Source: Pirellula sp. (GTDB lineage Bacteria; Planctomycetota; Planctomycetia; Pirellulales; PNKZ01). From it: 64,000 nt of DNA. The notes beneath the pieces are model-generated. The model did not search any database. It was not told the DNA's origin and worked only from the letters and a program-made list of their open reading frames with translations. Positions 1 through 64,000 of the stretch are shown piece by piece. A program made the translations under genes and the position numbers. The stretch is from NCBI GenBank assembly GCA_013822735.1, contig PNKZ01000002.1, forward strand, positions 248,001-312,000, written 5' to 3'. Numbering within the stretch: position 1 is the first letter of the stretch; each line of letters opens with the position of its first letter.

Positions 1-2
1 TT

Positions 3-1811
3 CTGCCCGACATTCGGATCTACAGCGAAGCGGTGCGCACGGCGCTGACGTACCAAGAATTCTTTGACCTCAAAGAAACCGGCGCGGCGTTGGAACTATT
101 GGCCGAAGGCAAACAGCGGGCCGCGGACCTTGCCGCCGGTCGCGCGCCGTGGACCACGCAAACCGGCCTCGTCGTACGGGGCTACGTCTCGAAGATCGAC
201 GGCTCCGTGCAGCCGTACGGTCTCGTAGTTCCGGCCAGCTATGGGCCGGGGCCCTATCGCTATCGGCTCGATTTCTGGTTTCACGGCCGGGGCGAAACGT
301 TGAGCGAAGTGAACTTTATCCAAGGTCGGCGGAAGTCGGTCGGCACATTTTCGCCGGAAGACACGATCGTGCTGCATCCGTACGGCCGGTACTCGAACGC
401 CAATAAATTCGCCGGCGAGACCGACGTGTTTGAAGCGCTTGAAAGTGTGAAGAAGCGTTACAAGATCGATCAGGACCGGATCAACGTGCGCGGCTTCTCG
501 ATGGGAGGCGCATCGACGTGGCATCTCGCCGTGCATCATCCGACCGCGTGGTCGTTTGCCAACCCCGGGGCAGGCTTCAGCGAAACGCCTGACTTCCTCT
601 TGAAGTTTCAGAACGAAAAGCTCGACCCGACGTGGTATGAACGGAAACTTTGGCACCTCTACGACTGCACCGATTGGGCCATGAATCTGTTTCACTGCCC
701 GACCGTCGCCTACTCCGGCGAAATCGATCGTCAAAAGCAAGCGGCCGACATCATGGCCGAAGCGCTCACGGCCGAAGGCCTGGTACTGACACATATCATC
801 GGCCCGAAAACGGCGCACGCCTACGAACCGAAGGCGCGCGACGAAGTCGAGCGGCGCGTTTCGGAGATTGCAGAATATGGTCGCGTGCTCTATCCGGCCG
901 AGGTTCGTTTCTCCACCTACACGCTGAAATACAATCGCTGCTCGGCCGTACAGATCGACGGCCTCGGGGAGCATTGGGAGAAGGCGATGGTGAGCGTCGC
1001 CCAAGCCGATGTGGATCTCATCGAAGTGGCCACCGACAACGTGACGGCGCTCACGATCGACTATCCGCCGGGTCCTTCGGCTTTTGATCTACTGACGCCG
1101 GTGACGATCGACATCAACGGCGAAGAGCTCGAAGGACCGCAGCCGCAAACCGACGGCAGTTTTCGCGTGCAAATGCACTCGACTGATGACGGTTGGAAGC
1201 TCGGTCCCGCGCCGCAAGAAGGGCTCGCGAAGCGCCACGGCCTGCAAGGCCCGATCGACGATGCCTTCATGGACTCGTTTATCTTCGTGCGCCCGAGCGG
1301 CAAGTGCCGCAGCGAACTCGTCGACCAATGGAGCAAGGCCGAGCTAGAACGAGCCATCGAGCATTGGCGCCGCCACTTTCGCGGCACGGCCCGCGTGAAG
1401 CTTGATAAAGACGTGACGGACGCCGATATCGCCTCGGCCAACTTGGTGCTGTGGGGAGACGACCAGGCGAACTCGGTCTGGGCTCGCATCGCCGACAAGC
1501 TGCCGCTGCGATACCAAGGGGAATCGCTCGTCGTCGGTTCGGGAGACGTCGAGCGCAAGTTCACGGCCGAGCATCACGCGCCGATCCAGATTTTCCCGAA
1601 CCCGTTGAACGGCGAGCGTTACGTGGTGACAAACAGCTCGTTCACGTTCCGTGAATACGCGTATCTCAACAACGCACGGCAGATTCCGATGCTGCCGGAT
1701 TGGGCCGTGGTGGATCTGCGGCAAAAGCCCGACGCGATTCGCCCGGGCAAGATCGCGGAAGCCGACTTCTTCGGCGAGCAGTGGGAAGTGCGTGCTCCGC
1801 ACGAAGACTAG
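3..1811 (+). CDS. alpha/beta hydrolase (prolyl-oligopeptidase/esterase-like), 5'-partial
   Basis: The reading frame is open from the first bases of the window (LPDIRIYSEAV...) and there is no convincing start with a ribosome-binding site; the first GTG is at 33. The gene therefore most likely begins upstream of the window. Counting from the GTG, a nucleophile elbow G-F-S-M-G-G lies near residues 153-158, with the Ser near 155. It follows an RINVRGFS strand typical of esterase D/prolyl-oligopeptidase-like hydrolases. A DFWFHGRGE segment near residue 80 fits the oxyanion-hole strand, and a THIIGPKTAHAY segment near 250 could carry the acid-base residues. The C-terminal ~300 residues look beta-rich and are not recognised. 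The substrate cannot be assigned. The gene ends just before an octamer-repeat tract. Confidence 0.75.
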   Translation: MPDIRIYSEAVRTALTYQEFFDLKETGAALELLAEGKQRAADLAAGRAPWTTQTGLVVRGYVSKIDGSVQPYGLVVPASYGPGPYRYRLDFWFHGRGETLSEVNFIQGRRKSVGTFSPEDTIVLHPYGRYSNANKFAGETDVFEALESVKKRYKIDQDRINVRGFSMGGASTWHLAVHHPTAWSFANPGAGFSETPDFLLKFQNEKLDPTWYERKLWHLYDCTDWAMNLFHCPTVAYSGEIDRQKQAADIMAEALTAEGLVLTHIIGPKTAHAYEPKARDEVERRVSEIAEYGRVLYPAEVRFSTYTLKYNRCSAVQIDGLGEHWEKAMVSVAQADVDLIEVATDNVTALTIDYPPGPSAFDLLTPVTIDINGEELEGPQPQTDGSFRVQMHSTDDGWKLGPAPQEGLAKRHGLQGPIDDAFMDSFIFVRPSGKCRSELVDQWSKAELERAIEHWRRHFRGTARVKLDKDVTDADIASANLVLWGDDQANSVWARIADKLPLRYQGESLVVGSGDVERKFTAEHHAPIQIFPNPLNGERYVVTNSSFTFREYAYLNNARQIPMLPDWAVVDLRQKPDAIRPGKIAEADFFGEQWEVRAPHED

Positions 1812-1927
1812 GAGAAGGAGAGAGAGGGAGACGAGGAGAGAAGGAGACGAGGTTCCAAATCTCCCCCTCTCCCAGTCTCCTGGTCTCCCTATCTCCCTGT
1901 CTCCAGTTCCCCGCGTCTCTGTGTAAG
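1812..1927. repeat. purine tract followed by a TCTCC octamer tandem repeat
   Basis: After the hydrolase stop codon the + strand is almost pure purine for about 40 nt, then almost pure pyrimidine. Within the pyrimidine part, TCTCC begins at 1860, 1868, 1876, 1884, 1892 and 1900: six units at exact 8-nt spacing. The purine and pyrimidine arms could pair as an imperfect hairpin. The tract ends about 29 nt before the next gene's start codon. Confidence 0.85.
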
Positions 1928-1935
1928 ATGGCGGC

Positions 1936-3240
1936 ATGGCCATTGAGGATCGTTCACATAAGTTCTGCATCGTCGGCGCGGGAAGTTCCGGACTTGCCGC
2001 CGTGCGCGCGCTCGTGGCCGCAGGCATTCCCTGCGATTGCTTGGAGCGCGAAGACGAAGTCGGCGGCAATTGGTATTACGGCCGGCCGCACAGCAGCGTC
2101 TATGCGTCGACGCACACCATCAGCTCGAAGCGGCTGACGGAATACATCGATTTTCCGATGCCGAAGGAATACCCGGCCTACCCGCACCATCGGCAGGTGT
2201 GGGAGTATTTGAAGTCGTACGCTCGGCATTTCGGGCTGTACGAACATATAGAACTGCGGCAGACGATCGCCAACATCACGCACGACGGCGCCGGCTGGAT
2301 TGTGCGGCTCGCCGATGGCGCCGAGCGTCGATATCGCGGACTCATCATCGCCAACGGGCACAACTGGGACCCGCGTCTGCCGGAGTACCCGGGCTCGTTC
2401 GCCGGCGAGATATTGCATTCGTCGCAATACAAAACGCCCGACGTGTTGAAAGACAAACGCGTGCTCGTGGTCGGCGCGGGCAATTCCGGTTGCGATATCG
2501 CCGCCGAGGCCGCGCAGCATGCCGCGCAAACGTGGCATAGCACGCGCCGAGGATACCACTACCTGCCGAAGTTTTGGCGCGGGCTGCCGATCGACCTCCT
2601 CAACGAGCGGCTCTTGCAATGGCGCGTACCGAAGGGCGTTCGCCGGTTGCTCGGAAGTTATATCGAGCGGCTCGCATTCGGCGATCCGAAGTACCGAGGG
2701 CTACCGAAGCCCGACCATCGCTTGTTTGAATCGCACCCGATCATTAATTCGCAGTTGTTCTATTACCTCGCGCACGGGCGGATCTGCCCGAAGCCGGACG
2801 TTGCAGAACTTTGCGGCGACGAGGTGCGCTTCGCCGACGGCACGCGCGAGGCCGTCGATACGATCGTCTATGCGACCGGTTTTCGGATTTCGTTTCCGTT
2901 TCTCGATCGCACGTTGCTCAACTGGCACGACGGCAAGCCGCAGCTTTGGCTGAACGTGTTTCATCCGGATCGCGACGACTTGTTCGTCATCGGTTTGATC
3001 CAGCCCGACAGCGGCCAGTTTGGGTTGGTCGATTATCAAGCGCGGGCGGTGGCGGGCTTTCTAGCGGCAGCCGAGCATCAGCATCCCGCCGCCGACGCCT
3101 TGCGCCGCCGCAAGCAGTCGTCCGCCGACGTCACCGGCGGCGTGCGCTATCTGCCGTCGGAGCGCCACCTGCTGGAGGTGGAGCATTTTTCCTATCGGAA
3201 GCAGCTGCAGAAGCTTGTTGCATCGCTACCGACGCCGTGA
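1936..3240 (+). CDS. flavin-containing monooxygenase-like NAD(P)/FAD oxidoreductase
   Basis: 434 residues, close to class B flavin monooxygenases. An FAD-binding Rossmann motif G-A-G-S-S-G is at residues 14-19, followed by a conserved EVGGNWYY segment. The FMO fingerprint FxGxxxHxxxY appears as FAGEILHSSQY near 155-165. A second Rossmann motif G-A-G-N-S-G for NADPH lies near residue 180, and a YATGF motif near 315. These support NADPH- and O2-dependent oxygenation of a soft nucleophile or ketone; the substrate is unknown. Translation starts at the ATG at 1936; the ATG at 1928 is out of frame. The octamer repeat occupies the upstream leader, so spacing or expression could vary with repeat number. 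The gene stands alone between the hydrolase and hpf. Confidence 0.85.
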   Translation: MAIEDRSHKFCIVGAGSSGLAAVRALVAAGIPCDCLEREDEVGGNWYYGRPHSSVYASTHTISSKRLTEYIDFPMPKEYPAYPHHRQVWEYLKSYARHFGLYEHIELRQTIANITHDGAGWIVRLADGAERRYRGLIIANGHNWDPRLPEYPGSFAGEILHSSQYKTPDVLKDKRVLVVGAGNSGCDIAAEAAQHAAQTWHSTRRGYHYLPKFWRGLPIDLLNERLLQWRVPKGVRRLLGSYIERLAFGDPKYRGLPKPDHRLFESHPIINSQLFYYLAHGRICPKPDVAELCGDEVRFADGTREAVDTIVYATGFRISFPFLDRTLLNWHDGKPQLWLNVFHPDRDDLFVIGLIQPDSGQFGLVDYQARAVAGFLAAAEHQHPAADALRRRKQSSADVTGGVRYLPSERHLLEVEHFSYRKQLQKLVASLPTP

Positions 3241-3332
3241 ATGAGCCGAACCACCCGTAGTGGTTGGTTTAGCGCAGTTTGCGACCGGATATCGAAAGTC
3301 GCGTGATTTCTTAACATTCGTGGCGGAAAAGA

Positions 3333-3358
3333 TTTACGTCGCCAGGCGTCGACGTAAG
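3333..3358. repeat. short inverted repeat resembling the ends of the 130-bp TIR element
   Basis: TTTACGTCG and CGACGTAAG face each other across 8 nt. They nearly match the terminal inverted repeats (ACTTACGTCGA/TCGACGTAAGT) of the elements at 25368-25497 and 56383-56516. It could be an internally deleted copy or simply a hairpin in the hpf leader. The rest of the 217-bp gap (3241-3457) shows nothing else clear. Confidence 0.45.
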
Positions 3359-3457
3359 TTGTGGGCCGGCGCGGTCGCCGATAGAATGAGCGACTTGCAA
3401 AATGTCAGGCCGCATGTGGCCGAAATCGACCGCCCCCGACCATAGAGAGAGCATTCG

Positions 3458-3805
3458 GTGCAGATCAAGATTTCCTCGCGTCATGGCCATCTAAGCGAAG
3501 CCACCCAAGCCAAACTTCAAGCCAAGCTGGAAAAGCTTACCCGACTCTTCGAGCGTTTGACGGAAGTCGAACTGACGGTTGACTTGGAGAACCCCGACCT
3601 GACGCACGTCGAACTTCGGGTCGACAGCGAACATAAGCATGACTTCGTGGCCAAAGACTCCAATGCGGAGTTTATGGCCGCGGTCGACGGCGTGATCCAC
3701 AAGCTGGAACAGCAGTTAAGAAAATACAAAGAGAAGATCCAAGAACATCGCGGACCCGGCCTTCGGCAACAATCGGCGGACGTGTTGCCGGACACCAACG
3801 AATAA
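3458..3805 (+). CDS. hpf: ribosome hibernation-promoting factor (HPF/RaiA family, short form)
   Basis: 115 residues with the beta-alpha-beta-beta-beta-alpha fold expected of YfiA/HPF: an MQIKISSRHG strand, a first helix rich in Lys/Leu, ELTVDLEN and HVELRVDSEHKHDF strands, then a long amphipathic helix ending in LRKYKEKI. It lacks the C-terminal dimerisation domain of long HPF. The family binds 30S subunits in stationary phase and promotes 70S inactivation or 100S formation. The start is a GTG preceded by a GAGAGAG purine run. It sits 98 bp ahead of ptsN and HPr, an association known from the enterobacterial rpoN-hpf-ptsN-rapZ-npr locus; rpoN itself is not present here. Confidence 0.9.
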   Translation: MQIKISSRHGHLSEATQAKLQAKLEKLTRLFERLTEVELTVDLENPDLTHVELRVDSEHKHDFVAKDSNAEFMAAVDGVIHKLEQQLRKYKEKIQEHRGPGLRQQSADVLPDTNE

Positions 3806-3903
3806 CGTCGGCGACCGGGCTACTTAGCGAACAGCGTAGAATTTTCGGCGGTCCGAACGAGCTTCGGTCGCATTCGATACAACGGGTATGAGGAGCAGAG
3901 GTA

Positions 3904-4380
3904 ATGAAGTTCTCCGACTTCGTGGAGCGTCAGGCGGTTACGGCCGCGCTGAAGGCCGACACGAAAGAAGGCGTCATCCGTGAGATGGTGCAGTCATTGC
4001 TCGACGCGGGAAAGCTGGATCCGTCCGAGCACGAAGGAATCGTCAAGGCAATTTTGAAGCGCGAAGAACTCGGCAGCACCGGCATCGGCCGAGGCGTGGC
4101 CGTGCCGCATACCAAGCATGCGAGCGTGAAGAAGCTCGTGGGCGCGGTGGCGGTGAGCCATGAGGGAGTCGATTTCGACAGCCTCGACGGCGAGAAGGTC
4201 TACCTGTTCTTCATGCTGATCTCTCCGCACGACCGACCGAGCGACCACTTGCGCGCCCTGGAAAACGTCTCGCGTCAGTTACGCGACGACTCGTTCTGCA
4301 AGTTTTTGAAGCAATCGACGACGCCGGAGCAGATTTTGCAATTGCTCGACGACGCCGATAACAATCAGTTCGGAACGTAA
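3904..4380 (+). CDS. ptsN: PTS EIIA domain protein, fructose/nitrogen type (PtsN-like)
   Basis: 158 residues forming a single EIIA-2 domain. The phosphorylated His is in GRGVAVPHTKH at residue 69, and the SDHLRALENVSRQLRD helix is typical of EIIA-Ntr and EIIA-Fru. No EIIB or EIIC is fused or adjacent, so the protein probably acts as a regulatory phosphoacceptor rather than in sugar uptake. The gene starts at the ATG at 3904 after a GAGCAGAGGTA purine-rich site. Its stop is 4 bp before the HPr start, which implies a shared transcript and probably translational coupling. Confidence 0.88.
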   Translation: MKFSDFVERQAVTAALKADTKEGVIREMVQSLLDAGKLDPSEHEGIVKAILKREELGSTGIGRGVAVPHTKHASVKKLVGAVAVSHEGVDFDSLDGEKVYLFFMLISPHDRPSDHLRALENVSRQLRDDSFCKFLKQSTTPEQILQLLDDADNNQFGT

Positions 4381-4384
4381 CGGA

Positions 4385-4669
4385 ATGGGCGAAGTTTCGG
4401 TGGTCACGCGCAGCTACACGGTGAGACCGGCCAACGGTTTGCATCTGCGGCCTTGGAGTCAGTTTGTGAAACTGGCGCACGGTTACAAATGCCGAATCGA
4501 AGTGGTGAAGGACTCCGCGCGCTCCGACGGACGCAGCATGCTTTCGCTCCTCACATTGGCCGCCAAGTGCGGCGATACGATCTCCATCGAAGCCGACGGC
4601 GACGACGCTGAGAACGCAGTTAACGCACTCATCGCATATCTCGAAGCCTACGAAGACATCGACGAATAA
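4385..4669 (+). CDS. HPr family phosphocarrier protein
   Basis: 94 residues. The active-site His is in A-N-G-L-H-L-R-P at residue 20. A Ser at residue 51 (GRSMLSLLTL) aligns with the regulatory Ser46 of Bacillus HPr, although the sequence after it is not the canonical KSIMGVMSL. The usual phospho-His follow-up residue is retained as Arg22. It would receive phosphate from the enzyme I encoded at 4904 and pass it to the EIIA encoded just upstream. The domain is slightly longer than usual because of a six-residue N-terminal extension and an acidic tail. No HPr kinase gene is seen in the window. Confidence 0.9.
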   Translation: MGEVSVVTRSYTVRPANGLHLRPWSQFVKLAHGYKCRIEVVKDSARSDGRSMLSLLTLAAKCGDTISIEADGDDAENAVNALIAYLEAYEDIDE

Positions 4670-4903
4670 CCCGGCAATCACCGTGAGCGCCAGGCCGACG
4701 GGGCCGGCCGCGGAGGTTGCCCGAAGAGACACCACGAACAACCAAAGCACGGCGCCGGGCGGTCGACGAACGAAGCGTCGCAACGACCTCCGGCCAACAC
4801 GACGATTCGCACCTTCCGCCGCTTGCCGCACCCCTCCTGAGGCCGTGCGCGAGCGCCCGAAGCTCGGCGAATTTTCGGCTGCCGTGCAGCACGAAGGAAT
4901 GGG

Positions 4904-6649
4904 ATGCAGAAGCTGCAGGGCATCGCGGTTTCTCCGGGCGTCGCCATCGGCGAAGCGTTCGTGCTCGACAACGAGGGGTTTCGCATCCCTCGCCGGTTCG
5001 TAGCGCGCGACGCGGTCGATAGCGAGGTCGAGCGCCTCGGCCGCGCCTTCGACGAAACACGCGCCCAAGCCGAGCGGCATCGCGATACCGTCAGCCGCGA
5101 GTTAGGGTCGCAATACGCGGCCATCTTCGAAGCGCACGTGCAAATGCTGAGCGACCCGCAATTGCGGCAAGAGCTCGACGATTCGATCCGCACCCGGCAC
5201 TACTCGCCCGAATATGCCGTGAGTCGCGTACTGCGGCGCTACGCCAAGGTCTTCCAATCGCTCGATAGCAGCTTCCTCGCCGAGCGCTCGAACGACATCG
5301 TCGATATTGAACGCCGGCTGCTGCAGGTGCTGCTCGGCAAGCCGCGTGAGGAGATTTCGAATCTCACCTCGCCGGTGCTGATTCTGGCCTACAACCTCAC
5401 CCCCAGCGAAACGGCCGCCCTAGATCGACGCTTCGTGATGGGCTTCGTCACCGAGATCGGCGGGGCCGCCAGTCACACGGCCATCGTCGCCGAAGGGATG
5501 GAAATTCCGGCAGTCGTCGGCATCGGGCCGTTTTTGAACGACGTCTCCGGCGGCGACCTGGTGATCGTCGACGGCAACACCGGCACCGTCATACTGCAGC
5601 CCGACGAAGAGACGATCGCCCGCTATCGCTTCGAAGCGGAGCAAGACAAGTCACGGCACGCTCGGCTCGAAGCGTTGCGCGATCTGCCGTCGCAAACCAT
5701 CGACGGCGTGCGCATCGAGTTGATGGGCAACATTGAGTTTCCCAACGAAGCGCCGCATTGCTTGGAACGCGCCGTCGACGGCATCGGCCTGTATCGCACG
5801 GAGTTTCTCTACCTCGGCAGCGACAGCGTGCCGGACGAAGAAGATCACTACCGCGCCTACGCCGAAGTGGTGCAGGCCATGCAAGGCCGTCCGGTCGTCA
5901 TTCGCACGCTCGACCTCGGCGCCGATAAGCTCGTGACCCGTAACCCGACGCCCGAAGATGCCAGCCCCCTCGGCCTTCGCAGTATTCGTCTTTCATTGCG
6001 AAACATTTCGCTCTTCAAGACGCAGCTCCGGGCCATACTTCGGGCCGGCGCGCTCGGCGACGTGCAGATCATGTTCCCGCTCGTGTCGGCGCTGCACGAA
6101 TTTCGCCAGGCGAAAATGATCGTGGCCGACGTCATCGATGATTTGCTCGAAAGCAACTTGCCATTTTCGCGCAACGTGAAGCTCGGCATGATGGTCGAAG
6201 TCCCTTCGGCCGTGATCATGCTCGATCAGTTCGTCGAAGAAGTCGACTTCCTCTCGATCGGCACGAACGACCTCATTCAATACACGCTGGCCGTCGATCG
6301 GGGCAATAAAGACGTCGCCGATCTTTATAGTTCGTCCGATCCGGCATTGCTGCGGCTCATCGACATGACGGTGCGCGCCGCGGCCTTGAAGCAAACGCCC
6401 GTCAGCCTCTGCGGCCAGATGAGCGGCAGTACGACGTACACCATGTTGTTGTTGGGGCTGGGGCTGCGCAGCTTGAGCGTGCCTCCCAGCGCGGTTTATG
6501 AAATCAAACGTGTTATTCGCAGCGTCACCATCGAGCAGTGTCGGGCCGTGGCGGCCCGAGCGCTCGTTATGGAAAACGCCCGCAACATTCGCAATTTCCT
6601 GAAGGAGGAATTGAAGAAGGTTTTGCCGGAAATGAACGACTACCGCTGA
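4904..6649 (+). CDS. ptsI: phosphoenolpyruvate-protein phosphotransferase (PTS enzyme I)
   Basis: 581 residues, the normal enzyme I length, without the N-terminal GAF domain of PtsP. The N-terminal motif GIAVSPGVAIGEA, the phospho-His loop TEIGGAASHTAIVA with His191 (His189 in E. coli), the PEP-binding GLYRTEFLY segment and the C-terminal catalytic SLCGQMSG loop are all visible. It transfers phosphate from PEP to HPr. The ATG at 4904 follows a GAAGGAATGG site. A 234-bp gap separates it from HPr, in which I see no gene; it could hold a separate promoter. With EIIA and HPr but no permease nearby, a regulatory PTS is likely. Confidence 0.93.
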   Translation: MQKLQGIAVSPGVAIGEAFVLDNEGFRIPRRFVARDAVDSEVERLGRAFDETRAQAERHRDTVSRELGSQYAAIFEAHVQMLSDPQLRQELDDSIRTRHYSPEYAVSRVLRRYAKVFQSLDSSFLAERSNDIVDIERRLLQVLLGKPREEISNLTSPVLILAYNLTPSETAALDRRFVMGFVTEIGGAASHTAIVAEGMEIPAVVGIGPFLNDVSGGDLVIVDGNTGTVILQPDEETIARYRFEAEQDKSRHARLEALRDLPSQTIDGVRIELMGNIEFPNEAPHCLERAVDGIGLYRTEFLYLGSDSVPDEEDHYRAYAEVVQAMQGRPVVIRTLDLGADKLVTRNPTPEDASPLGLRSIRLSLRNISLFKTQLRAILRAGALGDVQIMFPLVSALHEFRQAKMIVADVIDDLLESNLPFSRNVKLGMMVEVPSAVIMLDQFVEEVDFLSIGTNDLIQYTLAVDRGNKDVADLYSSSDPALLRLIDMTVRAAALKQTPVSLCGQMSGSTTYTMLLLGLGLRSLSVPPSAVYEIKRVIRSVTIEQCRAVAARALVMENARNIRNFLKEELKKVLPEMNDYR

Positions 6650-6788
6650 CGCTTCGCCGGGCCCGGCAATCGTCGGCCCCCCCGGAGCGCAGCCTGCTGA
6701 AATTGTCCGTGAATCTGTTTGTTATTGTCCCTTATCCCTTTTGATAGGTCGGCATCGCCATCGGCGGCGTTGCCGACGGAACCTGTTC

Positions 6789-7541
6789 ATGGTTCGTCCT
6801 AGAGTACGCATTCGTTTTCGCAAAGAGCTCGACCTCCGCTTCTTGGGTCATCATGATCTGCTGCGCACATGGGAACGCCTCTTGCGCCGGGCCGAAGTTC
6901 GGCCCGCGCATACCGAAGGCTTTCACCAGCGTCCGCGGGTCAACTACCCCTCGGCATTGGCGGTCGGAGTTTGCGGTCTCGATGAAGTCATCGAGATGGA
7001 GTTGGAGCACGATCTGGAACCTGTCGATCTGGCCTCGGCGCTCGGCGCCCAGGCCCCGGAAGGTTTGTCGATCGTTTCCGTAGAACGAATGCCCGCCGGC
7101 ACACGGTTTTCGCAACCGCGCGCCGCCGAGTATGACATCCGCGTGCCCGACGACCGCCTGAGCGCGGTCCGAGCCCGGCTGGAGAGTTGGCGCGACGCCG
7201 CGGCGACGGAAGCTTCCGTCGCGAGCGACGCGCCCGCCCAGGAATCGACATCCGCCGCCGCACCCTCGACCGTCGAGTCGTCGACCGCCGCATCTCAGAA
7301 TGATGCGCCCGCCGCCGAGGCTCCCCCGGTCGTCGCTGCAACCGTCGAGAAACCCTGCCCGGAGCGCCTGCCGGCGACCGTGCAGAGTTTGGATCTCGTC
7401 GACGGGGTGCTCCGGATGCGCCTGAAACTCGGAGAAGCGGGCGCCGTTCGTCCGCGCGAATTGCTCGCATGGCTCGGTCTTTCCGATCTCGAAACGACGG
7501 GTTCGCTGCTGGTGCGCACCCGCGTGGAGGTATCCGGATGA
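6789..7541 (+). CDS. DUF2344 / radical SAM-linked protein (TIGR03936 type)
   Basis: 250 residues from the ATG at 6789; an upstream in-frame ATG at 6741 would add an unlikely Arg-rich leader. The N-terminal half (VRIRFRKELDLRFLGHHDLLRTWERLLRRA, written here only as a description of the first ~40 residues) is the DUF2344 signature of proteins paired with a B12-binding radical SAM enzyme. A ~60-residue Ala/Ser/Pro/Thr-rich linker near residues 135-185 separates a short C-terminal domain. In many bacteria this family sits immediately before rng and rplU, as here. The expected radical SAM partner is not next to it; the YgiQ-like gene at 25880 is a different family. The function is unknown, but the context suggests RNA or ribosome modification. 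Confidence 0.75.
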   Translation: MVRPRVRIRFRKELDLRFLGHHDLLRTWERLLRRAEVRPAHTEGFHQRPRVNYPSALAVGVCGLDEVIEMELEHDLEPVDLASALGAQAPEGLSIVSVERMPAGTRFSQPRAAEYDIRVPDDRLSAVRARLESWRDAAATEASVASDAPAQESTSAAAPSTVESSTAASQNDAPAAEAPPVVAATVEKPCPERLPATVQSLDLVDGVLRMRLKLGEAGAVRPRELLAWLGLSDLETTGSLLVRTRVEVSG

Positions 7542-7625
7542 TCGCTGCCGTTCGAGCGGTTCGCTGCCGCCTGCCACGCTTGGCGATGCTTACTCGCATC
7601 CTAGCCGGAATGGAAAATCTGCACG

Positions 7626-9281
7626 ATGAAACAAGAAATGCTGATCAACGTGTCGCAATCGGAAGAATGCCGCATTGCGATCATTGAAGACGGTTTGCTG
7701 GAAGAGCTCTACATCGAACGTTCGAGCCAAAACAACTACGTCGGCAATATTTACAAAGGAAAAGTCGTCAACCTGGAGCCGAGCATTCAAGCGGCCTTCG
7801 TCGATTTCGGCGTCGGACGCAACGGCTTCTTGCACATTAGCGACATCGAGCCGCAATACTATCGTCAAGGAGGGCTCGATCCGACTGCGCCGATCGACGA
7901 CCCGGATTTGCGCCGGTTCGACATGGCCGACGACGATGAAGACGCCGGCGGCGATGAACCGCTGGAAGCCGAAGGGGGCGGCGGCGCTCCTGCCCGTCAC
8001 AAGCGCCGCGGCCCGCGCCCCGGCGCTCGCCCGCGCGTCAAGCCGCCGATTCAAGACATCCTGCGTCGCGGCGACGAAGTGCTTGTGCAGGTCATCAAGG
8101 AAGGCATCGGCACCAAGGGGCCGACCCTCTCGACCTATATCAGCATCCCGGGCCGCTACGTAGTGCTCATGCCCGCGCTCGGTCGCGTCGGCGTTTCGCG
8201 TAAGATCGAAGACGATCAAGCGCGTCGCACGCTCCGCGACATCATGTTGGAGCTAAACCCTCCCAAGGGGCTTGGTTTCATCGTTCGCACGGCAGGCGTC
8301 GACCGCACGAAGAAAGAAATTTCGCGCGACTTGGCCTACTTGCTCCGACTTTGGAAGGTCATTGTTCGCCGGCTCAAGAAGGAACAAGGTCCCTGCTGCA
8401 TCTATGAAGAGTCCGACATCGTCATCCGCACGATTCGCGACATCTTCACCGCCGAAGTCGACGCGATTCAAATCGACGAGCCGACCGCCTTCGAACGGGC
8501 TAAGGAATTCTTGCAGATCGTGATGCCGCGGTACGTCAGCCGGCTGCACCTCTATGAAGGGCGTGAACCGCTCTTTCATAAGTACAAGCTCGACGACGAA
8601 ATCACGCGCATCCATCAACGCAAGGTTCCGCTCAAGCACGGCGGCAGCATTGTGATCGATCAGACGGAAGCGCTGGTGGCCATCGACGTGAATAGCGGAA
8701 ATTTCCGCGCCGACGACAATGCCGAAGAAACCGCCTACCAAATGAACCTGCACGCGGCGAAAGAAATTGCCCGCCAGATTCGCTTGCGCGACCTCGGCGG
8801 CGTGATCGTGAACGACTTCATCGATATGCGTAAGGAACGCCATCGACGCGGAGTCGAACGAGCCCTGCGCGACGCGGTGCAACGTGATCGGGCCCGCACC
8901 AAGATCCTCCGCACGAGCCCCTTCGGCCTCATCGAAATGACGAGGCAGCGCATCCGCCCGAGCATCAAGCGGAGCGTGTTTGATAACTGCCCGAACTGCG
9001 CCGGCACCGGCTTCGTGAAGACCTCGGAAAGCATGGCGATCGAAGTCATTCGCGCCTTGATGCTGGCCTCGCAGGAAGAAGGGGTCAGCCGCATCAGCGT
9101 CACCGTCGCGGAAGAGGTAGCCCACTACCTCAACAACCGTAAGCGTCGCGAATTGGCAAAATTGGAAGACGAAGCCCAGGTTGTGGTGCAAGTCTTTAGT
9201 CGCGAAGGGGTTGCGCCCGAGCACTTGGCCGTCCAGTGCATCGACGCGAACGGTCGCGAAGTAAAGTTTGTGCTCGAATAG
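7626..9281 (+). CDS. rng: ribonuclease E/G family endoribonuclease
   Basis: 551 residues, nearer RNase G than full-length RNase E. Residues ~35-75 and ~140-185 are the two halves of an S1 RNA-binding domain (NNYVGNIYKGKVV and GDEVLVQVIKE). They are separated by a ~45-residue insertion rich in Asp/Glu/Gly then Arg/Pro. The catalytic core has AIDVNSG with Asp near 355 and NDFIDM with Asp near 398, matching the metal-binding pair Asp303/Asp346 of E. coli RNase E. A CPNCAGTG zinc-link motif is near residue 457. No long C-terminal degradosome scaffold is present. The enzyme would process rRNA and decay mRNA from 5'-monophosphate ends. It lies 84 bp after the DUF2344 gene. Confidence 0.93.
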   Translation: MKQEMLINVSQSEECRIAIIEDGLLEELYIERSSQNNYVGNIYKGKVVNLEPSIQAAFVDFGVGRNGFLHISDIEPQYYRQGGLDPTAPIDDPDLRRFDMADDDEDAGGDEPLEAEGGGGAPARHKRRGPRPGARPRVKPPIQDILRRGDEVLVQVIKEGIGTKGPTLSTYISIPGRYVVLMPALGRVGVSRKIEDDQARRTLRDIMLELNPPKGLGFIVRTAGVDRTKKEISRDLAYLLRLWKVIVRRLKKEQGPCCIYEESDIVIRTIRDIFTAEVDAIQIDEPTAFERAKEFLQIVMPRYVSRLHLYEGREPLFHKYKLDDEITRIHQRKVPLKHGGSIVIDQTEALVAIDVNSGNFRADDNAEETAYQMNLHAAKEIARQIRLRDLGGVIVNDFIDMRKERHRRGVERALRDAVQRDRARTKILRTSPFGLIEMTRQRIRPSIKRSVFDNCPNCAGTGFVKTSESMAIEVIRALMLASQEEGVSRISVTVAEEVAHYLNNRKRRELAKLEDEAQVVVQVFSREGVAPEHLAVQCIDANGREVKFVLE

Positions 9282-9305
9282 TCGGCTCAAATTGAACGAA
9301 ATCCG

Positions 9306-9339
9306 CCGGAATGCCGACCTTAGCCGGTCGGCATTCCGG
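9306..9339 (+). terminator. 14-bp perfect hairpin between rng and rplU
   Basis: CCGGAATGCCGACC (9306-9319), loop TTAGCC, then the exact complement GGTCGGCATTCCGG (9326-9339). It begins 24 nt after the rng stop codon. There is no U-run behind it, so it is either a factor-assisted terminator or an mRNA-processing or stability hairpin for the rng transcript. It separates rng from rplU. Confidence 0.7.
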
Positions 9340-9449
9340 TAGTTCGTCCGGGGCTCGCTTGGGGATTCATGGCCCTCGACGCCGGGCGGCGAATTTGTTA
9401 GTTTTGTGAGTTTCCATAAATCAGAATCTGCGAAGTAGTTGGGTTTACC

Positions 9450-9761
9450 ATGTACGCGATCATCGTCGACGGCGGCAAGCAATACAAAGTTCGTGAAGGT
9501 CAAGAAGTCACCATCGACTTCCGCGATGCCCAAGGGGGCGACAAGGTGACCTTCGATCGCGTGCTCGCCACGAGCGACGGCGCCAGCATCAAGATCGGCC
9601 AGCCGACCTTGGCCGGCGCGAGCGTCACGGCGGAAATCGTCGACGTCGTGCAAGGTCCGAAGCTCACGGTGCAGAAGTTCCGTCGTCGTAAGAACTCGAA
9701 GCGCAAGACGGGCCACCGCCAAATTCACTCCGTCGTGAAGATCTCCAAGATCAGCGTCTAA
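9450..9761 (+). CDS. rplU: 50S ribosomal protein L21
   Basis: 103 residues, the normal size for bL21. The N-terminal MYAIIVDGGKQYKV and the basic KFRRRKNSKRKTGHRQ loop near residues 72-88 are diagnostic. The protein binds 23S rRNA domain VI in the large subunit. In most bacteria rpmA (L27) follows immediately; here a cardiolipin synthase gene begins 55 bp later, so rpmA must be elsewhere. The gene is preceded by a 168-bp spacer with the 14-bp hairpin and an AT-richer stretch, suggesting its own promoter. Confidence 0.97.
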   Translation: MYAIIVDGGKQYKVREGQEVTIDFRDAQGGDKVTFDRVLATSDGASIKIGQPTLAGASVTAEIVDVVQGPKLTVQKFRRRKNSKRKTGHRQIHSVVKISKISV

Positions 9762-9816
9762 CTCACGCGACTGATCGCGGCGCCGCAATGGTCGGCGCCC
9801 GCGATCGCCCGAGCTC

Positions 9817-11262
9817 ATGATCGACTGGATCTCACTCCACTGGAGCCAGTTGTTCTACGCGAGTGAATGGGTCGTCCGGCTCGTGATGCTCGTCTACGTG
9901 CCGCAGCGCCGCAGTCCGGCCGCGGCGCGCTCTTGGCTGCTGCTCATCTTTCTGTTGCCGTTGCCGGGGCTGCTGCTCTATGCCCTCTTTGGCCGCGCCT
10001 TTATGCCGCGGCATCGCCTGCAATTGCAAAGCCGCGTCTCACGGTTGCTCCAGGCGCAGCCTTCGCCGGTCTGGGGGACGCGGCCCGAGATGATCGACTT
10101 TCCGCCCCGCTTTCGCGAGGCCGCGTCGCTCGCCGAACTGATGGGAGAATTCCCGCTCGTCGAAGGCAACCAAGTGGAGCTGCTTCCCGATTACGATGCC
10201 TCGATTGAGCGCTTGATCGGCGATATTCGCGCGGCTCGTAGCCATGTGCATTTGCTGTACTACATCTTGGGCGACGACGCCGTGGGCCGCGCCGTCGAGA
10301 AGTCCTTAGTCGAAGCCGTGGGGCGCGGCGTGCATTGCATCGTGCTCATGGACGCCCTCGGCTCACGTAAATCGATCGCGACGCTCGCGCCCCGGCTGCG
10401 CAGCGAAGGGGTCGATGTTCGCGTGCTGCTTCCCGGCGGATTATTTCGCATCTTTCACAAAAACGCCGCCCGCTACGACCTCCGCAACCATCGTAAGATT
10501 GCCGTCATCGACGGCCGCGTCGGCTACGTCGGTTCGCAAAACCTCGTCGATAAGATGTTCATTCCGGGCCTCATCTATCATGAGCTGGCCGCGCGCGTGA
10601 CGGGACCGGTCGTCAAGCAGTTGCAGGCGCTGCTCTTAGCCGATCGCTTTTACGAAACGGAAGACCTGCCGCGGCACGATGAAGATCTGTTTCCCGAGCT
10701 TCCTTCGACTTCGGGCGCGGCCGCTCAAGTGCTGCCGAGCGGGCCCGGCTATCCGCAGGCCAACAACCTGCGCTGGATCACGTCGATTGTTTACGCCGCT
10801 CAGCGTCGCATCGTGCTCACCACGCCGTACTTCATTCCCGACGATACTCTGCGCGAAGCGCTCGTCACCGCTTCGCAAAAGGGAGTGGAAGTCCACTTGA
10901 TCGTGTCGCGCGTCTGCGATCAATGGCTGGTCGGCCACGCCCAACGCTCGTTCTACGAAGAGCTCCTCGAAGCCGGCGTGCACATTCATCTCTATCGCGA
11001 CTACTTTCTCCACGCCAAGCATCTCAGCGTCGACGACCAAGTCGTGCAGGTCGGCTCCAGCAATCTCGACATCCGTTCGTTCGCCCTCAACGCGGAAGTA
11101 AGTTTGCTGGTGTACGACCGCGATTTGGCCGAGCGGTTGAAAACCATTCAACTTGATTACATGGCGCGCTCCGAGGAGTTGACGCTGGAAGTGTGGCGCC
11201 GCAGGCCTGGATTCGAGAAGGTGTTGGAGAATATCGCGCGATTGGTCGATTCGCTGCTGTAA
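9817..11262 (+). CDS. cls: cardiolipin synthase (PLD superfamily, ClsA-like)
   Basis: 481 residues. Two N-terminal hydrophobic segments (about residues 5-27 and 35-55, the PLDc_N region with RSPAAARSWLLLIFLLPLPG) anchor it in the inner membrane. Two HKD motifs follow: His225-x-Lys227-x4-Asp232 in NHRKIAVID and a second beginning at His399 in HAKHLSVDD. Both have the conserved downstream Gly-Ser/Asn. This is the architecture of bacterial cardiolipin synthases, which join two phosphatidylglycerols, or PG and PE, into cardiolipin. It opens a run of lipid genes reaching to about 15.3 kb. Confidence 0.9.
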   Translation: MIDWISLHWSQLFYASEWVVRLVMLVYVPQRRSPAAARSWLLLIFLLPLPGLLLYALFGRAFMPRHRLQLQSRVSRLLQAQPSPVWGTRPEMIDFPPRFREAASLAELMGEFPLVEGNQVELLPDYDASIERLIGDIRAARSHVHLLYYILGDDAVGRAVEKSLVEAVGRGVHCIVLMDALGSRKSIATLAPRLRSEGVDVRVLLPGGLFRIFHKNAARYDLRNHRKIAVIDGRVGYVGSQNLVDKMFIPGLIYHELAARVTGPVVKQLQALLLADRFYETEDLPRHDEDLFPELPSTSGAAAQVLPSGPGYPQANNLRWITSIVYAAQRRIVLTTPYFIPDDTLREALVTASQKGVEVHLIVSRVCDQWLVGHAQRSFYEELLEAGVHIHLYRDYFLHAKHLSVDDQVVQVGSSNLDIRSFALNAEVSLLVYDRDLAERLKTIQLDYMARSEELTLEVWRRRPGFEKVLENIARLVDSLL

Positions 11263-11334
11263 GTCGGGTCGTTGCCCCGGCATGTATAATGCAGTGACTT
11301 GGGACGAACGCCCATTGGCCGCACCCCCTTTGCT

Positions 11335-12537
11335 ATGAGCACCACGAGCTCGCCGCCGCCGTCGCCCGCAGAGACCGATCGCCCTGCGATCGATGTTGCC
11401 GGTAATGAATTGCGGTTGTTCACCGAGTCGCCGGAGATGATCGCCGCTCTCACGGCCGACGTGCGGACGGCCCGGCGCCGCGTATGGATCGAAACCTACA
11501 CGATTGCGGCGGACGATACGGTCGCCGGATTGATTGAAGCCTTGAAAGAGCGCGCCGCGGCCGGAGTCGAATGCCGATTGCTCTACGACTCGGTGGGAAG
11601 CCTATCCACGCCGACCGCGTTCTTCGACGACCTGCGACAAGCCGGCATCTTGGTGCACGGCTACCACAGTCTCAGCGGTATGTTTTGGCAGACTCGCTTT
11701 TTCCGTCGTTTCAATCGTCGCAACCATCGAAAGCTCGCGGTCATCGACGACGAGATCGGCTATTTCGGCGGCATGAATCTCGTCGATCAGAGCGGTCCGC
11801 CGATTTTACGCAACAACAAAGTGGAGCCGGAGCGCACGGGTCGGCCGTGGCGCGACGTGCATGTGCGGCTTCTCGGGCCGGCGCAAACGCATATCGCTTC
11901 GGCGATGAACGACCTCTGGTTGCGCGTGCTGCGCAAGCCTCGTCCGACGCTGGAACTTTGGCCGACGCGCGAGTTGTTCTCCGGTAAAGACGACGCGATC
12001 TACTTTTTCGACTCGCGCCCTACGCACCGGCAACGACGCCCGGACAAGGTCATGGCCTCGATCTTGAAGCGCGCCCATGAAAAAATCGTCGTCGCCATGG
12101 CGTACTTCGTGCCGCTTCGCGTCATCTTGCTGCAGTTGTTCAAGGCGCGCAAGCGGGGAGTCGACGTCGAGTTGATTCTGCCGGGAGCGAGCGACGTGCC
12201 GGCCGTGCAATGGGCGGCGCGGCACCTGTATCGCATTCTCTTGAGACGCGGCATTCGGATCTACGAGCGCGAAGACCAGATGCTGCATTCCAAGGCGATG
12301 GTCGTCGACGGCCGCACTTCGGTCGTCGGATCGTGCAATTTCGATCCCCGCAGCTTGCGCATCAATCTGGAGTTTTTCGGCGTCGTTCGTTCGGGGGCGT
12401 TCGCTGCTGCGCTGGAGCAAGTGTTCGTTTACGAGAAGGCGCATAGTTTGCCGATCGACATGCGTCAGCTCGAGAAAACGCCCTGGTATCGCCGCTGGCT
12501 CCATCGCTTCGCTTGGTGGTATCGTCATTGGCTGTAG
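11335..12537 (+). CDS. second PLD-type cardiolipin synthase-like protein (ClsB-like)
   Basis: 400 residues from the ATG at 11335; a TTG at 11299 is in frame but less likely. Unlike the preceding gene it has no N-terminal membrane pair and begins with a Pro/Ser-rich leader. Two HKD motifs are present: NHRKLAVID with His131 and HSKAMVVDG with His318. Length and architecture match E. coli ClsB (YbhO). In E. coli, clsB lies beside ybhP, an EEP-family gene, and here an EEP gene follows 44 bp downstream, so the pair looks ancestral. It may use different phosphatidyl donors from the first enzyme. A TATAAT at 11285-11290 lies upstream without a good -35. Confidence 0.87.
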   Translation: MSTTSSPPPSPAETDRPAIDVAGNELRLFTESPEMIAALTADVRTARRRVWIETYTIAADDTVAGLIEALKERAAAGVECRLLYDSVGSLSTPTAFFDDLRQAGILVHGYHSLSGMFWQTRFFRRFNRRNHRKLAVIDDEIGYFGGMNLVDQSGPPILRNNKVEPERTGRPWRDVHVRLLGPAQTHIASAMNDLWLRVLRKPRPTLELWPTRELFSGKDDAIYFFDSRPTHRQRRPDKVMASILKRAHEKIVVAMAYFVPLRVILLQLFKARKRGVDVELILPGASDVPAVQWAARHLYRILLRRGIRIYEREDQMLHSKAMVVDGRTSVVGSCNFDPRSLRINLEFFGVVRSGAFAAALEQVFVYEKAHSLPIDMRQLEKTPWYRRWLHRFAWWYRHWL

Positions 12538-12581
12538 ACTAGTCGCCAGGTGCGCAACGTCGAACGATCGTGGAAGCTGTT

Positions 12582-13316
12582 ATGCGATTGATGACTTACA
12601 ACATTCACAAAGGAATCGGCGGCCACGACCGCAGATATAGCCTGCGCCGCGTGATCGAGGTGATCGAGCACGAGAATCCCGACCTGCTCTTGCTGCAAGA
12701 GGTGACGCACCTCTTTCATCGCTGCGGCGGCGACGATCAAACGGCGCTGCTTTGCAAGCAGTTCTCCGCTGTCGATTCGATGTACCAACAAAACGTCCGT
12801 CTGAAGACCGGGGGCTACGGCAACCTGCTCGTCACGCGTTGGCCGATCGTCGAGAAGCATTCCATTTCGCTGCAGCAAGGGAAACGGAAGAACCGCGGGG
12901 CGCAGATCGCGGTCATTGACACGCCCGAGGGCCGTCTCAAGCTCGTCAACCTACATCTCGGCCTCGCGGAGAAGGAGCGGCATTGGCAGATCGGCCATCT
13001 GCTCGGCCATCATCTGTTTCGGGGCGTCGAAGGCCTGCCCGAACTCGTCGCCGGCGACTTCAACGATTGGCGCAACACGCTTGCAGCGCGGGCATTCGCA
13101 GCGCACGGTTTTGCGCACGTGACGGGCCCTCCTTCGAAATTCCGTTCGTTTCCCGCTTATTTTGCGCTGGGCTCGCTCGATAAGGCGTTTTGCCGGGGCG
13201 ACGTCCATGTGAAAGAAGCTCGCATCGTCTCCAGCGCCGCCGCAAAGCGCGCATCAGATCACCGCCCCCTGGTAATCGACTTTCATTTAACCGGCGCGCC
13301 GATTCCCGTGGTGTAA
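12582..13316 (+). CDS. endonuclease/exonuclease/phosphatase (EEP) family protein, YbhP-like
   Basis: 244 residues from the ATG at 12582; a GTG at 12570 and an ATG at 12591 are alternatives. The EEP fold is shown by MTYNIHKG at the N-terminus (metal-ligand Asn), DLLLLQEV near residue 30 (Glu metal ligand), GDFNDW near 160 (Asp/Asn catalytic pair) and SDHRPLVIDF at the C-terminus (Asp-His). All catalytic residues are therefore retained. Its place directly after a ClsB-like gene parallels E. coli ybhP-clsB, which suggests a phospholipid-head-group or phosphodiester substrate rather than DNA. That role is an inference from context. Confidence 0.82.
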   Translation: MRLMTYNIHKGIGGHDRRYSLRRVIEVIEHENPDLLLLQEVTHLFHRCGGDDQTALLCKQFSAVDSMYQQNVRLKTGGYGNLLVTRWPIVEKHSISLQQGKRKNRGAQIAVIDTPEGRLKLVNLHLGLAEKERHWQIGHLLGHHLFRGVEGLPELVAGDFNDWRNTLAARAFAAHGFAHVTGPPSKFRSFPAYFALGSLDKAFCRGDVHVKEARIVSSAAAKRASDHRPLVIDFHLTGAPIPVV

Positions 13317-13418
13317 GGCGTCCGTCAGGCTTCGCGCGCTCGGCCGTTTGCTCTGTTGGGTCTTCGAAAGGTAACATAGTAGTTTACTTTCGCCGCATTT
13401 AGGGTTGCCTACGACGTC

Positions 13419-14384
13419 ATGGATTCTTCCGCCGCAAGTGTCTCGACTTCGGGCCTGCCCGCCGAACCTCTTCCCGCCAACATCCGCGGAGTGCAGCCCG
13501 GCGGCGGCGTCTGCTATTCGATCGAAATGGCCTGGGGGGGCGTGCGTCGCGCGCTGCTGAAGACATTGCGACCCGGCTACGTTCGTCGCATGGCCGAACT
13601 TCGCGAAGGGGATACCCGCGGCGCACCGCACGAGATTCTTGATCCGCGCGACCTGAAATTCTGTCGCAATGTTTGCTCGGCCCATTGGGCGCCGGAGCAC
13701 GATCGCTTCGCATGGCGCGAACGATTGCCGTTTGCACGGTGGGGCTTGGCCGAGTTGCTGCTCATGAGCATCCCGTTGGCTGCGCTCGTCGCCGCGGCGG
13801 CGCCTTCTCCGTGGCCCTGGCTTGCCGCCCTGCCGGGCATCGTGCTGGTGCTCGTCGTGTGGTTTTTCCGCGACCCGCCGCGGCACGTTCCCGCCGGGCC
13901 GGGCATTGTGGTGTCGCCGGCCGACGGCCTTATCGCGGAAATCACGCCGCTCGACCATCACGAGTTCGTCGGCGGCCCCGCGGTGCGCATCGGCATTTTC
14001 CTTTCTATCTTCAACGTGCACATCAACCGCAGCCCTGTGGAAGGCCGTATCTTGCGACTGGCCTACCATCCGGGCAAGTTTCTCAACGCTTTGAATCCGG
14101 AAAGCGCGATTCTCAACGAAAACATGGTGATCGGCCTGGAAGAGGCCGCATTTCCCCATCGACGCCTGATCGTGCGGCAGATCGCCGGCCTGTTTGCTCG
14201 CAAAATTGTGTGCGATTTAAAGCCGGATCAGCAAATCGGCCGGGGAGAGAAGTTCGGTATGATTAAACTAGGTTCCCGTACCGAGCTTGTTTTGCCGGCC
14301 GAACCGGGGCTCGCCATTGAAGTGAAGGTCGGCCAGAAAGTATCGGCCGGGTCTACGATCTTCGCGCGGTACGCTACTTCCTAA
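13419..14384 (+). CDS. psd: phosphatidylserine decarboxylase proenzyme
   Basis: 321 residues. The C-terminal ~190 residues are the PSD domain: VSPADGLI, NVHINRSPVEG and the self-cleavage site F-G-M-I-K-L-G-S-R with Gly285-Ser286. Cleavage there creates the pyruvoyl cofactor on the alpha subunit. This is the GS-R form seen in short and archaeal-type PSD rather than LGST. Two hydrophobic stretches near residues 110-148 probably anchor the beta chain. The N-terminal ~100 residues, with a GGGVCYSIEMAWGG segment, are an extension not found in E. coli Psd. It converts phosphatidylserine to phosphatidylethanolamine and is followed 33 bp later by pssA. Confidence 0.93.
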   Translation: MDSSAASVSTSGLPAEPLPANIRGVQPGGGVCYSIEMAWGGVRRALLKTLRPGYVRRMAELREGDTRGAPHEILDPRDLKFCRNVCSAHWAPEHDRFAWRERLPFARWGLAELLLMSIPLAALVAAAAPSPWPWLAALPGIVLVLVVWFFRDPPRHVPAGPGIVVSPADGLIAEITPLDHHEFVGGPAVRIGIFLSIFNVHINRSPVEGRILRLAYHPGKFLNALNPESAILNENMVIGLEEAAFPHRRLIVRQIAGLFARKIVCDLKPDQQIGRGEKFGMIKLGSRTELVLPAEPGLAIEVKVGQKVSAGSTIFARYATS

Positions 14385-14417
14385 GAACCACGCCCCAGAA
14401 TCTCGAACAATCTAGCC

Positions 14418-15290
14418 ATGCATCGAATTCGCGCCGTTAGCGTGTTGCCGACTTTGTTCACGCTGGGCAATCTCATCTGCGGCTTCTTCGCAATCGTCGT
14501 CGCTTCGCGCGTCGGAGCGCCGCTCTCGGCCGAAGTGCCGACGACTTCGGCCATTAATGCGGTTTACGAGGCGGGGATCTTCTCGCTGCTCGACAAGCAG
14601 GACCCCGTTCACAATTGCATGCTCGCGGGTTCGTTGATTTTTCTGGCAATGATTTTCGATGCGCTCGACGGCCACGTGGCTCGCTTGGCGAAGTCGTCGA
14701 GCGATTTCGGAGCGGAACTCGATAGCCTTTGCGACTTGGTGACGTTCGGCGTCGCTCCGGCGTTTCTCCTGGTGAAGATGTGCCCCGGCTTCACGTTCAA
14801 CCATAGCAAACTCGTTTGGATCATCGCTGCGACCTATGCTTGCTGTGCGGCGTTGCGCCTGGCCCGCTTCAACGTGGAGTCCGACGAAGATGATGACCAC
14901 ATGGGCTTTTCAGGCCTGCCTTCTCCCGCGGCGGCGAGTGTGCCCGCGAGTTTCGCCATTTTGTTCTATGCTTTGCGCGTCGATACGAACACGTTGGAAC
15001 ATGCTCCCATGATCGACGCGGGAATCCAGCGGTCGCTTCCGTTCCTGGCCTTCGTGGTCGCACTGTTGATGGTGTCGCGGATTCCGTTTCCGCATGTCGC
15101 CAATCAGCTCTTTCGCGGCCAGCGCAGCTTCGGGCACGTCGTGGGGGTGTTGTTTGCTTTGGGGGCGGTGATGGTCGCTCCCGGCTACGTGCTGCCGCTT
15201 CTTTGCACCGGTTTCGCCCTGAGCGGCCCGATTCGCTACGGCTGGCAGGAATGGTTTCAGAGGAAGCCGCACGACGAGCCGCTGTTTTAA
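14418..15290 (+). CDS. pssA: CDP-diacylglycerol-serine O-phosphatidyltransferase
   Basis: 290 residues, mostly hydrophobic. The CDP-alcohol phosphatidyltransferase motif DGx2ARx8Gx3Dx3D is intact: Asp84-Gly85, Ala88-Arg89, Gly98, Asp102 and Asp106. About eight membrane segments can be drawn, with a hydrophilic loop around residues 155-170. It condenses CDP-diacylglycerol with serine to give phosphatidylserine, which the upstream psd product decarboxylates. The 33-bp spacing makes a psd-pssA operon likely, as in Bacillus and many other bacteria. This is the membrane (type II) enzyme, not the PLD-type E. coli PssA. Confidence 0.94.
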   Translation: MHRIRAVSVLPTLFTLGNLICGFFAIVVASRVGAPLSAEVPTTSAINAVYEAGIFSLLDKQDPVHNCMLAGSLIFLAMIFDALDGHVARLAKSSSDFGAELDSLCDLVTFGVAPAFLLVKMCPGFTFNHSKLVWIIAATYACCAALRLARFNVESDEDDDHMGFSGLPSPAAASVPASFAILFYALRVDTNTLEHAPMIDAGIQRSLPFLAFVVALLMVSRIPFPHVANQLFRGQRSFGHVVGVLFALGAVMVAPGYVLPLLCTGFALSGPIRYGWQEWFQRKPHDEPLF

Positions 15291-15467
15291 GTCATTGCAG
15301 GCTCAGTCATTGCAGGTGCCGGCATTTGCTCGCAGTCAGGGCCGTCGATGCCGGCACGCGCCGACATCCGGGTTTGTCGATTCCGCGTCAGCAGATAGAC
15401 TTTCCCTCCGCTCGGCCGCCAAGGATGGCCGCCGACGAAACGGAACCTCGCACAGCTATAGGCTACT

Positions 15468-18365
15468 ATGTCGGCGGAACGGATGCCGCACGGGCACGAC
15501 GAGTCGATGCCCGCACGTTTGATGACCGGACTTCTTGCCGGCGTCTTGCGTTACCCACTGCTCACCATCGTCGGCTCCCTCGTCCTCACGGCGGCGGCCG
15601 GCCTCTATTCGTGGAAGCACCTCGGCTACAAGACGAGTCGCCACGACTTGGTGAATTCGAATAACGAATACGGCCGGCTTTGGAACGACTACATCCAAGA
15701 GTTCGGCGAAGAAGATGACGCCGTCGTCGTCGTGGAAGGGGAAAGCCGCGAGCATGTCGTGCCTGTCTTGCAGGAGCTGGCGACGGCGCTGGCCGGCGAG
15801 AATAAGCACTTCCACGCGGTGCTCCACGGCGTGAACCTAGAGAAGGTGCGCTCCAAAGGTTTGCACTACCTGCCGCCGGAAGAACTTCTGGGAGTCGAAA
15901 AGTTTCTCGACGAAGCGGGAGCGGTGGTTCACGGAGATTGGGCCCGGCTATCGGTCGGCGGCATGGTGCAGGGCATGACCATGCGCATGCAGTATGAGAA
16001 ACAACTATCCGGCGATGCGAACGCCTCCGCGCCTTCGGCGTCGCCCGGCGATCAACCCGCTGCGGCCGCGGCGAATTCGAAAACTGCCGGTTTGACGTCC
16101 GGTCTAGCGATCACGCCCGAGCAGCAACTCGCGCGACTCGGCGATAGTTTGCTGACGTCAATCAGCAAGCAAGGGGGCTATCATTCCCCTTGGCCGGAAA
16201 TGCCGTCGTCGTTTGCGACCTTGAGCGAACTCAATTCCGAGTACCTGCTCACCAAGGAAGGCCGCCTCGGCTTCGTATTGCTGCGGTTGGCAAATAGTGA
16301 CAACGACGGCTTCGCCCGCGGCGCCGCTTCGGTCGAGGCCCTGCGTTCGTTGCTCGCGCGGTTGCGATTGCGCCATCCCGGCGTCCAGATCGGCCTGACG
16401 GGCGTACCGGTCTTGGAATACGACGAAATGGCTTCGAGCCAATCGTCGATGACGTGGGCCGGCATCGTTTCGCTCTTCGGCGTGGCGGCCCTCTTTATCG
16501 CCGGCTTCGGCGGTATCCGTCACGCGTTGCTTGCCAATATCGTGCTGCTCATCGGCATGGCCTGGACGTTCGCCTATATCACGTTTGCCGTCGGCCATCT
16601 GAACATCCTGAGCATTTCCTTTGCTGCCACGCTCATCGGCATCGGCATTGACTACGGTATCCACTACGTGGCTCGGTACTTGAAACTCCGCGAACATATT
16701 CGGACGCCGAAAGAAGCGTTGCTCACGGCCATGAACGGCGTCGGACCCGCGATTGCCACGGGAGCCGTCACAACCGCCATCTCGTTCTTTGCCGCGGGCC
16801 TTACCAACTTCACCGGCATCGCGGAATTGGGCATCATTGCCGGCGGCGGCATTCTTATCTGTTGTGTCGCCGAACTATACGTCCTGCCGGCGGCGGTTCA
16901 ATTATTCGATCGGAGCGGCGCGGGCTTCAAAATGCCGAGCCCGTTGCCCGTGCATGAGTGGATCGCGCCGCTGATGGAATCGCCGCGCAAGTTGCTGGCA
17001 ATCACGATGGTCTTTACGCTCGTCGTCGGCGCCGGATCGTCGAAGCTTTGGTACGACCATAACCTGCTCAATATGCAGGCCGAAGGTTTGGAAAGCGTGG
17101 AGCTGGAGCGGAAGCTACTCAATGAGTGCAGCCAGAGCATGTGGTACGCCGTGTCGATGGCCGATAGCCGCGACGAGTTGTTGACGCGCAAGGAGAAGTT
17201 GCTGAAGTTGGCGTCGGTAGAACGTACGGAAGAGATTGTGTCGCTGTTGCCCGTCGACCACGAGCAAAAGCGTCCGATTATCGAGCGTATCCAAACGAAG
17301 CTGGCCAACCTCCCGGAACGCCCGCCGGTGATTCCGGTCGACCAACCCGAGGTCCTCGGCCAAGCGCTGGCCGCGGCGCAACAAGAACTGATCGGCCGCC
17401 AACAGTTGCGCGCCGGCCGTACGATGGAACAGCTCCGCGATACGCTGCGAAGGCTGCCGACGCAGGATTGTATTTCGCAGCTTTCGCAATTTCAGCAGCA
17501 GATGGCCGGCGACTTGCTGAGCCGGCTTCACGCGCTGCGGTCGATGGCGAACCCCGAGCCGCCGCAACTCACCGATCTACCGGAAAGTTTGGTGAATCGC
17601 TTCGTCGGCAATAACAATCGGCACCTGCTGAAGATTTACGGCCGCGGCAACATTTGGGACATGGATGCCTTGTCGCAGTTTGTGAAGGACGTGCGTTCGG
17701 TCGATTCCAAGGCGACGGGCAATCCGCTGCAAGCGTACGAAGCGTCGTTGGAAATGAAAGGAAGCTACGAACACTCGGCGCTCTTGGCGCTGGCCGTGAT
17801 CATGGCGGTACTCTGGTTCAACTTCCGCAGCGTTCGCTACGCCCTCTTAGCTTCGCTGCCGCTAGGGGTCGGAGTGTTTCAAACCTTCGGCATCTTGGGA
17901 ATTCTCGGGCTGCCGCTGAACCCGGCCAATATGATCGCGCTGCCGCTGATGCTGGGGCTCGGCGTCGATTACGGAATTCACATCGTGCACGACTACCTGG
18001 AGCAGCGCGGTCCCTATCGCATGTCCCCTTCCACGGCCGTGGCAGTGCTCGTGGATTCGTTGACCACGATCGTCGGCTTCGGCGCGCTGATGATCGCGTC
18101 GCACCAAGGGCTCCATAGTCTGGGACGCGTACTGACGATCGGCGTGAGTTGTTGTTTATTCACGTCGATGATTATGCTGCCGGCCTTGTTGACGTGGATG
18201 AGCGCCGGCCGGTCGGAAGTGGATGTCATGTTGGAGCGGATCGAAGGAGACGACGTCGACCACGACGAAATCGATCGTGCCGTGCTCAGCGAAGATCGAC
18301 CGCATCCGGGCGGTTCGCCGCACTTGCAAACGCCGGTACGTCGCGACCAATCGTTGCGCGCGTAA
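15468..18365 (+). CDS. RND superfamily (MMPL/HpnN-like) lipid exporter
   Basis: 965 residues with internal duplication. A membrane helix near residues 25-45 is followed by a periplasmic domain. A cluster of five helices around 325-480 contains the GIGIDYGIHYVARY segment. A second single helix near 508-525 then precedes another periplasmic domain and a final helix cluster around 765-910 with GLGVDYGIHIVHDY. The paired G-x-D-Y-G-I-H motifs supply the proton-relay Asp residues of RND permeases. Size and topology match MMPL and hopanoid-transporter HpnN-type single-chain exporters. Its place after the phospholipid genes suggests lipid export to the outer membrane; the substrate is not proven. The C-terminus is a hydrophilic acidic tail. 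Confidence 0.85.
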   Translation: MSAERMPHGHDESMPARLMTGLLAGVLRYPLLTIVGSLVLTAAAGLYSWKHLGYKTSRHDLVNSNNEYGRLWNDYIQEFGEEDDAVVVVEGESREHVVPVLQELATALAGENKHFHAVLHGVNLEKVRSKGLHYLPPEELLGVEKFLDEAGAVVHGDWARLSVGGMVQGMTMRMQYEKQLSGDANASAPSASPGDQPAAAAANSKTAGLTSGLAITPEQQLARLGDSLLTSISKQGGYHSPWPEMPSSFATLSELNSEYLLTKEGRLGFVLLRLANSDNDGFARGAASVEALRSLLARLRLRHPGVQIGLTGVPVLEYDEMASSQSSMTWAGIVSLFGVAALFIAGFGGIRHALLANIVLLIGMAWTFAYITFAVGHLNILSISFAATLIGIGIDYGIHYVARYLKLREHIRTPKEALLTAMNGVGPAIATGAVTTAISFFAAGLTNFTGIAELGIIAGGGILICCVAELYVLPAAVQLFDRSGAGFKMPSPLPVHEWIAPLMESPRKLLAITMVFTLVVGAGSSKLWYDHNLLNMQAEGLESVELERKLLNECSQSMWYAVSMADSRDELLTRKEKLLKLASVERTEEIVSLLPVDHEQKRPIIERIQTKLANLPERPPVIPVDQPEVLGQALAAAQQELIGRQQLRAGRTMEQLRDTLRRLPTQDCISQLSQFQQQMAGDLLSRLHALRSMANPEPPQLTDLPESLVNRFVGNNNRHLLKIYGRGNIWDMDALSQFVKDVRSVDSKATGNPLQAYEASLEMKGSYEHSALLALAVIMAVLWFNFRSVRYALLASLPLGVGVFQTFGILGILGLPLNPANMIALPLMLGLGVDYGIHIVHDYLEQRGPYRMSPSTAVAVLVDSLTTIVGFGALMIASHQGLHSLGRVLTIGVSCCLFTSMIMLPALLTWMSAGRSEVDVMLERIEGDDVDHDEIDRAVLSEDRPHPGGSPHLQTPVRRDQSLRA

Positions 18366-18716
18366 GCGTGCACGCCGGCGTGCGTTACTTCTGAGCTCAT
18401 TGCCGGCAACGAAAGCCTCCGGCGCGCTCCACTCTCATGCGATATCCGTTTGACGACTGTTCGTCGTCCGTTCGATGACGAACTGTGCCGGGTCTCGCTT
18501 CGTACTACTTCGCGGCGACCGCGAATTTACGACGCGATGCGAAGGTTTTCCACTTCAGGCACGCGGCGTGCGATGAGTAGTTTTCCCCGCATCGAAGGCA
18601 GAACTTAGAAACTGCCGGCGGTGCGAAAAACTAACGCGCTTTTCGCTCAATTAATTGCGGCGAGCCGTCGATAGAAGGGGCAACGCAACGGTCATGTTGT
18701 CGGAGTCATAACGCTT
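18366..18716. other. intergenic stretch with no gene recognised
   Basis: 351 bp between the RND exporter and a doubtful small ORF. I see only short palindromes near the exporter stop (GCACGCCGGCGTGC) and no long ORF with coding character, tRNA or repeat shared with other loci. Confidence 0.5.
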
Positions 18717-18932
18717 ATGAGACTATCATTGCGAAAGACGCAACAAGCTCCCGCCGCTTCGACCACCTCCCGTCGCACGACGACTCGGCGAATTGATCCT
18801 GCCGCCGCCGTGGTGGAAGGTCCGAACATGTCGACGTCGGGCGATGCGGAAGAAAACTGCCCCGTGATTCGGGCCAATTGCATCGTGCTGGCCCCCGCAA
18901 CGCGCGGGCGTACGCGAATCGTTTTCTTCTAA
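18717..18932 (+). CDS. doubtful small hypothetical protein
   Basis: 71 residues, basic and Thr/Arg-rich in the first half, with no recognisable domain, signal peptide or membrane segment. A GGAG at about 18703 is roughly 10 nt before the ATG, a weak site. It lies in a gene-poor region between the RND exporter and a small DNA-binding-like gene. It may be spurious. Confidence 0.25.
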   Translation: MRLSLRKTQQAPAASTTSRRTTTRRIDPAAAVVEGPNMSTSGDAEENCPVIRANCIVLAPATRGRTRIVFF

Positions 18933-19184
18933 ACGTTTGCGGATCTCCGGCGGCCGCGGCCATGGGCATGCTCCCGAGCGTCGACTGCCGTCTCTTCTCT
19001 TGAGCAGTTCATCGCTTGCGAAGTTTGCGCGTACACTTTGCAAGCCTGCTCCTCGGCGCTGGCGCAAGTTTTACAAATCGCTTTTATCAGCGAGATTAAA
19101 CTTTACGCGCTTCGCTTCTTAATTGCGTTACAGCCCAATTGGGGGTGTGTCCCGCCAAGTCTTAGTCGGCAGGTGGTGTATTGC

Positions 19185-19214
19185 TTGTTTATGTTCCCTA
19201 GTTTGAAGTATTAT
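19185..19214 (+). promoter_or_regulatory. possible sigma-70-type promoter for the 19338 gene
   Basis: TTGTTT (19185-19190) and TATTAT (19209-19214) are separated by 18 nt in a locally AT-rich stretch, about 125 nt upstream of the ATG at 19338. The intervening leader contains a 9-bp hairpin (GCTGCAGAG with CTCTGTAGC). Nothing else is seen in the 405-bp gap 18933-19337. Confidence 0.35.
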
Positions 19215-19337
19215 GTGCCGCGACGTCGTGCCGCTATCGCGAGGCTGCAGAGCGAGACTCTGTAGCAAGCGTGAGCGTCGGCGGAGTGTGGAACGCGTCG
19301 TTCACTGACGCGTCGATTCATTGAATTGGGGATTGTC

Positions 19338-19676
19338 ATGCCAAAGGCCGTAACCGCCGCGAAACGCGGGCGCTCCAAAGCGGGCGTGAATAAAGCACAA
19401 CTGGTGCGCGAAGCATTTGAAAAGTTGGGGATCGATGCTTCGGCAAAAGACGTGCAAGCGGCCTGCGATGCGCACGGAGTGAAAATTGCGCCGGCGCAAA
19501 TCAGCAATATTCGCACAAAATTGAAAGAGGGGCGTTCAGGGCGTAAGGTCGTCAAGACGACCGTCGTCGGCGGCGTGACGGCGAAAGAATTAATTCAGGT
19601 TCGCATCATGGCGGAAAAAGTCGGCGGCATTGCTCGGGCTAAAGAATTGCTCGATATCCTCCATCGCCTTCGTTAA
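19338..19676 (+). CDS. small helix-turn-helix-like protein
   Basis: 112 residues from the ATG at 19338, with GGGG about 8 nt upstream; a TTG at 19326 is an alternative. The first ~20 residues are a basic tail (PKAVTAAKRGRSKAG). Residues ~25-68 look like a three-helix HTH: NKAQLVREAFEKLG, DASAKDVQAACDAHG, and a putative recognition helix APAQISNIRTKLK. The C-terminal helix, rich in Leu/Ala, may dimerise. Similar small proteins are common in planctomycetes; I know of no assigned function. A nucleoid or regulatory role is an inference from the fold and charge. A hairpin lies 58 bp downstream. Confidence 0.65.
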   Translation: MPKAVTAAKRGRSKAGVNKAQLVREAFEKLGIDASAKDVQAACDAHGVKIAPAQISNIRTKLKEGRSGRKVVKTTVVGGVTAKELIQVRIMAEKVGGIARAKELLDILHRLR

Positions 19677-19734
19677 TTACGGCCTTACGGCGACCTTTCG
19701 CCGTTGGCGAAACGGCAGGCAAATCAAAACTCGG

Positions 19735-19764
19735 CACGGCGGCATCGTTATCGGTGCCGCCGTG
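19735..19764 (+). terminator. 10-bp hairpin downstream of the HTH-like gene
   Basis: CACGGCGGCA (19735-19744) pairs perfectly with TGCCGCCGTG (19755-19764) over a 10-nt loop. There is no strong U-run, so it is at best a factor-assisted terminator. It could also serve the opposing small gene at 19943-20194. Confidence 0.5.
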
Positions 19765-19942
19765 TTCGTTCATCCATCGTGGATGCTCCTCGCAAGCGAA
19801 GCAGCTCGCCAAGTCGCCGCCTCACTCGCTGCACTTCTTTGCCGATTGCTCAGCACGGCACGTCGAGAACAAATCCCGTCGACCGCGGCGCCCTGCCAAC
19901 GTCATCGAATCTCTGTTTGCGAATCGCGATCATGCATCGGAA

Positions 19943-20194
19943 CTATGCCGCCGTGCGGTCGACTCGCTGCGAGCCGCTGCCGGCAGTGCGCTCACGCGAT
20001 AATGCAACTTCCGATGCCGCCGCTCCGTTGGCCCTCGCAGCCTCACCGATATCGCTGCGACGCTCCATCGCACGCGACTCCAGGCCGTAATGCTCGAGCA
20101 ACGTCGGCAATATTTCCGACAGCCGACGTGGATCGCCGGTCGGCGATAAGCGCGATGAAGGAATTCCCGACCAGGCAAAATTTGCGGCGACCAT
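19943..20194 (-). CDS. small hypothetical protein with its own strong promoter
   Basis: 83 residues. The first half (IPSSRLSPTG, LSEILPTLLEHYGL) has a plausible globular composition with an amphipathic helix; the second half is Ala/Arg-rich and may be disordered. Two independent signals favour a real gene on this strand. A GTGAGG site lies about 8 nt upstream of the ATG, and a near-consensus promoter (feature at 20251-20278) sits about 57 nt before the start. Overlapping frames on both strands look random. I do not recognise the family; short planctomycete proteins with an L-x-x-[IV]-L-P-x-[LV]-L-x-x-Y-G-[LI] motif come to mind from memory only. Confidence 0.55.
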   Translation of the reverse strand: MVAANFAWSGIPSSRLSPTGDPRRLSEILPTLLEHYGLESRAMERRSDIGEAARANGAAASEVALSRERTAGSGSQRVDRTAA

Positions 20195-20250
20195 AGCTGA
20201 GCCTCACTTTCTTACGCGACGAGCGGGTAGTGGACATGCGTATCGTATCG

Positions 20251-20278
20251 ATTGTAGCGAGATGTGAACGCATGTCAA
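20251..20278 (-). promoter_or_regulatory. near-consensus sigma-70 promoter
   Basis: Reading the minus strand, TTGACA (20278-20273) and TACAAT (20256-20251) are separated by 16 nt. This is the best housekeeping-type promoter I saw in the window and it points at the small gene 19943-20194, giving a leader of about 50 nt. Confidence 0.7.
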
Positions 20279-20446
20279 CTAATTCTTGCGGGGCGTTCTA
20301 GTCGCGGGCTTTGCACAAGGTACGGCCGCCTGTGGCAAACCCATGCACCTCGTGAGGATTCGCCGGCCGATGTTTAGTCACGTGCCGGGGAAGCTCAGGG
20401 AAACGGGCTAGCAGGCGGCGAGCCCACGTAAAACAGGGATGGCTCC

Positions 20447-20719
20447 ATGCTTTCGACAGTTACGCCGACGGAAGTGCGGCGGCTCGTCGTCGAGTATCTC
20501 GCGCAAATGAAGTTTGCCGTAGCGGATGACGCCGTAATCGAGACGTTGCTCATTCGCGAAGGGCGGTACTTCGGGCGCTCGTATCGCGCCGCCGGCGCCA
20601 TGGCCATGTGGATGATCGATATCGGCCTTATTCAGTTCTACGCCGCCGACGGCGAAATGCTCGGTAGCCTCAGCTTGCTCGAACCGGTTGAAGCGCCGCA
20701 ACAGCGTAAGGCTGCATAG
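20447..20719 (+). CDS. conserved-looking small hypothetical protein
   Basis: 90 residues, predicted alpha/beta. It begins TPTEVRRLVVEYLAQMKF, has an EGRYFGRSYRAAGAMAMWMID segment and ends in a short Gln/Arg/Lys/Ala tail. No signal peptide, transmembrane segment or metal motif is visible. The ATG at 20447 follows a CAGGGATGG site, a reasonable ribosome-binding site. It stands alone, convergent with the CHAT-like gene that ends 52 bp downstream. The function is unknown. Confidence 0.6.
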   Translation: MLSTVTPTEVRRLVVEYLAQMKFAVADDAVIETLLIREGRYFGRSYRAAGAMAMWMIDIGLIQFYAADGEMLGSLSLLEPVEAPQQRKAA

Positions 20720-20771
20720 TTCGGTTCCAACGATCGGCAACTTCAGTGCAAAATGGGTCGCACTGCGCCGG

Positions 20772-23700
20772 CTAGCGAAGCGGCGCCTTGGGCGGGACGA
20801 CCACGGCCGCCGGTTTCGGCGCCGCTTCGACGGGCGCCTTCGGGGCTTCGCCCGCCGCCTGCTTCGGCACCACCTTCAGAACTTCCTTCGCGGCGTCTTC
20901 CGCGGTGCCGGTCGGCGCGGTGCCCGTATCGACGACCATGTAACCGCTCCAGAAGAACGGGTGTGCCGCGCGCGGCGTCTCGTCGGCCGCGTCGAGCTTG
21001 ATGCGCGGTTCGCTCGAGGGATCAATGGTCGTTTGACTCGCCAAGGCGACGCTCCGCTGCCAAGCCTTCGAGGCCGATTCGTACGGCAGCTCCTGCATAA
21101 ACTCGCGCGTCAGATCAAACGAGGTCCGGCCGGCGGTACGCCAGCGGCTGATGAGAATGGTTCGCGAACCCGACGCCATGAGGCTCATCACCGTCTGGAA
21201 GAGTTCGTTGCCCGCGTCGGCGGGAGCGACCTTTTTCAAGCCGTTCTCGGCGCCGGAGTGAAAGCCGGGGAGCGCCACATGCGCGGGACCTTGCCACGGC
21301 AGGCGAACCCAATCGGCAAGGGTGCCGCCGGTCGCCGTCTTTTCGCCTCGCAGCGGCGCCGCTTGTTGCGGGCCGGTTTGTCCCGGCACAATTTCCGTAT
21401 AGGCGACCAAGCGATCGGCCAAGCCTGCGAACAGGGCTTGCGACGCCGGCAACTTCGCGCGCATTTTGAGTTGTTCGGCCTGCGGCACGGCTCGCAAGAA
21501 TTCGGCATAGGCCGTTTCGGCGACGGTTTCGTCATCGGTCGGATAGAGCTTGCCGGTCGTTACTAGCGATTTGCCTTTGTCGAGACGCGGCAACTTATCG
21601 CCGACCGCCAAACCCATCGTCGGCGCGTAGCGAATACGCACCTGTTCCAACAGCGGCCGGGCGACGCCTCCTTGCGGTGCGGCGTAAAGCGTTTCAAACG
21701 GCACGTACCACAACATTCCGTCGGGCACGATCACCAGCTCTTCAAAGCCGTACGGGATGCTCGCTTTCGAGTCTTTCGTCAGCATGTCGAGCAGTTCGCG
21801 CGACGACTCTTGCCAGGCCGTGGCTTGGAGGTCGCCGAGCGTGAGAGATTTGTTCTCTTCGAAATTGCCGATCCCCTGCAACACGGTGACGAGCTTTTTC
21901 TGCACGTCGGCCGGCGCCGTAATCGGCCAGTAGCCGAACTTCTCGTCGGTCATCAAGAAGCCGAAGGTGTTGCGCGTGCCGGTGAAGAACGCGAGCAACG
22001 CATGCCCTTGCGGGAGGGCCTTCTGTACTTCTTCCACCGTGCGGATCGGCGGAAACACGATCTCGCTGGGCAACCGGCGAACCGCCATTACCTTCAGCAT
22101 GATCTCTTGTTCGCGCGACACCTTTTCCAGTTCCGCGAGCTTCGCCGCCTGCTGCTTCGCCTGATCCGGATCGGTCGCAATGATCGGCAACTGCCCGAGC
22201 TCGGCGCGAATTCCTGCGGCATGTTGCGAGAGCTTGTCGTATTCGGGGAATTGCGTGAGCAGCGCTTGGCGCTGCAAGGAGGCTTCCTGCGGCAAGACCG
22301 AGGCGGGGCTTTCTAAGATCCAGCGTAGTGCCAGCAGCCGGCCGCCGAGTTCTTGCGTGGTGAGAAACTTGTGCCGCTTCCAAAGGTCGGCGATCTCCAA
22401 CGCCCGGCGGCCGTCGAGTTCTTTACGTTCGAGGGCCACTTCGAACCAGCGCTCGAAGTAGAGCGGATGCGGATGCACGAGCACCGCCAGCGATTCGAGC
22501 GGGTCGTAGATCCATCGCCCCGGCGCCGGGTCGCGGAGCAATTCGCCGAACACTTCCGCGGCGGCGCGCGTCGTCAGCGAGCGATCTACCACCATGCGGT
22601 CGGCCTGGCCCATGCGATAGAGTTGCAACGAGCCGGTTTTCGCGAAGAGCAGGGCCGCGTTCACGGCGGTGTCGCCCGCCGCGACGTTGCCGAGCTGGTA
22701 GCTCACGTGAGCCTGCGTGAAGTTGAGCTGGGCGCCGATGCGCGCCTTGAGCATGTCGCGCCGGGCGATCACCGCGCGGGCATTGTCGAGCGTCACGCTC
22801 GCTCCCTTGGCGTCGTTCAACAGGCATTGGTTCTCGGCGGTCAGCAGCAAGAGCCGCGTTTGCATTTGGCGGTAGTTCATCTGCCGAGCCCAGGTCGCGC
22901 CGTTGAGCAGCGGCGTGTATGCCCCGCCCCGATTCGCCAAGAAGTGCGTAATTACCGCGTAGCGAAACGCGTCTTCCACATGCTGCGGATCAAGGAAGTA
23001 GTAGCCGGAGTAGCTTGCTTCTTGGAAGTACTTCGTCGCCAAGTCATAGTCGCCCGCGTTGAGCGCGATGCGGCCGAGTTCGACCAAGGCCGCGCACGTC
23101 ATCGGGTGATCAAACGTGCCGCCGGCCAAGAGCGATTTTTCCAAGAGCGGCTTGGCCTGAGCGTCTTTGCCGACCGCCGCAAACGCGCAGCCGAGCATGA
23201 CGTCGATCCACGATTCCGTCCAATGGTTCGGCTGCACCGGACGCTTCGACATCACCGCCACGAGCTGCCCCGCCACGGGATCGTAGGGAGCCAGCGGTCC
23301 GAGAATCTCTTGGCGACGTCGCAACGCGAGGCAAACGCAGCGCACGATTTCTTGCGGATTGATCGTTCTTTGGGTCGCTTGTTGAACCACGCCGCCCCCT
23401 TGGGCGATCAAGCGCGATTGATCGACTTGCCCCTGTTGGATCAAGACGTTATCGGGAAACGCGCCGATCATCATTTGCCGCTGCGGCTGCCCCCAGGGTA
23501 TGGGACGTAGCGAAGCCTGATTGGCGGGCCGAATCGCTTGGTCGAACTTGACCGGAATCATCCAGTCGCTGAAGGCGATCTGCAGTTGCAGCGCCTTGTT
23601 GTATTCATCCATCGCGGCCGGGTACTGCCCGAGCTGGAAGTAGCACTCGCCGCACATGGTGTGGTAGCAGATGGAGTCGATCCAAAAACTGCTGGGCGAT

Positions 23701-23975
23701 TTGATCGCGCTGCGCAAGCACGATTGGAATCCGCCGAGGGCTTGCAGGTAGTCGCCGTCGTACAGCGTGCCGAGCACAAGGAAGTACTGGTCGGTCGGCA
23801 CGGTAATGCGGAAGCCGGTACCGCCGCCGCCTCCCACTGCAACGGCGCCCAATTGGGCTTCTGCGCGTTCGGCCGTGCCCAGTGTCACAGAGAACAGCGT
23901 CGCCGCGATCAGTAGGAGCGACCCCAAGGCGGCTTTCTGGCCGCGCTTGCGAGTCACCGTGAACCCGAATTGCAT
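20772..23975 (-). CDS. large exported TPR protein with a CHAT-like domain lacking the catalytic Cys
   Basis: 1067 residues. Residues 1-41 are a signal peptide ending AERAEA. Residues ~60-480 contain TPR-like helical pairs (GECYFQLGQYPAAMDEYNKA, ELGRIALNAGDYDLATKYFQEA). From ~640 the sequence follows CHAT (caspase HetF-associated TPR) proteins: HALLAFFTGT, LVIVPDGMLWYVPFETLY, SRTILISRW and HPFFWSGYMVV are recognisable. However, the whole C-terminal ~420 residues contain no Cys, and the region matching LSACxT reads ALPGFHSG near residue 900, so the peptidase dyad is absent. The tail is Ala/Pro/Lys-rich. It is probably a periplasmic scaffold or binding protein. It is divergently oriented from a lipoprotein gene 416 bp away. 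Confidence 0.78.
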   Translation of the reverse strand: MQFGFTVTRKRGQKAALGSLLLIAATLFSVTLGTAERAEAQLGAVAVGGGGGTGFRITVPTDQYFLVLGTLYDGDYLQALGGFQSCLRSAIKSPSSFWIDSICYHTMCGECYFQLGQYPAAMDEYNKALQLQIAFSDWMIPVKFDQAIRPANQASLRPIPWGQPQRQMMIGAFPDNVLIQQGQVDQSRLIAQGGGVVQQATQRTINPQEIVRCVCLALRRRQEILGPLAPYDPVAGQLVAVMSKRPVQPNHWTESWIDVMLGCAFAAVGKDAQAKPLLEKSLLAGGTFDHPMTCAALVELGRIALNAGDYDLATKYFQEASYSGYYFLDPQHVEDAFRYAVITHFLANRGGAYTPLLNGATWARQMNYRQMQTRLLLLTAENQCLLNDAKGASVTLDNARAVIARRDMLKARIGAQLNFTQAHVSYQLGNVAAGDTAVNAALLFAKTGSLQLYRMGQADRMVVDRSLTTRAAAEVFGELLRDPAPGRWIYDPLESLAVLVHPHPLYFERWFEVALERKELDGRRALEIADLWKRHKFLTTQELGGRLLALRWILESPASVLPQEASLQRQALLTQFPEYDKLSQHAAGIRAELGQLPIIATDPDQAKQQAAKLAELEKVSREQEIMLKVMAVRRLPSEIVFPPIRTVEEVQKALPQGHALLAFFTGTRNTFGFLMTDEKFGYWPITAPADVQKKLVTVLQGIGNFEENKSLTLGDLQATAWQESSRELLDMLTKDSKASIPYGFEELVIVPDGMLWYVPFETLYAAPQGGVARPLLEQVRIRYAPTMGLAVGDKLPRLDKGKSLVTTGKLYPTDDETVAETAYAEFLRAVPQAEQLKMRAKLPASQALFAGLADRLVAYTEIVPGQTGPQQAAPLRGEKTATGGTLADWVRLPWQGPAHVALPGFHSGAENGLKKVAPADAGNELFQTVMSLMASGSRTILISRWRTAGRTSFDLTREFMQELPYESASKAWQRSVALASQTTIDPSSEPRIKLDAADETPRAAHPFFWSGYMVVDTGTAPTGTAEDAAKEVLKVVPKQAAGEAPKAPVEAAPKPAAVVVPPKAPLR

Positions 23976-24391
23976 CTTCCGCTCCCGTGGAGAATCTACT
24001 GGACGTGCGCCGGCGCAGACCTTCCCCTACTCGTTGCTAGCGTCGAAGTTCGCCGAACGTTACACGCCCGGCGACCTGCCGCTCCCTCCGTACTACGGTC
24101 TTCAGGCACGAAAAGTCTACGCAAACACCGCACGCGCCTCGCCTTATCAACATACCGCCTTGCTAGGGAGCCGGCAAAAACCCGCCGGCAGTCGCTTGCC
24201 GGCGGCCGGCGGACATTTGGAGGGTTTTATGCGAGGTTTTCCGGAAAACTGCCAAAGTCGGGCCGCCTGTCGGTCGATAACGACTGTGACGATTTTGCCG
24301 ACGATAACGGTCGAGACGTTTTTGCGGACATTTGTCTCGCGTCTCCCTGAAGTCGGTCCGGCAAGAATAAGCAACTCCGAGGACCGAGCAC
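23976..24391. other. divergent intergenic region with a palindrome
   Basis: 416 bp between the CHAT-like gene and the lipoprotein gene, so it should hold both promoters. CCGCCGGCA (24182-24190) and TGCCGGCGG (24197-24205) form a perfect 9-bp inverted repeat over a 6-nt loop. I could not fix promoter boxes with confidence. Confidence 0.5.
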
Positions 24392-24712
24392 ATGAAGCGG
24401 CCCCAAACTCCGGCACGTAAGCAGGCAGGCGTCGTTGCGACGCTGGGATTGTTGGCTCTGACCGGCCTAACCGGCTGTCAGGTCGACGTCAGCGGCCAAA
24501 CGCTGCCGAGCCCCTACTGGCTCTCCGACGACGTCCAATACTTTGCTCCGGGCACGGAGTTCAAGCTGTCGCGTGAAGCGGCCGCCATGCAAGCGGAAGC
24601 CGCCGCTGCCAACGCTCCGAAGGCTTCTGCTCCGGTGCCGAGCCCTGTGCCGGGTGCCGGCGTCGCCGACCCCGGTCCGCTGCCGGTGGCCGTGCCGATC
24701 GGCCAGCCGTAA
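24392..24712 (+). CDS. small predicted lipoprotein
   Basis: 106 residues. A basic n-region and a hydrophobic segment (VVATLGLLALTGL) lead to a lipobox L-T-G-C with Cys28, so it is likely cleaved and lipidated. The mature protein starts QVDVSGQTLPSPYWLSDDVQYFAPGTEF, described here as a Pro/Tyr-containing segment, then has an Ala/Glu-rich helix and a Pro/Ala/Val-rich tail. No enzyme domain is seen. It is divergent from the large exported TPR/CHAT-like protein, which could place both in the cell envelope. A 12-bp hairpin follows. Confidence 0.65.
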   Translation: MKRPQTPARKQAGVVATLGLLALTGLTGCQVDVSGQTLPSPYWLSDDVQYFAPGTEFKLSREAAAMQAEAAAANAPKASAPVPSPVPGAGVADPGPLPVAVPIGQP

Positions 24713-24777
24713 GAGTTGTGACAAAGTCGCAACTCCGCCAACGGCCGACGTCGATTGTGCCGATAGTCATTCATGTA

Positions 24778-24805
24778 ACGCCTCGGTCGTGCGCGACCGG
24801 GGCGT
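24778..24805 (+). terminator. hairpin downstream of the lipoprotein gene
   Basis: ACGCCTCGGTCG (24778-24789), loop TGCG, then CGACCGGGGCGT (24794-24805): a 12-bp stem with one G-U wobble, 66 bp after the lipoprotein stop. Only a short CTTCAT follows, so intrinsic termination would be weak. Confidence 0.55.
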
Positions 24806-24870
24806 CTTCATGCCCGGTCGGCGAACTGTTTTCGCGCGGCCTTTGCTAGAACGTCTTCACGGGTGCCGCG

Positions 24871-25260
24871 ATGCTCGACAGCCCTGAATTTCTCAAAGCG
24901 TTTGAGCAAACGGTCAACGATATCCTCGTTTGGGTCGGCTTCGGCACGCTGGCGGGCCTGCTGGCGAAGGCGATCATGCCGGGCCGCGATCCCGGCGGGA
25001 CCGTCGCCACGCTCATGATGGGCATCGGCGGCACGGTAATCGGCTCGGGCGTGCTGATGTTCTTCACCGGCGGCAAACGGATTACGCCGATCAGCCCGCT
25101 GGGTTTCGTCGTCGCCACGGGCGGCGCCTTCATCATCTTGGCCTTCTACCGCATTCTGGCCGGCTACTATTTCCGCGAAGGCAATCAACCGCCCGTGCCG
25201 GGCCAGCGCCGAGCCACGCGCCGCAGCGCCCGCGGCACGACCGTCTACATCGACGATTAA
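24871..25260 (+). CDS. small membrane protein of the GlsB/YeaQ/YmgE (transglycosylase-associated) family
   Basis: 129 residues with three hydrophobic segments: about residues 18-33 (ILVWVGFGTLAGLLA), 44-67 (TVATLMMGIGGTVIGSGVLMFF) and 75-97. The Gly-rich first two helices and the P-G-R-D-P-G-G connector match the GlsB/YeaQ family, which normally ends near 85-100 residues. Here a hydrophilic Arg-rich C-terminus is added. The family is linked to envelope stress in other bacteria, but its mechanism is unknown. The gene precedes a cluster of intergenic repeats. Confidence 0.7.
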   Translation: MLDSPEFLKAFEQTVNDILVWVGFGTLAGLLAKAIMPGRDPGGTVATLMMGIGGTVIGSGVLMFFTGGKRITPISPLGFVVATGGAFIILAFYRILAGYYFREGNQPPVPGQRRATRRSARGTTVYIDD

Positions 25261-25270
25261 CGGCGAAGCT

Positions 25271-25327
25271 TATTTAGCCCCTGGTCGGCGACCAGGGGGC
25301 CCGCCATCGCCGACGGCGGGCTAAATA
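25271..25327 (+). repeat. 57-bp palindromic element with TATTTAGCCC ends (copy 1)
   Basis: It is bounded by TATTTAGCCC and GGGCTAAATA and contains two inner hairpins, CTGGTCGGCGACCAG and CCGCC-ATCGCCGA-CGGCGG. A closely matching copy lies in opposite orientation at 47094-47151. Both copies sit just outside coding regions. It resembles REP/BIME-type bacterial palindromes. Confidence 0.85.
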
Positions 25328-25367
25328 GCAATGCAGGAAACTTCGTAAGTGCTTGATCGCTTACGCG

Positions 25368-25497
25368 ACTTACGTCGACAATCCATTTCGCCCTGCGCAG
25401 ATAACTCGACTTATCTGCGCACCCCTTGTGGGTTTTGGGGGTGTGCGCAGATATCCGGAGTTATGTGCGCAAGCCGTTTTTGAGCGTCGACGTAAGT
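25368..25497. repeat. 130-bp element with 12-bp terminal inverted repeats (MITE-like, copy 1)
   Basis: It begins ACTTACGTCGAC (25368-25379) and ends with the exact complement GTCGACGTAAGT (25486-25497). The interior has repeated TGCGCAGAT/ATCTGCGCA words that pair with one another, so the whole unit can fold. A 134-bp relative is at 56383-56516. It has no ORF of note and no transposase nearby. Confidence 0.8.
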
Positions 25498-25520
25498 GTC
25501 GAAAGGGAAATCGGACTTAC

Positions 25521-25609
25521 GTACCGTGGGTCGAGCAAAGCGAGGCCCACGCGGCGTTCGCGACGCCGCACAATACTGCGTGGGCCTTACTTCGTTCGAC
25601 CCACCCTAC
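25521..25609. repeat. ~90-bp palindromic element ending in GTAGGGTGGGTCGA (copy 1)
   Basis: The left arm GTGGGTCGAGCAAAGCGAGG continues into CCCACGCG; the right arm is its imperfect complement ending CGACCCACCCTAC. Other copies are at 28808-28900 and 56030-56114. This copy's left end has mutated to GTACCGTGGG. Confidence 0.85.
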
Positions 25610-25639
25610 GAAGACTCCAGTCGCTCACGCTCTCGGCTC

Positions 25640-25850
25640 GCTACTTTCCTATCCCCAACATCCCCTCTCTCATCCCCCCATCTCCCTTTCTGCAAGAACG
25701 CCGAAGCAGCTTCAGCGGACGGCATACGGAATGTGCCTGCAACCATCAAATTGCCAAAGACCAACCGGCAACTTACGCGTTGCCTAATCCGATTTCCAGG
25801 CAACTTTTGGCCGGCTTCCGGCTGCGCAAGCCCGAAGCACGCCCTGGGTT
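25640..25850 (+). repeat. ~200-bp direct repeat module (copy 1)
   Basis: Shared with about 56615-56795 in the same orientation: a TATCCCCAACATCCCC pyrimidine tract, ATCTCCCTTTCTG, AGCTTCAGCGGACGGCA, a TGTGCCTGCAAC-ATCAAATTGCCAAAGA block and TTTTGGCCGGC. It contains an imperfect copy of the GGCACACGGAGTGTGCC palindrome (25721-25737). It abuts the YgiQ-like gene's 5' end, so it makes up much of that gene's upstream region. Confidence 0.8.
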
Positions 25851-25879
25851 TTGGCCGGCCTCGCAAGTAGAATGGGGCC

Positions 25880-27991
25880 ATGAATTCCCCGTTCACGTGC
25901 ACTTCGATCGCTCCTGCGCCGGCAACCGGACCCAACTGGGTGCCGGTTTCGCTCTCGGGCCTCGGTGCGCCTGCCGCTTCTCCGCCCGCGCCGCAGCGGC
26001 CCAGTATCGCCTCGCCGCTGCCGTTGCCGATGACGCGTGCGGAGATGCAGGCCCGCGGATGGGATGAAGTCGACGTCGTGTTCGTCTCGGGCGATGCCTA
26101 CGTCGATCATCCGAGCTTCGCCATGGCGTTGCTCGGTCGGTTGCTCGAGAGCGCCGGCTATCGCGTGGCCATTCTGAGCCAGCCCGATTGGCACAGCGCC
26201 GATGCTTGGCGCACGTTCGGCAAGCCGCGTCTGTTCTTCGCCATTAGCGCGGGGAACATGGACTCGATGATCAACCACTACACCGCCAACCGGAAGGTGC
26301 GTAACGACGACGCCTATAGCCCCGGCGGCAAGATCGGTCGTCGCCCTGATCGCGCGACGCTCGCTTATTGCCAGCGCGCCCGTGAGGCGTATCCCGGCGT
26401 CCCCGTCGTGGCCGGCGGCGTCGAGGCGAGCCTCCGTCGGTTGGCCCACTACGACTACTGGAGCGACAAGGTCCGCCGCTCGATCATTCTCGACTCCAAA
26501 GCCGACCTGCTGATCTACGGCATGGGGGAGCGCGGCATTCTGGAAGTGGCCGATCGTTTCGCGGCCGGACAAACGGTGCGCGAGATGCGCGACATGCGCG
26601 GCCTCGTCTATCGCCTGGGCGCCGCCGAGACGCCGCCGAGCGACGAAGGCACGCTGCTGCTACCGTCGTACGAAGAAGCCTCGACCGACAAGCGGGCCTT
26701 CGCCGTGATGACGCGCATCGCCCATCACGAGACGAACCCTTACAACGCGAAACGGCTTGTGCAGTTCCACGGTCGCGAGGCCATCGTTTGCAATCCGCCG
26801 CAGCTGCCGCTGGCGCAGCCCGAGATGGACCGCGTCTACGGCTTGCCCTACACGCGCAAGCCGCACCCGAGCTACGGTACGCAAACGATTCCGGCGTACG
26901 ACGTCGTGAAAGATTCCGTGCAGATCATGCGCGGCTGCTTCGGCGGCTGCACCTTCTGCTCGATCACGGCGCACGAAGGGCGCATCATTCAAAGCCGCAG
27001 CGCCGAGAATGTGATGGGCGAAGTTCGCAAGATGACCGCCGATCCCGACTTCAAAGGCGTGATCAGCGACATCGGCGGCCCCACGGCCAACATGTATGAG
27101 ATGCGCTGCACGAAGCCCGAGGTGGAAGCCGTCTGTCGCCGGCTCTCCTGCGTGCACCCGACCATCTGCAAACTCTTGGGCATCAGCCATGACCCGCTCA
27201 TCGATCTGATGAAGCAGGTCCGCGAAGAGCCGGGCGTGAAGAAGGTGTTCGTCGCCTCGGGCATTCGCATGGATTTGGCCCGCCGCAGCCCGGAATATAT
27301 GAAAGAGCTGGCGACGCACCACGTCGGCGGTTTGCTCAAGGTTGCGCCCGAGCACACCGACTCGCGCGTGCTCGACCTGATGAAGAAGCCCGGCAGCGAC
27401 GACTTCTTGAAGTTCGATGAAGAGTTCAAGAAGGCCTCGGCGGCGGCCGGCAAGAAGCAGTATCTCGTGCCGTATTACATCGCCAGCCATCCCGGCAGCG
27501 ATCTCGACGCGATGATCGACCTGGCGCTGTTCCTCAAGCGCAATCACTATCGGCCCGATCAGGTGCAGGATTTCATTCCGAGCCCCTTCGATCTCGCGGC
27601 TTGCATGTACTACACGGGCCTCGACCCGCTGACGATGAAGCCGGTTTACACGGCCCAGCACTTGCGCGACCGCAAACTGCAACGCGCCCTGCTGCAATTC
27701 TTCAAGCCGGAGAATTACTTCGAAGTCCGCCGCGCGCTCGAGCAAGCCGGTCGGCAAGATCTCATCGGCGACGGCTGCGATTGCCTGATTCCATCGCGAC
27801 CGCCGAAGCAGGCGCTCGATAAACGCCGCCGCGAGGCGAATAGCCGTACGAGCGAGCAGCGCGAAGGGGATCACATCCGCGGCGGCACGCAACCCAAGGC
27901 CGACGCCGGCGGCAAGACGCCGCCGCAACAACAGAAAGCCGGCTATCGCCCGCATCGCAAATCGCACGAACGTCGCGATCGGAAACGGTAG
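25880..27991 (+). CDS. YgiQ-family (UPF0313) radical SAM protein
   Basis: 703 residues. The radical SAM cluster motif is CFGGCTFC with Cys353, Cys357 and Cys360. The N-terminal ~300 residues form the long UPF0313 domain ([31 protein letters not shown] and [17 protein letters not shown]). The C-terminal part has [14 protein letters not shown] and [11 protein letters not shown], also family hallmarks. The last ~75 residues are a basic, Gln/Arg/Lys-rich tail that may bind nucleic acid. The reaction of YgiQ proteins is not established. The ATG at 25880 is the only sensible start, because the ATG at 25871 runs into a stop. It is followed 10 bp later by a SpoU-type RNA methyltransferase gene, suggesting co-transcription and an RNA link. 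Confidence 0.9.
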
Positions 27992-28001
27992 TTCACAGCT
28001 A

Positions 28002-28811
28002 ATGTCCGCACCACTGATCACCAGCTTGCAGAATCAGCGCGTCAAAGACGCGGCAAAGTTGCGCGACCGTCGCCAGCGTGACAAGCAGCGGCGGTTTCTC
28101 ATCGACGGCATTCGCGAAATCGAGCGGGCCATTGATGCCGACGTCAAACTCTGCGACGCCTTCGTCTGCCCTGAGCTATTGGCAACCGACGACGCGCGGC
28201 ACTTGTATGTGCGTCTCGATCACGAGCATGGCGACCTTTTGTTGCGTGTGACCCGTGAAGTGTTTGAGAAGTTGACGTTCGGCGAACGATGCGACGGCAT
28301 CATCGCCACGGCCCAGACGCCGCATCGCAGGCTCGAAGATTTGCGTCTGCCCGACGACGCGCTCATCTGCGTGCTCGAAAACGTCGAGAAGCCGGGGAAC
28401 CTTGGCGCGATTTTGCGCAGCGCCGATGCAGCCGGCATCTCGGCGGTGATCACGGCCGATTCGCGTACCGACTTGTTCAACCCCAACGCCGTACGGGCTT
28501 CGCTCGGAACCATCTTCCACGTGCCGACGGCGATCGCCGACGCTGACACGACGCTCGCCTGGTTGCGGGAGCGTAAGTTTCGTATTTGGGCCACACGCGT
28601 CGGCAGCGGACCCGTTTACACCGAGGCCGATTACCGCGGTCCGACGGCGCTAGTGCTCGGCAGCGAAGCGGAAGGCCTGTCGGCCCGCTGGTGGAGCGAC
28701 GACATCCGCCCGCTCCATCTGCCGATGCTGGGACGTGCCGACAGCCTGAACGTCAGCGTGGCCGCGGCCGTGGTGTTTTACGAAGCGCTGCGCCAACGCA
28801 GCCTCGCGTAG
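28002..28811 (+). CDS. TrmH/SpoU-family rRNA or tRNA 2'-O-methyltransferase
   Basis: 269 residues. The N-terminal ~100 residues are the substrate-binding domain (LQNQRVKDAAKLRDRR...). The C-terminal SPOUT domain has the three motifs: ENVEKPGNLGAILRSADAAG near 127-146 with the catalytic-region Asn and Arg, VLGSEAEGLS near 221-230, and LNVSVAAAVVFYEALRQ at the end. These form the trefoil knot that binds S-adenosylmethionine. It would methylate a ribose 2'-OH in RNA; the target base is not predictable. It lies 10 bp after the YgiQ-like gene. The TAG stop codon is the first TAG of a GTAGGGTGGG palindromic repeat, so the last codon boundary coincides with the repeat edge. Confidence 0.92.
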   Translation: MSAPLITSLQNQRVKDAAKLRDRRQRDKQRRFLIDGIREIERAIDADVKLCDAFVCPELLATDDARHLYVRLDHEHGDLLLRVTREVFEKLTFGERCDGIIATAQTPHRRLEDLRLPDDALICVLENVEKPGNLGAILRSADAAGISAVITADSRTDLFNPNAVRASLGTIFHVPTAIADADTTLAWLRERKFRIWATRVGSGPVYTEADYRGPTALVLGSEAEGLSARWWSDDIRPLHLPMLGRADSLNVSVAAAVVFYEALRQRSLA

Positions 28812-28900
28812 GGTGGGTCGAGCGCAGCGAGGCCCACGCGGTCGCGATGCGTCTTGTGATTAGAGTCCGCGTGGGCCTCACTCCGTTTGACCCACCCTAC
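28808..28900. repeat. ~93-bp palindromic element ending in GTAGGGTGGGTCGA (copy 2)
   Basis: The left arm begins GTAGGGTGGGTCGAGC and the right arm ends GACCCACCCTAC. The TAG inside the left end (28809-28811) is the stop codon of the SpoU methyltransferase. It could act as a transcript-end hairpin for that operon. Confidence 0.85.
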
Positions 28901-29156
28901 GGAAAATTCGTCACGACCGGCCCCGGCTCAGGTCCGCAGAGAATTCCGGCCGAATTCCCGACCTGAGTCCGTTTTCTAACCTATGTTTGCGATGTGTCTT
29001 GAACGCCCGGTCACGCGAAAGCACGCGTCGCCAAGCGAGCCGGACGCACCCCTGCTACGTCCCACCGCGGCCGATTCCCAAGGTCGCAAAAATCCCGCCT
29101 CGGTTCGTGTCTGAGTCCGCCACACACATCGAAGACCCGCAGCATTGAGGACCCAC

Positions 29157-29246
29157 ATGCGATTGCAAAACTTCTGTTTGAAGGCGTTCGCCTTCGTCGG
29201 CATGGTTTACTTCTTCGGCGAGATCGTCCCGTCGCTCACGGGATAG
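29157..29246 (+). CDS. possible 29-residue hydrophobic small protein
   Basis: ATG to TAG encodes 29 residues with a basic/polar start (MRLQNFCLK) and a hydrophobic core (AFAFVGMVYFFGEIV) ending PSLTG. A GAGG at 29147-29150 is 6 nt before the ATG, a well-spaced ribosome-binding site. A hairpin follows about 50 nt after the stop. It could be a single-pass membrane peptide. There is no homolog I can name, and 90-bp ORFs arise by chance, so support rests on the site spacing and hydrophobicity. Confidence 0.35.
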   Translation: MRLQNFCLKAFAFVGMVYFFGEIVPSLTG

Positions 29247-29294
29247 TCCGTGCGACTGTTGCCGAACTTTCGGTTGGCTCGGGCAGAACGCAGT

Positions 29295-29330
29295 GATGCC
29301 CTAGATCAACTCGTAACGCACTGGGGCATC
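29295..29330. terminator. 10-bp hairpin between the small ORF and lipA
   Basis: GATGCCCTAG (29295-29304) pairs with CTGGGGCATC (29321-29330) with one G-U wobble over a 16-nt loop. It lies between converging genes and could end either transcript; lipA ends at 29375 on the minus strand. Confidence 0.4.
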
Positions 29331-29374
29331 GCCTGCGCTCTGCCCCAGCCACCCCTGAGCTAACCCGGCCGGTT

Positions 29375-30409
29375 CTAATGCTCCGCCATTTCGCGGGCAT
29401 GATAACTCGAGCGGACGAGCGGTCCGCTCGAGACCGACGCAAAGCCCATTGCCTTGGCCGCGGCGCCGTATTCGTCGAACTCTTCCGGCGGCACGTATCG
29501 TGTCACCGGCAGGTGTTCGAAGGTCGGTTGCAGGTATTGGCCGAGCGTGAGCATGTCGCAGCCGGCTTCGACGAGGTCGGCCATCGTGTCGAGAAGTTCT
29601 TCGCGCGTTTCCCCGAGACCAAGCATGAGCCCGCTCTTCGTCTTGATCGTCGGGTTGATCTCTTTGACGCGTCGCAATAGGTGGAGCGTCCAGGCATATT
29701 CGCTTTTGCGCCCGCGCACTTCGCGGTAGAGCCGCGGCACCGTTTCGGTGTTGTGGTTGAAGACTTCCGGGGCGGCTTCACAGACCCGCTCGATGGCGCC
29801 GGGCTTGCCGATGAAGTCGGGCGTGAGCACTTCCACGGCCGCGCCGGTGCGCGCGCGTACGGCAAGCACGGATTGATAAAAATGCTCGGCCCCGCCGTCG
29901 GGCAGGTCGTCGCGCGTGACGCTCGTGATCACCACGTGCTTGAGCCCCAAGCGGAAGGCGGCCTCGGCGACCCGCTCCGGCTCGTCGATCTCTAAGGCCT
30001 GCGTCTTTCCCTTGGCCACGGAACAGAAGCCGCACGGGCGCGTGCAAACTTCTCCCATGATCATGAACGTCGCCGTCTTCTGCGAATAGCACTCCATCCG
30101 GTTCGGGCACTTCGCCTCTTCGCAAACGGTCGTGAGATTCAGCTCGCGCAGCAACTTGTCGGTGAAGCCGTCGGCGTTTCCCTTCGGCACGTTGCGCTTG
30201 AGCCAGCGCGGCAACCGGCGATCGAGCGCGGCAGGCACGCCTTCGAGTTGCAGCAGGCCCCCTTGGTCGGAGCAGCCGCCGGTGCCGCACGAACCGCCGC
30301 TCGACTTCGACGAGCCGCCGCAACAGCCCGAGCCGCCGCTCGTGGTTTCCACTTCGAGCATCGGCAACATCGGCAGCGAGATCGGCTGGCTATCCGGCAC
30401 GGGCTTCAT
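29375..30409 (-). CDS. lipA: lipoyl synthase
   Basis: 344 residues. The auxiliary 4Fe-4S cluster motif is Cys96-x4-Cys101-x5-Cys107 (CEEAKCPNRMEC) and the radical SAM motif is Cys122-x3-Cys126-x2-Cys129 (CTRPCGFC). DLPDGGAEHF, HNTETVPRLY and SGLMLGLGE are further LipA hallmarks. It inserts two sulfurs into protein-bound octanoyl groups. The odd part is an N-terminal extension of ~60 residues with Cys29-Cys30, Cys41 and Cys46 in a Gly/Ser-rich stretch, which is not needed for known LipA activity. The gene overlaps the end of the LipB-like gene by 20 nt, so the two are translationally linked. Confidence 0.95.
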   Translation of the reverse strand: MKPVPDSQPISLPMLPMLEVETTSGGSGCCGGSSKSSGGSCGTGGCSDQGGLLQLEGVPAALDRRLPRWLKRNVPKGNADGFTDKLLRELNLTTVCEEAKCPNRMECYSQKTATFMIMGEVCTRPCGFCSVAKGKTQALEIDEPERVAEAAFRLGLKHVVITSVTRDDLPDGGAEHFYQSVLAVRARTGAAVEVLTPDFIGKPGAIERVCEAAPEVFNHNTETVPRLYREVRGRKSEYAWTLHLLRRVKEINPTIKTKSGLMLGLGETREELLDTMADLVEAGCDMLTLGQYLQPTFEHLPVTRYVPPEEFDEYGAAAKAMGFASVSSGPLVRSSYHAREMAEH

Positions 30410-31154
30410 CCTTCGCGGAACTATCGGACGGGGGAATCATGGTGCGGGCCAACAGCGGATGGCCGGTGAATAAATGATACCTCTCGCACCCCAGCGCCGT
30501 CGACAGGCTGGTCGCCGCCAGTTGCCGCACAGTCGTCATCCGGATCGGCCTGCGTAAAACGGCGGCCAGCGACACCGCTTCACTTCCCTCGTTCGGGTCG
30601 GTCGCTACGCCGTGCAGCCACCGCTGATCGGGATCGACTTGAAAATACGCGCCGAAATAGCTGACCCAGTTTTTCACGGCCGCGGCCACGAACATCGCCT
30701 GCCCGCCGCGTGTCCAAACGCCGCGCCGGCCGGGGCGCTCGGAGCGTTGCAAATGCAGCTCGTCGGCCACGGCTTCGAGCCCGTTCTGCAGCCGGCGGAG
30801 ATACTCGCCGACGGAGTAGCCGAACCGCTCGAGCGGCAACACGACGTAGGCCGCGAGTTGGCCCGGCGCATGGAGCAACGTGCCGCCGCCTCGATTCAGC
30901 CAGCGAATGCGAATCTGCTCGCGCTCCAGCGTGTCGTCGCTCAGGCGCACGTCGATGCGCGAACCTTGCCGGCCGATCGTAATCTCCGGCGGATGCTCGC
31001 AAAGCAGGATCGTCGCCGTGCGGTCGCTACGGCCGGACGATTCGTAAACGAGGCGCTGCTGCAATGCCAGCAAGTCGTCGAGCGGCGTCGGCCCGAGCAG
31101 ATGGATCTGCGCGGTCGGCAAGGCGGCTGCGGCGGCTGACGGCGATGGCGACAT
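30390..31154 (-). CDS. LipB-like (BPL/LplA/LipB fold) protein missing the usual catalytic residues
   Basis: 254 residues with the biotin/lipoate ligase fold. The N-R-G-G-G-T-L-L-H-A-P-G-Q-L segment at 87-100 matches the RGGxxTxHGPGQ motif of octanoyltransferases. In LipB the acyl-Cys lies in a PCG motif and the catalytic Lys in GAK/GGK before the HGLALNV strand. Here those places read TDPNEG (about 185-190) and GGQ (Gln152), and HGLALN reads FGAYFQ. The only Cys residues are 52 and 223. It is directly upstream of and overlapping lipA, so a role in lipoate metabolism is likely, but transferase chemistry by the standard mechanism is not. Confidence 0.75.
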   Translation of the reverse strand: MSPSPSAAAAALPTAQIHLLGPTPLDDLLALQQRLVYESSGRSDRTATILLCEHPPEITIGRQGSRIDVRLSDDTLEREQIRIRWLNRGGGTLLHAPGQLAAYVVLPLERFGYSVGEYLRRLQNGLEAVADELHLQRSERPGRRGVWTRGGQAMFVAAAVKNWVSYFGAYFQVDPDQRWLHGVATDPNEGSEAVSLAAVLRRPIRMTTVRQLAATSLSTALGCERYHLFTGHPLLARTMIPPSDSSAKDEARAG

Positions 31155-31238
31155 GTGCGTTGCGGGTAGTTCGCGGCTCGGTTTCGAGGTACGATTGAGG
31201 CTCGTCGCAATCTAGCACGCCCCGACGATGGATTAAAG

Positions 31239-31736
31239 GTGAGCGCAAAGCAGTCGAAACCGAAAGAACGCGAGAAGACGGGAGACGAGAACGAACGTCT
31301 CATCGCGCAGAACCGTCGCGCGCGTCACGAATACGAAGTGATCGACACGATCGAGTGCGGCATTGTGTTGGTCGGCAGCGAAGTGAAGACGCTTCGCAAC
31401 GGCAAAGTGACGCTCGACGAAGCGTACGGCAGCGTCAATCGGGGCGAGGTCTGGCTGCACAATTGCGATATTCCCGAATACACGCAGGCCAACCAATTCA
31501 ATCACGAGACGAAGCGCAAAAGGAAGCTGCTGTTGCATCGTCGCGAGATCGAGAAGTTCGCCTCGCGCGCGTTTGAGAAAGGTCTCACGCTCGTGCCGCT
31601 GAAGCTCTACTTCAAGCGCGGCAAGGCCAAGGTGCTGCTGGGCATCTGCAAAGGCCGGCAACTGCACGACAAGCGCGAGAAGATGAAGAAGGACACGATG
31701 AATCGCGACATCCAACGGGCGATGCGCCGGGATTAG
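31239..31736 (+). CDS. smpB: SsrA-binding protein SmpB
   Basis: 165 residues. The core has NRRARHEYEVIDTIECGIVLVGSEVKTLR near residues 25-55 and VWLHNCDIPEY near 72-82, both diagnostic, followed by the basic GKAKVLLGICKGRQLHDKRE C-terminal region whose tail enters the mRNA channel. It binds tmRNA and directs it to stalled ribosomes. The start is the GTG at 31239, after an AAAGG site. An N-terminal basic extension of ~20 residues is a little longer than in E. coli. It is divergent from the LipB-like gene with 84 bp between them. No ssrA gene was recognised in the window. Confidence 0.95.
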   Translation: MSAKQSKPKEREKTGDENERLIAQNRRARHEYEVIDTIECGIVLVGSEVKTLRNGKVTLDEAYGSVNRGEVWLHNCDIPEYTQANQFNHETKRKRKLLLHRREIEKFASRAFEKGLTLVPLKLYFKRGKAKVLLGICKGRQLHDKREKMKKDTMNRDIQRAMRRD

Positions 31737-31791
31737 ATTGCACCTTCGCTCCGCCCGGGATCCCACCTCCCCAAAACTACGAAAAGTTTTC

Positions 31792-31824
31792 TTGACGCGC
31801 TATGTATAGCACGGCTATACATAG
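31792..31824 (+). promoter_or_regulatory. PadR promoter with an overlapping perfect palindrome (operator)
   Basis: TTGACG (31792-31797) and a -10-like TATACA (31816-31821) are 18 nt apart. Overlying the spacer and -10 is the perfect inverted repeat CTATGTATAGC-ACG-GCTATACATAG (31800-31824), with 11-bp arms and a 3-bp centre. ATGT/ACAT half-sites are typical of PadR operators. The site lies 25 bp before the PadR start codon, so autorepression is likely. Confidence 0.75.
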
Positions 31825-31848
31825 GACGGCTACACGTAGGAGGTGTTT

Positions 31849-32202
31849 GTGGCGGCATCCATTGATTCGGAATTGTTGCGCGGAAGTCTCGATCTGATGG
31901 TCCTGGCCGTCTTGGCCGACGGTCCCAAGTACGGCTATCTGATCCAGCAGCAGCTGCGCGACACCAGCGGCTCGCGCGTCGACCTCCAGGCCGGCACGCT
32001 CTATCCGCTGTTGCATCGCTTGGAGGCGGATAAGTACGTCCGCACGCGCTGGGAGACCGAGACCGGTCGCCGGCGCAAGTGGTATGAGCTCACCGCCGCA
32101 GGAAAGCGTCGGCTGCAAGACCAGACCCGCGCTTGGCAGGAATACGTCGAATGCTTGCGAGCTTTTGTGGGTTCGTCGGCCCCCGCGCCGCGAACCGCGT
32201 AA
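31849..32202 (+). CDS. PadR-family transcriptional regulator
   Basis: 117 residues. The family signature is clear: LLRGSLDLMVLAVLADGPKYGYLIQQQL, then LQAGTLYPLLHRLEADKYV (winged helix with the G-T-L-Y-P-x-L-x-R-L-E motif), then GRRRKWYELTAAGKRRL. I chose the GTG at 31849 because AGGAGG (31838-31843) is 5 nt upstream; a GTG at 31843 overlaps that site. The protein is short, with one C-terminal dimerisation helix (PadR-s2 type). It precedes by 34 bp a membrane protein with a HAAS/DUF1700-like prefix, the usual partner of this PadR type. The perfect palindrome upstream is the probable operator. Confidence 0.92.
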   Translation: MAASIDSELLRGSLDLMVLAVLADGPKYGYLIQQQLRDTSGSRVDLQAGTLYPLLHRLEADKYVRTRWETETGRRRKWYELTAAGKRRLQDQTRAWQEYVECLRAFVGSSAPAPRTA

Positions 32203-32236
32203 TGGAGCAACGCTGCATTAACCGGGGAGCAACATC

Positions 32237-33244
32237 ATGTCGGAAGACGAGTTTGAACTTTACTTACGGTTGTTAGGAAAGTTTCTCCGCTTGAGGCCGG
32301 GACAGCAGGCGGAGATCTTCGACGAGTTGCGCGACCACTTGGAAGCGCGGCTCGACGAACTTACGCAATCCGGCCTCAGTCGTACGGCGGCGATTGAGCG
32401 AGCCCTCGATGAATTCGGCGACGCCGCTTCGCTGGCCGATCACTTCGCCAAAATTGTTTACGAACGGAAAAGGAGGCTCGTTATGCGTTGCACCATGGGT
32501 ACCGTCGCCGCGGCCGTCGTAGCGCTCGTCGTCGGTTCGATGTTCTGGCCGCAAGCACCCGGCGCAGTGGGGCCGGCGCCGAACTTTGCCTGGGGCGAAA
32601 ACAGTGCAAAAGCGCCCCCTCCTGCAATGGCCGCCGCGCGGGAAGCGGAGCAGGATCGCATCCTGCGCGACAAACTCGAATCGGAGAAGCTCGATTGCGA
32701 ATTTGATCAGACGCCGCTAAGCGACGTCTTGGCGACGATCGGCGACCGAATCGCCGTCGATGTTTACGCTCCGAAGAGCGAATTCGAAGGGGAATTGTCG
32801 ATGCCGATCACCATGCAGATCAAGCACACTCAGCTCAGCGGCCGAGCCGTGCTCGACCTGGCCTTGCAGCAGGTAAAGCTTGGGTACACGGTACGCGACG
32901 GTCTCGTCATAGTTTGCCGGCCCGATTCGCTGACGGAAGTCCGTGTCTACAACTGCAGCTCGTTGAACCTGCCGGATCGCGAGGTCATCGACGTTTTGGG
33001 CGGGATGGGTGGTGCGCCGGCGTCAAACGTCGAACCCAAGCTCAAGCGGCAGAGCGGCGTCGAAAGTTTGGCGGAACTAATTCCGTCGATCGTTACGCCG
33101 GACGCGTGGTCGGTGAACGGCGGCGCCATGGGAGATGCCGAAGCGTGGGGTACGCTCTTGATCGTTCGCGCCTCGCCGACGATGCATCGCGAGATCGAAT
33201 TGCTGCTGCAGCAGCTTGCGGCGCCGCGCACCGTCAGTAACTAG
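32237..33244 (+). CDS. membrane-anchored protein with HAAS/DUF1700-like prefix and an STN/secretin-like domain
   Basis: 335 residues. Residues ~1-72 form a helical prefix (EIFDELRDHLEARLDELTQSGLSRTAAIERAL, given only to locate the helix pair) typical of proteins encoded next to PadR regulators. One transmembrane helix is at ~83-103. After a Pro/Ala linker, residues ~150-225 (LDCEFDQTPLSDVLATIGDRI, then HTQLSGRAVLDLALQQVKLGY) resemble the STN short domain of secretins and TonB receptors. A C-terminal region resembles a second alpha/beta subdomain. The cytoplasmic prefix may bind PadR and the outer part may sense a periplasmic state; that is inferred from context. Confidence 0.7.
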   Translation: MSEDEFELYLRLLGKFLRLRPGQQAEIFDELRDHLEARLDELTQSGLSRTAAIERALDEFGDAASLADHFAKIVYERKRRLVMRCTMGTVAAAVVALVVGSMFWPQAPGAVGPAPNFAWGENSAKAPPPAMAAAREAEQDRILRDKLESEKLDCEFDQTPLSDVLATIGDRIAVDVYAPKSEFEGELSMPITMQIKHTQLSGRAVLDLALQQVKLGYTVRDGLVIVCRPDSLTEVRVYNCSSLNLPDREVIDVLGGMGGAPASNVEPKLKRQSGVESLAELIPSIVTPDAWSVNGGAMGDAEAWGTLLIVRASPTMHREIELLLQQLAAPRTVSN

Positions 33245-33279
33245 CGGCTGCAGCGTAGGTGAAGTTCGGCAATCAGTAG

Positions 33280-33324
33280 CGTTCGGCAAGCGCGGCGATA
33301 CAATAAACCGCCGCTTGCCGAACG
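33280..33324 (+). terminator. strong hairpin between the PadR-linked gene and punA
   Basis: CGTTCGGCAAGCG at 33280-33292 pairs with CGCTTGCCGAACG-type sequence ending at 33324, extended by GGCG/CGCC after a 2-nt bulge. The loop is AT-rich (ATACAATAAAC). No U-run follows on the + strand. It probably ends the padR operon or protects its 3' end. Confidence 0.5.
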
Positions 33325-33379
33325 TGTGACGTGAAGCACGAGCGGCGGATTCGCACTCCCACCACCCGCGCGCCGAACC

Positions 33380-34219
33380 ATGCTTGATCTAGCCGTCAAA
33401 ATGAACGAAGCCGCCGACTTCATCACCTCTCGGTGGAGCCGTAAGCCGAAGGTCGGCATCATTCTCGGCACCGGCCTGGGCGGGTTCGCCCGCGAGGTGC
33501 AAGCGGAAGCGGTCATCCCTTATTGCGAAATTCCGCACTTCCCGAAGTCGACGGCGCTGGGCCATAAAGGCCAGCTCGTCTGCGGACTTTGCAACGGTGT
33601 GCCGGTCGCCACGATGGAAGGACGCTTTCACTGCTATGAAGGGTATCCGCTCCACCTCGTAACGTTGCCCGTTCGTGTCATGCGGAAACTCGGCATCGAG
33701 CTCCTGATCGTGTCGAACGCCGCCGGCGGGATGAACCCGCATTTCAAGGTCGGCGACGTGATGGTCATTGAAGACCATATCAACCTGATGGGGGACAACC
33801 CGCTCATCGGCTACAACGACGAAACGCTCGGCCCGCGCTTTCCCGACATGAGCGAGGTGTACGATCGGGCGTTAGTCGATCGGGCCTTGGAGATCGCCCG
33901 GCAGGCCAACTTCGTGGCCCATCGCGGCGTGTACGTCGGTCTGAAGGGGCCAAACTTCGAGACCCGGGCCGAGTACCGCTTCTTGCGGACCATCGGCGGC
34001 GACGTCGTCGGGATGTCGACCGTGCCCGAGGTGATCGTCGCGGCACACATGAGCCTTCCGGTGTTGGCGATCTCGGCGGTGACGAATGTCTGTCTGCCGG
34101 ATTTGCTGGAAAAAGCGGACGGCCACGAGGTCGTGCAGGCCGGCAAACTTGCCGAGCCGAAAATGCGCAGGATCGTGATGGACATTCTTAGTGACTTCGC
34201 CCAGCGCGAAGCGCGCTGA
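33380..34219 (+). CDS. punA: purine nucleoside phosphorylase (trimeric PNP family)
   Basis: 279 residues, the length of the trimeric PNP/MTAP family. Visible motifs are GIILGTGLGGFA (phosphate-binding Gly loop, Ser usually at GSGLG replaced by Thr), GHKGQLVCG, the MEGRFHCYEGY segment with the phosphate-contact Arg/His, VSNAAGGMNP, GVYVGLKGPNFETRAEYR with the purine-contact Glu, and VGMSTVPEVIVA. It phosphorolyses inosine and guanosine to free base plus ribose-1-phosphate. The first ATG (33380) gives a start just upstream of LDLAVKMNEAADFI. It is a single gene flanked by a hairpin and a 367-bp gap. Confidence 0.93.
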   Translation: MLDLAVKMNEAADFITSRWSRKPKVGIILGTGLGGFAREVQAEAVIPYCEIPHFPKSTALGHKGQLVCGLCNGVPVATMEGRFHCYEGYPLHLVTLPVRVMRKLGIELLIVSNAAGGMNPHFKVGDVMVIEDHINLMGDNPLIGYNDETLGPRFPDMSEVYDRALVDRALEIARQANFVAHRGVYVGLKGPNFETRAEYRFLRTIGGDVVGMSTVPEVIVAAHMSLPVLAISAVTNVCLPDLLEKADGHEVVQAGKLAEPKMRRIVMDILSDFAQREAR

Positions 34220-34586
34220 TCGCCTTCTATCTGCGAATGTTCATTTTCTCGTCGCTGGCTGCTCAGCGATTAGGCCGCGCCTAGTACGTTTCGAAAACTA
34301 TTAGCGCGTTTTTGATCGAAATTTCCAGCGTCTGTTATCGCGCGCTTTGGATTGGCACGATAAATGTTACTGGTGCATGAGTAGGGGCGCGGCTTCGCAA
34401 GGAGCTGCATTGACCTATCGCGGTATTTCAGTTTCTGATTTACTCGTTAACTGATGTACTCCGATTCGAGCGCCAAGGACTGGCGCTAAGCATTGCGGCC
34501 GATCCACATCGTGACGCACGCCTCTGATTTCGGCAGCAATCGAACCGACCACGTCGGCCGGTTCGCACTACCGACAGGAGGCGGTC
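34220..34586. other. intergenic stretch with no gene recognised
   Basis: 367 bp, locally AT-richer than its surroundings at 34290-34380. A TGGCAC at 34353 lacks a matching TTGC for a sigma-54 promoter. I see no RNA gene or repeat shared with other loci. Confidence 0.45.
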
Positions 34587-35669
34587 ATGGCATCGGTCTC
34601 GCTGTACTCGTCCGCGTCGCCGCGAATGAATCGCCGGCGGCATTCTTGGAGCGAACTCTTCGCTCGGTACGTTTCTCGTCCCCGAAACAAAACGCTGGCC
34701 CGTTTGAAATCCTTGGTGTACGTCTGCGCCGGCTTGCTCGCGATCGAAGGAATCGTGCGTTTAGCGGAATATAGTGCCGGTTCGTCGCTTTCCGACACGC
34801 AACGCGTCGCCGCGGCAAAGCTACCCGCCGGCGCTTGGTTGCGAGGCCGCTATGTGAATAGCTGGGGCTACTGGGACGACGAATTCGACGGTGCCGCGCC
34901 CTATGAGGGCACTCGCCGTATTGCACTCTTGGGCGACGCTTCGCTGCTGGCCGGCAACGCGCAAACGAACATCGCCAGTCAACTCGAAGACCGGCTTTCG
35001 CATACCGAAGTCGATCATTTTGCGGTTGCCGCGGGAGGGCCGCGCGAATTTGCCGCGCAGTTTCCGTCCGACGTGGTTCGCCGCGCTCCGCATGCGGCGA
35101 TCGTTTGCCTGACGATGACGCCCGTGGTTGCCGCACCCGTGCACGATGAACGATTTACACAATGGCACACACTACACTTTGTGCAATCGATGTTAACTCC
35201 GAGTACGGCCCACGCGGATGCCCGGAGCTTCTCGCTTGATGCACGCGGTATCGCCGACTACGACGACTACGTCCGCAATCGTGCTTCGAGCGTCTTCGCT
35301 TGCCGCGCGGTCGACGGCTCCGCGGCCGATGTCGAATTGCGCGCTGCACAAAACGCCGTCACGCGATTGGCCGAAGCGTGCCGCAAGCAACGGATACCGC
35401 TGACGCTCGTGCTCGTGCCGGGCGATTTCCAACTGAGCCCGCAACTCACGGCATCCTTCTGCCGTCGCGAGGAGCTCGATCCCGCGGCGCTTGATCTCGA
35501 ATTGCCCCAGCGTCGGTGGCGCGCCTTGGGCGAACACCTAAACGTCGGCGTGGTCGATCTGTTGCCGACGCTCCGGGCCTCGGGCGAAGTCGTCTACCGC
35601 GAAAACACATCCGAATGGAACGATCGAGGCATCACGCTTGCCGCGGAGACCATCGCCCGCGGGCTCTAG
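34587..35669 (+). CDS. membrane-anchored SGNH/GDSL-like protein without catalytic residues
   Basis: 360 residues. A basic N-terminus and one hydrophobic helix at ~43-60 anchor it. From ~105 it follows the SGNH pattern: RRIALLGDASLLAGN in place of the GDSxxxG block, VVRRAPHAAIVCLTM as the next strand, LTLVLVPGDF as a late strand, and RENTSEWNDRGITLAAETIA in place of the DxxHxNxxG block. In this reading the nucleophile Ser is Ala, the catalytic His is Glu and the Asp is Thr. It is thus probably non-enzymatic, or the domain assignment is loose. It stands alone between punA and a convergent ROK kinase gene. Confidence 0.6.
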   Translation: MASVSLYSSASPRMNRRRHSWSELFARYVSRPRNKTLARLKSLVYVCAGLLAIEGIVRLAEYSAGSSLSDTQRVAAAKLPAGAWLRGRYVNSWGYWDDEFDGAAPYEGTRRIALLGDASLLAGNAQTNIASQLEDRLSHTEVDHFAVAAGGPREFAAQFPSDVVRRAPHAAIVCLTMTPVVAAPVHDERFTQWHTLHFVQSMLTPSTAHADARSFSLDARGIADYDDYVRNRASSVFACRAVDGSAADVELRAAQNAVTRLAEACRKQRIPLTLVLVPGDFQLSPQLTASFCRREELDPAALDLELPQRRWRALGEHLNVGVVDLLPTLRASGEVVYRENTSEWNDRGITLAAETIARGL

Positions 35670-35784
35670 GCTCGTTTCGCCAGACGCCGCCTAGAAAAAT
35701 ATTGAGCGATGGAAGTCCGACCCCGGGATGACCATGCTATGCGCTGGAGAACACTTCGACGGCTCGTTCGGCGAATCGCGCTCG

Positions 35785-36726
35785 CTACGCCAATCTCACC
35801 AGCTGCGCCGCCCCCACGAGGCCGGCACGGTTGCCCAATCGGGCCTGCATCACGTCGGTGCAGCCATGAGGATTTAAGGTCGCCGCATCGATCGCGTTGC
35901 GTGCGGCCTCGGCAAACAAGCCGAAGTGGTCGTCGATCATGCCTCCCCCGAGAATGATCCGCTCGGGTAGCAGCGTGTGCTGAATGGTCCAGACGGCGAC
36001 CCGCACGGCGGCTAGCGCTCGATTCACAATGTCGCGCGCCCGGGAGTCGTCGTTGGCCAGCGCTTGAAAAACGCCGCGCGCATCGCCGAAGCCGGCGGCT
36101 TTTCCTGCCGCGGAAATCGCCGTGCCGGAAGCCAGCGACTCGATGCAGCCGCGAATGCCGCAGTAGCACTCCGGCCCGTCGGGCTCGATCGGCAGATGGC
36201 CTAACTCCGGATGCGTATCGGCCGCGCCGCGGTAGATGCGCCCGTCGAGCAAGATGCCCGAGCCGACGCCGGTGCCGAATGTGAGCATGACGAGCGAGCG
36301 GCGATTTTCTCCGGCGCCGAAGTATGCCTCGCCGACGGCCGCCGCATCCGCATCGTTCTCGAGCATCGCCGGCCGATCGAAAGTCGTCCGCAGCGGCGTA
36401 ACGATGTCGACGCCGTCCCAAGTCGGCAACGTGTGCGGATTGTCGATGGTCCCGCGCTTTGGATTCACCGGCCCGGCACAACCGACGCCGATTCCCGCCA
36501 GCTCCGCCCGCAATCTTCCCGCTTCGCTCAAGCAGGCGTCAATTGCGTCAGTGATCCGCGTGACGCCCCGCACGAACCCGAGGGCCGCTTCCGTCGGAAA
36601 CGCCCGCTCGGCCAAGATGCGGCCCTGTTCATCGACGACGCCGACGGCAATCTTCGTCCCGCCGATATCGACGCCGGCGGCAAGTACGCCGCGTTCAGGG
36701 TTCAGGGTTCGAGGTTCAAGGTTCAC
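35785..36726 (-). CDS. ROK-family sugar kinase (glucokinase-like)
   Basis: 313 residues from the GTG at 36726; TTG at 36732 is an alternative. The ATP-binding VDIGGTKIAVGVVD, the LENDADAAAVGEAYFG catalytic segment (Asp base), FGTGVGSGI, and the zinc motif HPELGHLPI...CYCGIRGCIE are all present, fixing the ROK family. It would phosphorylate glucose or a related sugar. The first ~14 residues (NLEPRTLNPERG) are encoded by a five-unit heptanucleotide repeat. The normal ROK N-terminus begins about where that repeat ends, so either translation starts inside the repeat or the repeat has replaced the native start. It follows the FG-GAP gene on the same strand. Confidence 0.88.
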   Translation of the reverse strand: MNLEPRTLNPERGVLAAGVDIGGTKIAVGVVDEQGRILAERAFPTEAALGFVRGVTRITDAIDACLSEAGRLRAELAGIGVGCAGPVNPKRGTIDNPHTLPTWDGVDIVTPLRTTFDRPAMLENDADAAAVGEAYFGAGENRRSLVMLTFGTGVGSGILLDGRIYRGAADTHPELGHLPIEPDGPECYCGIRGCIESLASGTAISAAGKAAGFGDARGVFQALANDDSRARDIVNRALAAVRVAVWTIQHTLLPERIILGGGMIDDHFGLFAEAARNAIDAATLNPHGCTDVMQARLGNRAGLVGAAQLVRLA

Positions 36727-36727
36727 T
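36693..36727 (-). repeat. heptanucleotide tandem repeat (GTTCNNG type, 5 units) at the ROK kinase start
   Basis: On the + strand GTTC begins at 36693, 36700, 36707, 36714 and 36721, exactly every 7 nt. On the gene's sense strand the unit is GAACCYT. It lies within the first codons of the ROK gene. Because 7 is not a multiple of 3, unit gain or loss would shift the reading frame from an upstream start. Confidence 0.9.
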
Positions 36728-36766
36728 GGCAAATGATCTATTCAGAGCTCAACTATATCGCATAGC

Positions 36767-36844
36767 GCGAGCGGCGGGGTTTATCCCCGCCGTCCGGCAA
36801 TTCGCGGCGCGAAGAAGTCGGCGGAGATAAACCCCGCCGCTCGC
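36767..36844. repeat. 78-bp palindrome with 26-bp arms
   Basis: Arms 36767-36792 and 36819-36844 (GCGAGCGGCGGGGTTTATCC...) are complementary with one mismatch around a 26-nt loop. It lies between the stop of the FG-GAP gene and the start of the ROK gene, on whose transcript it would be a very stable hairpin. I saw no second copy in the window. Confidence 0.8.
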
Positions 36845-36854
36845 TTCGAAATCG

Positions 36855-38027
36855 CTACTTCCGCACTTGCTCGAAGTAGAACGTCCCCTTCTTGTTCGAC
36901 ACGGCAATGTCGTACAGGCCGTCGCCGCTGATGTCGCGTACTTCGAATTGGGTGCCGACCCCGGAATCGTTGTCGATTTGATGCGGCTTCCACATTGGTT
37001 TGCCCCCTTGGCGCGTGAGCTCATACCAATAGAGCACGGCCGGGTCGCCGGGATTGATGTCTCCCTTGGGGCCATGAGCCCAGTAGCGCTTGCCCGTGAC
37101 GAAATCCATCAGGCCGTCGCCGTTCATGTCGACGAAGCACATCGCGTGCGTTTGCGAGAAGGTCTTGTCGATTTCATGCGTCGTAAACTTGCCGGGCTCA
37201 GTTTGTTCGTGCCACCAGATGCCGATTTGATGCGCGGCGCTCGAAAGGATGTCGGCATCGCCGTCGCCGTCGAAATCGTACACATACATCTGTGCCGCCG
37301 GTCCTCCGAGCTGCGCTTCGTGGAATTTCCACTCGCCGGTCGAGTTCTTATCGGCCGGCGCTTCCCACCAGCCGCTCGGCGTCACGACGTCGTTGCGGCC
37401 GTCGCCGTTGATGTCGCCCCGGCCGATACCGTGATAGAACTTCCGCGCCATATCGACCCCCTTCGCCGAAATGGCCGTGATGCCCCATTTGGCCATCGGG
37501 TCTTTGTCGCGTCGCGCGATGCCCACATACTTCTGCGGACCATCGGCTTCCTTCGGTTCCGGCGCGGTGCCCATCAGCATTTCCTTCGTGCCGTCGCCGT
37601 CGACGTCGAAGTATTCCGGGCTCTCGTTGTTCGTCACGTCGGCCACGACATAGCGTCCCCACGGCCGTGCCACGCCCTTGGGATTCTCCAGCCACACGGT
37701 CGCTTGGCCGGGAAATTCAACAACGAGCAAATCGTCCCAGCCGTCGCCGTTGAAATCTTCGGCCCAGGCCTGAAAGCATTGGCTGTACTTGAGCGGATCG
37801 AAGTCGCGCGCCTGTTCGCGCACGGCGTTCAGCTTCCAATTGGGCGCGGCGTAGAAGCCTTCGCCGTTGGCGATGTCGAGCTTGCCGTCGTGGTTGAAGT
37901 CGCCGACGGCGACCCCCTCGGCGCGAAACTTCGGGTCGATGTGCGTCTTCTTGAACGAAATCTCTTCTGCAAAGGCGGCGGGAGCCAATGCCGAAGCGAG
38001 TGCGAAGGCGAGGAGCGTGCGTGTCAT
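36855..38027 (-). CDS. exported FG-GAP/VCBS-repeat protein
   Basis: 390 residues from the ATG at 38027, which gives a clean signal peptide (MTRTLLAFALASALAPAAFA). Several Ca-binding FG-GAP-like blades follow, recognised by VGDFNHDGKLDIA, DFNGDGWDDLLV, DVDGDGTKEML, DINGDGRNDVVT, DFDGDGDADIL, DMNGDGLMDFVT and DISGDGLYDIAV: at least seven D-x-[DN]-G-D-G loops spaced ~40-60 residues. This predicts a beta-propeller outside the cytoplasm. Such proteins are abundant in planctomycetes; the ligand is unknown. It lies 75 bp downstream of the exported amidohydrolase gene on the same strand. Confidence 0.85.
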   Translation of the reverse strand: MTRTLLAFALASALAPAAFAEEISFKKTHIDPKFRAEGVAVGDFNHDGKLDIANGEGFYAAPNWKLNAVREQARDFDPLKYSQCFQAWAEDFNGDGWDDLLVVEFPGQATVWLENPKGVARPWGRYVVADVTNNESPEYFDVDGDGTKEMLMGTAPEPKEADGPQKYVGIARRDKDPMAKWGITAISAKGVDMARKFYHGIGRGDINGDGRNDVVTPSGWWEAPADKNSTGEWKFHEAQLGGPAAQMYVYDFDGDGDADILSSAAHQIGIWWHEQTEPGKFTTHEIDKTFSQTHAMCFVDMNGDGLMDFVTGKRYWAHGPKGDINPGDPAVLYWYELTRQGGKPMWKPHQIDNDSGVGTQFEVRDISGDGLYDIAVSNKKGTFYFEQVRK

Positions 38028-38102
38028 GGAAACTGTTCCTAGAACAAATTCAATTCCGGTGCGAAGAACCAAGTGCGATGCACCAGCATAAACTCTGCGA
38101 AG

Positions 38103-39503
38103 TTACTTCGCCAACAGCGTGCGGATTTGGTCGCGATATCGAGCGGCGTCGCTGCGAATCGCCTCCGGATCGAGCGTCGCCGGCCGGCGGTCTGCAACGA
38201 TCACCTTGCCGGCGACCACCACCGTTCGCACATCGCTCGCTTTCGTGGCGTAAGCTAATTGCGAATAGACGTCGTAGAGCGGAATCTGATGCGGCGCGTT
38301 GCTCCCTACGAGAATGAAATCAGCCTCCTTCCCGACTTCCAGCGACCCGATCCGTTCGGCTAGGTGAATGGCTCGGGCGCCTTCGATCGTGGCCATCGCT
38401 AAGGCCTCGCGGGCTGAGAGCACCGTCGGATCGCCGGTGGCAACCTTGTGCAACTTCGCGGCCGTGTCGATCTCTTCCCACATGTCGAGGTCGTTGTTCG
38501 ACGCAGGCCCGTCGGTGCCGAGCCCGACGGCCAATTTGAGCTCGAGCATTTTCGGCACGGGGGCAATGCCGGAGGCGAGCTTCATGTTCGATTGCGGACA
38601 ATGGGCGACGCCGACGTTGTGCTTCTTCAGCAGCAGCAGCTCATCGTCCGTTGCCCACACGACGTGCTTCGCGATGAGCCGAGGACAGAGGAGTCCGAGC
38701 TTATCAAGATGCACGACCGGCGTGGCCTGATACTTCTCGCGCACGTCCTTGATCTCTTGTTTCGTCTCGGCGACATGGAGCAAGATCGGCGCGCCGTGCT
38801 TATCGGAGAGCTGCTTCACCTCTTGCAAGTGCTCGGGCGACACGGTGTACGGCGCATGCGGCGCCAGGGCCGGCACGATGAGCCGATGCCCTTTCCACTT
38901 GGCGAGGTACGCATCCGTCGCGGCAGTCATCGCGTCCCAGGTTTTAAAGTCCGGCGCCGGGAAGTCGATGAGCGTTTGCCCTAGCACGCCGCGGAGGCCG
39001 GCCTTGGCCGTTTCGTCGGCCACGGCGTCTTCGAAGTAGTACATGTCGACGTAGGTCGTGGTGCCGCCCAGCGCCATTTCCAACAGCGCGAGCTTCGTAC
39101 CGGCGCGAACGAACGCTTCATCGACGAATTTCGCTTCCGCCGGGAAGATGTAGTTGCGCAGCCAATCCATCAGGGCGCGGTCGTCGGCCAGGCCGCGAAA
39201 GAGCGACATCGCCGCATGGCCGTGCGCGTTGATGAGACCCGGCATGATGATCGCGCCGTCGGCGTCGAGCGTGCGTTGCGCTTCAAAGCGGCTAGTGAGA
39301 TCGGTCGACTTGCCGACGGCCGCGAGCTTGCCGTCTTTCACGGCCAACGCGCCGTCGTCGATCACGCGAAACTCGGCGTCCATCGTGACGACCGTGCCGC
39401 CCCGTACCAGCAAATCAACCGGCTCCTTCGCCGGCAATCCGTCACAAAATGTCGGACCTGCGATGGTCGACAAGAACAAGAAGTACGGCAGCAAGCGGCG
39501 CAT
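38103..39503 (-). CDS. exported amidohydrolase of the MTA/SAH deaminase (ATZ/TRZ) family
   Basis: 466 residues. A hydrophobic signal peptide (MRRLLPYFLFLSTIAGPTFC) precedes an amidohydrolase barrel, with the Cys at position 20 possibly a lipobox. Metal ligands are in NAHGHAAMS (HxH near 84-86), LHVAET near 245, the ATDDE/AHCPQSN region and GLGTDGPASNNDLDM with the Asp near 330. The last is a hallmark of 5-methylthioadenosine/S-adenosylhomocysteine deaminases. Those enzymes are normally cytoplasmic, so export is unusual and the substrate may differ. It heads a minus-strand series with the FG-GAP and ROK genes. Confidence 0.85.
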   Translation of the reverse strand: MRRLLPYFLFLSTIAGPTFCDGLPAKEPVDLLVRGGTVVTMDAEFRVIDDGALAVKDGKLAAVGKSTDLTSRFEAQRTLDADGAIIMPGLINAHGHAAMSLFRGLADDRALMDWLRNYIFPAEAKFVDEAFVRAGTKLALLEMALGGTTTYVDMYYFEDAVADETAKAGLRGVLGQTLIDFPAPDFKTWDAMTAATDAYLAKWKGHRLIVPALAPHAPYTVSPEHLQEVKQLSDKHGAPILLHVAETKQEIKDVREKYQATPVVHLDKLGLLCPRLIAKHVVWATDDELLLLKKHNVGVAHCPQSNMKLASGIAPVPKMLELKLAVGLGTDGPASNNDLDMWEEIDTAAKLHKVATGDPTVLSAREALAMATIEGARAIHLAERIGSLEVGKEADFILVGSNAPHQIPLYDVYSQLAYATKASDVRTVVVAGKVIVADRRPATLDPEAIRSDAARYRDQIRTLLAK

Positions 39504-39755
39504 CGGGCACCCTCAAGAAGTGGCAGCATACATGTCGGCGAACGGACGCGCCGGATGGCGGTCAATCATCTAACCGAGCTTGCCGAATCGCAAGCGGCGG
39601 GGGGATTTGCGTAGATTTTCCCGTCTCACGGCGGTTTCCGGCGGTCAAGTGCTTTACTTTCCCCGGAGGTTACGGAAGATCGGTATTAAAGTTGCTCGAT
39701 TACGTAGCCGATTGCCCATTGCCGACCTTAGAGTCTTCAACGTAGGTGTTTTTGC

Positions 39756-41738
39756 ATGTGCGGAATTGCCGGTATTTTGGATCTCCGCGGACAGCGTGAG
39801 CCCGACCGTGCGGCATTGGAGCAGATGACGCAACGCATTCTGCACCGGGGACCGGACGAAGACGGGTATTTCTTCGCACCGGGCATCGGCATCGGGCAGC
39901 GGCGACTCAGCATCGTTGGTTTGGCGGATGGGCAACAGCCGATCTACAACGAGGACCGTACGGTCGCCGTAATGTACAACGGCGAGCTCTTCGACTACCC
40001 CGAGCAGAAGGCGGCGCTCGAAGCCCGCGGCCACACGTTTCGCACGCATAGCGACACCGAACTCCTTGTGCACCTGTACGAAGACTTCGGCGACGGAATG
40101 TTCGATCATCTGCACGGGCAATTCGCTTTTGCGATCGTCGACCTCAAGAAGCGGACGATCATCCTGGCCCGCGACCGCGTGGGAATTTGCCCGCTGCACT
40201 GGTCGCGGCAGGGAGATTGGTTTTACTTCGGCTCCGAGATTAAAGCGATTCTCGCCTCGGGCCAAGTGGCACCGTCGTGCGACGAGCGTGGACTCGATCA
40301 TATTTTTACCTTCTTCGCGATGGGGACCCGGCGGACGATGTTCGCGGGGATCTCCAGCATCTTGCCGGGGCATTACCTCAAGATTCAATTTCGCGACAAC
40401 GGCGAGCCGGCCGACGTCGTCGAACGACGCTATTGGGATCTCGACTTTCCCGATCGGGGCGACGAATACGACCCGCCCGACTCGGAAAAGCTGATCGACG
40501 AATTCGACGCCACGTTCCGACGGGCCGTGGAAATTCGCCTCCGTGCCGATGTTCCGGTCGTCGGCTATTTGAGCGGCGGCATCGATTCGGCGATGGTGCT
40601 GGCCAACGCTTCGAAGATTCGAGGCAAGGGTGTGCCGAGCTTTACCATTCGCATTCCGAAGCTCGATGAAACGGCCAAAGCCACGCAAGCGTCGCGACAC
40701 ATCGATTCGCCGCAGACTGTGGTGCATTGCGACGAGCATGTGATCGCCGACGCCTACCCGAAGCTCGTCGCCGCGGCCGATTGCCCGGTGATCGACACGT
40801 CGTGCGCTTCGCTCTATTGCTTGGCCGGCGAAGTGCACAAGCAAGGCTATAAGGTGGCGCTCACCGGTGAAGGCTCCGACGAAGCGATGGCCGGCTACGT
40901 GTGGTTTAAGACCAACAAGATGCTGCGCTGGTTCGATTTCGCCGGGTTTCGACCAAGCGCCGCGTTAAGTCGCGTGGCGCGTAAAATTTCCGCGCCGCAC
41001 TTGTCGTTCGGGCAGCAGCGCGACATCGATCACATGATCGGCGGGCCGCACGCGCAGTCGGAAATGTATAACTTCGTGGCCCTGTCGCGGCACCGCTTCT
41101 ACAGCCGAGAAATGAAAGAGCGGCTCGGCACGCACTTAGCTTACGAAGACCTGCCGCTCGATATGGAACGGATGAAGCGTTGGCACCCGCTCAACCGCTC
41201 GCTCTACATCGGCTACAAGACGATGCTCTGCGGTATGCTCCTGAACCACAAGGGAGACCGCGTGGCGATGGCCAACAGCGTCGAAACGCGCTACCCGTTC
41301 CTCGACGACGACGTCATCAAGCTTTGCTCGCGCGTACACCCGCGCTGGAAGCTACGCCGAGCCAGGTACGACAAGTACCTGCTTCGCCGCACGGCCACGC
41401 GTTATCTGCCCGACGACATTGCGATGCGCCCGAAAGCGATGTTTCGGGCTCCATTTGCGGATAGCTTCTTCGCGCATGCGCCGCCGTTTGTGCGGCAGCT
41501 CATGAGCGAAGAGTCGCTCCGCAAGACGGGCTACTTCGACGTGGCCGGCGTGCGCAAGCAGTTTGAGCATTACCTCAGCGGCAACGCTTCGAAGGCCCGC
41601 TTCTTCTTGGAAATGGGCCTAATCAGCGTGCTCTCGACGCAACTCTGGCACCACATGTACCTCGGCGGCGGCCTCTGCGAGCTGCCGGATACGAAGCCGA
41701 ATCCGAAGGTGGATCGCCCGGCGGGCGTCGTGGTCTGA
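39756..41738 (+). CDS. asnB: asparagine synthetase (glutamine-hydrolysing)
   Basis: 660 residues. Met-Cys2 is the N-terminal nucleophile of the glutaminase domain, followed by RGPDEDG, RRLSIV and MYNGEL. The synthetase domain has the PPi loop SGGIDS at 273-278 and GEGSDEAMAGY near 372. It forms asparagine from aspartate, ATP and glutamine. It is longer than E. coli AsnB (554), and its C-terminus (FADSFFAHAPPFV) resembles amidotransferases of exopolysaccharide or secondary-metabolite loci. No such genes are adjacent, so the primary amino-acid function is the simplest reading. It is convergent with the c556-like gene, 34 bp apart. Confidence 0.9.
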   Translation: MCGIAGILDLRGQREPDRAALEQMTQRILHRGPDEDGYFFAPGIGIGQRRLSIVGLADGQQPIYNEDRTVAVMYNGELFDYPEQKAALEARGHTFRTHSDTELLVHLYEDFGDGMFDHLHGQFAFAIVDLKKRTIILARDRVGICPLHWSRQGDWFYFGSEIKAILASGQVAPSCDERGLDHIFTFFAMGTRRTMFAGISSILPGHYLKIQFRDNGEPADVVERRYWDLDFPDRGDEYDPPDSEKLIDEFDATFRRAVEIRLRADVPVVGYLSGGIDSAMVLANASKIRGKGVPSFTIRIPKLDETAKATQASRHIDSPQTVVHCDEHVIADAYPKLVAAADCPVIDTSCASLYCLAGEVHKQGYKVALTGEGSDEAMAGYVWFKTNKMLRWFDFAGFRPSAALSRVARKISAPHLSFGQQRDIDHMIGGPHAQSEMYNFVALSRHRFYSREMKERLGTHLAYEDLPLDMERMKRWHPLNRSLYIGYKTMLCGMLLNHKGDRVAMANSVETRYPFLDDDVIKLCSRVHPRWKLRRARYDKYLLRRTATRYLPDDIAMRPKAMFRAPFADSFFAHAPPFVRQLMSEESLRKTGYFDVAGVRKQFEHYLSGNASKARFFLEMGLISVLSTQLWHHMYLGGGLCELPDTKPNPKVDRPAGVVV

Positions 41739-41772
41739 CGTCGCCCCCTTGATGGAACGTCGTGACCGGTCG

Positions 41773-42201
41773 CTATCGTGCCGACGCCATGCGAACGCCG
41801 CGCGTGTACTTGTGACACTTCACGCAGCTCATCGTCATTTCCATGTAGGCCAACGTGGCGGCGTCGATATTTCGTCGTTCTGCCGCTTTGTTCAGATCGC
41901 GACATATCTCGTTAAAGATGTTGCTGTGAGTGCGGTAGTCGGGCGTCTGGAAGACCATCCACTTTTCGTCTTCGAGAAGTACCGACATTGCTGAAGCGTG
42001 CTTGGCGATCATTTCGAAATCTTCCAAGACGATGCCTTCGAGCACTTGCTGGGAGTGCCCTAGCTTTAATCGCATGAAGGCATGAATGTCGGCCGGACGT
42101 TCGCCGCCTACGCGTACTTTATCTTCGGCCTGCAATTCGAGAGCTGCCAATGCAAGGACGGCGGCTGCCGTAACGCTTCGCAGCGTCAGTTTTCGATTCA
42201 T
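41773..42201 (-). CDS. exported c-type cytochrome (c556/c'-like helical)
   Basis: 142 residues. A signal peptide (MNRKLTLRSVTAAAVLALAALELQA, located at residues 1-25) is followed by an all-helical domain. A single heme motif, Cys126-Val-Lys-Cys129-His130, is near the C-terminus, the position found in cytochromes c' and c556. Met43 or Met45 in the first helix could be the sixth ligand as in c556. It would act in the periplasm. It is the last gene of the minus-strand series led by an ECF sigma factor; the 155-bp gap before it is the widest in that series, so its membership is less certain than that of the others. Confidence 0.8.
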   Translation of the reverse strand: MNRKLTLRSVTAAAVLALAALELQAEDKVRVGGERPADIHAFMRLKLGHSQQVLEGIVLEDFEMIAKHASAMSVLLEDEKWMVFQTPDYRTHSNIFNEICRDLNKAAERRNIDAATLAYMEMTMSCVKCHKYTRGVRMASAR

Positions 42202-42356
42202 GGAAGAATCCTTTCGATGAGTGCAAAGAGATGAGCGGCGACAGCATCATCTCCGGTCGGGGACGTCCCGCCAAGAGGATTGTTCGGTCTCCCGTAAATC
42301 ACCGTCGCGTGTCTGAGCCGCACACCTTCGCGGGTTCGCCATCGGCGGATGTAACG

Positions 42357-43658
42357 TTAGGTGAGGAGGCGACGGATCGGTTCGCCGCCGTCGGAGATGG
42401 CGATCGGCCGGCCGACGGGGCTCATCGCTTCCTTCGCCGGGTCCATGCCGAGCAGCGTGGCAAGCGTCGCGAAGTAGTTCGGCACGGTGACGGCGTCCGA
42501 TACGACCTTCGCGCCGGTTTCGTCCGTCGCGCCGTACGCTTGGCCGCCGCGCACGCCGCCGCCGGCAAGTACCGTGCTCCACGCATTGGGGTAATGGTCG
42601 CGCCCGTCGACGCGACTGATCGTCGGCGTGCGGCCGAACTCTCCCATCCACACCACCAGCGTTTCGTCGAGCAGTTTGCGTTCCTCCAACTCCCGCAGCA
42701 GCGTCGCCATGGCAGGATCGAGATCGCGCATGAGAAGCGACGTCTTGGTGAAGTTATCGATGTGCGTGTCCCAGCCGTCGAGCGTTACTTCGACGAACTG
42801 TACGCCCGTCTCGATCAAGCGGCGCGCCATCAAGCAGCCCCGGCCGAAGTCGCTATCGCCGTAGGCCTTTTGCACGGCGGCGGGCTCCGTCGCGATGTCG
42901 AACGCCTTCACAAGCGGCGACCGCATCATTTGCGTCGCCTTGCGATACACGGCGTCGTGGTTGGCCGGCGCCGCCGAACGTGAAACCGTGCGGAAGTCGT
43001 CCTGCAACATTTGCAGTGCCTCTAGACGAGCTGCAAATCGGGTCTGGTCGACGTCTTTAGGAGCCGCGAGGTTGCGCACGCCCCGGCTCGGGTTCTGGAT
43101 CGCAAACGGGTTGTGCTGCACGCCGAGGAATCCGGAACCAACCGACGGCCCGCGGATGCTCACGAAGTTCGGCAGATCGAAGTCCGGATTGCCGAGTTCG
43201 CTGCTGACCCACGAGCCAAGGCTCGGGTGTTTGAGCGTGCCGCTCGGCGAGTAGCCGGTGTGCATGAGGTACTGGCCGCGATCGTGGTTTCCCTCTTTGC
43301 TCGTCATCGAGCGCACGATCGCCAAATGCTTCGCTTGCTCGGCGACCTGCGGCAGGTGCTCGCAGATTTGCACGTCGCGCGCCGAGGTCCTGATCGCCTT
43401 GAACTCGCCGCCGTTCGCGGTGCCGGGCTTCGGATCAAACGTGTCGATATGGCTCGGGCCGCCGTTCATCCAAAGCAGAATGCACGCCTTCGGCTTCGTG
43501 CTCTTGCGGCCTTCCGTGGCGCTGGCCAATGCCGCGCGAGCCTGCCATTGCGGAATGGCCAAACTCAGCAGCCCGCCAAGTCCGCCGGCGATGAACGAGC
43601 GACGCGCGATGCCCGCTGCGGGGCCGGCACAGGTCAACTGACGATGTTCGTACGACAT
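42357..43658 (-). CDS. DUF1501 family exported protein (sulfatase-like fold)
   Basis: 433 residues. A twin-arginine signal is visible as ARRSFIAGGLGGLL at ~18-31. The DUF1501 hallmarks follow: LLWMNGGPSHIDTFDPKPG near residue 60, then GNHDRGQYLMHTGYSPSG, TLDGWDTHIDN and GEFGRTPTISRVDGRDHYP. These place Asp/His residues as in alkaline-phosphatase-superfamily metal sites. Activity is unproven. In planctomycetes DUF1501 genes almost always accompany a DUF1549/DUF1553 gene, as here with a 23-bp gap, so the two products probably work together in the periplasm. Confidence 0.93.
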   Translation of the reverse strand: MSYEHRQLTCAGPAAGIARRSFIAGGLGGLLSLAIPQWQARAALASATEGRKSTKPKACILLWMNGGPSHIDTFDPKPGTANGGEFKAIRTSARDVQICEHLPQVAEQAKHLAIVRSMTSKEGNHDRGQYLMHTGYSPSGTLKHPSLGSWVSSELGNPDFDLPNFVSIRGPSVGSGFLGVQHNPFAIQNPSRGVRNLAAPKDVDQTRFAARLEALQMLQDDFRTVSRSAAPANHDAVYRKATQMMRSPLVKAFDIATEPAAVQKAYGDSDFGRGCLMARRLIETGVQFVEVTLDGWDTHIDNFTKTSLLMRDLDPAMATLLRELEERKLLDETLVVWMGEFGRTPTISRVDGRDHYPNAWSTVLAGGGVRGGQAYGATDETGAKVVSDAVTVPNYFATLATLLGMDPAKEAMSPVGRPIAISDGGEPIRRLLT

Positions 43659-43681
43659 AGAGTCTTTCCCGATCGGAAGCC

Positions 43682-45571
43682 TTAGTGATTGCTTAAAAAC
43701 TCGCTCGAATTCAGCAGCGCCCAGTACATATCTTCATACGCTTGCTCGCGCGGAGTCGATCCGCCGCCGACGGATGCCAAAAATTGAAACGGCGCGTCGG
43801 CCGCATAGGCCCGAAATGCTTTGGCGTAGAGCGCGGCATCCGCGTTGTTCTGCATCTTGCCGCGCAGCGCCATGTAGTCGGCCGCGGTGCGGGCATGCTT
43901 CAACAACTCCGTGAAGTCGGCGTCGTCGGCGGCATTCGCAATTCCCGGGCTGACCTTCTTGGCGTCGGCTCCAACAACCACGTCAAGTTTCTCCCCCGGT
44001 GTTCGCACGACTTTCCGGCCTCGCTCGATGAATGAAATCCAACGAGCGAGCTCCGCCGAGGTCGGCTGGCGTGAAAGGGTGCGCAGGTACAACTGCTCGA
44101 TGACCGCCGCATCGTCCGAATTCTTCGTCAGCGTCGCTAAGCCGAAGCCGGGCGTCAGACGCGAGGTACCGCAGACGAGGGCGCCGTTGAGCATCATGAG
44201 CGATCGCGGAATCGTTTCTTCCGGCTCGCTCACTTCAGCCATGTCGTCGGTGCCCATCTGTACGACGAGTTCTTGAATGAACGAGCCGCGAATGAGTTCA
44301 AATTGGTTCGTCGCGATCTTGTCGAGTCCCGCCCGGGCTTCGGTCGCTTGCACCACGGCGTCGAATAGCTCCTCGACGTCGAGCGCTTTAAGCGGATAGG
44401 CGGCCCAGTAGTCGTGCTTCCCGGCCCCGAGTTCGAGTTCGACAGACGCGCGACCGTACGCTTCGGTGTTGCAGATCGTGCGGAGCAAATGCCGCAGGTC
44501 GTACTTGTGGTCGCGGAAATCGCCGGCCAGGGCTTCGAGTACGGCGGGCATCGTCGCCGGATTGCCGGGCCGGAAATCATCCACGGGGTCGACGAACCCG
44601 CGGCCGAGGAGCTTCCCCCACATTCGATTGACGATCGCCTGGGCGAACCAGGGATTGTCTGCGGCAGTGACCCAATCGGCCACGAGCTTGCGTCGGCTTC
44701 CCCAGGTGCGCAGTTCCGGGCCGTCGAGCAGTTTCGGCGTCACGTCGACATAGTCTTTGTACGAGCCGAACACCTGCTCATATTTGTCGACCGGCGGCAC
44801 AATCAATCGATCTTTCAATTCCATGCGAAACACGCCGACCATGGTCGTGAGCATCGCAGGCTTTTCCACGTAAGTCGGCCAGGTCTTCGTGAAGCAGGCG
44901 GCAAATTGCTTGAAGTCGTCCTGCTTCCACTTCTCGGTCTTGTGATCGTGGCACTGCGCACATTGAATCTGCACGCCGAGGAAGAGCTTCGACGTCGCTG
45001 AGGCCATATCGGGCAGAGCCCGGGAGTAACGGAGAAACCAATTCGAGGCAGGGCTGAACCGCTCGTCGAAATCTTTCGGGTCCGGCCCGCCGCCGCGTAA
45101 AGGACGTTTGTTCGTGTTGTACCCTTCGGCGGTGATCAGCTCGCGAACGATCGCGTCCCATGGTGCATTCGCGGCAAATTGCTCGCGCAGCCATTGCTTG
45201 AAGGCCTGCCGGTCGAGAAACCCCTCGCGGGTCAATCGGCCCATTAGAAGCGTGTCCCAATAGGTTGCCCAGTGTTCGGCATACTCGGGGGACGCGAGCA
45301 ATCGATCGATGGCCGCAGCACGTTTGTCGGAAGATGTCTCGGCGGCGAACTTCACGACGTCGTCCGGCTTCGGTAATCGGCCGGTGAGGTCGAGCGTCAC
45401 GCGTCGTAGGAAGCGCTCGTCGTCGACTTGCGGCGCCGGCGTAATGCCTTGCTCGCGCCAAGCGGCGCGCAGCTGGCGATCGACGGTCGTCACGATCGCC
45501 GGCGTTTCCGCGCGACATGTATCGGCGACGGTTAGCAGCAGCGCCATTCCGAACAGGGTGCGGCAATTCAT
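43682..45571 (-). CDS. DUF1549/DUF1553 (PSCyt2/PSD1) exported protein with one CxxCH
   Basis: 629 residues. Signal peptide at 1-21. The DUF1549 domain begins FLRRVTLDLTGRLP near residue 54 and carries Cys204-Ala-Gln-Cys207-His208, a c-type heme site. The DUF1553 domain includes WFAQAIVNRMWGKLLGRGFVDPVDDFRP (used only to locate the block near 310-340) and DLRHLLRTICNTEAYGR. The N-terminal cytochrome domain (PSC1) present in longer relatives is absent, making this the short form. Its biochemical role is unknown; electron transfer with the DUF1501 partner and the c556-like cytochrome is a plausible inference. It lies 59 bp after the anchored helical-protein gene. Confidence 0.92.
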   Translation of the reverse strand: MNCRTLFGMALLLTVADTCRAETPAIVTTVDRQLRAAWREQGITPAPQVDDERFLRRVTLDLTGRLPKPDDVVKFAAETSSDKRAAAIDRLLASPEYAEHWATYWDTLLMGRLTREGFLDRQAFKQWLREQFAANAPWDAIVRELITAEGYNTNKRPLRGGGPDPKDFDERFSPASNWFLRYSRALPDMASATSKLFLGVQIQCAQCHDHKTEKWKQDDFKQFAACFTKTWPTYVEKPAMLTTMVGVFRMELKDRLIVPPVDKYEQVFGSYKDYVDVTPKLLDGPELRTWGSRRKLVADWVTAADNPWFAQAIVNRMWGKLLGRGFVDPVDDFRPGNPATMPAVLEALAGDFRDHKYDLRHLLRTICNTEAYGRASVELELGAGKHDYWAAYPLKALDVEELFDAVVQATEARAGLDKIATNQFELIRGSFIQELVVQMGTDDMAEVSEPEETIPRSLMMLNGALVCGTSRLTPGFGLATLTKNSDDAAVIEQLYLRTLSRQPTSAELARWISFIERGRKVVRTPGEKLDVVVGADAKKVSPGIANAADDADFTELLKHARTAADYMALRGKMQNNADAALYAKAFRAYAADAPFQFLASVGGGSTPREQAYEDMYWALLNSSEFLSNH

Positions 45572-45630
45572 GGCCCGACTCCAGGCAAAGACTTCGTTAA
45601 TTTGGCGAGACGGTATTGATCGCGAACCAA

Positions 45631-46059
45631 CTACTTGCGATTCGAGCGGCCGGCTTCCATGCTCGGCATGCCTGCGCCGCCCCAGGGAGACGGCTTCTCC
45701 ATCGCTTCGATGATTGAGCGCTTGAGTTGTTCCTGTTGCGGCTCGGGGAGTTTGATCGCCACGGCCAGCAGCAGCTCTTTGACGATGCTCTTCCGTTTGG
45801 CTTCACTACCGTCGCGAAGTTCCTTCATTTGCATCATGGCGTCGTCGATGATCGGGCGAAGCTCTTCTTCTTGGGCCACGGTGAGCGACGCCGCCTTACG
45901 CAGCCACTCAAGCGTCCGCGGGGTCCAAGTCGACTCATCGAGCTTGTTGCGGTACTCACGCTGAATGGCACGAACCGTGCCGACCGCCCCGCAGGCCGCT
46001 CCGGCGACGAACACCAAGGCGACGAGCAGAATCGATTTCCAATGGCGAAAAAGGCTCAC
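45631..46059 (-). CDS. membrane-anchored periplasmic helical protein (CnrX/Spy-like architecture)
   Basis: 142 residues from the GTG at 46059, which overlaps the preceding stop as GTGA. One N-terminal anchor (ILLVALVFVAGAACGAVGTV) is followed by a mainly helical hydrophilic domain: WTPRTLEWLRKAASLT, EEELRPIIDDAMMQMKEL, IVKELLLAVAIKLPEPQQEQLKRSI. The architecture matches the CnrX/NccX metal sensors and Spy-type proteins that accompany sigma/anti-sigma pairs. However, the domain has no His, so CnrX-type metal binding is unlikely. It probably senses or buffers something in the periplasm as the third member of the sigma module. I do not assign a ligand. Confidence 0.65.
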   Translation of the reverse strand: MSLFRHWKSILLVALVFVAGAACGAVGTVRAIQREYRNKLDESTWTPRTLEWLRKAASLTVAQEEELRPIIDDAMMQMKELRDGSEAKRKSIVKELLLAVAIKLPEPQQEQLKRSIIEAMEKPSPWGGAGMPSMEAGRSNRK

Positions 46060-46361
46060 GGCAGCAACTCCCAGGTGACAAGTCCGTCGAACGGCGAGGG
46101 TCGCGGCGACAGCAGCGACGACAAGTCTTGCCAACTCGACACGGCCAAGAGCAATGAGGCGGCCAACGCGAGGGCGGCGCTCCAACCAAGGATGCGTTCA
46201 TTCGTTACGTCGCTCCGTCGCATCGGACTACGGTTTCGCACCGCGAGCAACACGCGATCCGCTAGGCCTTCCGGCGGCGCGAGTGGTACCTCCGCCGACG
46301 GATTATCGCGGGCCGCGGTCGTCAGTCGCCGCCAGGCGTCGTCGATGTTCGGATTGGTCAT
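46056..46361 (-). CDS. small single-pass membrane protein, putative anti-sigma factor
   Basis: 101 residues from the ATG at 46361, which overlaps the sigma factor's stop as ATGA. Residues ~1-50 are hydrophilic (IDDAWRRLTTAA, then LADRVLLAVRNRS). One transmembrane helix is at ~59-80 (ILGWSAALALAASLLLAVSSW), with a short outer tail ending VTWELLP. No zinc anti-sigma motif (HxxxCxxC) is present. Size, topology and position right after an ECF sigma gene fit a minimal anti-sigma factor such as CnrY, but sequence similarity is not evident. Its stop overlaps the next start as GTGA. Confidence 0.62.
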   Translation of the reverse strand: MTNPNIDDAWRRLTTAARDNPSAEVPLAPPEGLADRVLLAVRNRSPMRRSDVTNERILGWSAALALAASLLLAVSSWQDLSSLLSPRPSPFDGLVTWELLP

Positions 46362-46945
46362 AACTTTCGTTCTCCCAGCAGTCGTTCGAGCGTTGCACGG
46401 ACCCTCGCTCGGGCCCTCGCGAGTTTCCATTTCGTCCACGACAGGCTCCAGCCCAAGGTGGTCGCCGTGTCATTCAATGTTCGTTCTTCTAAGTCGTGCA
46501 GCCGGATCAACACGGCGTCTTCCGCTTCGAGTCCGGCTAAAACGTGGTCGACCAGTTCCTTCGACGCAGCCGCTTCCGGCCCGGCGGAGTTCGACGAATC
46601 AGCCAAGGACGCGTCGAGCGCCGCACTTTCCGTTTCGCTCAGATCGGCCCGTCGCAGCTCGCGCCGACGCTTGGTTTTTCGCAAGGCGTCGAGGCAGGCG
46701 TTCACGGCGATCCGAGCGATCCAATGTTCCAGCGGCGCGTCGCTGCGGTACTGGTCGAGCCGCTCGAACACGCGGAGGTACGTTTCCTGTTCGCAGGCCG
46801 CGCGGTCTTGGGCCGGCGAAAGGTGGGAGCGCACGATCCGCGCGACCAGCGGATAGGTCGCGTCGACCAATTCCCGGAAGGCTCCGTCGTTGCCCGATTG
46901 CACTTGCGCCACGCACCGGGCGGCGTCGAAGTTGGCATCGGTCAT
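46358..46945 (-). CDS. ECF-type RNA polymerase sigma factor
   Basis: 195 residues. Region 2 is at ~15-95 (GAFRELVDATYPLVARIVRSHLS, then EQETYLRVFERLDQYR and WIARIAVNACLDALRK). Region 4 is at ~130-190 (LEERTLNDTATTLGWSLSWTKWKLARARARVR locates the helix-turn-helix). A Ser/Ala/Glu-rich linker near 108-128 separates the two. It lacks regions 1 and 3, as ECF factors do. It overlaps the small membrane-protein gene as ATGA. The rest of the series (anchored helical protein, DUF1549/1553, DUF1501, cytochrome) runs on the same strand with gaps of 59, 23 and 155 bp, so autoregulated co-transcription is likely. Confidence 0.9.
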   Translation of the reverse strand: MTDANFDAARCVAQVQSGNDGAFRELVDATYPLVARIVRSHLSPAQDRAACEQETYLRVFERLDQYRSDAPLEHWIARIAVNACLDALRKTKRRRELRRADLSETESAALDASLADSSNSAGPEAAASKELVDHVLAGLEAEDAVLIRLHDLEERTLNDTATTLGWSLSWTKWKLARARARVRATLERLLGERKL

Positions 46946-46995
46946 CGGCTGAGGCTCAATCCGGCGAGTCGAACGTTCCTACCAAGAAGAGTGAC

Positions 46996-47012
46996 GTCCG
47001 CCGACGGCGGAC
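46996..47012 (-). promoter_or_regulatory. palindrome upstream of the ECF operon
   Basis: GTCCGCCG-A-CGGCGGAC is a perfect 17-bp palindrome about 50 nt before the sigma factor start, next to an AT-rich block (47015-47055). It could be an operator or a hairpin in the leader. On the minus strand GGAAC occurs at about 46978, similar to ECF -35 boxes, but too close to the start for a normal leader. Confidence 0.35.
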
Positions 47013-47093
47013 CGGCCACGATAAAAAAGAAAATATCGCGGAATGTAATAAAACGCGAGCAAGAGCGGCGTTATTGAACGCTGCGCGTCGCGC

Positions 47094-47151
47094 TATTTAG
47101 CCCGCCGTCGGCGACGGCGGGCGCCCCCGGTCGCCGACCGGGGGCTAAATA
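47094..47151 (-). repeat. 58-bp palindromic element with TATTTAGCCC ends (copy 2, inverted)
   Basis: TATTTAGCCCGCCGTCGGCG...GGGGGCTAAATA. Reverse-complemented, it matches the 25271-25327 element nearly base for base, with the two inner hairpins in the same order. It lies between the dxs stop (47170) and the ECF sigma leader. Confidence 0.85.
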
Positions 47152-47169
47152 AATGCACTGTACGAAGCA

Positions 47170-49110
47170 CTACCCGCGGCGGCGGATTGCCGGCTTGTCC
47201 GTAGGAACTTCGTCGTCTTGGTGCACTGCCGCACCGGCGAGTTCGCGGCACTTGGCGGCGATGCCGGCGGCGTCGAGCCCCAAATCGGCCAGCAATTCCC
47301 CGCGCTCGCCATGTTCGACATAGCGGTCGGGAATGCCGAGACGATGGACGTTGGCAGTCGGCAAGCCGGCTTCGTTGGCTGCTTCGAGCACGGCCGAGCC
47401 GAAGCCGGTCATGAGTTGCCCTTCTTCCACGGTGAGCACGAACGGCGCCGTCGCGACCGCCTTGAGCATCGTTTCGTTGTCGAGCGGTTTGACGAACCGG
47501 GCATTGACCACGCCGATATCGAGCCCTTCGTCGCGTAGCATCGCGGCGGCGCGCAGGCAGTTGGTGAGCAGCGTCCCGCAGGCGAGGATCATGCCGTCGC
47601 CTCCCCATTCGATCACTTCGGCTTTGCCGAGTTCGATCGGTGCCGGAGAACGATCGACCGTTTCGGCCGGCGCCTTCGGGTAACGGATCGAAGTCGGCTC
47701 GTCGTGCTTCAGCGCGAAGTCGAGCATGGCGGGCAAGTCGGCTTCGTCGCCGGGGGCCATCACCACCATGTGCGGGAACATCCGCATGTAGCCGATGTCG
47801 AAGACGCCGTGATGCGTCGGGCCGTCAGGGCCGGTGAGGCCGCCGCGGTCGAGCAAGAACGTCACCGGCAAATTCTGTAGCGACACTTCTTGGAAGATTT
47901 GGTCGAAGCTTCGTTGCAAGAACGTGCTGTAGATGTCGACGATCGGTCGCAGGCCTGCCTTCGCTTGGCCGGCGGCGAACGCCACGGCGTGCGATTCGCA
48001 AATGCCGACGTCGAAGAAGCGGTCCGGATAGTCGTCGCGCACCTTCTCCAGGTTGGTTCCTTGGCACATCGCCGCCGTAAGCACGGTCACCTTCGGGTTG
48101 GCCGCGAGTTGGGCATGGATCGCGGCGCTGGCGACGTTCGTATACGCGCGGCTGCCGCTTTTCTTGCTTGAGATAATGCGAGGGCCGTCGTACGCGAACG
48201 GCGCGGGCGTATGGAAGGTCACTGGATCGTCTTCCGCCGGGCCGAAGCCGTGCCCCTTCTGCGTGACGATGTGCAACAGCACCGGCCCTTCGGCCTCTTG
48301 GCACATTTCCAAGTATTGCTTGAGCAGGCCGAGGTTATGGCCGTCGATCGGGCCGACATAGCGGATGCCCAACTCTTCGAAGAGCATCCCGCCGTGGAAC
48401 CCGGCCTTCACGGCGTCGCGGGTGTTCTTCAACATCCGCTCCATGCCGTCTCCGATGAGCGGCACCTTCGTGAGCGCCTTCGCGGCGCCTTGCTTCAGGC
48501 CGACGTAGAGGGGCGTCAAACGTAAGCGGTCGAAGTAATCGGCCACGCCGCCGACGCGCGGGCAGATCGACATTTTATTGTCGTTCAACACGACGATCAT
48601 CTTCTTCTTCAGACCTGCGGCGTTGTTCAAGGCCTCGAATACGATGCCCGACGGAAACGCCCCGTCGCCGATCACAGCCACGGCTTGCCGATCTTCCTGG
48701 CCGGGGATCAGGTCGTCGCCGCTCTTCAGACCGAGCACCGTCGAAACGCTGCTGCCGGCGTGGCCCGTCACGAAAAGGTCGTAATCGCTTTCCGCGGGGT
48801 TGGGGTAGCCCATCAGGCCCCCCTTGGTGCGAATCGAAGCGAAATCGCGGAAGCGGCCCGTGATGAGCTTGTGCGGATAGATTTGGTGACCGGTGTCCCA
48901 AATGAGCCGGTCGCGGCGGAAGTCAAACGTCGTGTGCAACGCCAAGCAAAGCTCGACGACGCCGAGATTCGACGCGAAGTGCGCCGTGCGGTTGGTAACG
49001 ACTTTACAGAGCGCCTCGCGCATCTCGGCCGCCACTTGCTCCAATTGCATGAGCGAAAGGGGACGGAGATCTTCAGGGGAGTCGATCGTAGGGAGTAGCG
49101 GCGCGGCCAT
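47170..49110 (-). CDS. dxs: 1-deoxy-D-xylulose-5-phosphate synthase
   Basis: 646 residues from the ATG at 49110, preceded by GGAAAGGAACC; an in-frame GTG at 49131 lies inside ispA. Thiamine-diphosphate enzyme motifs are visible: WDTGHQIYPHKLITGR near 75-90, GDGAFPSGIVFEALNNAAG near 152-170 with the Mg-binding Asp, NDNKMSI, RYVGPIDGHN and HIVTQKGHGF, and in the transketolase-like middle DVGICESHAVAFAAGQA with the catalytic Glu. It makes DXP from pyruvate and glyceraldehyde-3-phosphate, the first step of the MEP pathway. It follows ispA by 1 bp. Confidence 0.95.
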   Translation of the reverse strand: MAAPLLPTIDSPEDLRPLSLMQLEQVAAEMREALCKVVTNRTAHFASNLGVVELCLALHTTFDFRRDRLIWDTGHQIYPHKLITGRFRDFASIRTKGGLMGYPNPAESDYDLFVTGHAGSSVSTVLGLKSGDDLIPGQEDRQAVAVIGDGAFPSGIVFEALNNAAGLKKKMIVVLNDNKMSICPRVGGVADYFDRLRLTPLYVGLKQGAAKALTKVPLIGDGMERMLKNTRDAVKAGFHGGMLFEELGIRYVGPIDGHNLGLLKQYLEMCQEAEGPVLLHIVTQKGHGFGPAEDDPVTFHTPAPFAYDGPRIISSKKSGSRAYTNVASAAIHAQLAANPKVTVLTAAMCQGTNLEKVRDDYPDRFFDVGICESHAVAFAAGQAKAGLRPIVDIYSTFLQRSFDQIFQEVSLQNLPVTFLLDRGGLTGPDGPTHHGVFDIGYMRMFPHMVVMAPGDEADLPAMLDFALKHDEPTSIRYPKAPAETVDRSPAPIELGKAEVIEWGGDGMILACGTLLTNCLRAAAMLRDEGLDIGVVNARFVKPLDNETMLKAVATAPFVLTVEEGQLMTGFGSAVLEAANEAGLPTANVHRLGIPDRYVEHGERGELLADLGLDAAGIAAKCRELAGAAVHQDDEVPTDKPAIRRRG

Positions 49111-49111
49111 C

Positions 49112-50101
49112 TTAGTGGTTCCTTTCCACAACGTAGCGTGCGAGGTCTTCCAAGACCTCGACGTCGGTGCCCACGGAGCGAACTGCGGCGATCGCTTCCG
49201 TGGTGAGAGCGTGAGCTCTGCGGAGACTTTCCTCTTCCCCGAGCAGGCCGGGGAACGTGAGTTTGCCGCGGGCGGCGTCTTTGCCGACGCGCTTACCCAC
49301 CGCGGCTTCGGAGCCGCGCACGTCGAGCAGGTCGTCCATGATCTGGAACGTCAGCCCGAGGCGCCGGCCGTATTCGTCGAGAGCGCCGCGCTGCGCGGCA
49401 TCGGCTCCGGCGACGACGGCACCGAGTCGCAACGAGACGAGCATCATGGCGCCGGTCTTGCGACGGTGGATCGCTTCGAGCGCGGCGAGACTTTGTGCGG
49501 CGGTTCGCAGGGATGTGTCGGGAGCCCCGGGCACTTTGCCTTCTTCGGCCAGGTCGTCGGCTTGTCCGCCGACGAGTTCGCAAGCTCCGGCGGCGCGGCC
49601 GAGTTCGGCGCAACATGCGGCAGCCGCTGCGGCCGGACGAATGCGGGTCGCCAGAGTTTCAAAGGCGAGCGTGAGCAAGGCGTCGCCGGCGAGAATCGCC
49701 AAGCCTTCGCCGAATACTTTATGATTCGTCGGATTGCCGCGGCGCAGGTCGTCGTCGTCCATCGCCGGCAGGTCGTCGTGGATCAACGAGTAGCAGTGGA
49801 TCATCTCGACGGCGCAGGCCGCCGGAAGCGCGGCTTCGAGATCGCCGCCGCAAGCGCGACATCCGGCAAGCACTAAGAGCGGACGGAGCCGCTTGCCGGG
49901 AGCCAGTAAGCTGTAACGCATGGCGTCGGCCAGCGTGCGCGGGCAGCCGTCGCCGGCAGCTTCCGTTTGCGGTAAGCCGGCGCTTGGCAAACATTCGGCA
50001 AGTGCCGCTTCGATCCGCGGGCGCCACTCGGCCGTGAAGGCGTCGAGGGCCGAGAACGTCGTCCGCTGGGCGGTGCGGTCGGCGGTCGAAAGCGTAGGCA
50101 T
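49112..50101 (-). CDS. ispA: polyprenyl synthetase (farnesyl/geranylgeranyl diphosphate synthase type)
   Basis: 329 residues from the ATG at 50101. The first Asp-rich motif is HDDLPAMDDDDLRRG and the second is FQIMDDLLD; GKRLRPLLVL supplies the IPP-contact Lys/Arg. The DDxxxxD form of the first motif and its neighbouring residues are like bacterial FPP/GGPP synthases; product length cannot be read reliably. The N-terminal ~40 residues are longer than in E. coli IspA. It condenses IPP with allylic diphosphates made by the MEP pathway. The gene order xseB-ispA-dxs with a 1-bp ispA-dxs gap matches the E. coli operon. Confidence 0.93.
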   Translation of the reverse strand: MPTLSTADRTAQRTTFSALDAFTAEWRPRIEAALAECLPSAGLPQTEAAGDGCPRTLADAMRYSLLAPGKRLRPLLVLAGCRACGGDLEAALPAACAVEMIHCYSLIHDDLPAMDDDDLRRGNPTNHKVFGEGLAILAGDALLTLAFETLATRIRPAAAAAACCAELGRAAGACELVGGQADDLAEEGKVPGAPDTSLRTAAQSLAALEAIHRRKTGAMMLVSLRLGAVVAGADAAQRGALDEYGRRLGLTFQIMDDLLDVRGSEAAVGKRVGKDAARGKLTFPGLLGEEESLRRAHALTTEAIAAVRSVGTDVEVLEDLARYVVERNH

Positions 50102-50216
50102 CAACACGTGCTCGGATGAACTCTCTGGGGGCAGTCGAAGCGTTGTTGGCGCGCGAAACGCTGGACTGCCCGGCCGTGCGGCCTGCGATTCCCCCGCGAG
50201 AATCGCTCAATTCATT

Positions 50217-50615
50217 CTAAAACAGGGTTCCCGACTCGTCCACGCTATCGCCGCCGGCCGACGAGGAATTTCCCCCTTCGGCAGGCTCCACGGCGGCGGG
50301 CTTCTTCGTACTACGTCGCTTAGAGCGGGTTTGTGCTTTCTCTTCGAGAGAAATCGTCGATTGGTCGTCGAAAGGCTCTGTCAGCGGTTTTCCGTCGGCA
50401 TCTACGCCGCTCAAGAGCTCGATGCGCCGTTCCGCGCGCTCCAGCAGACCGTGGCACTGCCGCAGGAGCTTGACCCCTTCTTCGTAACCGGCGAGCGACG
50501 CGCCAAGATCGGTGCGGCCGTCTTCCAATTGCTGCACGATCTGCTCCAGACGCGCGAGCGCTTGCTCGAAGGTCGGCGGAGTTTGCGGATTGGGTGGTGC
50601 GATGGGATCAGTCAA
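50217..50615 (-). CDS. xseB: exodeoxyribonuclease VII small subunit
   Basis: 132 residues. The core FEQALARLEQIVQQLEDGRTDL, then SLAGYEEGVKLLRQCHGLLERAERRIELL, located at ~15-75, is the XseB two-helix signature. The usual length is ~80, and a 50-residue Ser/Lys/Arg-rich tail is added. It pairs with XseA to degrade single-stranded DNA; xseA is not in the window. It is 115 bp upstream of ispA and 19 bp downstream of the riboflavin synthase stop, so it sits in the middle of a likely five-gene operon. Confidence 0.9.
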   Translation of the reverse strand: MTDPIAPPNPQTPPTFEQALARLEQIVQQLEDGRTDLGASLAGYEEGVKLLRQCHGLLERAERRIELLSGVDADGKPLTEPFDDQSTISLEEKAQTRSKRRSTKKPAAVEPAEGGNSSSAGGDSVDESGTLF

Positions 50616-50634
50616 ACGTTACTCCCTAAATCCT

Positions 50635-51246
50635 TTACGAGCTGCGCGTTGCGAGTTGTCGTTCGACATACTTCGCCAAGAGATCCGTTTCTAAGTTCAC
50701 GACGTCGCCCCGCTTGAGATCGCCGAGCGTGGTGACGGCCAGCGTATGCGGAATGAGTTGCACGCTGAAGCGTTCGGCCTCCGCGGCGACGACCGTGAGG
50801 CTCACGCCCGCGACGGTGATCGAACCCTTCTCGACGAGTTGCCCGGCATATTGCTTTGGAAAGCTAAACCACATTTCCGACCAAGGGCTGTCGGTCGACT
50901 GCCCGAGGTCGTTGCGTTCTGTGAGCGTGCCGGTGCAATCGACGTGGCCGGTGACGAGATGGCCGCCAAGCCGATCGCTGAGCCGCAGCGATCTTTCGAG
51001 GTTGACGAAGCTGCCGGGCTTCAACGCCCCGAGGCTGGTGCGTGCGAGCGTCTCCGGCCCGGCTTCAAACTCGAGCACGCCGCCGTTGAACTTCACCACG
51101 GTGAGGCAACAGCCGCTGACGCAGATGCTTTCCCCGAGTGTCGCTTCCGCGGCGATCGCAGGCGCGGCAATGCGCAACCGTTTCCCCGGCGGCTCGTCCC
51201 GCACTTCGACCACGGCGGCTTTGAGTTCGACGAGACCGGTGAACAT
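50635..51246 (-). CDS. ribE: riboflavin synthase, alpha chain
   Basis: 203 residues from the ATG at 51246. It begins with MFTGLVE, the universal N-terminus of the family, and has the duplicated lumazine-binding domain: GESICVSGCCLTVV near 45-58, and in the second half GSITVAGVSLTVV. NLERSLRLSDRLGGHLVTGHVD marks the inter-domain segment near 85-106. It dismutates two 6,7-dimethyl-8-ribityllumazines to riboflavin. A five-unit heptanucleotide repeat sits 11 bp upstream of the start codon. The longer in-frame upstream reading is Arg-rich and unlikely to be translated. No FMN riboswitch is recognisable in the short leader. Confidence 0.95.
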   Translation of the reverse strand: MFTGLVELKAAVVEVRDEPPGKRLRIAAPAIAAEATLGESICVSGCCLTVVKFNGGVLEFEAGPETLARTSLGALKPGSFVNLERSLRLSDRLGGHLVTGHVDCTGTLTERNDLGQSTDSPWSEMWFSFPKQYAGQLVEKGSITVAGVSLTVVAAEAERFSVQLIPHTLAVTTLGDLKRGDVVNLETDLLAKYVERQLATRSS

Positions 51247-51256
51247 GGGGCGGAGG

Positions 51257-51288
51257 GTTCGGGGTTCAGAGTTCAGGGTTCGTGGTTC
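51257..51288 (-). repeat. heptanucleotide tandem repeat (GTTC type, 5 units) upstream of ribE
   Basis: On the + strand GTTC begins at 51257, 51264, 51271, 51278 and 51285, exactly every 7 nt. The sense-strand unit is GAACCYY. It occupies the place of the Shine-Dalgarno region of ribE and is the same repeat type as at the ROK kinase start. Confidence 0.9.
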
Positions 51289-51320
51289 AACATACCAACG
51301 ACATGTCGCTTTGGGCAGCG

Positions 51321-52082
51321 TTAATGGTTCGCCGGTTTCAGCATCGCCGGCTGGATGCGACCGTCGTGGAGGGCCGAGGCGACCAGCGCTGCAGCGCAGC
51401 CCGATTCGTGCACTTGCCGCACATCGGCGAGGTCGCGTACGCCGCCGCCGGTGAGAAGCCGAAGCGTCGGGTACTTCGCATGCAACCGGCGGCAGAGTTC
51501 CAAAGTCGGAACTCCCTCGCCGCCGCCGACCGCCGCGAGGTCGAGCACGATCAGCGTCTGCACGCCGATCGTCACGGCGGTCTCCGCGATTTGCTCGGGC
51601 GTTTGCCCGGCCCAACCGAACGACGGGGCAAGCGGCACGCCCTGCTTTAGGTCGAGGCTAAAGACGAGCCGTTGCCAACCGATGCGGCGACCGATGCCGG
51701 CGAGCGTCGCAACGTCGGGCACCGATTCTAGGCCGACGATTACGCGACTTTGCGGCGAACGCGACGCGATGAACTCCGCAATGCGTCCGGCTCGATCGAC
51801 GCTCGTCGTACCTGCGTCGATCCAAGGAGCTAGGCCGGCGGCGATTGTCTCTTCGTAAAGTTGCCAACTCGGCTCAGCGCCCGCGATCGCATCAAGATCG
51901 GCAAGGTAGCACGTGTCGAAATGAAACGCCTCGCGCAATCCACGGGCGACGCCGGCGACTTTTGCACCTTCGCACCAGCGGCTATGGATGGGCCGATAGT
52001 TCTCACGGTCTCCCGCGACGCCCCGAACGACGAGCTCTCGCTGCAGATCGAGAACGGGTAGAATGCCCGACGCGCGCGGCAT
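51321..52082 (-). CDS. HisA/HisF-related TIM-barrel protein (COG1411-like)
   Basis: 253 residues from the ATG at 52082. The N-terminal GILPVLDLQRELVVRGVAGDR resembles HisA (first catalytic Asp kept), and LLTGGGVRDLADV near 215 resembles the HisA phosphate-binding strand. The full catalytic set is not kept, and the protein is not encoded with other his genes. Proteins of this kind are linked in methylotrophs and planctomycetes to tetrahydromethanopterin-dependent C1 metabolism; that link is recalled, not shown here. Its place 74 bp upstream of ribE would suit a cofactor or pterin role. It is divergent from the 1274-residue gene. Confidence 0.65.
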   Translation of the reverse strand: MPRASGILPVLDLQRELVVRGVAGDRENYRPIHSRWCEGAKVAGVARGLREAFHFDTCYLADLDAIAGAEPSWQLYEETIAAGLAPWIDAGTTSVDRAGRIAEFIASRSPQSRVIVGLESVPDVATLAGIGRRIGWQRLVFSLDLKQGVPLAPSFGWAGQTPEQIAETAVTIGVQTLIVLDLAAVGGGEGVPTLELCRRLHAKYPTLRLLTGGGVRDLADVRQVHESGCAAALVASALHDGRIQPAMLKPANH

Positions 52083-52188
52083 TTGGTTGCTTGCCGTTCG
52101 TTCTGCGGCGAGACTATAATCTGAATTCACTTGCCCGCTCTCCCGCCTTTCGTCGTTCGCTCCCACGACCATTTCCGAGGACTTTTCG

Positions 52189-55100
52189 ATGCCTCGCTTG
52201 CTCTCGATCTCGTATTGCCTACTTTTCCTCGCGACGGTTCTCGACAATTCGCTCGTCGCCGCAGCAGAGCAACCGCTCAAGGTGACGTTCCTCATCGGCG
52301 AAGATGAGTACCAAACCTGGGAGACCTTGCCGGCCTTTGTCGAACGCGAATTGAAGCCGCTCGGGATTCAGTCGACGATCATCCATGCCGACCCGGAGAA
52401 TCTTAACCACTTTCCGGGCATCGAGAAGGTCGCCGACGCCGACGTGCTCTTCGTTTCGGTTCGTCGCCGACCGTTGCCGAAAAAGGAGCTCGACGCAATT
52501 CGCGACTACTTGAAGGCCGGCAAACCGCTCGTCGCGATCCGTACGACAAGCCACGCCTTCGCGACGCGGGCCGATAAACCGAAGCCGCCGGGGCTGGAGC
52601 AATGGCCGGAATTCGACGTCGAGGTGCTCGGCGGCAAGTACGAGAACCACTACGCCAACGACATCGGCAGCGACATCTCAATCGCCTCGCATGCCCAAGG
52701 GCATGCGATTCTCAAGGGGATTCGCCAAGGTTCGTGGCATAGCACCGGCTCGCTCTATAAGTGCACGGCCAACAAGGGAACGACGGTCCTGCTCAACGGG
52801 ATCGCCAGCGATAAAGGGAAGCCGGTCACGCATCCCGTGGCGTGGACGCACCAATACGGCAAGTCGCGCGTGTTTTACACATCTCTCGGGCACAAGGACG
52901 ATTTCACGCTGCCGCATTTCAATCGTTTGCTGGTGAACGGCATCTATTGGGCCGCCAATCGCACGCCGCCGGCTTCGCTCGATAAGCAAGCCGATGCGGG
53001 CGAGAACCGGGATAAGTTCAAAGAAGGTCTCACGGCCAACGCCGACGTCGAGCGCGTGATGAAGGGATTCTCCGGCCGAGGAGAAGTCGGCGACGATTCG
53101 CTCCCGACGCCGCCGGCCGAAGCGTTGAAACTGTTCCAAGTGCAAGACGGTTTCGAGATGCAACTGCTGGCCCACGAGCCGACGGTCGCTCAGCCGATCT
53201 ACATGTCTTGGGATGCTCGCGGCCGGCTGTGGCTCGTGCAGTACCGGCAGTACCCGTTTCCGGCCGGGCTCAAGGTCGTGAAGTACGACCAATACCTGCG
53301 GGCCGTGTTTGACAAAGTTCCCGCCCCGCCGCCGCTTGGCGAAAAAGGGGCCGACAAAATCACGGTGTTCGAAGACACCGACGGCGACGGTAAGTTCGAT
53401 ACGTCGAAGGATGTGATCACCGGGCTGAACATCGCCGTCAGCGTCGCGGTAGGCCAGGGGGGCATTTGGGTTCTGAACCCGCCCTACCTGCTGTTCTATC
53501 CCGACGCCGACGGCGATGACGTTCCTGATGGCGATCCGGAAGTTCGCTTGAGCGGCTTCGGCCTCGAAGACACGCACTCGGTGGCCAACAGTTTGAAGTG
53601 GGGCCCCGACGGCTGGCTCTACGGCGCCAACGGCAGCACGACGACCGGCGTGGTGACAAGCGACGCGACGAAGAACGTCGCGTTCCAGGGGCAGATGATC
53701 TGGCGTTACCATCCCACGACGAAGGTCTTCGAGATTTTCGCCGAAGGGGGCGGCAATACGTTTAGCGTCGACATTGATAAAGTGGGCCGCGTCTTCTCGG
53801 GCACCAATGGCGGCGGCACGCGCGGCATGTACTACCCACAAGGCTCCTACGGCGAGAAGAATTGGGGTAAACATGGCCCGCTCACGAATCCGTACGCCTT
53901 CGGTTATTTCAAGCATATGCGTCACGAAGGAGACGAGGTCCGCTTCCCGCAGACGTTCGTCGTCTACGAAGGGGGGCAGTTTCCAAAACGTTTCGACCAT
54001 GCGGTGATCGCGGGGAATGCCCTGCACAACCGCGTTTGGGCCAGTGAGTTGCTGCCGGATACGTCGACGTATCGCACCGTCGATATGCCGATGCTCACGG
54101 TCACCGCCGATCATTGGTTTCGCCCGGTCGATGTCGAGGTCGGTCCCGACGGCGGGCTCTACATCGCCGATTGGTACGACAGCCGGCTGACGCACGTCGA
54201 CCCGCGAGACAACTGGCACAAGGGTTCCGGTAGGATCTATCGCCTGCAAACAAAAGGTGCGAAGCCGATCGCGCCGTTCGACCTGGCGAAGTCGCCGACC
54301 GAAGAACTCGTAAAGCTGCTCGGGCACGATAACAAATGGTTCCGCCAACAAGCGGTGCGCGTGCTTGCCGAACGAGGCGACCGGGCGTTGGTGCCGCAGA
54401 TGCGCGAGTTGATCGATGCCGACGATCCGCGGGCGCTGGAAGCCCTGTGGGTTGCGTATCGGCTCGGCGGATTGGATGAAAGCCTCGCCCTGGCCGGGCT
54501 CCGTCATAAGAACGAACATGTGCGACGCTGGACCGTGCGACTGCTCGGCGACGATCGCGCCGCACCGGCTTCGGCGGCCGCGGAAATGGTGAAGCTCGCG
54601 GCTTCGGAACCCCAGGTGCAGGTCCGCGTGCAGTTGGCCGCGTCGGCCAAACGATTTCCGGCCGAGGTCGGGCTGCCGATCGCCCGCGCTTTGGCGGCGC
54701 GCAGTGAAGACGTCGCCGACTTGCATCAGCCGCTGATGATTTGGTGGGCCGTCGAAGCAAAGGCGGCGACCGATCGCGAAGGGGTGCTGGCCCTATTTCG
54801 CGACAAGGAGTTTTGGGCTTTGCCGATCGTCGATCAGTTCTTGGTCGAGCGAACGATGCAGCGCTACTCGATGACGGGGGACAAAGACGATCTGGAAACC
54901 TGCGCGAAGTTGCTCGCCTTGGCGCCCAACGCCGCGCAGAAGAATCGCCTAGTGGCAGGCTTGCTCGAAGCGTTCCGCGGTCGCCGCATCGACGGCCTGC
55001 CGAGCGAGCTCGCGTCGGCGCTCGACGAATACCAATCTCAACTCGGCAAGAGCGATCTCGCGCTGGGGCTCCGGCTCGGCAAGAAAGAAGCGATCGACGC

Positions 55101-56013
55101 GGCACTCAAGATCGTGGCCGATGAAAAGGCGCCGAAGCCGCAGCGGCTCGCGTACGTCGAAATTCTCGGCCAGATCAAGCAGCCCAAAGCGGTCGAAGTG
55201 CTGCTCAAGTTGCTGGCCGCCACGCCTTCGCATTCGCTCAAACGGGCGTCGCTTGAAGCGCTAATGAATTACGACGACGCCAAGATCGGCGAAACAGTCA
55301 TTCGTCTGTACCACAGCTCCTTGCCCGACGAACAAGGCGTCCGCACCACGGCGCAGAAGCTGCTCGCTTCGCGTCCGCAATGGGCCTTGCTGATGCTCAA
55401 GCAGATCGACGACGGCCTCATCCCCAAGAGCGCGCTGCCGCAAGACGCCGTACAGACGATGTCGCTTTTCACCGAACCCGAGGTGAAGAAGCTCGTCGGC
55501 AAGTTCTACGGCCGCATCCGTGCGACTCCCGCGGAGAAGCAACAGCAGGTCGCCAAGCTGATGTCGCTCGTCAAGCAAGGGGGCGGCAATCCGGCGGCGG
55601 GCCATGCGCTCTTCACGAAGAAGTGCGGCGTCTGCCATACGCTCTTCGGCGAAGGGGGGCAAACCGGGCCCGACCTTACCGGCTACGAGCGCACGAACCT
55701 CGACTTCTTGCTCACCGCAGTCGTCGACCCGAGCGCGGCCATTCGCGAGGAGTTCACCAACTTCGCGATCACCACGGTCGACGGCCGGACGCTGACGGGT
55801 CTGCTGACCGATCAGAACACGCGCACCGTCACGATGCGCGGAGCCGACAATCGTCCGGTGCTCTTGAACCGCGACGACATCGAAGAGCTACAAGCCTTGC
55901 CGATTTCGCTGATGCCGGAAAATCAGATGAACGAACTGAAGGAGCAAGAGCTCCGCGATCTGTTCGCTTATCTGATGAGCCGGGCCCCGTCGAGATCGCT
56001 AACGGCGAAGTGA
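52189..56013 (+). CDS. 1274-residue exported fusion: ThuA-like, membrane-bound-dehydrogenase-like propeller, HEAT repeats and cytochrome c
   Basis: Signal peptide at ~1-26. Residues ~28-265 are a ThuA/glutamine-amidotransferase-like domain (VTFLIGEDEYQTWE, HAQGHAILKGI, WTHQYGKSRVFYTSLGH). Residues ~315-690 are the six-bladed propeller of planctomycete/verrucomicrobial 'membrane-bound dehydrogenase' proteins (AQPIYMSWDARGRLWLVQYRQYP, FEDTDGDGKFD, GGNTFSVDIDKVGRVFSG, DVEVGPDGGLYIADWYDSR). HEAT-like helical repeats fill ~700-1120. Cys1146-Gly-Val-Cys1149-His1150 is a c-type heme motif in the C-terminal cytochrome domain, whose later Met (LMPENQM) is a likely axial ligand. It probably oxidises a sugar or alcohol at the envelope. 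Confidence 0.9.
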   Translation: MPRLLSISYCLLFLATVLDNSLVAAAEQPLKVTFLIGEDEYQTWETLPAFVERELKPLGIQSTIIHADPENLNHFPGIEKVADADVLFVSVRRRPLPKKELDAIRDYLKAGKPLVAIRTTSHAFATRADKPKPPGLEQWPEFDVEVLGGKYENHYANDIGSDISIASHAQGHAILKGIRQGSWHSTGSLYKCTANKGTTVLLNGIASDKGKPVTHPVAWTHQYGKSRVFYTSLGHKDDFTLPHFNRLLVNGIYWAANRTPPASLDKQADAGENRDKFKEGLTANADVERVMKGFSGRGEVGDDSLPTPPAEALKLFQVQDGFEMQLLAHEPTVAQPIYMSWDARGRLWLVQYRQYPFPAGLKVVKYDQYLRAVFDKVPAPPPLGEKGADKITVFEDTDGDGKFDTSKDVITGLNIAVSVAVGQGGIWVLNPPYLLFYPDADGDDVPDGDPEVRLSGFGLEDTHSVANSLKWGPDGWLYGANGSTTTGVVTSDATKNVAFQGQMIWRYHPTTKVFEIFAEGGGNTFSVDIDKVGRVFSGTNGGGTRGMYYPQGSYGEKNWGKHGPLTNPYAFGYFKHMRHEGDEVRFPQTFVVYEGGQFPKRFDHAVIAGNALHNRVWASELLPDTSTYRTVDMPMLTVTADHWFRPVDVEVGPDGGLYIADWYDSRLTHVDPRDNWHKGSGRIYRLQTKGAKPIAPFDLAKSPTEELVKLLGHDNKWFRQQAVRVLAERGDRALVPQMRELIDADDPRALEALWVAYRLGGLDESLALAGLRHKNEHVRRWTVRLLGDDRAAPASAAAEMVKLAASEPQVQVRVQLAASAKRFPAEVGLPIARALAARSEDVADLHQPLMIWWAVEAKAATDREGVLALFRDKEFWALPIVDQFLVERTMQRYSMTGDKDDLETCAKLLALAPNAAQKNRLVAGLLEAFRGRRIDGLPSELASALDEYQSQLGKSDLALGLRLGKKEAIDAALKIVADEKAPKPQRLAYVEILGQIKQPKAVEVLLKLLAATPSHSLKRASLEALMNYDDAKIGETVIRLYHSSLPDEQGVRTTAQKLLASRPQWALLMLKQIDDGLIPKSALPQDAVQTMSLFTEPEVKKLVGKFYGRIRATPAEKQQQVAKLMSLVKQGGGNPAAGHALFTKKCGVCHTLFGEGGQTGPDLTGYERTNLDFLLTAVVDPSAAIREEFTNFAITTVDGRTLTGLLTDQNTRTVTMRGADNRPVLLNRDDIEELQALPISLMPENQMNELKEQELRDLFAYLMSRAPSRSLTAK

Positions 56014-56029
56014 CGGCGGCAAGGTTCGC

Positions 56030-56114
56030 GTAGGGTGGGTCGAGCAAAGCGAGGCCCACGCGGTAACCGCCGATAGCAATCCGCGTGGGCCTCACTTCGT
56101 TCGCCCCACCCTAC
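56030..56114. repeat. ~85-bp palindromic element with GTAGGGTGGGTCGA ends (copy 3)
   Basis: GTAGGGTGGGTCGAGCAAAG at the left and TCGCCCCACCCTAC at the right, 17 bp after the fusion-protein stop. The left arm is identical over about 20 bp to the copy at 25521-25609. Confidence 0.85.
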
Positions 56115-56382
56115 TCGGCACAGCGGCGTTTCGCGTTTTTGCGCCATTTACTGCGCCGCACTGCGAAATTGCTGCGCGCCGTGCGCATTTCTTTGCGCGC
56201 CGCTTCCGAAGTGAAAATCTCGCGCTGCGCACTAAAAGCTTGCCGGCCGACGCGTCGACTGCGTGCGACCGATCCGATCGAGTCAGCCCGCACATACCCG
56301 CCGACGATTCCTCGTAAAAAGGGGCGGTTTCGTCAACCGGCGGAGGCCGCTCGGTCTTCGTAAGTCGCCCCTCGCTTCGCCC

Positions 56383-56516
56383 ACTTACGTCGATGCGCTT
56401 CGCACCCTCTGCGCACTAACGCGATCCCGTAGTGCGCCCCCTTGTTTCCAAGCGCGCCGACGCGCACTCACCGGCATGAATTGTGCGCGAGAGTGCGCAG
56501 CACCGTCGACGTAAGT
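56383..56516. repeat. 134-bp element with 11-bp terminal inverted repeats (MITE-like, copy 2)
   Basis: Begins ACTTACGTCGA and ends TCGACGTAAGT. The interior is rich in TGCGCA/GTGCGC words, as in copy 1, but otherwise diverged, so the ends and the interior word pattern rather than the whole sequence are conserved. Its terminal 11 bp match those at 25368-25497. Confidence 0.75.
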
Positions 56517-56614
56517 AGGAAATAGACTCGGGAGGTTAGAGCTGGAAGCGAAACCAGAAAAAGGCTCCGGTCGCTCACGCCCCCAGCTCGACTTCGGTCA
56601 CCGCGGGAGGCTCG

Positions 56615-56795
56615 CCCTTCTCCATATCCCCAACATCCCCTTCTCATCCCCCTATCTCCCTTTCTGAAAAGAATGTCGAAGGAGCTTCAGCGGACGGCAC
56701 ACGGAGTGTGCCTGCAACAATCAAATTGCCAAAGATCACCCTGCACGTTAGCGAAACGTCAGGGCGATCTCCAGGCGATTTTTGGCCGGCCCCAC
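56615..56795 (+). repeat. ~200-bp direct repeat module (copy 2)
   Basis: Matches 25640-25850 in order and orientation: pyrimidine tract with TATCCCCAACATCCCC, ATCTCCCTTTCTG, AGCTTCAGCGGACGGCA, palindrome GGCACACGGAGTGTGCC (56696-56712), TGCCTGCAAC, ATCAAATTGCCAAAGA and TTTTTGGCCGGC. No ORF of coding character is seen across 56014-56843. Confidence 0.8.
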
Positions 56796-56843
56796 GAATA
56801 GCCGCCGGGTACTAACTCTCTCCATCCGCCACTCATCACGACT

Positions 56844-57998
56844 TTATTTGATCGTCACGTCGGCGACCCAGATCGCGCATTCGCCGCGGCCGCGGCCGTA
56901 GTAGAAGTAGAGCTGCCATTGGTCGCCTTCCTTGTGCAAGAGCCAAGGGTAGCCGAGGTCTTTGTTCGGATTGTCGTCCGATTTCGGCATCTCGACGAGC
57001 TTGCGATCCTTCGTCCACTCGAGCTTGTCGATGTCGCCGCGCCAGAGCGTCACGTTGCTCGGTGTCGTGATCTTGCTGCCGGCCCGCTCGTTGGTGAGTA
57101 CCAGCAGTTCCTTCGGGTTGTTGGGATTCACCACGGCAAACGGAGCGGCGAGCCCGTGCCCGGGCGTGGGTGCGAGGTTGGAAAGTGCCGTCGACCAAGT
57201 CTTCCCCGAGTCGTCGGAGTGAGCGACGTATTGCCGCCCCCCTTCCTTCTTGCCGCGCAGAAACGCGACCCAGCGGTTCTCCGTGACGACGAGCACCGGC
57301 TCGGCCGCCGCGGCGTCGGTGATTGCGCGCGGCTCGCCCCAGGTACGTCCCTGATCTTTGGATTGCGCGAGCCAGATGCCGGCGTCCGGCTTCGAAGGTC
57401 CGCGATAATGGCCGAGTACGATCAATCCTTGGCCTGGTACGTCGACGATGCGGCCGAAAACGGAGCCGGTAATGTTCGGGCCGAGCTTCGAGGTGTCGGT
57501 CGGCGTCCAAGTGCGACCGGAGTCGGTGCTGCGCCAGCCGTAGATGTTGTTGCCGAGGCCGGCCGTGCCGACGGTCTTGCCCGTGCCGCCGGTGTAGGCC
57601 ATCGCCAGGAGCACCAGTGCGCCGTCGTCGGCCAAGCCGATCGCGAGGTTGCCGCTCTGCGTGTAGTCTTTGTCAGGCCCGAATTCGCGCAGCACGTTCG
57701 GCGCGCTAAACGTTTTGCCATCGTCGGTGGAGATAGATATGGCCGGCGAGCCGCCGCCGTGATCGCCGTGAAAGACGCCGGCCGTATATGCGAGCACGAT
57801 CGTGCCGTCGGCGGCGCGAACGGCCTTGGGCCAGGACAAGTGCGCGAATCGCAAATCCTTCGGCGCTGCGACGGCGACCCGAACGCTCCCGTCGCCCACG
57901 ACGCGCGGTTGCCACTCGGCCGGAACTTCGGCCTGCACCCAAGAAGCGGAGCCGATCAAAATCGCCAGGAGGGACGCGCAAGCGCTGAGAGTCTTCAT
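56844..57998 (-). CDS. exported Asp-box (BNR) repeat protein, sialidase-like fold
   Basis: 384 residues from the ATG at 57998, giving a signal peptide (MKTLSACASLLAILIGSASWVQA located at 1-23). Asp-box motifs S-x-D-x-G-x-T-[WF] occur four times: STDDGKTF, STDSGRTW, SKDQGRTW and SDDSGKTW. This predicts a six-bladed beta-propeller as in sialidases, but Asp-box proteins have many functions. An FGRIVDVPGQG segment and RFAHLSWPKAVR near the N-terminus could supply Arg residues of a carboxylate pocket. The substrate is not assignable. It lies downstream of a minus-strand terminator, so it has its own promoter in 57999-58116. Confidence 0.8.
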   Translation of the reverse strand: MKTLSACASLLAILIGSASWVQAEVPAEWQPRVVGDGSVRVAVAAPKDLRFAHLSWPKAVRAADGTIVLAYTAGVFHGDHGGGSPAISISTDDGKTFSAPNVLREFGPDKDYTQSGNLAIGLADDGALVLLAMAYTGGTGKTVGTAGLGNNIYGWRSTDSGRTWTPTDTSKLGPNITGSVFGRIVDVPGQGLIVLGHYRGPSKPDAGIWLAQSKDQGRTWGEPRAITDAAAAEPVLVVTENRWVAFLRGKKEGGRQYVAHSDDSGKTWSTALSNLAPTPGHGLAAPFAVVNPNNPKELLVLTNERAGSKITTPSNVTLWRGDIDKLEWTKDRKLVEMPKSDDNPNKDLGYPWLLHKEGDQWQLYFYYGRGRGECAIWVADVTIK

Positions 57999-58116
57999 GA
58001 GAAAGTCCTGCGGAAGCGGGCGGGAAAGCAAGGCGGGCGGGTTGCCAATATGGCAAACGGCGCGATGCTTGGGAAGCGCCTGCAGGTTCGCAGCTTCGGG
58101 TGGCAGTGGCAGAACG

Positions 58117-58142
58117 AAAAGAAGCCCCAGAACTGGGGCTTC
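58117..58142 (-). terminator. Rho-independent terminator for the 58242-61271 transcript
   Basis: On the minus strand, GAAGCCCCA (58142-58134), loop GTTC, TGGGGCTTC (58129-58121), followed directly by TTTTCGTT. It is a 9-bp perfect stem with a U-run and lies about 100 nt past the stop codon at 58242. This is the clearest intrinsic terminator in the window. Confidence 0.85.
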
Positions 58143-58222
58143 GCTTTCGGCTCCGGCTCGTCCGCGGCACTTCTATGAAGTGCTGCTCCGATAGCTCAGT
58201 GCGTCAAAGTGCCGCGACCGAC

Positions 58223-58239
58223 GGCACACGGAGTGTGCC
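58223..58239. repeat. GGCACACGGAGTGTGCC palindrome (third copy)
   Basis: Seventeen bases identical to 56696-56712 and two changes from 25721-25737, in each case preceded by CGAC or GGAC. Here it stands alone just beyond the stop of the 58242 gene. Confidence 0.8.
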
Positions 58240-58241
58240 GA

Positions 58242-59459
58242 CTACTTTTTGGCGGCGACTTCTTCGTTGAGCTTCACTTCGTACGGCAGCTTGCCGCGCC
58301 AGAGGGCCAAGGCCCGACCGGCGTGCGAGAGGTACGTGAAGTACGATTCGGTTTGTTCCGGTGTAAGGTTGTCGACGGTGCGGACCATCCATTGGCCGGC
58401 CTTCGCCAAGACTTCGCGCGGCGGATGGCATTCCTTCGGCGCCAACGCCCACCATTCCAAAGCGTGACCGGTCGCGAGGATGCGATCTGCGTTGGTGTCG
58501 CCGCTGACGTTTTCCTTCGAGTCGCTCGAAGCGGGCTGGTTCGGCCAGCGGCCGTCCCAGTATCCGTCGGAATGTTGATGACGCACGAGCCGGCCGGTCA
58601 TGTCTTGCATGAAGGCGATGATTTCCGCGCGGACGGCGGGCGACAAGACGTGCTCGGTGTCGTCGACCCGGAGAAACATCGCAAGCGTGTGCAAGCGATG
58701 GTTGCCGAAGCAGACGCCGCGCGGCATTTCTTCGCGCATCATCCGTTGGGAGAGCCGGTCAAAAGACATCTCTTGTCCTTCTGTGGTGCGCCAGCGTTTG
58801 GTGGGGGGCAAGAACGCGATCATCGTCAGGCCCGACCATTCGTACTCGACTTGATTCAGATTGAAGTCGTGCATTACCTGATCGACCATGGCCCGATACG
58901 TCGTTTGACGTAGCGCCGTGACGACGGGGAAATCGAGCGGCGTGCCGACTTCCGAGAGTCCGCCGACGGTGTGATCGAAGTGGCTCGACGACAAATTTCC
59001 TTCCTGCACGCGGACACGAACGCCGAACGGCGTATCGATCAAGAGCGGCTGCGCCTTCTCGCCGTAGAGTGCCATGAAGCGGCGATTGTCGGTAACGATC
59101 CCGCGCAGTTCTTCGCCCGAGAAGAAGGCCGGATCTTTAAACTTCGCGTACGGCGTCCAGAACCGCAGAGCGTGGTCGATGTGGTTGAGCTTCGTCTTGG
59201 CTCCCATGTTGCGCGGGCGGAGCTTCAGTAGCACGCGTTCCAATTGTTCGTCGCTGACGACCGCGGGAATGTCGTATGTCGGCCTAATGGTGAGCGGTTC
59301 GTTGCGCAGCACCGGCGGCGCCAGTTCCGCGTTGCGGTGCCGCCACTGCACCGAAGCCCAAGCGGTTCCGGTCGACACGATCAGAACTTGCACGAGCAAA
59401 AACTTCGCCACGCCCGAAGCCCGAACGTGTGCGTATGCGGAATCGAAAGGCTTGTTCAT
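58242..59459 (-). CDS. membrane-anchored protein of unknown function with an alpha/alpha-toroid-like C-terminus
   Basis: 405 residues. An N-terminal hydrophobic helix (FLLVQVLIVSTGTAWASVQW, located ~20-39) anchors or exports it. Residues ~75-330 are mixed, with HxxHA and SSSHFDHTVGGLSEVGTP segments. The later part (RLVRHQHSDGYWDGRWP, then ATGHALEWWALAP and LSHAGRALALWRG) has the GYWDG/HALEW pattern of squalene-cyclase-like or terpenoid-cyclase alpha/alpha barrels, although no QW motifs or DxDD are present. Enzyme activity is unassigned. It lies 69 bp downstream of a polytopic membrane-protein gene, and the gap is filled by 7-nt repeats. Confidence 0.62.
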   Translation of the reverse strand: MNKPFDSAYAHVRASGVAKFLLVQVLIVSTGTAWASVQWRHRNAELAPPVLRNEPLTIRPTYDIPAVVSDEQLERVLLKLRPRNMGAKTKLNHIDHALRFWTPYAKFKDPAFFSGEELRGIVTDNRRFMALYGEKAQPLLIDTPFGVRVRVQEGNLSSSHFDHTVGGLSEVGTPLDFPVVTALRQTTYRAMVDQVMHDFNLNQVEYEWSGLTMIAFLPPTKRWRTTEGQEMSFDRLSQRMMREEMPRGVCFGNHRLHTLAMFLRVDDTEHVLSPAVRAEIIAFMQDMTGRLVRHQHSDGYWDGRWPNQPASSDSKENVSGDTNADRILATGHALEWWALAPKECHPPREVLAKAGQWMVRTVDNLTPEQTESYFTYLSHAGRALALWRGKLPYEVKLNEEVAAKK

Positions 59460-59462
59460 TGT

Positions 59463-59515
59463 GAGACCGAAGACGAAGGAGAGACCAGAGACAGAAGACT
59501 GGAGACTGGAGACTC
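59463..59515 (-). repeat. heptanucleotide tandem repeat (AGAC type) upstream of the 58242 gene
   Basis: On the + strand AGAC begins at 59482, 59489, 59496, 59503 and 59510, exactly every 7 nt, and also at 59464 and 59471. The sense-strand unit is GTCTCCA-like. It covers the region just upstream of the ATG at 59459, where a ribosome-binding site would be. Confidence 0.88.
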
Positions 59516-59528
59516 GAGCGAAGAAGTA

Positions 59529-61271
59529 CTAGTGGCAGGCGGTGGGTTTTGGTTCGGCCGCTTTCGTCGACGATTCGGCTTTAGGCTTGCGGCGGAAGAC
59601 TTGCGCTTGCGGGTCTTCGTAGACGAGCATCCAGTTGGGCTCCGTGCGTAGCGAACGGGCGAGTTGAGCCTGCAGCGCCCGATCGACGATCACGGTCTGG
59701 ACTCGGTAGCGGTCGAGCGTCGTATCCCAGCCCGGCTGCGTGCTCACCATGCGACCGTAGTCTTGCCACACGCTTCGAGGGGTGAGATGGATGTTGGTCG
59801 TAGCGAAGAGCTGCATCGGCTTCGGACCGGCCCAAGCGAGCCAATCGCCCCAATATTGCGGATTGAGCACTTGGCCGGTCGGAGGATTCTTCTGGAGCCA
59901 GGCGACGAGTTGCTGCGGCGATTGTTCGCCGAACAACGCCTCGGGCGTGCGCGGTGCGCCGCCGAGCAACGGTCGGCTGAGCGATGAGAACGCGAAAGCG
60001 ATCCAGAGCACGCCGAGGCAACCGAGCGTGTAGCGGAACGAATGACCCACCGGAAGCGACGGTGCTTCATCATCGACGTCCACGTTCGTTTCGGCGACGT
60101 GCTTGCGACGTGCCGCACGATCGGCGAGCCAGCGCGTGACGAGGTCGGCGACGTGCGGTGCGGCAGCGACGGCCCACACCATGGCGAACCAGCCGATCAT
60201 GCGCAGCTGAAGCGTTGCGGCCAGGCCGAACAGCAGCAAGGCGGCGACGTCGGCAGCCGCGAACGGTCGCTTGCTCAGGCGGAGCAACAAGCCGAGCGCT
60301 ACGACGGAGGCGGCGAATTCCCAGCCGGCGGGGAGTCGCAGTGAGAGGGGCGCCCATTCCAGGACGTCGCGCAGGTTCAGGTTTTGCGAGAAGCGGATTG
60401 CTTCCACATAAGCGTCCATCGTATACGGATTCACCAGCACGGCCGCGGCCGCCAACTCACACCAGTAGAGCAGTCGGCGCACTTCGCGATCGAGCAGCAC
60501 CGCGCGGACGCTGCGTTCGTTCCAAAGTACTTCGCACACTCGGCCGACGAGATAACAGCCGAGCAGCGCCAAGCCGCAGAAGAATGAACCGTGCAGGTTG
60601 GCCCAGAGGGCGAAGATCACGGGAATACCGAGCCAGAGCCTCCAGTCGCCGCGGGTATCGTCGGCAAGCACCGATTCGTCGCGGCGCACGCGGCGGCCGA
60701 CGAGCAACCAGAGCAACGCCGCGAACAGCAGCAACGCGAAGTTCTCCGGGCGAATCGTGCTAATGCGGCTCCAGCCGATGCCGAGTGCGGCCATGGTGAC
60801 GACCGTGCTCAAAAGCGCGCTGCGCGTTTGCAAATAGCAGGTGCGAGCAACAAGCAAATAGGTGAGCCAAACGGTCAACGTAAACAGACCGACGAGCGCG
60901 ATGGGCCCGCCGGCTTGTTCGACCGCGGCGTAGATCGCTTGCGAAAGCCAGCTCAGATCGACGACCTGCATGCCGACGGCCAACGGCTGGATCGGATCTT
61001 CGGTAGGGATGGAACGTTCGGCAAGAATGCGCTTGCCCCATTCGAGATGGCCCCAAAGGTCGGTGCCGCGTAGCGGGATGTGATTTAAGAAGACGAACAG
61101 CGCGCCGAACATCGCTGTCGCCGCGAGGTGCTTCCAAGTGAGCGCCCAGCGCGAGCTCAAAACCGGAATGAGTTCGGGGTCGAGCGAACTTGGGCGCGAC
61201 GGCGGCACGGCGTCGACGACGGAAGTTGCGGAACGTTCGAGCGAATCGGACATCGCGTGTTCGGTGCTCAT
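59529..61271 (-). CDS. polytopic membrane protein, glycosyltransferase-like topology
   Basis: 580 residues from the ATG at 61271; an ATG at 61253 is also possible and neither has a strong ribosome-binding site. After a ~40-residue cytoplasmic start, 10-11 hydrophobic helices run to about residue 440, followed by a soluble C-terminal ~140 residues (QQLVAWLQKNPPTGQVLNPQYWGDWLAW, used to locate the block). The first outer loop TDLWGHLEWGKRIL has the acidic-His layout seen in GT-C glycosyltransferases (Asp, His, Glu). The family is not certain and no lipid-linked sugar genes are near. The gene forms a pair with the 58242 gene, ending at a common terminator. Confidence 0.65.
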   Translation of the reverse strand: MSTEHAMSDSLERSATSVVDAVPPSRPSSLDPELIPVLSSRWALTWKHLAATAMFGALFVFLNHIPLRGTDLWGHLEWGKRILAERSIPTEDPIQPLAVGMQVVDLSWLSQAIYAAVEQAGGPIALVGLFTLTVWLTYLLVARTCYLQTRSALLSTVVTMAALGIGWSRISTIRPENFALLLFAALLWLLVGRRVRRDESVLADDTRGDWRLWLGIPVIFALWANLHGSFFCGLALLGCYLVGRVCEVLWNERSVRAVLLDREVRRLLYWCELAAAAVLVNPYTMDAYVEAIRFSQNLNLRDVLEWAPLSLRLPAGWEFAASVVALGLLLRLSKRPFAAADVAALLLFGLAATLQLRMIGWFAMVWAVAAAPHVADLVTRWLADRAARRKHVAETNVDVDDEAPSLPVGHSFRYTLGCLGVLWIAFAFSSLSRPLLGGAPRTPEALFGEQSPQQLVAWLQKNPPTGQVLNPQYWGDWLAWAGPKPMQLFATTNIHLTPRSVWQDYGRMVSTQPGWDTTLDRYRVQTVIVDRALQAQLARSLRTEPNWMLVYEDPQAQVFRRKPKAESSTKAAEPKPTACH

Positions 61272-61417
61272 AAATCGAAGTGCGCCGTGAGGCGCGTCGC
61301 GGAGGAGTACGGAGGAATGATCAGGCAAAGTTGCGGCCGTAGGGTTAACTAAGGACGCAAGTCGAGTCAGTCAAACATAGTTCGTAGTCCTGAGTGTTAA
61401 CGGGAGTAAATAAACAC

Positions 61418-61454
61418 CGACGCCCTCGGAACTACGAGAGTTCCGAAGGCGTCG
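61418..61454 (-). terminator. hairpin terminator downstream of the pilin gene
   Basis: Arms 61418-61433 and 61439-61454 (CGACGCC-C-TCGGAACT with AGTTCCGA-A-GGCGTCG) pair over 15 of 16 bases around a 5-nt loop. On the minus strand it is followed by GTGTTTATTTAC, a partial U-run, about 80 nt past the pilin stop. Confidence 0.75.
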
Positions 61455-61531
61455 GGCATCACGGGGAGGAGAGAGACCCGAGGCGGAGCCATTGCAGGCT
61501 CGGCAATTTCATTGTTGTCGTTGTTGTCGGA

Positions 61532-61861
61532 TTAACCTTCCGAACCGGCCCAGGCGGCGACGTTAACGCACTTCGACTCTTGTCCGGGGCAGCCGTTGTT
61601 GCTGTCGCAGAAGTCTTGTTGGTCTTGGAAGTGGCCGCCGCCGCTCGAAGCCGCGTGACCGCTGGTGCCGCTGTAGCAGTAGCTTTGGTTGATGTTCGCA
61701 AAGGCTTGGCCGACGTCGGCGAGTTCGGTGGCAATCGAGTCGCGGACGCTCTTCAGACCGACGATCACGCCGAGGACGAGGATCGTGGCGGCGAGCATGA
61801 TTTCAGCCGAGACGACGGCACCGACTTCTTCGTTCCACAAGCGTGCGATGGTGATCTTCAT
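61532..61861 (-). CDS. Flp-type pilin
   Basis: 109 residues from the ATG at 61861, preceded by AGGGGAA. A short basic leader (MKITIARLWNEEVG) ends at Gly14, followed by AVVSAEIMLAATILVLGVIVGLKSV, the hydrophobic helix of type IVb/Flp pilins (located at 15-39). The Glu is at +6 of the mature protein rather than the usual +5. Four Cys (62, 85, 91, 98) in the C-terminal Gly/Ser-rich part could form disulfides. It is divergent from a prepilin peptidase, TadE and CpaB gene set, which would process and assemble it. The high-copy major pilin is likely to have its own strong promoter, and a terminator follows. Confidence 0.82.
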   Translation of the reverse strand: MKITIARLWNEEVGAVVSAEIMLAATILVLGVIVGLKSVRDSIATELADVGQAFANINQSYCYSGTSGHAASSGGGHFQDQQDFCDSNNGCPGQESKCVNVAAWAGSEG

Positions 61862-62435
61862 AATGTGTTTCCCCTGTGATGCGTGATGCAAACCCGTGAT
61901 TTGTAAGCTGATGAGGCTTCTCTTCGCTCGTTGCGAAGGTGAGGAAGACTGAAAGCAGAGGGCGTGCCGGAGAGGTGCTCGAAGCGACGAAACTGGTTGT
62001 TTCAAGAAGCGGCAAGTCGCGATGAGACTGCGACTTAGCGATTTTCAATTTCTTGGCGCCGCGGTGATTCCGCGAGCGGCATGAGGCAACGCATGTTGCC
62101 GCCCGGCAACGGCGCTGCGGCGACGCGTGTTGCCGTTTCGCCACAAGCCGGCCGGGCGCGGCGAACTCTCGCGTTATGTATTGCGGAAATTGCGCTCGTC
62201 CGATCGGTCGCACGTCGTAGAACGCGACCTAGGCTTGAATAAGACGGAAGCGCGGAACGGGCAGGCGCTAACGATTGCGCCGGTCGCTCAGGTCGCACGG
62301 CGCGCATGGAACAAACATAACAACCGGCAATGGTTTCCTAAATTTGCGGGTTGGTAAATACAACCTATTTTCTTGATGACTACTCTGGAATTAGCCAGGG
62401 TCCGTAAACACATCCTTTCGTGAAGGTGCTCCACG
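61862..62435. other. divergent regulatory region of the pilus locus
   Basis: 574 bp between the pilin gene (minus) and the prepilin peptidase gene (plus). It is GC-rich near the pilin and AT-richer at 62325-62400. There, GGTTG-GTAAATA-CAACC (62349-62365) forms a small inverted repeat. TTGCGG (62344) with TATTTT (62366) at 16 nt could be a weak promoter toward the peptidase gene. No ORF of coding character is seen. Confidence 0.45.
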
Positions 62436-63026
62436 GTGAATACCGTCGACTACATCCAATTTGGTTTCGTGGTGTTGTTCACCATGGTCGCCGCCGTGTG
62501 CGATTTTCGCACGAAGCGGTTGCCCAATTGGTTAACGGTGCCGGGCTTCATCGCTGCGCTCATCTTTCACGGCGTACGCGGCGCGATGGAAGGAGGCTGG
62601 AGTGGTGCGGGCGGAGCGTTGCTCACCGCGATGGGCGGCTTCGCCGTCGGCTTCGGCATTCTGTTCCTGCTGTGGATCATCGGCGGCGGCGGCGCGGGCG
62701 ACGTCAAGCTCATGGGAGCGCTCGGCGCTTGGTTCGGCCCCATGAATACCTTCAACCTATTCGTCATCAGCACGGTGTTCGTCCTGATCTTGAGCGTCGG
62801 CGTGCTGGCTTGGCAAACCATTCAAAAGGGCGCATTCAACGTCAAGCGTCGCTACCTGGGAGACGAATCGGCGAGCGACAAGCTCAAAGCGCGCGGCCTC
62901 ACCCGTGAAGAAGCCGCGATGCAGCGCAAGGTGAAACGCCGCTTGATGCCGTACGGCGTGCCGGTGGCGCTGGCCGCTTGGGTGGTGCTGGTCTGGTCGT
63001 TCCGCTCGCAACTGTTTGGCGCCTAA
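62436..63026 (+). CDS. cpaA: prepilin peptidase (A24 family, CpaA/TadV-like)
   Basis: 196 residues, mostly hydrophobic, with about six helices. The two catalytic aspartates are in CDFRTKRLPN near residue 23 and GGGGAGDVKLMGA near 88-100 (GxGD motif). It lacks the N-terminal methylase domain, as TadV-type peptidases do. A hydrophilic insertion of ~45 residues near 130-170 lies before the last helix. It should cleave the Gly-Ala bond in the Flp pilin and in the TadE-like protein encoded next. The start is the GTG at 62436; TTTCGTGAAGGTG upstream gives a purine-rich site. The TadE-like gene follows 21 bp after its stop. Confidence 0.9.
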   Translation: MNTVDYIQFGFVVLFTMVAAVCDFRTKRLPNWLTVPGFIAALIFHGVRGAMEGGWSGAGGALLTAMGGFAVGFGILFLLWIIGGGGAGDVKLMGALGAWFGPMNTFNLFVISTVFVLILSVGVLAWQTIQKGAFNVKRRYLGDESASDKLKARGLTREEAAMQRKVKRRLMPYGVPVALAAWVVLVWSFRSQLFGA

Positions 63027-63047
63027 AGCGTGCAGGATCCTCGTCGT

Positions 63048-63473
63048 ATGAAACGAATCAACGCAACTCGACGCTCGTCGCAACGCCGCCGCCGGCTCGG
63101 CGCCGTGCTCAGCATGGAGCTGATCCTCGTGCTGCCGATCATGCTCGGCATGATCTGCGCGCTCATCGAATTCGGCATGTTGTGGAGTTCGGGGCAACGC
63201 GTGAAAGAAGCGGCGTCGGCCGGTTGCCGAACCGCGACGTTTCGCGGCGCTGATGAAACCGCCATCCGCAAGAGCATCGAGCGAACCTTGGGCCGCAAGT
63301 CGCTGGTAACCAATTACAGTCTTCAAATCGATAAACCTGGTCCGGATTCGAAGGAAGTCGCCGTGACGGTGAGCGTGCCGATGAAGGCCGCCGCGCCCGA
63401 CCTGCTGTCTTTCATCGGCTTCGGTCTGAAGCAACGAGCCGTGATCGCGCGAACGATCATGCGTTGCGAGTAG
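63048..63473 (+). CDS. TadE-family minor pseudopilin
   Basis: 141 residues from the ATG at 63048; an in-frame GTG at 63030 would add six residues. After a strongly basic leader (NATRRSSQRRRRLG), a hydrophobic helix begins AVLSMELILVLPIMLGMICALIEFG (located ~19-43). The leader ends in Gly18 with Glu at +6, the same spacing and GAVxSxE pattern as the Flp pilin, suggesting processing by the same peptidase. The rest is a small beta-rich domain. TadE proteins are minor pseudopilins needed for Flp pilus assembly. It lies between cpaA and cpaB genes. Confidence 0.85.
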   Translation: MKRINATRRSSQRRRRLGAVLSMELILVLPIMLGMICALIEFGMLWSSGQRVKEAASAGCRTATFRGADETAIRKSIERTLGRKSLVTNYSLQIDKPGPDSKEVAVTVSVPMKAAAPDLLSFIGFGLKQRAVIARTIMRCE

Positions 63474-63568
63474 CGTCCGAGTCCGATCGCGTGTTGAAAT
63501 AGTCACGGCGTCGAATACGACGTCCGTTCAAGTCTGAATGAAATAGTTCCGCAAGAGAGGATGAAACC

Positions 63569-64000
63569 ATGGCTCGCATTAGTACCGGCACGATGACCGT
63601 CGGAATTTTCGCCGTCTTATTCGGCTTGGCAGGAGCTTATGCTCTGCGCGCCGCGTTGACGGGCCCCGCCCCGCTTCCGCCCGCCGCTCCGCGTACCGTT
63701 TCGGTGCCGTTGGCGACGCTGAACATCCCGGCGGGACGTCAGATCGTCATGGCCGACTTGGCCTTGGCGCCCATGACCGCCGAAGACATGAAGTCGCGCA
63801 AATACAATCTCGATTTGGTGATGCTCGATACCAGCCAAATCATCGGGCGCATCGTGCAAACCGACATCAAGCAAGGCGAGCCGATTCTCACGACGGCTCT
63901 CTATCCGCAAGGTTCCGGTCCGAAGCTTTCGGATAAGCTGAAGCCGGGCATGCGCGCTCTGACGATTCCGATCGACAACCTCGCGGCCGTCGGCGGCTCG
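63569..64000 (+). CDS. cpaB: Flp pilus assembly protein CpaB, 3'-partial
   Basis: 144 codons are visible and the gene continues past the window end. The ATG at 63569 follows AGAGAGGATGAAACC, a strong purine-rich site. An N-terminal hydrophobic helix (VGIFAVLFGLAGAYAL, ~11-26) is followed by a Pro/Ala linker and a SAF-like domain: VPLATLNIPAGRQIVMADL near 46-64 and IGRIVQTDIKQGEPIL near 92-107. The next part, KPGMRALTIPIDNLAAVGG, matches the RcpC/CpaB region. CpaB links the inner membrane to the CpaC secretin. It is the third plus-strand gene of the pilus operon, and CpaC and the ATPase genes probably follow. Confidence 0.88.
   Translation, partial: MARISTGTMTVGIFAVLFGLAGAYALRAALTGPAPLPPAAPRTVSVPLATLNIPAGRQIVMADLALAPMTAEDMKSRKYNLDLVMLDTSQIIGRIVQTDIKQGEPILTTALYPQGSGPKLSDKLKPGMRALTIPIDNLAAVGGS

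Follow-up and report, generated by a model that had tools for sequence, protein, structure and literature searches.

Tandem arrays of heptamers are already known in several bacterial phyla. The closest described counterparts of the arrays reported here are the heptamers of cyanobacteria, Xanthomonas and Beggiatoaceae, together with the Rickettsia palindromic elements. The cyanobacterial heptanucleotide repeats are presumably those called short tandemly repeated repetitive (STRR) sequences. Three heptamers were described in Calothrix (cited in PMC4692102), and as in the genome studied here several heptamers occur per genome, a likeness drawn from the available description. GGGAATC of Xanthomonas and GGGGA(C/T)T of Nostoc are heptamers with some variable positions, repeated in 2–26 units; in Xanthomonas the repeats are 89–93% intergenic and close inverted pairs are frequent, with 70 and 75 cases (PMC4692102). 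Variable heptamers, a mostly intergenic location and frequent inverted pairs are shared with the arrays described here. That study took an interest in G-quadruplexes and placed the repeats nearer to the upstream gene; unlike here, a strand rule that points outward at both kinds of gene edge is not stated in the available part of it (PMC4692102).

In marine Beggiatoaceae, 147 of 170 sets of TAACTGA direct repeats face a start codon, and a few sets lie within open reading frames, chiefly near protein ends (PMC4679880). As far as the available part of that report goes, the system is made of one heptamer, located mostly at starts, with a single inverted repeat, and forward TAACTGA has stops in all frames. 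In contrast, several heptamers are found here, stop edges are nearly as frequent as starts (17 of the 36 arrays within 35 nt of a coding edge), and inverted pairs are many. Rickettsia palindromic elements are about 150 bp long, form ten families and encode a conserved peptide (PMC10969869, PMC6649704). According to the available parts of these papers they are, like the arrays here, palindromic DNA in frame within genes for cellular proteins, the gene being kept; the arms differ here in being tandem heptamers separated by unrelated spacers of 2–90 nt. Vertebrate interstitial telomeric sequences, as described in the accessible parts of PMC8537989, PMC2246262 and PMC7215372, are also short G-rich internal tandem repeats; they are eukaryotic, with one repeat and a known telomerase, whereas here there are many heptamers and no candidate enzyme. 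The literature compared here offers no settled origin or function for bacterial heptamer arrays.

In the window, that is the whole stretch of 64,000 nucleotides of Pirellula sp. DNA that was analysed, an array of this kind lies at the start of a gene for a ROK-family sugar kinase (Table 1). The original prediction had placed there a five-unit GAACCYT repeat encoding the residues N-L-E-P-R-T-L-N-P-E. The repeat was confirmed by TRF (a 7-mer in 4.7 copies at 36693–36725), by a unit scan and by shuffling, and the ten residues by codon reading. On the minus strand, the scan of 36690–36724 gave GAACCTT GAACCTC GAACCCT GAACCCT GAACgcg, hence four units, two of them identical, followed by a GAAC remnant. 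The longest perfect run, determined by eye, is 18 nt, or 2.6 units. With up to three mismatches allowed, GAACCYTGAACCYTGAAC had six overlapping matches in the window, three at the kinase array and three at 51257–51288, compared with a mean of 0.12 per window and a maximum of 1 in 100 shuffles.

Table 1. Coordinates of the features discussed, given as positions in the window.
Feature	Position	Strand	Basis or remark
ROK-family sugar kinase gene	35785..36726	minus	Pfam PF00480, E 9.6e-65
Imperfect GAACCYT heptamer array (4 units + GAAC), translated as NLEPRTLNPE	36690..36724	minus	TRF, unit scan, codon reading
GTG, likeliest start codon; overlaps the array by one base (the codon's last, the array's first)	36724..36726	minus	Codon reading; GTG candidates in G001, G002
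TTG, alternative start codon	36730..36732	minus	Codon reading
In-frame TGA stop, upstream bound of the open frame	36742..36744	minus	Codon reading
Strong inverted repeat between FG-GAP gene and kinase array	36767..36844 (contig 284767-284844)		Inverted-repeat scan
FG-GAP repeat protein gene, upstream of the kinase	36855..38027	minus	
ribE (riboflavin synthase), preceded by the second array	50635..51246	minus	
Second GAACCYT array, non-coding counterpart	51254..51289	minus	Ends 7 nt upstream of ribE ATG
Array of a different heptamer (minus-strand unit CAGTCTC)	59488..59518	minus	29 nt upstream of predicted start of minus-strand gene 58242-59459

From the upstream in-frame stop onwards, the codons are TGA ATA GAT CAT TTG CCA GTG AAC CTT GAA CCT CGA ACC, continued by CTG AAC CCT GAA CGC GGC GTA CTT GCC GCC GGC GTC GAT ATC. 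The only canonical in-frame starts ahead of the conserved VDIGGTK are TTG 36732 and GTG 36726; the next one, TTG 36615, lies past the motif, and an in-frame CTG (36705) sits within the array. With no canonical in-frame start between the array and VDIGGTK, any complete kinase that begins at a canonical start must include the translated repeat, as the original prediction held. It had also named the two non-ATG codons as lying at the array edge: they are indeed the only candidates, except that GTG overlaps the array by its last G. GTG is probably used rather than TTG.

The kinase belongs to the ROK family, with a strong Pfam match (Table 1) and an N-terminal DxGGTK-type motif in the form VDIGGTK. 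For the ROK glucokinase subfamily TIGR00744, the score was 193.5 bits, under the curated cut-off of 260.35, and the substrate is therefore left unassigned. The AlphaFold model has a mean pLDDT of 92.5, with residues 1–7 below 50 and the first strand at residues 15–21. In the alignments to solved ROK chains that reach the N-terminus, the matched part begins at query residue 11–18. The repeat-encoded residues are thus predicted to come ahead of the ROK fold.

Orthologs of the kinase were found in three congeners (G001, G002 and G003) at 71–75% identity. Comparison of the kinase body with that of G001 gave dN 0.185, dS 1.043 and pS 0.563, hence a low dN/dS of about 0.18, which is rough because dS is near 1. 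The array was absent from all three congeneric kinases, except for one GAACCCT unit in G001. Partly by eye, the G001 leader has GTG 14 and 12 codons and TTG 9 codons ahead of the motif, that of G002 has GTG 10 codons ahead, adjoining the preceding stop, and that of G003 has ATG 13 codons ahead, so that ATG is lacking from the leader in two of the three. The motif that follows is VDIGGTK or IDIGGTK. In the four nearest relatives the kinase leaders differ, with 8–14 residues and no array. A scan of the contigs of the named genomes for close relatives returned 14 loci, none of which exceeded 38% identity; all encode distant ROK proteins.

On the likeliest account, the tail of the kinase comes from a translated array of a heptamer class found at gene edges, and we consider it probable that this array stands one step inside the gene and is translated as a tolerated, disordered tail. 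Heptamer arrays would accumulate at gene edges in the genus, normally just outside the coding sequence and with the G-rich strand pointing outward. The kinase copy, which overlaps GTG, would be translated as some ten disordered, non-conserved residues before the first beta strand, and the enzyme would function with or without them. The tail is presumably neutral, with selection acting against frame shifts and stops in the array, as may also occur in pheS, pheT and a U32-like gene (see below).

Arrays of period 7 form a class in this genome. In 772 kb of the window's contig, 20 were detected against 0 in a third-order Markov control, and 16 of the 20 were intergenic; a stricter score and another random control gave 18 against 2 for the same 772 kb. 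The corresponding figures were 9 against 1 in 400 kb of another contig and 7 against 1 in 200 kb of the congener G002. In 200 kb of G011 they were 0 against 0, which limits generalisation of the class, yet this genome contains 32 pattern matches. Periods 14 and 21 were also raised, as multiples of 7, and so was period 15, mostly in genes (13 against 2, with 4 of the 13 intergenic). By eye, the heptamers of the window's genome include GAACCCT, TGACCCC, CGCCACT, GTCTCCA, CTAGCTA, TCATAAC and GAATGCT, among others.

Inspection of 62 arrays from three samples placed 52 between genes and 10 in seven predicted genes; one of these 10, made of GGCCGGC, resembles ordinary coding sequence. The intergenic arrays had a median distance to the nearest edge of 12.5 nt, compared with 40 nt for random placement in the same gaps, gene edges being those of a home-made gene caller and not of a standard annotation. 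Among the arrays no more than 35 nt from an edge, 32 of 33 untied ones had their G-rich strand running out of the gene. Starts contributed 18 of 18, with 1 tie, and stops 14 of 15, with 2 ties; the two arms of one pair are non-independent observations. Over all 52 intergenic arrays, the outward rule was followed by 21 and broken by 3 at starts (1 tie), and followed by 18 and broken by 6 at stops (3 ties); several of the exceptions are, in our own reading, arms of pairs. Arrays of this kind thus share with the TAACTGA, STRR and GGGAATC kinds an excess over chance, a mostly intergenic location, an orientation and a closeness to gene edges. They usually stand just outside genes, and the kinase copy stands just inside a gene start. 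Our literature searches returned no description of the outward rule, or of such arrays in this group, which is not proof that the literature lacks them.

For the heptamer of the kinase, the GAACCCT pattern with up to three mismatches had 177 overlapping matches, against 26 for the reversed control. Stretches around the listed matches supplied a sample of at least 52 arrays, after removal of duplicates and of those with fewer than two exact GAAC. Among the matches listed, six arrays were in coding sequence, six were more than 35 nt from an edge and one had no edge in view; all the remaining 39, which had an edge within 35 nt, were outward, 26 of them at starts and 13 at stops. The 148 inner units among these matches were constant at positions 2–4 in 145–146 and at position 1 in 131, and positions 5–7 changed chiefly between C and T. 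With at most one mismatch, 13 of 57 genomes contained the GAACCYT pattern, in some of them just 1–4 times; the count was 0 in the congener G002, 794 in G010, which belongs to another family of the order, and no more than its control in G014.

Among the matches listed, 22 of 27 start-edge GAACCCT arrays ended 0–8 nt ahead of the start codon and five at 19–30 nt, and 25 of the 27 start codons were ATG. This distance count excludes arrays extending more than 3 nt into the gene; the kinase array, which overlaps its start, differs in kind from those counted. The favoured distance is that of a ribosome-binding site, and it raises the view that the arrays are translation leaders, a C-rich, G-poor and unstructured leader replacing the Shine-Dalgarno sequence and recruiting S1 or another RNA-binding protein, as MacGregor proposed for TAACTGA in the available part of PMC4679880. 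The kinase site would then have slipped beyond the start codon. However, the strand rule holds also at stop edges, and one GAACCCT array ends 12 nt ahead of a tRNA-Trp gene; neither a tRNA nor a stop edge needs a leader. Together with the position of the kinase array after the start codon, these facts make this role an unlikely one.

Inverted pairs are common. The GAACCCT type provided 15 among the matches listed, all with the G-rich arm first and none in the reverse order. In G010, where the stretches had been picked for GAACCCT matches and arrays lacking a gene on both sides were dropped, 58 arrays (8 in predicted coding sequences) included 19 neighbours in G-then-C order and 0 in C-then-G order. 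The outward rule was followed there by 9 of 11 arrays within 35 nt of a start (p 0.065) and by 19 of 21 within 35 nt of a stop. The G-first order is not a general rule of hairpins, an idea we reject: in four samples, other intergenic inverted repeats were G-first in 50 cases versus 34, with 12 ties (p 0.10), which is not beyond chance, and those with heptamers in the same samples were G-first in 8 versus 0, with 1 tie. Copying of one arm from the other through a hairpin was rejected as well, since likeness between arms was 0.803 within pairs and 0.819 with shuffled partners, and 1908 of 2000 shuffles reached the observed value.

A transposase moving a palindromic element of the MITE, REP or RPE type could leave such pairs, and single arrays like that of the kinase would be broken halves of the element. 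In-frame arrays in protein genes do recall the Rickettsia elements, at least as the available part of PMC10969869 presents them, and a spacer length of exactly 8 nt recurs in four of the 15 pairs. The spacers nevertheless range from 2 to 90 nt and are unrelated by eye, so that no core of an element is present between the arms (the shared core of a MITE or REP was not found in the 15 spacers); likeness between arms is no higher within pairs than across them; and some pairs of G010 have, by eye, different heptamers in their two arms, besides mosaic arrays. Y1 transposases (PF01797) occur in 43 of the 57 genomes, G011 with its array-pattern matches not being among them. At three insertion sites aligned with relatives, the flanks had diverged too strongly for target-site duplication to be judged. 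With spacers and arms unrelated, the mobile palindrome was rejected as the main model, and we regard it as quite improbable.

The reading of the kinase array as a gene-edge array that is tolerated in translation gains from the other coding copies. In-frame arrays were read in pheS, pheT, the U32-like gene and genes for proteins of 1028 and 1441 aa, and the reading frame is kept in the coding arrays read here. pheS and pheT score over the curated cut-offs set for TIGR00468 and TIGR00472; for the U32-like gene, the best NCBIfam matches are below theirs. In the window's genome (G000), pheS and pheT lie together at contig positions 80687–83848. A sequence match of PheS to chain 3pco_A, from E. coli, sets query residues 166–194 opposite chain residues 160–163 only. 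This insert is common to G000 and G001; the loop is short in G002, G003, G004 and G006, and made of other, unrelated sequence of various lengths in G005, G007, G008 and G010. Because this loop is naturally variable, the pheS array is less telling than that of pheT, whose insert is found in G000 only: among the relatives aligned, G001, G003, G005, G006 and G009 are without it, and G002 has an unrelated, longer insert. The U32-like insert is present in G000 and G001, with different spacers, and absent in G003. As with the Rickettsia elements, conserved genes thus contain the arrays in frame; the inserts vary in length and spacer and do not make up a fixed element measuring some 150 bp and encoding a conserved peptide, and only their heptamer-encoded parts recur. 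In the U32-like gene of G001, the spacer between the GAACCCT arms seems by eye to contain an AGTACTG-like array, as if nested.

Upstream of ribE, inspection by eye showed five units before ATG in G000, six before GTG in G001 and a remnant in G003. The differences between these units and between the coding inserts indicate that arrays turn over between species of one genus. In G002 the same region has an inverted pair of another heptamer, ATTTATC. The variant units of this pair seem by eye to stand in the same left-to-right order in both arms and not to be mirrored.

A gain or loss of one unit had been expected to throw the kinase out of frame, which would make the repeat a possible on/off switch. 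In silico, loss of any one of the four units, or duplication of unit 3 or 4, left no ATG, GTG or TTG in frame with VDIGGTK, so the expected effect was obtained in six of eight single-unit changes; in the other two, duplication of unit 1 or 2, an array-internal TTG came into frame. Slipped-strand change of 7-nt units, 7 not being divisible by 3, between GTG and VDIGGTK would then toggle the kinase in a subpopulation. Variation of unit numbers at ribE between species speaks for such phase variation, and a heptamer case is known in the adhesins of Haemophilus influenzae (PMC5953494, available part). In the screen of Neisseria for phase-variable repeats, as given in the same part of PMC5953494, at least three units were required for units of 6–9 nt. 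The perfect run of the kinase array is shorter than this, the 4.7 copies being reached with imperfect units counted, and a tract of this sort is probably a poor substrate for slippage. The array is missing from the three congeneric kinases, and its class is mostly non-coding: 10 of 62 arrays lie in predicted coding sequences, in seven genes that include pheS and pheT, tRNA-synthetase genes in which the arrays stay in frame and an off state is implausible. A switch at the kinase array is therefore unlikely, and we give phase variation, as an account of it, a very low probability.

Read in the kinase direction, a perfect (GAACCCT)n has, by arithmetic, a TGA each seven codons in all frames. In the kinase array the unit GAACCTC, which gives CGA, is critical. 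Of 42 intergenic GAACCCT arrays of at least four units read in this direction, 29 had one open frame, five had two and eight had none, so a single readable frame is common. The kinase case illustrates that a repeat can supply an N-terminus without a switch, and invites caution before every coding repeat is called phase variation.

As to how heptamer arrays arise, their polarity and unrelated spacers suggest independent, strand-specific growth of each arm and not transposition of a fixed element. The G-first, C-last arms are, in our own reasoning, in the order of two repeat tracts joined head to head. A telomerase-like, template-directed activity in the order could extend the free 3' ends of broken DNA by G-rich heptamers. 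Joining of two such ends would yield head-to-head G-rich then C-rich tracts, scars that would survive where harmless: at the edges of genes or, when in frame, in protein loops and in tails like that of the kinase. If true, it would explain the outward rule at both kinds of gene edge, the 15–0 and 19–0 arm orders, arms that are not copied, unrelated spacers and the different heptamers in arms of G010. Alone, it leaves the closeness of the arms to gene edges unexplained, and we rate it as a long shot. Reverse transcriptases (PF00078) were not detected in the array-bearing G001, G003 and G023, and Ku was present in 5 of 8 array-rich genomes versus 7 of 22 others, a difference that was not significant (Fisher p 0.21). 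No convincing association was thus found for Y1 transposase, reverse transcriptase or Ku as helper enzymes. The strand rule at both starts and stops, the independent arms and the in-frame copies in tRNA-synthetase genes narrow the possible origins, and all can be counted in public genomes.

It is highly improbable that the kinase starts at a non-canonical codon (the in-frame CTG within the array, ATC or ATT) or that the array is a mis-assembly of the contig, as its exceptional place compared with the other counted start-edge arrays, all outside their genes, might suggest, since two congeners have GTG candidates at a similar distance and the same kind of array is present at tens of genomic sites.

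Other structures were noted. The RNA fold of window positions 36690–36860, which include the strong inverted repeat between the FG-GAP gene and the kinase, has a z of −5.26, and Rfam at gathering thresholds gave zero matches within the window. At 1811–1906 of the window, a G-rich GGAGAC-like array is followed by a C-rich TCTCCC-like array, a G-first, C-last bracket made of other units; it follows a stop on the plus strand (1811) and precedes the next start on that strand (1936). Further hairpin families, such as CCAAGCACCAAATTCCAAACAA and GTGGGTCGAGCAAAGCGAGGCCCACGC, recur between genes of the window's contig.

Follow-up and report, generated by a model that had tools for sequence, protein, structure and literature searches.

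The locus lies in a 64,000-nucleotide stretch of a Pirellula sp. genome (hereafter the window), and the minus strand carries all six of its open reading frames. An ECF sigma factor of 195 amino acids (P0001; 46358..46945) is followed by a small protein of 101 amino acids (P0002; 46056..46361), an anchored periplasmic helical protein of 142 amino acids with an N-terminal transmembrane segment (P0003; 45631..46059), an exported DUF1549 (PSCyt2)/DUF1553 (PSD1) protein of 629 amino acids (P0004; 43682..45571), a DUF1501 protein of 433 amino acids with a Tat-like signal (P0005; 42357..43658) and a c556/c'-like monohaem cytochrome of 142 amino acids (P0006; 41773..42201). The first three genes are tightly coupled, as the preliminary description had stated: the ATG of the transmembrane-protein gene overlaps the sigma stop as ATGA, and the GTG start of the helical-protein gene overlaps the stop of the transmembrane-protein gene as GTGA. 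Gaps of 59 bp, 23 bp and 155 bp then precede the DUF1549/1553, DUF1501 and cytochrome genes, respectively. All six genes had been read as one operon. They are indeed present on one strand, but the conserved genes are five, from the sigma factor to DUF1501 (window 46945-42357, minus), and the cytochrome is excluded.

Between dxs and the sigma gene lies a REP-like double hairpin (47090..47170, minus), with a fold of -50.7 kcal/mol (z -5.6) and a core motif found in 22 copies in the genome versus 0 for the reversed control. It likely marks a boundary of the unit. A simple scan for sigma-70 promoters returned no match and is uninformative. Upstream of the sigma gene, the window and one congener (G001) have in common GTCACTCT..TTG.TAGGAACG, part of which is found in a second congener (G003).

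P0001 is recognized by Pfam Sigma70_r2 (E 4.3e-12) and by TIGR02937 sigma70-ECF (1.9e-21). Its top PDB match with phmmer is CnrH (4cxf, E 7.8e-11), above sigma-E (1.2e-9); judged from sequence, this relation is one of homology and not of orthology. P0002 has a single transmembrane segment at about residues 57-75 and a short cytoplasmic N-terminus. Its matches to Pfam and NCBIfam families are all sub-threshold, including a weak one to the NCBIfam anti-sigma entry NF052375 (E 6.7e-5), and it has no match among PDB sequences. Orthologues are found in G001, G003 and G005. The length, topology and gene position are compatible with a small transmembrane anti-sigma factor of the CnrY type, and by this analogy P0002 is probably a minimal class II-like anti-sigma factor.

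The third protein is probably a periplasmic sensor of the LTXXQ (Spy/CpxP/CnrX) kind. Its double LTXXQ motif, L59xxxQ63 and L104xxxQ108, is invariant in 10 aligned proteins, and the top PDB match of its profile is Spy (3oeo, E 0.0011). In Pfam, PF13801 Metal_resist matches P0003 with an E-value of 1.4e-5 and 25.6 bits against a cut-off of 29.2; the orthologues score 24.9-29.0 bits, with E-values of 1e-5 to 1e-6 in all four, the window protein included. By these scores P0003 is a distant relative of the family and not a filed member. The structural model has four periplasmic helices at low confidence (mean pLDDT 58.8). It matches STV (Z 8.6), Spy (6.1), NccX (5.5) and CpxP (5.4), scores which unrelated helical bundles also reach, and Foldseek returned nothing convincing for it, the best hit being Spy at E 1.0. 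Together with the sigma factor's match to CnrH, the double motif bears out the CnrH-CnrY-CnrX-like architecture noticed beforehand. The lack of histidines for CnrX-type metal binding was also correctly seen: the sole histidine of P0003 is residue 6, ahead of the transmembrane segment, with none in residues 7-142, and the orthologues have 0-1 periplasmic histidines, which are not conserved. Since these side chains are missing, CnrX-like metal binding by P0003 is unlikely.

The cargo consists of two exported proteins of different families. P0004 matches Pfam PSCyt2/DUF1549 (4.7e-50) and PSD1/DUF1553 (3e-33), both above cut-off, and contains one CxxCH at residues 204-208. P0005 matches Pfam DUF1501 (5.1e-119), and neither protein has a match among PDB sequences. 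The AlphaFold model of P0005 (pLDDT 80.7) resembles sulfatases in Foldseek (E 5e-7) and XacNPP (VIA Z 19.1, rmsd 3.3 over 248 residues); on the evidence of this model, the protein has an alkaline-phosphatase/sulfatase-superfamily core fold. The invariant residues D297, H299, D354 and H355 are candidate metal ligands. A haem motif was found in 0 of 39 DUF1501 sequences. With this fold and no haem motif in DUF1501, the two proteins are not a redox pair as such, so that only the DUF1549 half of that earlier label stands.

Gene order in relatives had been proposed as a check, and the order is kept. All five genes, from sigma to DUF1501, are found in the same order in the window and in two of three congeners (G001, G003). 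In another genus of the same family (G005), the first four are in order and the contig stops just past DUF1549. The operon is absent from G002, of the same genus, and from G004 and G006. Between the window and the two congener operons, protein identity is 59-83%, and 43-44% for the transmembrane protein. The flanks differ: dxs lies upstream in the window and G003 and on a different contig in G001, and asparagine synthase, which lies downstream in the window and in G001, is missing from that place in G003. The block has therefore been kept against rearrangement. In G001 the helical-protein gene overlaps the DUF1549 gene by ATGA, which ties the trio to its cargo. Chance association of the genes was considered and is ruled out by the conserved order. 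In Myxococcales, Acidobacteria and other planctomycetes, no such trio was found near a DUF1549-DUF1501 pair (L012-L049); a single locus, L029, has an ECF gene of a different type upstream.

Cassettes of sigma factor, small transmembrane protein and anchored LTXXQ protein occur across the phylum, mostly without DUF1549. A sigma gene lies just upstream in 59 of the 66 helical-protein loci that were examined, and the cassette is therefore a real unit. In the sigma tree, the window clade forms a separate, divergent branch among planctomycete trio sigmas, and the four sigmas linked to DUF1549 group in a single clade (support 99/92). As for the cargo, the window genome encodes 51 DUF1549 domains and has three further ECF genes upstream of DUF1549 genes. 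Four DUF1549 genes of this genome have a same-strand ECF gene within 4 kb upstream, where uniform placement would give 0.53 (Poisson 0.002, a value which gene clustering makes rough). In the window genome, L070 has the order ECF-FecR-DUF1549-DUF1501.

We consider it fairly probable that the locus encodes an autoregulated Cnr-like envelope-sensing ECF circuit, His-poor and divergent, which was recruited to the control of a DUF1549-DUF1501 operon. The observations on which this model is built are the order of the genes and their overlaps, their conservation, the family matches, the motif and the absent histidines. The first five genes would constitute a self-contained operon, a trans-envelope ECF circuit together with its cargo. 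The short cytoplasmic part of P0002 would inhibit the sigma factor in the way that CnrY inhibits CnrH with its two helices. P0003 would sense a periplasmic condition and pass the signal across the membrane to P0002; the released sigma factor would then transcribe its own operon. The output, an exported monohaem c-type DUF1549/1553 protein and an exported, predicted hydrolase-like DUF1501 protein, would thus be made on demand. For P0003, envelope stress or a ligand, as with Spy/CpxP, is a likelier cue than a metal.

The trio could instead be a general envelope-stress regulator with its main targets elsewhere, DUF1549 and DUF1501 being passengers on its transcript. In other lineages the trio indeed stands alone or is joined by a secreted LTXXQ protein (20/66 loci), and in one genus redoxin-cytochromes accompany it; the window genome itself has a second trio (L107) without DUF1549. 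However, the link to DUF1549 is kept in two genera despite the changes in the flanks, the genes overlap in G001 and the DUF1549-linked sigmas are a clade of their own, which makes passengers an unlikely explanation.

A metal-responsive system of the Cnr/Ncc type, using other ligands (Met, Asp, Glu) and with DUF1549-DUF1501 as a metal-related output, is quite improbable. It would fit the sigma factor's nearest PDB relative, CnrH, and the label Heavy-metal resistance that Pfam gives to the family of the helical protein. Metal binding may even be ancestral, because the helical proteins of other trios carry more histidines (median 3 versus 0-1 in the window clade). Yet P0003 has no periplasmic histidine, its methionines are not kept in the orthologue alignment and the operon contains no metal-efflux gene.

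The cytochrome P0006 has a CVKCH at residues 126-130 and a sub-cut-off Pfam match to Cytochrom_C_2 (E 0.004). It had been counted as part of the module, a claim which does not survive comparison: no cytochrome follows DUF1501 in either congener operon readable beyond that gene (L009/L011; G001, G003), and in G001 DUF1501 abuts asparagine synthase directly. The family is dispersed, with the nearest relatives of P0006 on other contigs and, in several genomes, beside genes reading as universal stress proteins or hemerythrins. P0006 is a lineage-specific neighbour, and its membership in the operon is rejected on the evidence of the relatives that lack it. That all six genes form one redox-pathway circuit is very unlikely indeed, for all the common strand, the CxxCH of both DUF1549 and the cytochrome and the 155-bp gap in which no terminator-like site was reported, given these relatives and the 39 of 39 DUF1501 sequences without a haem motif.

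Returning to the proposed envelope-sensing circuit, DUF1549/DUF1553 and DUF1501 genes have multiplied in planctomycetes, and a private sigma circuit makes the function of the pair testable: the condition which induces the circuit would point to its job. A bolder and rather doubtful extension is that the LTXXQ sensor of the window clade no longer senses metal but follows its own cargo, by the state or the product of the latter, the private ECF circuit providing dedicated feedback on the DUF1549 haem and DUF1501 hydrolase-like proteins. Such feedback would be a first handle on the role of these abundant pairs. More broadly, planctomycetes make wide use of Cnr-like cassettes for signalling, with cargo that varies.

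The closest characterized system is CnrYXH of Cupriavidus metallidurans, composed of the ECF factor CnrH, the class II anti-sigma factor CnrY, which holds CnrH with two helices, and the periplasmic metal sensor CnrX. The window trio shares with it three small genes, a sigma factor nearest to CnrH in the PDB, a small transmembrane protein with a short cytoplasmic N-terminus and an anchored LTXXQ-type periplasmic helical protein. It differs in that the sigma gene comes first, the anti-sigma role of P0002 is putative, the helical protein lacks the periplasmic histidines of CnrX and the cargo is DUF1549-DUF1501, with no RND-type metal efflux genes linked. Other planctomycete cassettes (L107 in the window genome, L108, L111, L057) have the identical three-gene architecture, the LTXXQ spacing and the conserved glycines in the transmembrane segment. 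Unlike them, the window clade has a divergent sigma branch, few periplasmic histidines and no secreted LTXXQ partner, and it alone carries DUF1549.

ECF control of a DUF1549/1553 gene has been proposed for Rhodopirellula baltica RB10049/RB10051 (Studholme 2004, cited in PMC2754498), and L070 likewise has an ECF gene near a DUF1549/1553 gene which it putatively controls. The ECF factors there are of other types, without a Cnr-like trio; L070 has FecR in between. In the planctomycete-specific cytochrome (PSCyt) clusters of PMC5615132, a PSCyt2 gene also adjoins a partner gene of a different family, whereas no sigma circuit is mentioned; according to that paper, the PSCyt genes have no known function. 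The preliminary description held that a dedicated circuit of this kind was not known to have been described. This probably holds for the particular Cnr-like trio ahead of DUF1549-DUF1501, of which an earlier account in this exact order may exist, but the ECF-DUF1549 link was already proposed for R. baltica (PMC2754498) and the cassette is phylum-wide. The system combines known parts in a new way and is not a new kind of system.

The gene run occupies the minus strand of the window (G000:C2:248001-312000, genome size 6.88 Mb). It opens with an ECF sigma factor (P0001, 46945-46358), a single-TM protein of 101 aa (P0002, 46361-46056) and a 142-aa protein combining an N-terminal TM segment with a helical C-terminal part (P0003, 46059-45631). 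Further on lie a 629-aa DUF1549/1553 protein (P0004, 45571-43682), a 433-aa DUF1501 protein (P0005, 43658-42357) and a 142-aa cytochrome (P0006, 42201-41773). ORF coordinates and junctions bear out the preliminary description of six minus-strand genes, the first three being coupled: the sigma and TM genes overlap by ATGA, the TM and helical genes by GTGA. The following gaps measure 59 bp (helical-DUF1549), 23 bp (DUF1549-DUF1501) and 155 bp (DUF1501-cytochrome). Between dxs and the sigma gene, a REP-like GC-rich double hairpin (47090-47170, core 47123-47145) is flanked by TTTAGCCC/GGGCTAAA; its core pattern has 22 copies in the genome and none in a reversed control, and a second copy within the window lies at 25277-25299.

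The arrangement was sought in 57 genomes with the helical protein as query. As anticipated, the gene order is conserved in relatives: G001 and G003, of the same genus, show the identical order sigma-TM-helical-DUF1549-DUF1501 (these loci recur as L009 and L011 in the named collection), and G005, from another genus of the family, carries sigma-TM-helical-DUF1549. The G005 contig stops 19 bases past DUF1549, so any adjoining DUF1501 would lie beyond its end; elsewhere in that genome the best DUF1501 match has only 45% identity. Compared with the window, G001/G003 show identities of 72/66% (sigma), 44/43% (TM), 66/59% (helical), 73/71% (DUF1549) and 83/78% (DUF1501), and G005 of 42% (sigma), 40% (helical) and 66% (DUF1549). 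An ATGA overlap joins the helical gene to DUF1549 in G001, and coupling thus spans the join between circuit and cargo. The flanks move: dxs is upstream in the window and G003 and on another contig in G001, while asparagine synthase is downstream in the window and G001 and not in G003. Since the block is retained meanwhile, these five genes are best read, from gene order, as a functional unit. G002, a 99% complete genome of the same genus, lacks the operon, as do G004 and G006, which makes it accessory.

The cytochrome, proposed as sixth member of the operon, does not belong to this unit. It is missing behind DUF1501 in G001, where asparagine synthase abuts DUF1501, and in G003, and its family is dispersed (4 matches within the window's genome; matches in 36/77 genomes). 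Its nearest relatives in several genomes (L180, L183, L184, L186) adjoin small universal stress protein-like and hemerythrin-like genes, as read by eye rather than by Pfam.

In P0002, a cytoplasmic stretch of ~55 residues precedes the TM segment; the protein weakly matches an NCBIfam anti-sigma model, and a PDB sequence search gave no match. P0003 falls below the Pfam Metal_resist cut-off (orthologues 24.9-29.0 bits, cut-off 29.2). Its double LTXXQ motif is invariant in ten aligned relatives (L59, Q63, L104, Q108) and its profile finds Spy as best PDB match (E 0.0011). The predicted model, of modest confidence, has four periplasmic helices; among its structural matches, STV, Spy, NccX and CpxP are intermixed with unrelated bundles. 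The periplasmic part contains no His, as first noticed.

The DUF1549-DUF1501 cargo had been described as a redox pair, which holds for one partner. P0004 has one CxxCH, a motif present in 41/41 DUF1549 sequences of the set, whereas a motif scan found it in 0/39 DUF1501 sequences. The P0005 model (pLDDT 80.7) matches sulfatases by Foldseek (E 5e-7) and, by VIA, nucleotide pyrophosphatases/phosphodiesterases (Z 19.1, rmsd 3.3, 248 residues). Invariant DUF1501 residues D297, H299, D354 and H355 may be metal ligands. Given this hydrolase-type fold and the confinement of CxxCH to DUF1549, the pair would comprise a haem protein and a hydrolase-like protein rather than two redox proteins. Pairs homologous to it occur without the trio in Myxococcales and others, hence the pair can function trio-free. 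The window's genome holds 57 DUF1553 and 51 DUF1549 matches; this gene content and the genome's relatives indicate a planctomycete.

In searches with a P0003 profile, 33 of 296 genomes of the order and 52 of 392 genomes of the phylum gave a match, and 66 cassette loci were read. In 59 of them an ECF sigma gene closely precedes the helical gene; a profile detected the TM gene in 30, and most of the others have enough space for it. The window clade, with four loci, is the only one in which DUF1549 follows the trio. A second trio in the same genome (C23, L107 9795-11121) has no DUF1549 behind it. In a sigma tree the four DUF1549-linked sigmas group as a single clade (99/92) that falls outside the main trio group, although its branch is long and the root arbitrary; all trios likely share a common origin. 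Periplasmic His number 0-1 in the window clade, whereas the median is 3 among the 56 others (Mann-Whitney p 0.002, a rough value as the rows are related).

Other cassettes differ in composition. In three loci of genus g22 (L057 4077-9754; L109 2132-7752; L115 581-4016) the trio stands directly upstream of one or two redoxin-c-type cytochrome genes, a different cargo on the same circuit. A secreted, Spy-like LTXXQ gene directly precedes sigma in 20/66 loci (L108, L110-L113, L117, L120, L135-L140 and others), and the two of these proteins that were checked both score above the Metal_resist cut-off. Cassettes with both anchored and free LTXXQ proteins are likely a planctomycete envelope-stress or metal system.

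A dedicated signalling circuit for the pair had been considered undescribed, which is correct in part. According to PMC2754498, Studholme et al. proposed that ECF factor RB10049 regulates the DUF1549/1553 protein RB10051; the same paper describes RB10049 as raised under all three stresses tested. On the window's contig, L070 3097-9050 (G000:C2, about 183096-189049) runs ECF-FecR-PSCyt1/DUF1549/DUF1553-DUF1501, so that an ECF gene is wired to such a pair in a second way, unrelated to the first. L071 1-13999 (G000:C25:17000-31000) has two divergent ECF genes, each leading a separate set of DUF1549 and DUF1501-like genes; an MscS-like channel is encoded in one set and a pectate-lyase-like protein in the other. 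The idea that ECF factors control DUF1549 genes is therefore not new. The idea of such control by a Cnr-like trio is new as far as the literature searched shows.

The block most likely encodes an autoregulated trans-envelope circuit with DUF1549-DUF1501 as part of its output. P0002 would hold P0001, P0003 would act as sensor, and P0001, once freed, would make more operon product, DUF1549-DUF1501 included. The novelty is a fresh combination of parts. As for the suggested CnrH-CnrY-CnrX architecture, the three-part make-up stands: a small TM protein, an anchored LTXXQ-type helical protein, and a sigma factor whose best solved relative in a PDB sequence search is CnrH complexed with CnrY (4cxf, E 7.8e-11), where two CnrY helices wrap CnrH (PMC7406223, PMC4598750). 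The window circuit would work alike, yet it lacks two features that define Cnr, the His ligands and the efflux cargo, and is not classed as Cnr.
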